A stretch of DNA of 9,983 nt, taken from positions 1 to 9,983 of the forward strand of contig CAIXSE010000360.1 in the NCBI GenBank assembly GCA_903921965.1, in the 5' to 3' direction. Shown here in pieces: positions 1 through 9,983 of this stretch. Origin of the DNA: an uncultured Thermoleophilia bacterium. GTDB taxonomy: Bacteria > Actinomycetota > Thermoleophilia > UBA2241. Below the pieces are notes generated by a model. It ran no database searches. It saw nothing but the letters and a program-made list of their open reading frames with translations, and was not told where the DNA came from. Within the stretch, counting starts at the first letter, position 1; each line of letters starts with the position of its first letter. A program made the position numbers and the translations under genes.

Positions 1-408
1 CTCGCCGGCGTGCGTGATCGGCGCCCACACGGCGGCGAGCTCGCCCCAGTACTCCATGTCCTGGAACCCCGAGGTCGCCGCGTCCACGGCGTCGTCGGGG
101 TAGGAGATGACGACCTCGCGCTCGCGGACCACCTTGAGGAAGTCGGGGATCTCCTGCAGCGCGTGGACCTCGCCGACCCACTCGCGGTCGCGCGGCGTGA
201 GCCCGCGGGACCAGATGGCGAGGGCGCGCAGGGAGTCGCGCTCGGGGAGGTAGTCGTAGATGCAGCACTCGTAGCAGTGGAGCGCCTCGGCGATCTGCTC
301 CGCGAGCACCGCCAGGGTGTCGCTGAGGACGTCGTCGGCGAACGCGCTCGAGGCGATCGCGAAGCCGCTGGCGGCGATGTGGGTGTCGTGTCCGCGTCTC
401 ATGGTCAT
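1..408 (-). CDS. GAF-domain protein, 5' part only (runs off the left edge)
   Basis: The minus strand reads open from position 408 to the window edge (136 codons, no stop). An in-frame TGA lies directly before the ATG at 408, and a second in-frame ATG follows at 402, so the N-terminus is fixed to one of these two. From about residue 20 the protein looks like a GAF sensory domain: a helix with LAVLAEQIAEALHCYECCIY, then a strand-turn pattern with YLPERDSLRALAIW and later EVVISYPDD. This is the usual layout of GAF domains that bind small ligands or act as dimerisation modules before an output domain. Two adjacent cysteines (ECC) sit in the first core strand. The output domain lies outside the window, so kinase, cyclase or phosphodiesterase activity cannot be told. 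No strong Shine-Dalgarno is seen. It follows the VWA gene on the same strand after an 89-bp gap that holds an inverted repeat, so it may have its own control. Confidence 0.75.
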   Translation of the reverse strand, partial: MTMRRGHDTHIAASGFAIASSAFADDVLSDTLAVLAEQIAEALHCYECCIYDYLPERDSLRALAIWSRGLTPRDREWVGEVHALQEIPDFLKVVREREVVISYPDDAVDAATSGFQDMEYWGELAAVWAPITHAGE

Positions 409-448
409 TCACCGGTAGGGTCGGCTGAAGTGACCTGTCGGTTCATGG

Positions 449-472
449 AACGTTCGTCGTGGAACGAACGTT
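449..472. promoter_or_regulatory. 24-bp inverted repeat, candidate operator upstream of the GAF gene
   Basis: Perfect 9-bp arms AACGTTCGT (449-457) and ACGAACGTT (464-472) flank a 6-bp spacer, centred about 50 bp upstream of the GAF gene's ATG. The arm and its surroundings are clearly less GC-rich than the rest of the window, so chance GC complementarity is a poor explanation. No T-run follows in the minus direction, which argues against an intrinsic terminator for the VWA gene. Size and symmetry suit a dimeric repressor site of the TetR or GntR kind; which protein binds is unknown. Confidence 0.5.
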
Positions 473-497
473 TATGTCCCCTGCCGATACGTGTTTG

Positions 498-1706
498 TTA
501 GTAGCGGACCATGAGCTTCTTCGTGGCCGCGGTGAGGCCGTCCACCGTGAGCTCGAACATGGGGAAGACCTCGCGCACCTTGCGGATGGTCACGCTGCCG
601 TAGGCGTGCTCCCAGTCGCGCTCCGGGATCGTGTTGAGCCACACCGAGTGGTCGAAGTGGCGGCGGAGGCGCCTGAGCCACTCGATGCCGGGCTCGTCGT
701 TGCCGTAGCCCCACCAGATGATGCCGTCGCGGGCCGTGAGCTCGCTGGGGGCCATCGCGGCGTCGCCCACGAGGATGAGCTTGTAGTCGCCGGGCAGCTC
801 CTGGAGCACGCGCCGCGTGGAGACCGCCTCGGAGGTCGTCATGCGCGTGCTCGTGTACAGCCAGTCGTAGACGCAGTTGTGGAAGTAGTAGTACCGCAGG
901 TCCTTGAAGTGGCTGCTGCGGTTGACGGCGCTGAAGAGCTGGCTGCAGAGGCGGATGTACGGGTGCATCGATCCGCCGACATCCATCAGCAGGATGACCT
1001 TGACGGCGTTCCTGCGGCTCTTCCGCCAGACGAGGCTGAGACGGCCGGCGTTGGAGGCCGTCTCCTCGATGGTCTCGTCGAGGTCGAGCTCGTCGGGCAC
1101 GCCCTCGTTGCGCGAGCTCAGCCGGCGCAGGCGCCGCAGGGCGAGCTCGAACTGCCGCACGCCGACCTCCTGGTCGGTGCGGTAGCCGCGGTAGCGGCGC
1201 TCGCCGGCCACCTTCACGGCGGACCTGCTGCGGCTCTCGCCGCCGACGCGGATGCCGCCGGGGTGGAAGCCGGAGTGGCCGAAGGGGCTGGTGCCGCCGG
1301 TGCCCACCCAGTAGCTGCCGCCGTGGTGGGCCTCGGTCTGCTCGAGGAGCCGCTCTTCGAACATGCGCTTCAGCTCGTCGAGGTCGAGGTCCTCGAGGAG
1401 TGCCGCCAGCCGGCGGCGGTCGTCCTCGCCGAGGCCCGGCATCGAGAGGGGGTCGGAGAGCCAGTCCCAGACCTCGTCCTGGATCGCGACGGGCGCCTCG
1501 ATGCCCTGGAACATGGCGGCGAACGCCTGGTCGTACTGGTCGAAGTAGGCCTCTGACTTGACCAGGACACTGCGTGCGACCGCGTAGAACCCGTCCAGAC
1601 CCGGGGACGCGAGGCCCAGGGCGAGCGCCCGCATGAGGGCGAGCCACTCGGTGACCGTGACCGGGACGCCGTAGGCGCGGAGCAGGAAGAAGAAGTCGGT
1701 GAACAC
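498..1706 (-). CDS. CoxE-type VWA domain protein, partner of the MoxR ATPase
   Basis: A 402-residue protein starting at GTG 1706, only 4 nt after the stop of the microprotein gene, which suggests translational coupling. The N-terminal half (about 1-200) is helical and charged, with a Gly-rich stretch at about 129-156. The C-terminal half is a von Willebrand factor A fold: the MIDAS-like strand reads LLMDVGGSM (D242, S246) and a later LVGDAAM carries D315. The first serine of the usual DxSxS is glycine here (DVGGS), a form I associate with this CoxE-like family. VWA proteins of this group work with MoxR AAA+ ATPases; in carboxydotrophs the CoxD/CoxE pair helps mature the Mo-Cu site of CO dehydrogenase. 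No CO dehydrogenase subunits appear here, so I infer a chaperone or metal-loading role with an unknown client. It is probably cytoplasmic, as no signal peptide or membrane segment is seen. Confidence 0.9.
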   Translation of the reverse strand: MFTDFFFLLRAYGVPVTVTEWLALMRALALGLASPGLDGFYAVARSVLVKSEAYFDQYDQAFAAMFQGIEAPVAIQDEVWDWLSDPLSMPGLGEDDRRRLAALLEDLDLDELKRMFEERLLEQTEAHHGGSYWVGTGGTSPFGHSGFHPGGIRVGGESRSRSAVKVAGERRYRGYRTDQEVGVRQFELALRRLRRLSSRNEGVPDELDLDETIEETASNAGRLSLVWRKSRRNAVKVILLMDVGGSMHPYIRLCSQLFSAVNRSSHFKDLRYYYFHNCVYDWLYTSTRMTTSEAVSTRRVLQELPGDYKLILVGDAAMAPSELTARDGIIWWGYGNDEPGIEWLRRLRRHFDHSVWLNTIPERDWEHAYGSVTIRKVREVFPMFELTVDGLTAATKKLMVRY

Positions 1707-1710
1707 GGCC

Positions 1711-1824
1711 TCAGCGGTCGCGGAGCTGCCTGAGCACGCGACGGATGGCGAAGACGAGCATCACGACGAGGACGGCGACGATGACGATCGCCGCGACGAG
1801 CTCGAACGAGCCGGTGACGGGCAC
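1711..1824 (-). CDS. 37-residue single-pass membrane microprotein between moxR-like and VWA genes
   Basis: A short minus-strand frame from GTG 1824 to TGA 1711-1713. It has one of the best ribosome binding sites in the window: GGAGG (1830-1834) 5 nt before the GTG. The product has a short N-terminus with Glu at 8, a continuous hydrophobic stretch of Ile, Val, Leu and Ala from about residue 9 to 27, and a basic tail with five Arg in the last ten residues (RRVLRQLRDR). By the positive-inside rule the tail should be cytoplasmic. It begins 45 nt after the MoxR stop and ends 4 nt before the VWA start, so it is very likely co-translated with both. I recognise no family. I infer a membrane anchor or adaptor for the MoxR-VWA pair. 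Its size means automatic annotation often misses it. Confidence 0.72.
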   Translation of the reverse strand: MPVTGSFELVAAIVIVAVLVVMLVFAIRRVLRQLRDR

Positions 1825-1829
1825 TGGTG

Positions 1830-1834
1830 CCTCC
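1830..1834 (-). promoter_or_regulatory. Shine-Dalgarno GGAGG that decides the microprotein start
   Basis: On the minus strand GGAGG is followed by CACCA and then GTG. It supports the short reading frame as a real gene. Upstream the same frame runs back to the MoxR stop with no other convincing start signal. Confidence 0.7.
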
Positions 1835-1869
1835 GCGGCGCCGGGCCTGCTACAGGGCGGCAGGGCACG

Positions 1870-2736
1870 TCATCGTGCCGCCCCAAAGCCCGTCTGCGTC
1901 GGCTTTTGCCGCCGGCCGCCGGCCAGGGCGCGCTGCGCCACGTCCACGTCGTGGTCCTTCTTGAGGAGCACGCCCATGAACGGCAGGCGCGCGGCGATGA
2001 CCTGCGGGTCGACGCCGCCGCGCGCCAGCGCCTGCACCCAGTCGATGAGCTCGCTGGTGCTGGGCTTCTTCTGCAGGCCGGGCACGTCGCGCAGCCAGTA
2101 GAAGGCCTGGATCGCCAGTTCGAGCAGCTTGCCGTCGAGGTCCGGGACGTGGACGCGGACGATGCGCTCCATCATCCCGGCGTCGGGGAACTCGATGTAG
2201 TGGAAGACGCAGCGCCGAAGGAAGGCGTCGGGCAGCTCCTTCTCCGCGTTGGACGTGATGAGCACGATGGGCCGGTGCACGGCCTGCACGTCCTCACGGG
2301 TCTCGGGGATGTGGAACTCCATGCGGTCGAGCTCCCACAGCAGGTCGTTGGGGAACTCGAGGTCTGCCTTGTCGATCTCGTCGATGAGCAGCACGACCCG
2401 CTCGGGGCTGCGGAACGACTCGCCCAGCCTGCCGAGCTTGATGTACCGGGCGATGTCGCTCACGTCGCGGTCGCCGAACTGCCCGTCGTACAGCCGCTGG
2501 ACGGTGTCGTAGACGTAGAGGCCGTCCTGGGCCTTCGTCGTGGACTTGATGTTCCAGACGACGAGCGGCATGTCCAGGCCGACGGCGATGCTCTGCGCGA
2601 GCATGGTCTTGCCGGTGCCCGGCTCGCCCTTGATGAGCAGCGGGCGGCCGAGCTGGACGGCCACGTTGACGGTCTGCATGAGCTCGGGCGCGGCGATGTA
2701 GTCGCTCGTGCCGGAGTAGGAGAAGGACTGGCTCAT
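1870..2736 (-). CDS. MoxR-type AAA+ ATPase (CoxD-like)
   Basis: A 288-residue protein from ATG 2736. Walker A is GEPGTGKT (37-44), Walker B is VVLLIDEID (114-122), sensor 1 lies around LITSNAEKELPDA (159-171), and the pair R174/R175 is the likely arginine finger. Length and motifs fit the MoxR branch of AAA+ ATPases, hexameric ATP-driven remodelling chaperones that act with a VWA protein to activate or metallate a client enzyme. The VWA partner lies downstream on the same strand, separated only by the microprotein gene. The last 20 or so residues are basic and Gly-rich, probably disordered. The Shine-Dalgarno is weak, so the start rests on the alignment-like N-terminus and on the possible promoter 56-64 bp upstream. 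The client is unknown: no molybdenum enzyme, dehydrogenase or nitric-oxide reductase gene is in view. Confidence 0.93.
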   Translation of the reverse strand: MSQSFSYSGTSDYIAAPELMQTVNVAVQLGRPLLIKGEPGTGKTMLAQSIAVGLDMPLVVWNIKSTTKAQDGLYVYDTVQRLYDGQFGDRDVSDIARYIKLGRLGESFRSPERVVLLIDEIDKADLEFPNDLLWELDRMEFHIPETREDVQAVHRPIVLITSNAEKELPDAFLRRCVFHYIEFPDAGMMERIVRVHVPDLDGKLLELAIQAFYWLRDVPGLQKKPSTSELIDWVQALARGGVDPQVIAARLPFMGVLLKKDHDVDVAQRALAGGRRQKPTQTGFGAAR

Positions 2737-2791
2737 GGCGTGCGCTTTCGCTCGGCTGGACACGGCGGGGGGCCGGAGCGGCACCCGACGG

Positions 2792-2800
2792 AGTCTATCA
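2792..2800 (-). promoter_or_regulatory. Candidate extended minus-10 promoter of the MoxR-microprotein-VWA unit
   Basis: The minus strand reads TGATAGACT, an extended minus-10 (TGn plus TAGACT), in the 110-bp gap between the CBS and MoxR genes. Transcription would start near 2785, giving a leader of about 49 nt. No good minus-35 is visible, as expected for extended minus-10 promoters. The same TGn form recurs at three other gene starts in this window, which strengthens the call. Confidence 0.4.
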
Positions 2801-2846
2801 GAGAGGGCCCGCCACCGGCCCCGCCGCGCCCGTCCTCGAGCCCGGT

Positions 2847-4703
2847 TCACTCCTCCGCACGCGGGAACCTCTTGCGCGCCGCGGCGAGCTCGCGCAGTGT
2901 CTCCTGCAGGTTCGCGCGGGTGAGCGGCCGCAGGGTGGAGGTGTCGAGGACGTTGTCGGGCCGGCGGCCTTCGCGCACGGCCCGCGCGTGGTGCTCGAGC
3001 TGGATCTTCGTCACGTTCAGGAAGGCCTCGCGCAGCGTCGTCTCGCACTCGTGCGTCTGCGCGTCGATCTCGCACACCGCCGAGAAGCGTTCCAGCGTGC
3101 CCTGCAGCACGATGCCGCGCGCCAGGGCCTGGTAGCGGGCCTGGTTCTGGATGGGGATGAGGCACTGCTTCTTGATGTCGAGGTAGCCCTCGAGCCGCTG
3201 CAGGAACCCGAGCGGCAGGCGGATCCTCTCGCCGAGCTGTTCGAGACCGCGGAGGAAGGCGGGGTGCTCGGGCACGGTACGCATGATGTCGGTGAGCGCC
3301 TCGTCCACGAAGAGCTCGCCGGCGACCCGGCGGTAGTCGAAGCACACGCTGGCGCGCGCCATCCTGTCGAGGTCGCGCCCCTCGAGGACGAACTCGAAGA
3401 TGCGCTTCCACTGGCTCAGCGTCGTGCGCCACTGCGGCGTACGGGCCAGCACGCCGTGCGGATCGGCCGGGAACCCGCACCGGGACAGGCCGCGGTTCAC
3501 GTCTTCGGCGAGGAGGCGGAAGTACTCGGGCGCGGCCGGGTCGTCGGTGTCGGCGTAGGCGAGGCCGTTGTCCTGGTCCGAGGCGAGCGTGAGCTCGCTG
3601 CGGGCGGCGCTGCCGAAGGCGAGCCACGCGTAGGGCACCGGGGGCTCGCCGAGCCGCTCGGTGGCCAGTTCCAGCAGCCGGGCGGTGATGGAGTCGGCCA
3701 GCACCGTGAGCACGCGCGTCAGCGACGGCCCGTCGAGGTGCGCGTCCAGGAGGTCCAGGAACAGCTTGGGGATGTCTCCGGCGACGGCGACCAGCTCGTC
3801 TTCGTCGGCCGCCCACTGGATCGACCGGCGCAGCGCGAACGGGCTGCGGCCCTCGAGACTCATGAGGTTGCTGGCGGAGACGATGCCGATCACGGTGCCC
3901 TCGGGGTTCAGCACCGGCAGGTGGTTCACGCCGGCGGACATCATCGCGATGCTGGCCTCCGGGGCCAGCGTCTCGCTGCCGATGGTGTGCACCGGCGTGC
4001 TCATGATGGTGGTGACGGGGGCGTCGCGCGAGACGTTGCCGCGCACGACCTTGTCGCGCATGTCGAGGTCTGTGACGATGCCGAGCCCGCCGGCGGTGCG
4101 CACGAGGATGCACGAGCGTCCGCCCGCGTGCATGATCGCGGCGGCCTCGCGGATCGTCGTGTCCGGCTCGCAGAACAGCGGCGTGCTGCGCACCACGGCG
4201 GTGACCGGCAGGGTGCGCACCTCGGGCAGCGCGCTCATCGAGCGCGCGGCCTGGATCAGCCGCTCGCGCTGGTTCGCGGCCAGCCAGCGCACCCCCTTGG
4301 GGTGACAGAGCAGGCCCAGGGCGACGTCCTGCGGGATGCAGTAGAGCAGCGTGTCGCTGCGGGCCTGCACGGTGAACTCCGGCGGCAGGCCGGTGAGCAG
4401 GGTCGGGTGGCCGAACACCTCGCCGCTGCCGACCATGGCGACCAGCACGTCGGAGCGGGTGAGCTCCATGGTCCCCTCGCGCACCACGTAGAGGTGCGTG
4501 CCCGGCGGGCCGCCCTCCACCAGGACCGCTTCGCCGGCGGGCACCCGGCGGAGGGTCACCGACGCCGCGACGGCCCGGAGCTCCCCGGCCTCGAGCGACG
4601 CGAACGGCTCGAGGCCCCTCAGGAAGCGGGCGGCCGCCTCGACGCCCGCCCGGCCGTCGTCCGTGCGCACCTCGTCCTCGTCCGCGTCCACCGGCGGCGC
4701 CAC
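2847..4703 (-). CDS. Cyclic-nucleotide-binding, CBS and DUF294 nucleotidyltransferase-like signalling protein
   Basis: A 618-residue, three-part protein. Residues about 25-150 form a cNMP-binding (CAP-like) domain, with the strand-turn core LYVVREGTMEL and GSGEVFGHP. Two CBS motifs follow at about 166-220 and 229-285 (GIVTDLDMRD; GIVSASNLM), which in other proteins bind adenosine nucleotides. The C-terminal part is DUF294: a nucleotidyltransferase-like core with GSAARSELTLASDQDN (364-379; acidic residues D376 and D378) and a helical DUF294 C-terminal domain to about 610. The nucleotidyltransferase resembles the GlnD/PII-uridylyltransferase fold, so a nucleotide-transfer role on a protein is plausible but unproven. 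The GTG at 4703 is 1 nt after the preceding stop. A GTG at 4691 has the better Shine-Dalgarno (GAGGTGG 7-8 nt upstream) and may be the true start. It is tightly coupled to TIM-barrel gene B, hinting that it senses the state of that pathway. Confidence 0.92.
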   Translation of the reverse strand: MAPPVDADEDEVRTDDGRAGVEAAARFLRGLEPFASLEAGELRAVAASVTLRRVPAGEAVLVEGGPPGTHLYVVREGTMELTRSDVLVAMVGSGEVFGHPTLLTGLPPEFTVQARSDTLLYCIPQDVALGLLCHPKGVRWLAANQRERLIQAARSMSALPEVRTLPVTAVVRSTPLFCEPDTTIREAAAIMHAGGRSCILVRTAGGLGIVTDLDMRDKVVRGNVSRDAPVTTIMSTPVHTIGSETLAPEASIAMMSAGVNHLPVLNPEGTVIGIVSASNLMSLEGRSPFALRRSIQWAADEDELVAVAGDIPKLFLDLLDAHLDGPSLTRVLTVLADSITARLLELATERLGEPPVPYAWLAFGSAARSELTLASDQDNGLAYADTDDPAAPEYFRLLAEDVNRGLSRCGFPADPHGVLARTPQWRTTLSQWKRIFEFVLEGRDLDRMARASVCFDYRRVAGELFVDEALTDIMRTVPEHPAFLRGLEQLGERIRLPLGFLQRLEGYLDIKKQCLIPIQNQARYQALARGIVLQGTLERFSAVCEIDAQTHECETTLREAFLNVTKIQLEHHARAVREGRRPDNVLDTSTLRPLTRANLQETLRELAAARKRFPRAEE

Positions 4704-4704
4704 C

Positions 4705-5481
4705 TCACAGCTCGCACTGGGTGAGCAGGCCGCGCTCTTTGAGGTAGTCGAAGCTCTGCTGTACCTCGTCCTCGTTCTTGTGCTCGAGGATGATCGTGGC
4801 GCCGATCTCGCGAGCCACGGAGATGACGTTGGCAGCGTCCACGACCCCGGTGCCGCAGGGGTCGTGCAGATCGCCGCCGTGGATGCCCTTGTTGTCGTGC
4901 AGGTGCACGTGGCGGATCGGCAGGTCGCGGCGCTCGAGCCAGACGTCCAGGGTCTCGGTGATCGCGGCGTGGCCGGCGTCGAAGGCGATGTGCAGCCCCG
5001 CGATGTCCAGGTCGTCGGGGGCGACGAAGTGAGAGTGCCGCGCGAACGGGAGGTTCTCGATGGCGATGGGCATGCCGTACTCCTCCTGCAGGGCGGTGAG
5101 CTGCTCGCAGGCCTTCTGCATGGTGGCGACGGTGCGCTGGCTGCGGACCCGCGGCTTGCGCTGCACGTCGGGGTGCATGACGTAGAGACCGCAGCCCAGC
5201 TCGGCGGCGATGGCGATGTGCCGCTTGTGCACCTCCATGGCCGCCTTGTGGCGCGACGCCCAGCGGCTGCCCAGCTCGAAGTGCTCGAAGGGCCCGTGCA
5301 CGCTGAAGGGCAGGCCGGCCAGGCCTATGACCCGCGCGTTGGCCGGCTCGAGGATGGAGTGCCGGCCCATCGAGAGGATCTCCGCGAAGGCCGTGAGCTC
5401 CGCGATGCGCAGCAGGGCGGAGCCGAGCGACAAGCTCATGTACGCGCCCGTGGACACACCGACGTGCGAGATGCACTCCAT
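4705..5481 (-). CDS. TIM-barrel sugar phosphate isomerase/epimerase-like protein B
   Basis: A 258-residue member of the xylose isomerase-like / AP endonuclease 2 TIM-barrel superfamily. Likely metal and active-site residues are seen at H62 (VHGPF), H103 (MHPD), E142 (IENLP), D168 and H171 (FDAGH), H193/H195 (HVHLHD) and E233 (ILEHK). Such proteins are metal-dependent isomerases or epimerases of sugars and polyols, or endonuclease IV-like nucleases; the substrate cannot be told. I chose ATG 5481 over ATG 5499 because a minus-10 element ends 6 nt upstream, and because this start lines up exactly with paralogue A: 30 of the first 65 residues are identical without a gap. It lies 1 nt from the CBS/DUF294 gene. 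The neighbouring paralogue upstream suggests a tandem duplication followed by divergence. Confidence 0.88.
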   Translation of the reverse strand: MECISHVGVSTGAYMSLSLGSALLRIAELTAFAEILSMGRHSILEPANARVIGLAGLPFSVHGPFEHFELGSRWASRHKAAMEVHKRHIAIAAELGCGLYVMHPDVQRKPRVRSQRTVATMQKACEQLTALQEEYGMPIAIENLPFARHSHFVAPDDLDIAGLHIAFDAGHAAITETLDVWLERRDLPIRHVHLHDNKGIHGGDLHDPCGTGVVDAANVISVAREIGATIILEHKNEDEVQQSFDYLKERGLLTQCEL

Positions 5482-5487
5482 GCCGCG

Positions 5488-5496
5488 AGTATGGCA
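5488..5496 (-). promoter_or_regulatory. Extended minus-10 promoter of TIM-barrel gene B (leaderless start)
   Basis: The minus strand reads TGCCATACT, then CGCGGC, then ATG. The box ends 7 bases before the A of ATG, so the transcript should start at or next to the start codon. There is no Shine-Dalgarno before this ATG, which fits a leaderless mRNA. The same nine bases precede TIM-barrel gene A. No clear minus-35 is seen. Confidence 0.55.
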
Positions 5497-5554
5497 CATG
5501 CGTGCGGCGTGACGCGCGCGAGCGTCCCCGGCTCCGGGCGGGCCGCCGGCGGCG

Positions 5555-5572
5555 GCGGCGGTTGGCCGCCGC
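5555..5572 (-). terminator. GC-rich stem-loop directly after TIM-barrel gene A
   Basis: GCGGCGG (minus strand, after the stop) pairs perfectly with CCGCCGC across the 4-nt loop CCAA, and the hairpin begins at the base next to the TGA. More GCC repeats follow. There is no T-run, so it may be a U-less terminator or a 3'-end stabiliser. The region is GC-repetitive, so chance pairing is possible. Confidence 0.4.
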
Positions 5573-6343
5573 TCAGGCGAGAAGGCCGCTCCGCCGAAGG
5601 TGGTCCACGCTGGCGACGACGTGCTCGTGCCGTGCGTGCTCGAGCACGACCGACGCGCCGGCGGCCCGTGCCACGGCCAGCACCGCGGCCGCGTCCACGA
5701 CGCCGGCGCCCACCGGGAGGTGCGGGTCGGCGTCGTCGCCGGCCCCGGCGTTGGAGTGCAGGTGGACGTGCCGCAGCGTCGCCTGCGGGTCGGCGAGCCA
5801 GGTGTCGAGACAGCCGGTGATGCTGGCGTGGCCGACGTCCAGGAGCAGGCCGAGGCCCTGCAGGTCGAGGTCGCCCGGGTGCGTGAAGTGCGAGTGCCCG
5901 GCGCCCGGCATGTTCTCGACGACGACCTCGACGCCGGACTCGTCCTGCAGCCGCAGGAGCTCGGCGAAGGCCTCCCCGAGCGCGGCGGCGACGCGGGCGT
6001 CGCGCGGGGCGTCGTCGTCCGGCCGCCAGTCGGGGTGCACCACGTACAGCCGTGCGCCGATCTCGGCGCTGGCCTGCAGGTGGCGGCGGTGCTCGTCGAG
6101 CGCCTCCCGCCGCCGGGCCGGGTCCACGTCGGCGATGCCGATGTAGCCGAACGGCCCGTGCACGGTGTAGTCGAGACCGGCGTCGCGGCAGGCGCGCCGG
6201 TTGCGCTCGCTCAGCAGCGTGTGGAGGCCGAAGGAGCGGATCTCCGCGGAAGGCGCGAGCTCGGCGATGCGCGCCAGCGTGGGCGCGAGCATGTCGCCCG
6301 CGTACGCGCTCGTGGAGATGCCGATGTCGGGGAGGCCGGGCAC
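5573..6343 (-). CDS. TIM-barrel sugar phosphate isomerase/epimerase-like protein A
   Basis: A 256-residue paralogue of protein B. It keeps the same pattern: H62 (VHGPF), H103 (VHPDW), E143 (VVENMP), D169 and H172 (LLDVGH), H194/H196 (HVHLH) and E235 (VVLEH), so it should be an active metal-dependent barrel enzyme. After HVHLH the residue is Ser, whereas B has Asp, which may mark different substrates. The open frame runs upstream to 6481, but I chose GTG 6343: a minus-10 box lies 8 nt upstream, the N-terminus then matches B residue for residue (MPGLPDIGISTSAY against MECISHVGVSTGAY), and a longer form would overlap the divergent gene's promoter. The upstream extension is Pro, Arg and Ala-rich with no family likeness. 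It is the first gene of the leftward set. Confidence 0.86.
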   Translation of the reverse strand: MPGLPDIGISTSAYAGDMLAPTLARIAELAPSAEIRSFGLHTLLSERNRRACRDAGLDYTVHGPFGYIGIADVDPARRREALDEHRRHLQASAEIGARLYVVHPDWRPDDDAPRDARVAAALGEAFAELLRLQDESGVEVVVENMPGAGHSHFTHPGDLDLQGLGLLLDVGHASITGCLDTWLADPQATLRHVHLHSNAGAGDDADPHLPVGAGVVDAAAVLAVARAAGASVVLEHARHEHVVASVDHLRRSGLLA

Positions 6344-6351
6344 GGGGCACC

Positions 6352-6360
6352 AGTATGGCA
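6352..6360 (-). promoter_or_regulatory. Extended minus-10 promoter of TIM-barrel gene A (leaderless start)
   Basis: The minus strand reads TGCCATACT, then eight bases, then GTG at 6343. This is the same nine-base element, at nearly the same distance, as before TIM-barrel gene B. It implies a leaderless or near-leaderless transcript. No Shine-Dalgarno precedes the GTG. Confidence 0.55.
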
Positions 6361-6378
6361 GAGGGCCGCACGGCGCGC

Positions 6379-6407
6379 CGCCGCGACCCGGCGCCGCAGT
6401 CGCGGCG
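6379..6407. promoter_or_regulatory. 9-bp inverted repeat in the divergent promoter region
   Basis: The arms CGCCGCGAC (6379-6387) and GTCGCGGCG (6399-6407) flank an 11-bp centre. It lies about 36-64 bp upstream of the inferred start of TIM-barrel gene A and 62-90 bp upstream of the enolase-like gene, a position suited to an activator of the former. The arms are GC-only apart from one A-T pair, so some chance pairing is possible. Confidence 0.3.
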
Positions 6408-6423
6408 CGCGGAACACGGGGCG

Positions 6424-6454
6424 CCCGGCCGCGGTTCGCGCGTCCCGGCCGCGG
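6424..6454 (+). promoter_or_regulatory. Two 11-bp direct repeats at 20-bp spacing over the minus-35 region
   Basis: CCCGGCCGCGG occurs at 6424-6434 and again, unchanged, at 6444-6454. The 20-bp period is close to two helical turns, so both copies face the same side of the DNA. Relative to the inferred start at 6469 they cover about -45 to -15, ending 1 bp before the minus-10 box, where a bound protein would compete with RNA polymerase. This points to a repressor or a minus-35-replacing activator. Confidence 0.45.
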
Positions 6455-6455
6455 G

Positions 6456-6461
6456 TAGGGT
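6456..6461 (+). promoter_or_regulatory. Minus-10 box of the enolase-like gene (leaderless start)
   Basis: TAGGGT fits the TAnnnT pattern common in high-GC bacteria and ends 7 nt before the ATG at 6469, so the mRNA probably begins at the start codon. No TGn extension and no minus-35 are seen. The GGGG just before the ATG is a poor Shine-Dalgarno by position. Confidence 0.45.
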
Positions 6462-6468
6462 TGGGGCC

Positions 6469-7575
6469 ATGGATGCTTCACCGGGCAACGACCGAGGCGC
6501 CGGCGCCTGGGGCCGTCTCGCGGGTCTGCCCCTGGCGATCGAGTCGTACGAGGCCGAACGGCACGAGCTGGACGTCTCCAGCGGGTTCCTGCGCGTCACC
6601 ACCGCGGTCGTGCTCCGCGGCGGCGGGCTTGAAGGACGCGGCGAGGACGTCACGTACGCGGCGGAGGACCACGACGACTACCCGTTGCAGCTGCCGCTCG
6701 CCGGGACCTGGACCGTGAGCGGGTTCTCCGAGCACCTGGGCGGCCTGGACCTGTTCCCGGGCAGGCCGCCGCAGGACGGGTCCTTTCGTTTCTACCGGCG
6801 GTGGGCCTTCGAGAGCGCCGCCCTCGACCTGGCGCTGCGCACCGCCGGGCTGTCGCTGGGCGCGGCGCTCGCGCGGCCGTACCTGCCGGTGCGCTTCGCG
6901 GTCTCCACACGCCTCGACATCATGCCGTGGCTCGCAGTCGACCCGGACCTCGAGTTCAAGCTCGACCCCACGCCGGAGTGGGACCTCGACGAGATGCGGC
7001 GCATCGCCGCCACGCGCCGCGTGCGCGTGCTTGACTTCAAGTCGTTCTACGTCGGCTCGCCCGTCGACAACCCCCCCGACCCCGTCCAGTACCGCGACGT
7101 CGCCGGCGCCTTCCCGGGCACCGTGCTCGAGGATCCGGCCCTGGACGGACCGGCGCGCGAGTCCCTGCGGGGAGAGGAGGAGCGCTTCAGCTTCGACGCG
7201 CCGGTGCACTCGTGGGCCGACGTGGAGAGCCTCACGGCCCGGGTCCGGGCGGAGGCGCCGGAAGGCGCCGCGCCGCCCGCCCTCCGGCACCTCAACATCA
7301 AGCCCTCGCGCTTCGGGTCGGTGCGCGCGCTGCTCGAGTGCGTCGAGCGCGCGCAGGCCGCCGGCACGGAGCTGTACGGAGGCGGCCAGTTCGAGCTCGG
7401 CGTCGGCCGCGACCACATCCAGGCGCTGGCCAGCCTGTTCTACCCGGACGGACAGAACGACGTCGCGCCGCGGGAGTTCCACGGCGCCGCGCGCGCCGGC
7501 ATCCCCCGCAGCCCGCTGGTGCCCGTCCGTGGGATCGACGCGGCGCCGGGCTTCGGCTTCGCCTTCGAGCACTGA
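6469..7575 (+). CDS. Divergent enolase-superfamily protein (muconate cycloisomerase / OSBS-like)
   Basis: A 368-residue protein. The N-terminal part resembles the enolase-superfamily capping domain (about 20-130; LRVTTAVVLRGGGLEGRGED). The barrel part carries recognisable superfamily landmarks in order: VLDFKSFY with K191 where the second catalytic strand would be, VLEDP (E221, D222), SFDAP with D243, LNIKPSRFG with K278, and GGGQFELGVGR (304-314), which resembles the GGMxExGIGR strand of muconate cycloisomerase and o-succinylbenzoate synthase. The superfamily removes a proton alpha to a carboxylate using Lys residues and a Mg site. The likeness is by motif only: spacing is irregular and the protein is well diverged, so the reaction (racemase, cycloisomerase, dehydratase) is unknown. 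Starting at ATG 6469, it is transcribed away from the TIM-barrel genes from a shared intergenic region, so a common substrate pathway is possible. A strong hairpin follows its stop. Confidence 0.75.
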   Translation: MDASPGNDRGAGAWGRLAGLPLAIESYEAERHELDVSSGFLRVTTAVVLRGGGLEGRGEDVTYAAEDHDDYPLQLPLAGTWTVSGFSEHLGGLDLFPGRPPQDGSFRFYRRWAFESAALDLALRTAGLSLGAALARPYLPVRFAVSTRLDIMPWLAVDPDLEFKLDPTPEWDLDEMRRIAATRRVRVLDFKSFYVGSPVDNPPDPVQYRDVAGAFPGTVLEDPALDGPARESLRGEEERFSFDAPVHSWADVESLTARVRAEAPEGAAPPALRHLNIKPSRFGSVRALLECVERAQAAGTELYGGGQFELGVGRDHIQALASLFYPDGQNDVAPREFHGAARAGIPRSPLVPVRGIDAAPGFGFAFEH

Positions 7576-7613
7576 GCGCGTGCCCCGGCGCCCGGCACCG
7601 TTCCGAGGGTCCC

Positions 7614-7650
7614 CCGGCGCCGGCGAGGAGCGGTTCCTGGCCGGCGCCGG
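7614..7650 (+). terminator. Long stem-loop after the enolase-like gene
   Basis: CCGGCGCCGGC (7614-7624) pairs with GCCGGCGCCGG (7640-7650) over 11 bp; after one G-G mismatch, AGGA pairs with TCCT around a 5-nt loop. The two arms are also near-palindromes themselves. It lies 39 nt after the stop with no T-run, so it may be a U-less terminator or a read-through-limiting element before the radical SAM gene. A short (CGGA) tandem follows. Confidence 0.5.
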
Positions 7651-7707
7651 ACGGACGGACGGGCGTCTTCGCGCGTCCGCCGTCGCGGGCGACGGGGAGG
7701 CACCGGC

Positions 7708-9690
7708 GTGACGCCTCGAGCCGCCCGGCCCGACGTCGTGTTCGTCGCGATGCCGTTCGCCGAGGTCCTGACGCCGTCCGTCGCGGTCGGGCTCCTGCAG
7801 GCGATCCTTCGCGGGGACGGCGTCCGTACGTGCGCCGAGTACGGCAACCTGCTCTACGCGGGCCACCTCGGCGCCCGCGCTCACGACCGGGCGTCCGCGC
7901 GGCGCGGCTACCACATCGGCGACTGGCTGTTCGGCTCGGTGATGTTCCCCGGCCGGGTGGCGGAGCCGGCCGTGGCGGCACGGGGTGTCCTCGGGGACGT
8001 GGCCGGGCGCGACCCGCTGCGGGTGACGCGCCTCGAGCGCGACCTGCGCGAGTGGCGCGAGCAGACGGACGGGTTCCTCGATTCCATGACCGACCGGGTC
8101 CTCGCCCACGGGGCACGTGTGGTCGCGTGCTCGGCGACGTACCTGCAGCTCTACCCGTCCCTGGCGCTCCTGCAGCGCGTCCGCGAGCGCGCCCCCGACG
8201 TGGTGACCCTGCTGGGCGGCCCGGGGTGCGAGGCGGGGATGGGGCTCGCGGTGCACCGGCTCTTCCCCTGGGTGGACTACCTCGTGTCGGGTGAGGCCGA
8301 CGACCTCATCGTCCCGCTCGTGCGGCGGCTGCTGGAGGAGGGCCGCTCGTGCCCGACGGCGACGCTCCCGGTGGGGGTCGTGGGCCCGGACCACCGCACC
8401 GCGCCACCTTCCGCCCGCCTGCGGGCCGAGTCCTTCCTCGCGCGGGCCCGCAGCCAGGAAGGGCACCCCACACCCGACTACGACGAGTACTTCGCGACGC
8501 TCGCCGAGCTGCCGGCGCTGCACAGCGCCGTCACTCCCGGCCTGCCCGTCGAGGGCTCCCGGGGCTGCTGGCGGGCGGAGCGCCGGCCGTGCTTCTTCTG
8601 CGGCGACAACGGCGCCCGCGCCGAGTTTCGCCCGCGTCCGCCCGCCGAGTTCCTGCGCGACCTCGACGTGCTGCACGCGCGCCACGGCATCACGCGGTTC
8701 GTGGCGACCGACAACATGATGGACCTCGCCTACGTGCAGGGCGTCTTCGCCGAGCTGGCGCGCAGGGGCGGCCCCTATCAGCTGTTCTTCGAGATCACCG
8801 CCTGTCTGGACCGCGCCGCGGTCGAGACCCTGCGCGCCGGCGGGATGACGTGGATGCAGCCCGGCATCGAGTCGCTCTCCACCGGCGTCCTGCGGCTCGC
8901 CCACAAGGGCCACGACGCCTGGCGCAACGTGCAGCTCCTCAAGTGGTGCCGGCAGTACGGCGTCCGCGTCACCTGGAACCTGCTCTTCGGCCTGCCGGGT
9001 GAGCAGGACGCGTGGCACGCCGCCGCTGCACGTCTCGTGCCTGCGCTCCTGCACCTCAACCCGCCGCGCCTCGTGCACCGGGTCGCCCCGTGCCGCAACA
9101 GCGCCTACTACGAGCGCGCCGCCGAGCTCGGGGTCGCCGTCACACCGTCGCCCGACTACGCGACCTTCCTGCCGTTCGCTTCGGAGGACCTTGCGGAACT
9201 GGCGTTCACGCTTGAAAGCTCGTCCGCGGCCTGGGACGCCGGGCTTCACGCAGGGCTCGAGGCGCTGGCCGCCGCCGTGCGCGAGTGGCAGCGCCGGTCC
9301 CGGATGCGGCCCGCGCCCGAGCTGGTCGTGACCGACGACGGCCGCGCGCTCGTCGTCCACGACACCAGGTCCGTGGAGGTGGACCACGAGCTGACCGGCG
9401 TGACGCGGCTCGCCCTGCTGCTGGCCGACGAGGCTCCGCGACGCGCGGCGCTGATCGCGGCGCTTGTGAAGGATCACCCGCCGGAGGACGTCGAGGCGGC
9501 CGTGGCGACCCTGCTCTCCCTGCGCCTGGCGGTCGCGATCGACGGCCGCATCGTCGGCCTGCCACTGCGGGCGCCGCTGCCCGGGCTGCCCCGGGACAGG
9601 GAGATGCCCGAGGGCCACGTGGACCGCGGCATGTGGAGAGACGCGGAGGCCCTCCTGGGGCCGGACCGCGACCGGCCCGCCCGCGCGTAG
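7708..9690 (+). CDS. Cobalamin-binding radical SAM protein, RiPP maturation type 1
   Basis: A 660-residue protein starting at GTG 7708, with Shine-Dalgarno GGGGAGG 7 nt upstream. Residues about 5-215 form a Rossmann-like B12-binding region (LLGGPG at 168-173; YLVSGEAD at 191-198). The radical SAM core follows, with EGSRGCWRAERRPCFFCG (282-299): cysteines 287, 295 and 298 in a CX7CX2C spacing instead of the classic CX3CX2C. This spacing with an EGSRGCW lead-in is typical of the RiPP maturation radical SAM protein 1 family (TIGR03975), which modifies ribosomal peptides by radical chemistry. TIM-barrel strands follow, including MQPGIESLSTGVL (383-395) and WNLLFGLPGE (423-432). About 545-618 looks like a small winged-helix or PqqD-like module that could hold a leader peptide. 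The 132-bp gap before it has no TA dinucleotide, so no minus-10 box; read-through from the enolase-like gene is likely. No precursor gene was found. Confidence 0.88.
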   Translation: MTPRAARPDVVFVAMPFAEVLTPSVAVGLLQAILRGDGVRTCAEYGNLLYAGHLGARAHDRASARRGYHIGDWLFGSVMFPGRVAEPAVAARGVLGDVAGRDPLRVTRLERDLREWREQTDGFLDSMTDRVLAHGARVVACSATYLQLYPSLALLQRVRERAPDVVTLLGGPGCEAGMGLAVHRLFPWVDYLVSGEADDLIVPLVRRLLEEGRSCPTATLPVGVVGPDHRTAPPSARLRAESFLARARSQEGHPTPDYDEYFATLAELPALHSAVTPGLPVEGSRGCWRAERRPCFFCGDNGARAEFRPRPPAEFLRDLDVLHARHGITRFVATDNMMDLAYVQGVFAELARRGGPYQLFFEITACLDRAAVETLRAGGMTWMQPGIESLSTGVLRLAHKGHDAWRNVQLLKWCRQYGVRVTWNLLFGLPGEQDAWHAAAARLVPALLHLNPPRLVHRVAPCRNSAYYERAAELGVAVTPSPDYATFLPFASEDLAELAFTLESSSAAWDAGLHAGLEALAAAVREWQRRSRMRPAPELVVTDDGRALVVHDTRSVEVDHELTGVTRLALLLADEAPRRAALIAALVKDHPPEDVEAAVATLLSLRLAVAIDGRIVGLPLRAPLPGLPRDREMPEGHVDRGMWRDAEALLGPDRDRPARA

Positions 9691-9702
9691 CCGTGGCGAG
9701 CC

Positions 9703-9711
9703 TGCTACACT
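9703..9711 (+). promoter_or_regulatory. Extended minus-10 promoter of the DUF2284-like gene
   Basis: TGCTACACT lies in the 94-bp gap after the radical SAM gene. Initiation would fall near 9718, giving a leader of about 67 nt that begins almost exactly with a stem-loop. It is the fourth TGn-type box in the window. No minus-35 is visible. Confidence 0.45.
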
Positions 9712-9719
9712 GGCGCATC

Positions 9720-9744
9720 CCGCGCGGCCGCCGAGGCCGCGCGG
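9720..9744 (+). other. 10-bp stem-loop at the predicted 5' end of the DUF2284-like mRNA
   Basis: CCGCGCGGCC and GGCCGCGCGG pair perfectly around the 5-nt loop GCCGA. The hairpin begins 8 nt after the minus-10 box, so it would be the very 5' end of the transcript if that promoter is real. It is also 30 nt after the radical SAM stop and lacks a T-run, so it could instead be a terminator. Such 5' hairpins often protect mRNA from decay. Confidence 0.5.
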
Positions 9745-9784
9745 CCTCAAGCCCCCTCAACGCCCGACCCACGAGAGGAGACCG

Positions 9785-9983
9785 GTGAGCGACACGACGT
9801 CACACGTCCCGGGTGGTACGCCCGGTGGCGATCCGGCAGCCTTGCACGACGACCTCATCGCCCGCGCCCTCGCGGCCGGGGCCACCGACGCGAAGGTCGT
9901 CGGCCCCTCCACCGTCGTCACCGCCGAGTGGGTGCGCATGAAGTGCCTCTGGGGCTGCACCCCCGGCAACTGCCTCAACTGCC
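9785..9983 (+). CDS. DUF2284-like Cys-rich protein, 5' part only (runs off the right edge)
   Basis: A frame opening with GTG 9785 after GAGAGGAG (4-nt spacing) and reading 66 codons to the window end. After a Gly/Pro/Thr-rich tail of about 18 residues it reads LIARALAAGATDAKVV, then VVTAEWVRMKCLWGC and GNCLNC. The WVRxKCxxGC core and the preceding helix resemble DUF2284 predicted metal-binding proteins, where the next cysteine belongs to a CPP motif. Here the spacing after CLWGC is shorter and holds an extra cysteine, giving four Cys within 12 residues. A metal or Fe-S role is inferred. A less likely reading is a RiPP precursor with a Cys-rich core, given the radical SAM gene upstream. The missing 3' end decides between these. 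Confidence 0.6.
   Translation, partial: MSDTTSHVPGGTPGGDPAALHDDLIARALAAGATDAKVVGPSTVVTAEWVRMKCLWGCTPGNCLNC

Follow-up and report, generated by a model that had tools for sequence, protein, structure and literature searches.

A putative membrane microprotein encoded between the moxR and VWA genes of an uncultured Thermoleophilia bacterium

Introduction

How does a MoxR-VWA chaperone pair that is itself soluble find its target? In the available parts of the papers concerned, the mechanism by which such pairs act is described as poorly understood (PMC13036017), overexpressed RavA and ViaA are reported to be found at the inner membrane (PMC9489729), and NorQD is reported to act on membrane-bound cNOR (PMC9976466, PMC13036017). 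The question arises anew from a stretch of 9,983 nucleotides (hereafter the window) of an uncultured Thermoleophilia bacterium, in which a short frame lies between a moxR gene and its VWA partner. An initial annotation took the frame for an easily missed membrane microprotein that tethers the pair to the membrane, and suggested that microproteins of this kind could explain target-finding by such pairs. Our literature search found no work joining MoxR with a microprotein, or Thermoleophilia with MoxR.

Results

A candidate microprotein gene in the moxR-VWA gap

The frame (Table 1) encodes 37 residues (MPVTGSFELVAAIVIVAVLVVMLVFAIRRVLRQLRDR, from the open reading frame list). It begins 45 nt beyond the moxR stop (1825-1869) and ends 4 nt before the VWA start (1707-1710). 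The frame, the Shine-Dalgarno sequence, the membrane segment, the basic tail and both spacings, as given in the initial annotation, were all confirmed. Peak hydropathy over 19 residues is 3.48 for the microprotein, the peaks of MoxR and the VWA protein being 1.38 and 1.40, and a hydropathy scan found no strong hydrophobic segment in either of these two partners. Under the positive-inside rule the basic tail is predicted to face the cytoplasm. The microprotein has no Pfam match at E≤0.001. An RNA element was considered as an alternative and rejected: there is no Rfam match in the window, and no promoter or terminator pattern in positions 1400-2900.

Table 1. Features of the moxR-VWA locus (window coordinates)
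Feature	Position	Strand	Details
Microprotein gene	1711..1824	-	37 aa, predicted single-span membrane protein; GTG start, TGA stop
Shine-Dalgarno GGAGG	1830..1834	-	5 nt from GTG; also recovered by the signature scans
Predicted transmembrane segment, residues 9-27 (LVAAIVIVAVLVVMLVFAI)	1744..1800	-	hydropathy 3.48 over 19 residues
Basic C-terminal tail RRVLRQLRDR	1714..1743	-	from sequence; predicted cytoplasmic
MoxR-type AAA+ ATPase, upstream partner	1870..2736	-	Pfam AAA_5, 41.5 bits (cut-off 22)
CoxE-type VWA protein, downstream partner	498..1706	-	402 aa; Pfam PF05762 (VWA_CoxE), 43.7 bits (cut-off 26.4)

As a null model we generated 5,000 dinucleotide shuffles of the 163-nt gap. Frames of 30 or more residues arose in 746 and such frames with a Shine-Dalgarno sequence in nine; a hydrophobic frame of this length arose in none, with or without a Shine-Dalgarno sequence. 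The GC content of the three codon positions is 0.757/0.351/0.973 in the frame and 0.73/0.474/0.957 in six neighbouring genes, and none of 5,000 random recodings of the same base composition reached its synonymous-codon score. Chance is thus an unlikely source of the frame, because no shuffle yielded a hydrophobic one and because its codon use matches that of its neighbours.

The flanking genes encode a MoxR-kind AAA+ domain upstream and a VWA partner with DxGxS, the metal-site motif of VWA domains; D242, G244 and S246 are invariant across 15 sequences. The ATPase is not MadB, since its MadB_ATPase score (110 bits) falls under the cut-off of 475. Among solved structures the ATPase matched Midasin and none matched the VWA profile at E≤0.01; an AlphaFold model of the VWA protein built from 15 sequences (mean pLDDT 50.8) was too poor for use. 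A defence system was considered and rejected: PADLOC gave only weak AAA matches for MoxR and none for the other proteins. No Tat gene, metalloenzyme or ccm gene was present among the nine window proteins scanned.

Several incidental features of the neighbourhood are recorded here. The window MoxR carries a C-terminal extension (QKPTQTGFGAAR, 1870-1908), where the proteins of five relatives (L001, L002, L003, L004 and L012) stop at RRR. Upstream of moxR is a cNMP-binding/CBS/DUF294 nucleotidyltransferase gene (2847-4703), found also in L004 and L012, and adjoining it are two TIM-barrel (AP_endonuc_2) genes (4705-5499 and 5573-6481).

Occupancy of the gap among relatives

Relatives were collected by searching genome contigs with a VWA profile and taking the best 80 of 546 matches. 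In 78 of these best 80 moxR lies directly upstream of the VWA gene, the other two being cut by contig ends. The gap is shorter than 93 nt, leaving no room for 30 codons and a stop, in 74 of the 78 readable loci, and in 67 of the 78 the two genes are no more than 36 nt apart. Longer gaps occur in L002 (149 nt), L010 (534 nt to an extrapolated start, 593 to the matched start), L047 (156 nt) and L070 (130 nt); those of L047 and L070 hold no such membrane frame. L001, L003, L004 and L012 have no microprotein despite 84-88% identity to the window's VWA protein (for L012 over residues 1-287).

The order of G019 comprises 15 genomes, 12 of which have a VWA protein at E≤1e-150; the gap is readable in 11, G012 being left out of the count because its assembly ends inside the VWA gene. 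Four of the 11 hold a small membrane frame (32 aa in G002, 30 aa in G019, 81 aa in G009 and G039) and seven do not (G001, G004, G005, G006, G008, G011 and G080). The 36-nt gap of G003 (locus L003), which lies outside the 15, likewise contains no microprotein.

We defined a signature of 24-90 residues, 17-residue hydropathy of at least 2.4 and a strong Shine-Dalgarno sequence, with thresholds chosen after the frames were known. Across 20 actinobacterial loci (131,995 bases, both strands; 19 distinct loci, L092 duplicating part of L007) it matched four times, always in the moxR-VWA gap: in the window, L002, L010 and L082. The frame of L088 is excluded by its weak Shine-Dalgarno sequence. In 67 other loci there were three matches, none in the gap. 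All five occupants found (window, L002, L082, L010 and L088) encode a membrane segment. The expectation that relatives would have a small frame at the same place holds for L002, L082, L010 and L088, and fails for the 74 of 78 loci with gaps too short. A MoxR search of G012, G050, G071, G044 and G001 at E≤1e-50 returned none, a result of low weight since L001 carries the end of moxR; among viral contigs, 51 pattern matches included no relative.

In a tree of MoxR and VWA proteins the window is sister to a clade of seven loci (support of 100 for the grouping and 80 for the clade). Within this clade L002 and L082 have the gene, L001, L003, L004 and L012 have none, and L049, whose genome is the window's closest relative (93% VWA identity over the available part of the protein), is unreadable. 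This pattern leaves two histories: repeated loss of an old gene that has diverged along the line of the window, or more than one entry of a gene into the slot. One placement deserves separate mention: L003 pairs with L002 (support 96), yet G003 lies outside the 15 genomes of the order, and its contig is possibly mis-binned.

Two families of small membrane proteins

The gap proteins of L002 (32 aa) and L082 (30 aa) match each other at E 4.4e-7. Each has its own Shine-Dalgarno sequence, and they end 7 and 10 nt from the VWA start, compared to 4 nt in the window. A protein database search with their alignment returned 99 clusters at E≤10 (P0121-P0219), 96 of them 30-33 aa long. Residues E8, I17, V19, A20, L24, R25 and I27 are unvaried in all 96 and the core GxxELF...AIVVAxLVLREI is nearly so; as the search finds only sequences with exact words in common, this invariance is overstated. 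At E≤1e-6, a whole-genome search located the family in just two of 399 genomes sampled from the class (G002 and G019) and in just one of 396 sampled from the phylum (G002). The incomplete assemblies of G001, G003, G004, G011 and G012 had no family match anywhere at E≤0.1.

A second family is defined by a common 81-aa membrane protein, 49% identical, in the gaps of L010 and L088. Searching proteins at E≤1 gave 44 clusters (P0220-P0263), of 55-117 aa in total length, with repetitive tails rich in K, R, S and P; P0222 matches the L088 moxR end exactly. Five of the 15 genomes in the order of G019 match this family at E≤0.1, strongly only G039 (1e-39) and G009 (1e-32). Profile comparison found it unrelated to the 30-33 aa family.

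The locus L010 has further peculiarities. Between its 81-aa gene and the VWA gene (L010:3660-4000) is a frame named cupin-like by eye (VNVLVEFHAIPWQ...HAHKAEL), and P0240 and P0261 end in a stretch similar to it. Its VWA match (G009:C85:25825-26851) is split into one part covering residues 48-362 and another covering 1-28, possibly through a broken gene or an assembly error. The control segments include a further one from L010 in which a hydrophobic stretch is followed by a basic tail (MDVFWAVVAVVIVAALIVPMLVRRRRTRR).

A codon-level test of conservation, as proposed in the initial annotation, divided the two families. Over 29 codons the L002/L082 pair has pN 0.231 and pS 0.227, that is, no purifying selection; 228 of 5,000 simulations were as conserved, and 497 of 5,000 for the 22-codon core. 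The MoxR and VWA proteins of the same loci are under constraint (pN 0.073-0.074, pS 0.289-0.351). If the relatives resemble the window, in whose genes nearly all third codon positions are G or C, then the test is limited for that reason. For the 81-aa pair the result favours conservation at the protein level: over the first 36 codons pS (0.335) exceeds pN (0.205), and only nine of 5,000 simulations were as conserved.

Comparisons to named families gave scores below the cut-offs. Pfam at E≤1 was run on 37 sequences, the window frame included, and for 15 of them reported a FeoB-associated protein (best E 0.065); in NCBIfam, P0121 reached 24.5 bits against YldA (residues 1-22, cut-off 45), P0209 reached 15 bits against TatB (cut-off 56.5), and the window frame 14 bits against CcmD (residues 11-36, cut-off 25.95). 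Matches of this kind are easily produced by any hydrophobic helix. P0124 and P0140 are versions with a long N-terminus; in a comparison to out-of-frame moxR ends, 9 and 26 of 300 shuffles reached their scores, so that the resemblance is suggestive only.

The window frame and the two families

The window frame and the 30-33 aa family are alike in place, size, layout and possession of their own Shine-Dalgarno sequence, and the window frame begins MPxxGxxEL, as do several family members. Its score against the family profile was reached by 53 of 5,000 plain shuffles, by 852 of 5,000 shuffles that preserve residue class, and by 6 of 384 hydrophobic segments. With the alignment anchored at the start, 548 and 906 of 20,000 class-preserving shuffles did as well under two class definitions; hhalign gave a probability of 46 and a score reached by 87 of 1,000 class-preserving shuffles. 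The 99 family clusters include nothing closely related to the exact sequence of the window frame, and against the L010/L088 family hhalign aligned a single column (probability 1.05), which is no similarity. On these sequence comparisons, membership of the window frame in either family is not demonstrable. Extension by read-through of the MoxR stop was also considered, the frames of the window and L010 being in phase with moxR; it was rejected as a shared mechanism because those of L002, L082 and L088 are out of phase.

A helix resembling that of TatA

Against an alignment of seven TatA proteins from the same class, each with a Pfam TatA_B_E match, the 30-33 aa family shows 63% identity over residues 1-19 (hhalign probability 96.2, E 2.2e-9). 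As a control, the unrelated L010/L088 family gave a probability of 3.5. Elsewhere in the class, most genomic matches to this family's profile span positions 1-19, and in 23 of 28 other loci fetched with the profile the protein at the match is TatA-like (manual count). Seven of the 99 members are named TatA by JGI, and the single TatB match, that of P0209, has been given above. For the window version the alignment to TatA covers residues 1-15, and 16 of 1,000 class-preserving shuffles reach its score. The alignments thus make a strong case for a TatA-like helix in the 30-33 aa family; for the window frame they are only suggestive.

Discussion

Our results support the view that the frame encodes a genuine membrane microprotein, of a kind readily overlooked, and that it is linked to the moxR-VWA operon: the shuffles, the codon use, the confinement of the signature to the gap and the two families in relatives all bear out this part of the initial annotation. 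That some close relatives, and not all, fill the same slot suggests that the occupant is an optional membrane partner of the pair. We consider it an evenly balanced proposition that the frame is translated and that its product serves as such a partner, docking MoxR and VWA. The microprotein would be made between the two chaperone genes, presumably from a transcript shared with them, and would insert with its N-terminus outside and its C-terminus inside, leaving about ten mostly basic tail residues in the cytoplasm. This tail, by binding VWA or MoxR, or else the helix by way of a membrane client, would bring the soluble VWA-MoxR assembly to the membrane. The slot could be filled by the 37-aa version of the window, by the 30-33 aa family with its TatA-like helix, or by the unrelated 55-117 aa family with its K/R-rich tail; within this actinobacterial (Thermoleophilia-like) lineage it would stand empty in most relatives, its occupant being optional and fast-changing.

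The main argument for a docking partner is that different membrane microproteins sit in one and the same gap; the main argument against it is that most relatives do without, the pair being well conserved where the microprotein is absent. Docking is also favoured by the want of a strong hydrophobic segment in MoxR and VWA, by the sister position of the window to the clade of L002 and L082, and by the membrane-linked activity of RavA-ViaA and NorQD; the absence of purifying selection in the L002/L082 pair, and the lack of clear similarity between the window version and either family, weigh against it. Tethering of the pair by the microprotein is no more than plausible. The broader suggestion, that such microproteins account for how MoxR-VWA pairs in general find their targets, does not hold, because 74 of 78 gaps are too short, because L001, L003, L004 and L012 have no microprotein, and because the window frame has no demonstrable homologue.

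Other readings of the frame must be weighed. It may be a translational coupler that serves mainly to hand ribosomes on from moxR to the VWA gene and so to fix the relative amounts of MoxR and VWA, in which case the peptide itself would matter little. The short distances to the VWA start (4, 7 and 10 nt), the great difference in sequence between the window and its relatives, the equality of pN and pS in the L002/L082 pair, and the spacing of 36 nt or less in 67 of 78 loci, as direct coupling needs, are all in its favour. A coupler, however, needs no membrane segment and all five occupants encode one; moreover, the core shared across the 99 clusters of the short family, and the length and protein-level conservation of the L010/L088 family, speak against it, and we regard coupling as unlikely. 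It is decidedly unlikely that the frame is a spurious product of G+C-rich sequence, untranslated in this organism. Frames of 30 residues are indeed common in the shuffled gaps (746 of 5,000), the window sequence has no close relative among the 99 clusters and most relatives have no frame; nevertheless, no shuffle gave a hydrophobic frame of that length, the codon choice is gene-like, and within the 20 loci (19 distinct) the signature recurs only in the moxR-VWA gaps of relatives. That the operon carries a small hydrophobic peptide acting as a toxin or in stress seems barely credible. Small membrane toxins do resemble the microprotein in size and shape, but its gene lies between two conserved genes with its own Shine-Dalgarno sequence, and there is no known antitoxin RNA in the window, since Rfam found no match there (antitoxin RNAs new to Rfam would escape the search).

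The likeness of the 30-33 aa helix to that of TatA raises a possible link to Tat export. A TatA-type helix might sit in, or compete for, the TatC/TatA site and so connect cofactor insertion by MoxR-VWA to the export of folded clients. The identity to TatA, the clean control and the TatA-like proteins at most profile matches favour such an adaptor. Against it, Pfam at E≤1 assigned no TatA family to any of 37 members, the window included; the window proteins scanned include no Tat gene or metalloenzyme; the similarity is confined to 19 residues of a membrane helix, a kind of sequence that readily converges; the TatA-likeness of the window's own frame is weakly supported; and the L010/L088 family is not TatA-like. 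We judge a Tat-linked adaptor to be quite improbable, and our literature search found nothing relevant on TatA-like small proteins. Still bolder, and to our minds a long shot, is the idea that the gap is an adaptor slot entered repeatedly by unrelated microproteins, at least one derived from a TatA helix, which dock MoxR-VWA at the Tat translocase; if true, the MoxR-VWA machine would finish its client at the translocase before export.

For docking in the wider sense, pairs with and without the microprotein, at 84-88% identity, offer natural material for a test. The gap has also yielded two families of small membrane proteins that have no Pfam family, one of which resembles the TatA helix alone.

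Comparison with known systems

TatA shares with the 30-33 aa family the pattern of the first 19 residues of its membrane helix, including G5, E8 and L9. Its other features are a hinge and an amphipathic helix after the membrane helix. Alignment by eye to TatA proteins shows that both are absent from the 30-33 aa family, which is without the stretch that follows the helix in TatA of this class (LGPKKLPEVGRSVGKGMREF) and has no Pfam TatA match. CcmD and YldA are single-span small membrane proteins, to which the window frame and P0121, respectively, show the sub-cut-off resemblance described above; CcmD differs in that no ccm genes occur among the nine window proteins scanned.

Of systems built on the chaperone pair, NorQ-NorD with NorE/NorF of Paracoccus denitrificans is among the closest known. 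RavA-ViaA of E. coli resembles the window in having a MoxR AAA+ protein and a VWA partner in one operon; it differs in that RavA and ViaA bind lipids themselves, and the available part of PMC9489729 mentions no membrane microprotein. In Borrelia, as far as the available part of the source describes it, BB0173 is a VWA-type (VWFA) protein encoded beside a MoxR ATPase and located at the inner membrane. There the VWA-type protein is itself a membrane protein, whereas that of the window shows no membrane segment, and the microprotein could supply one.
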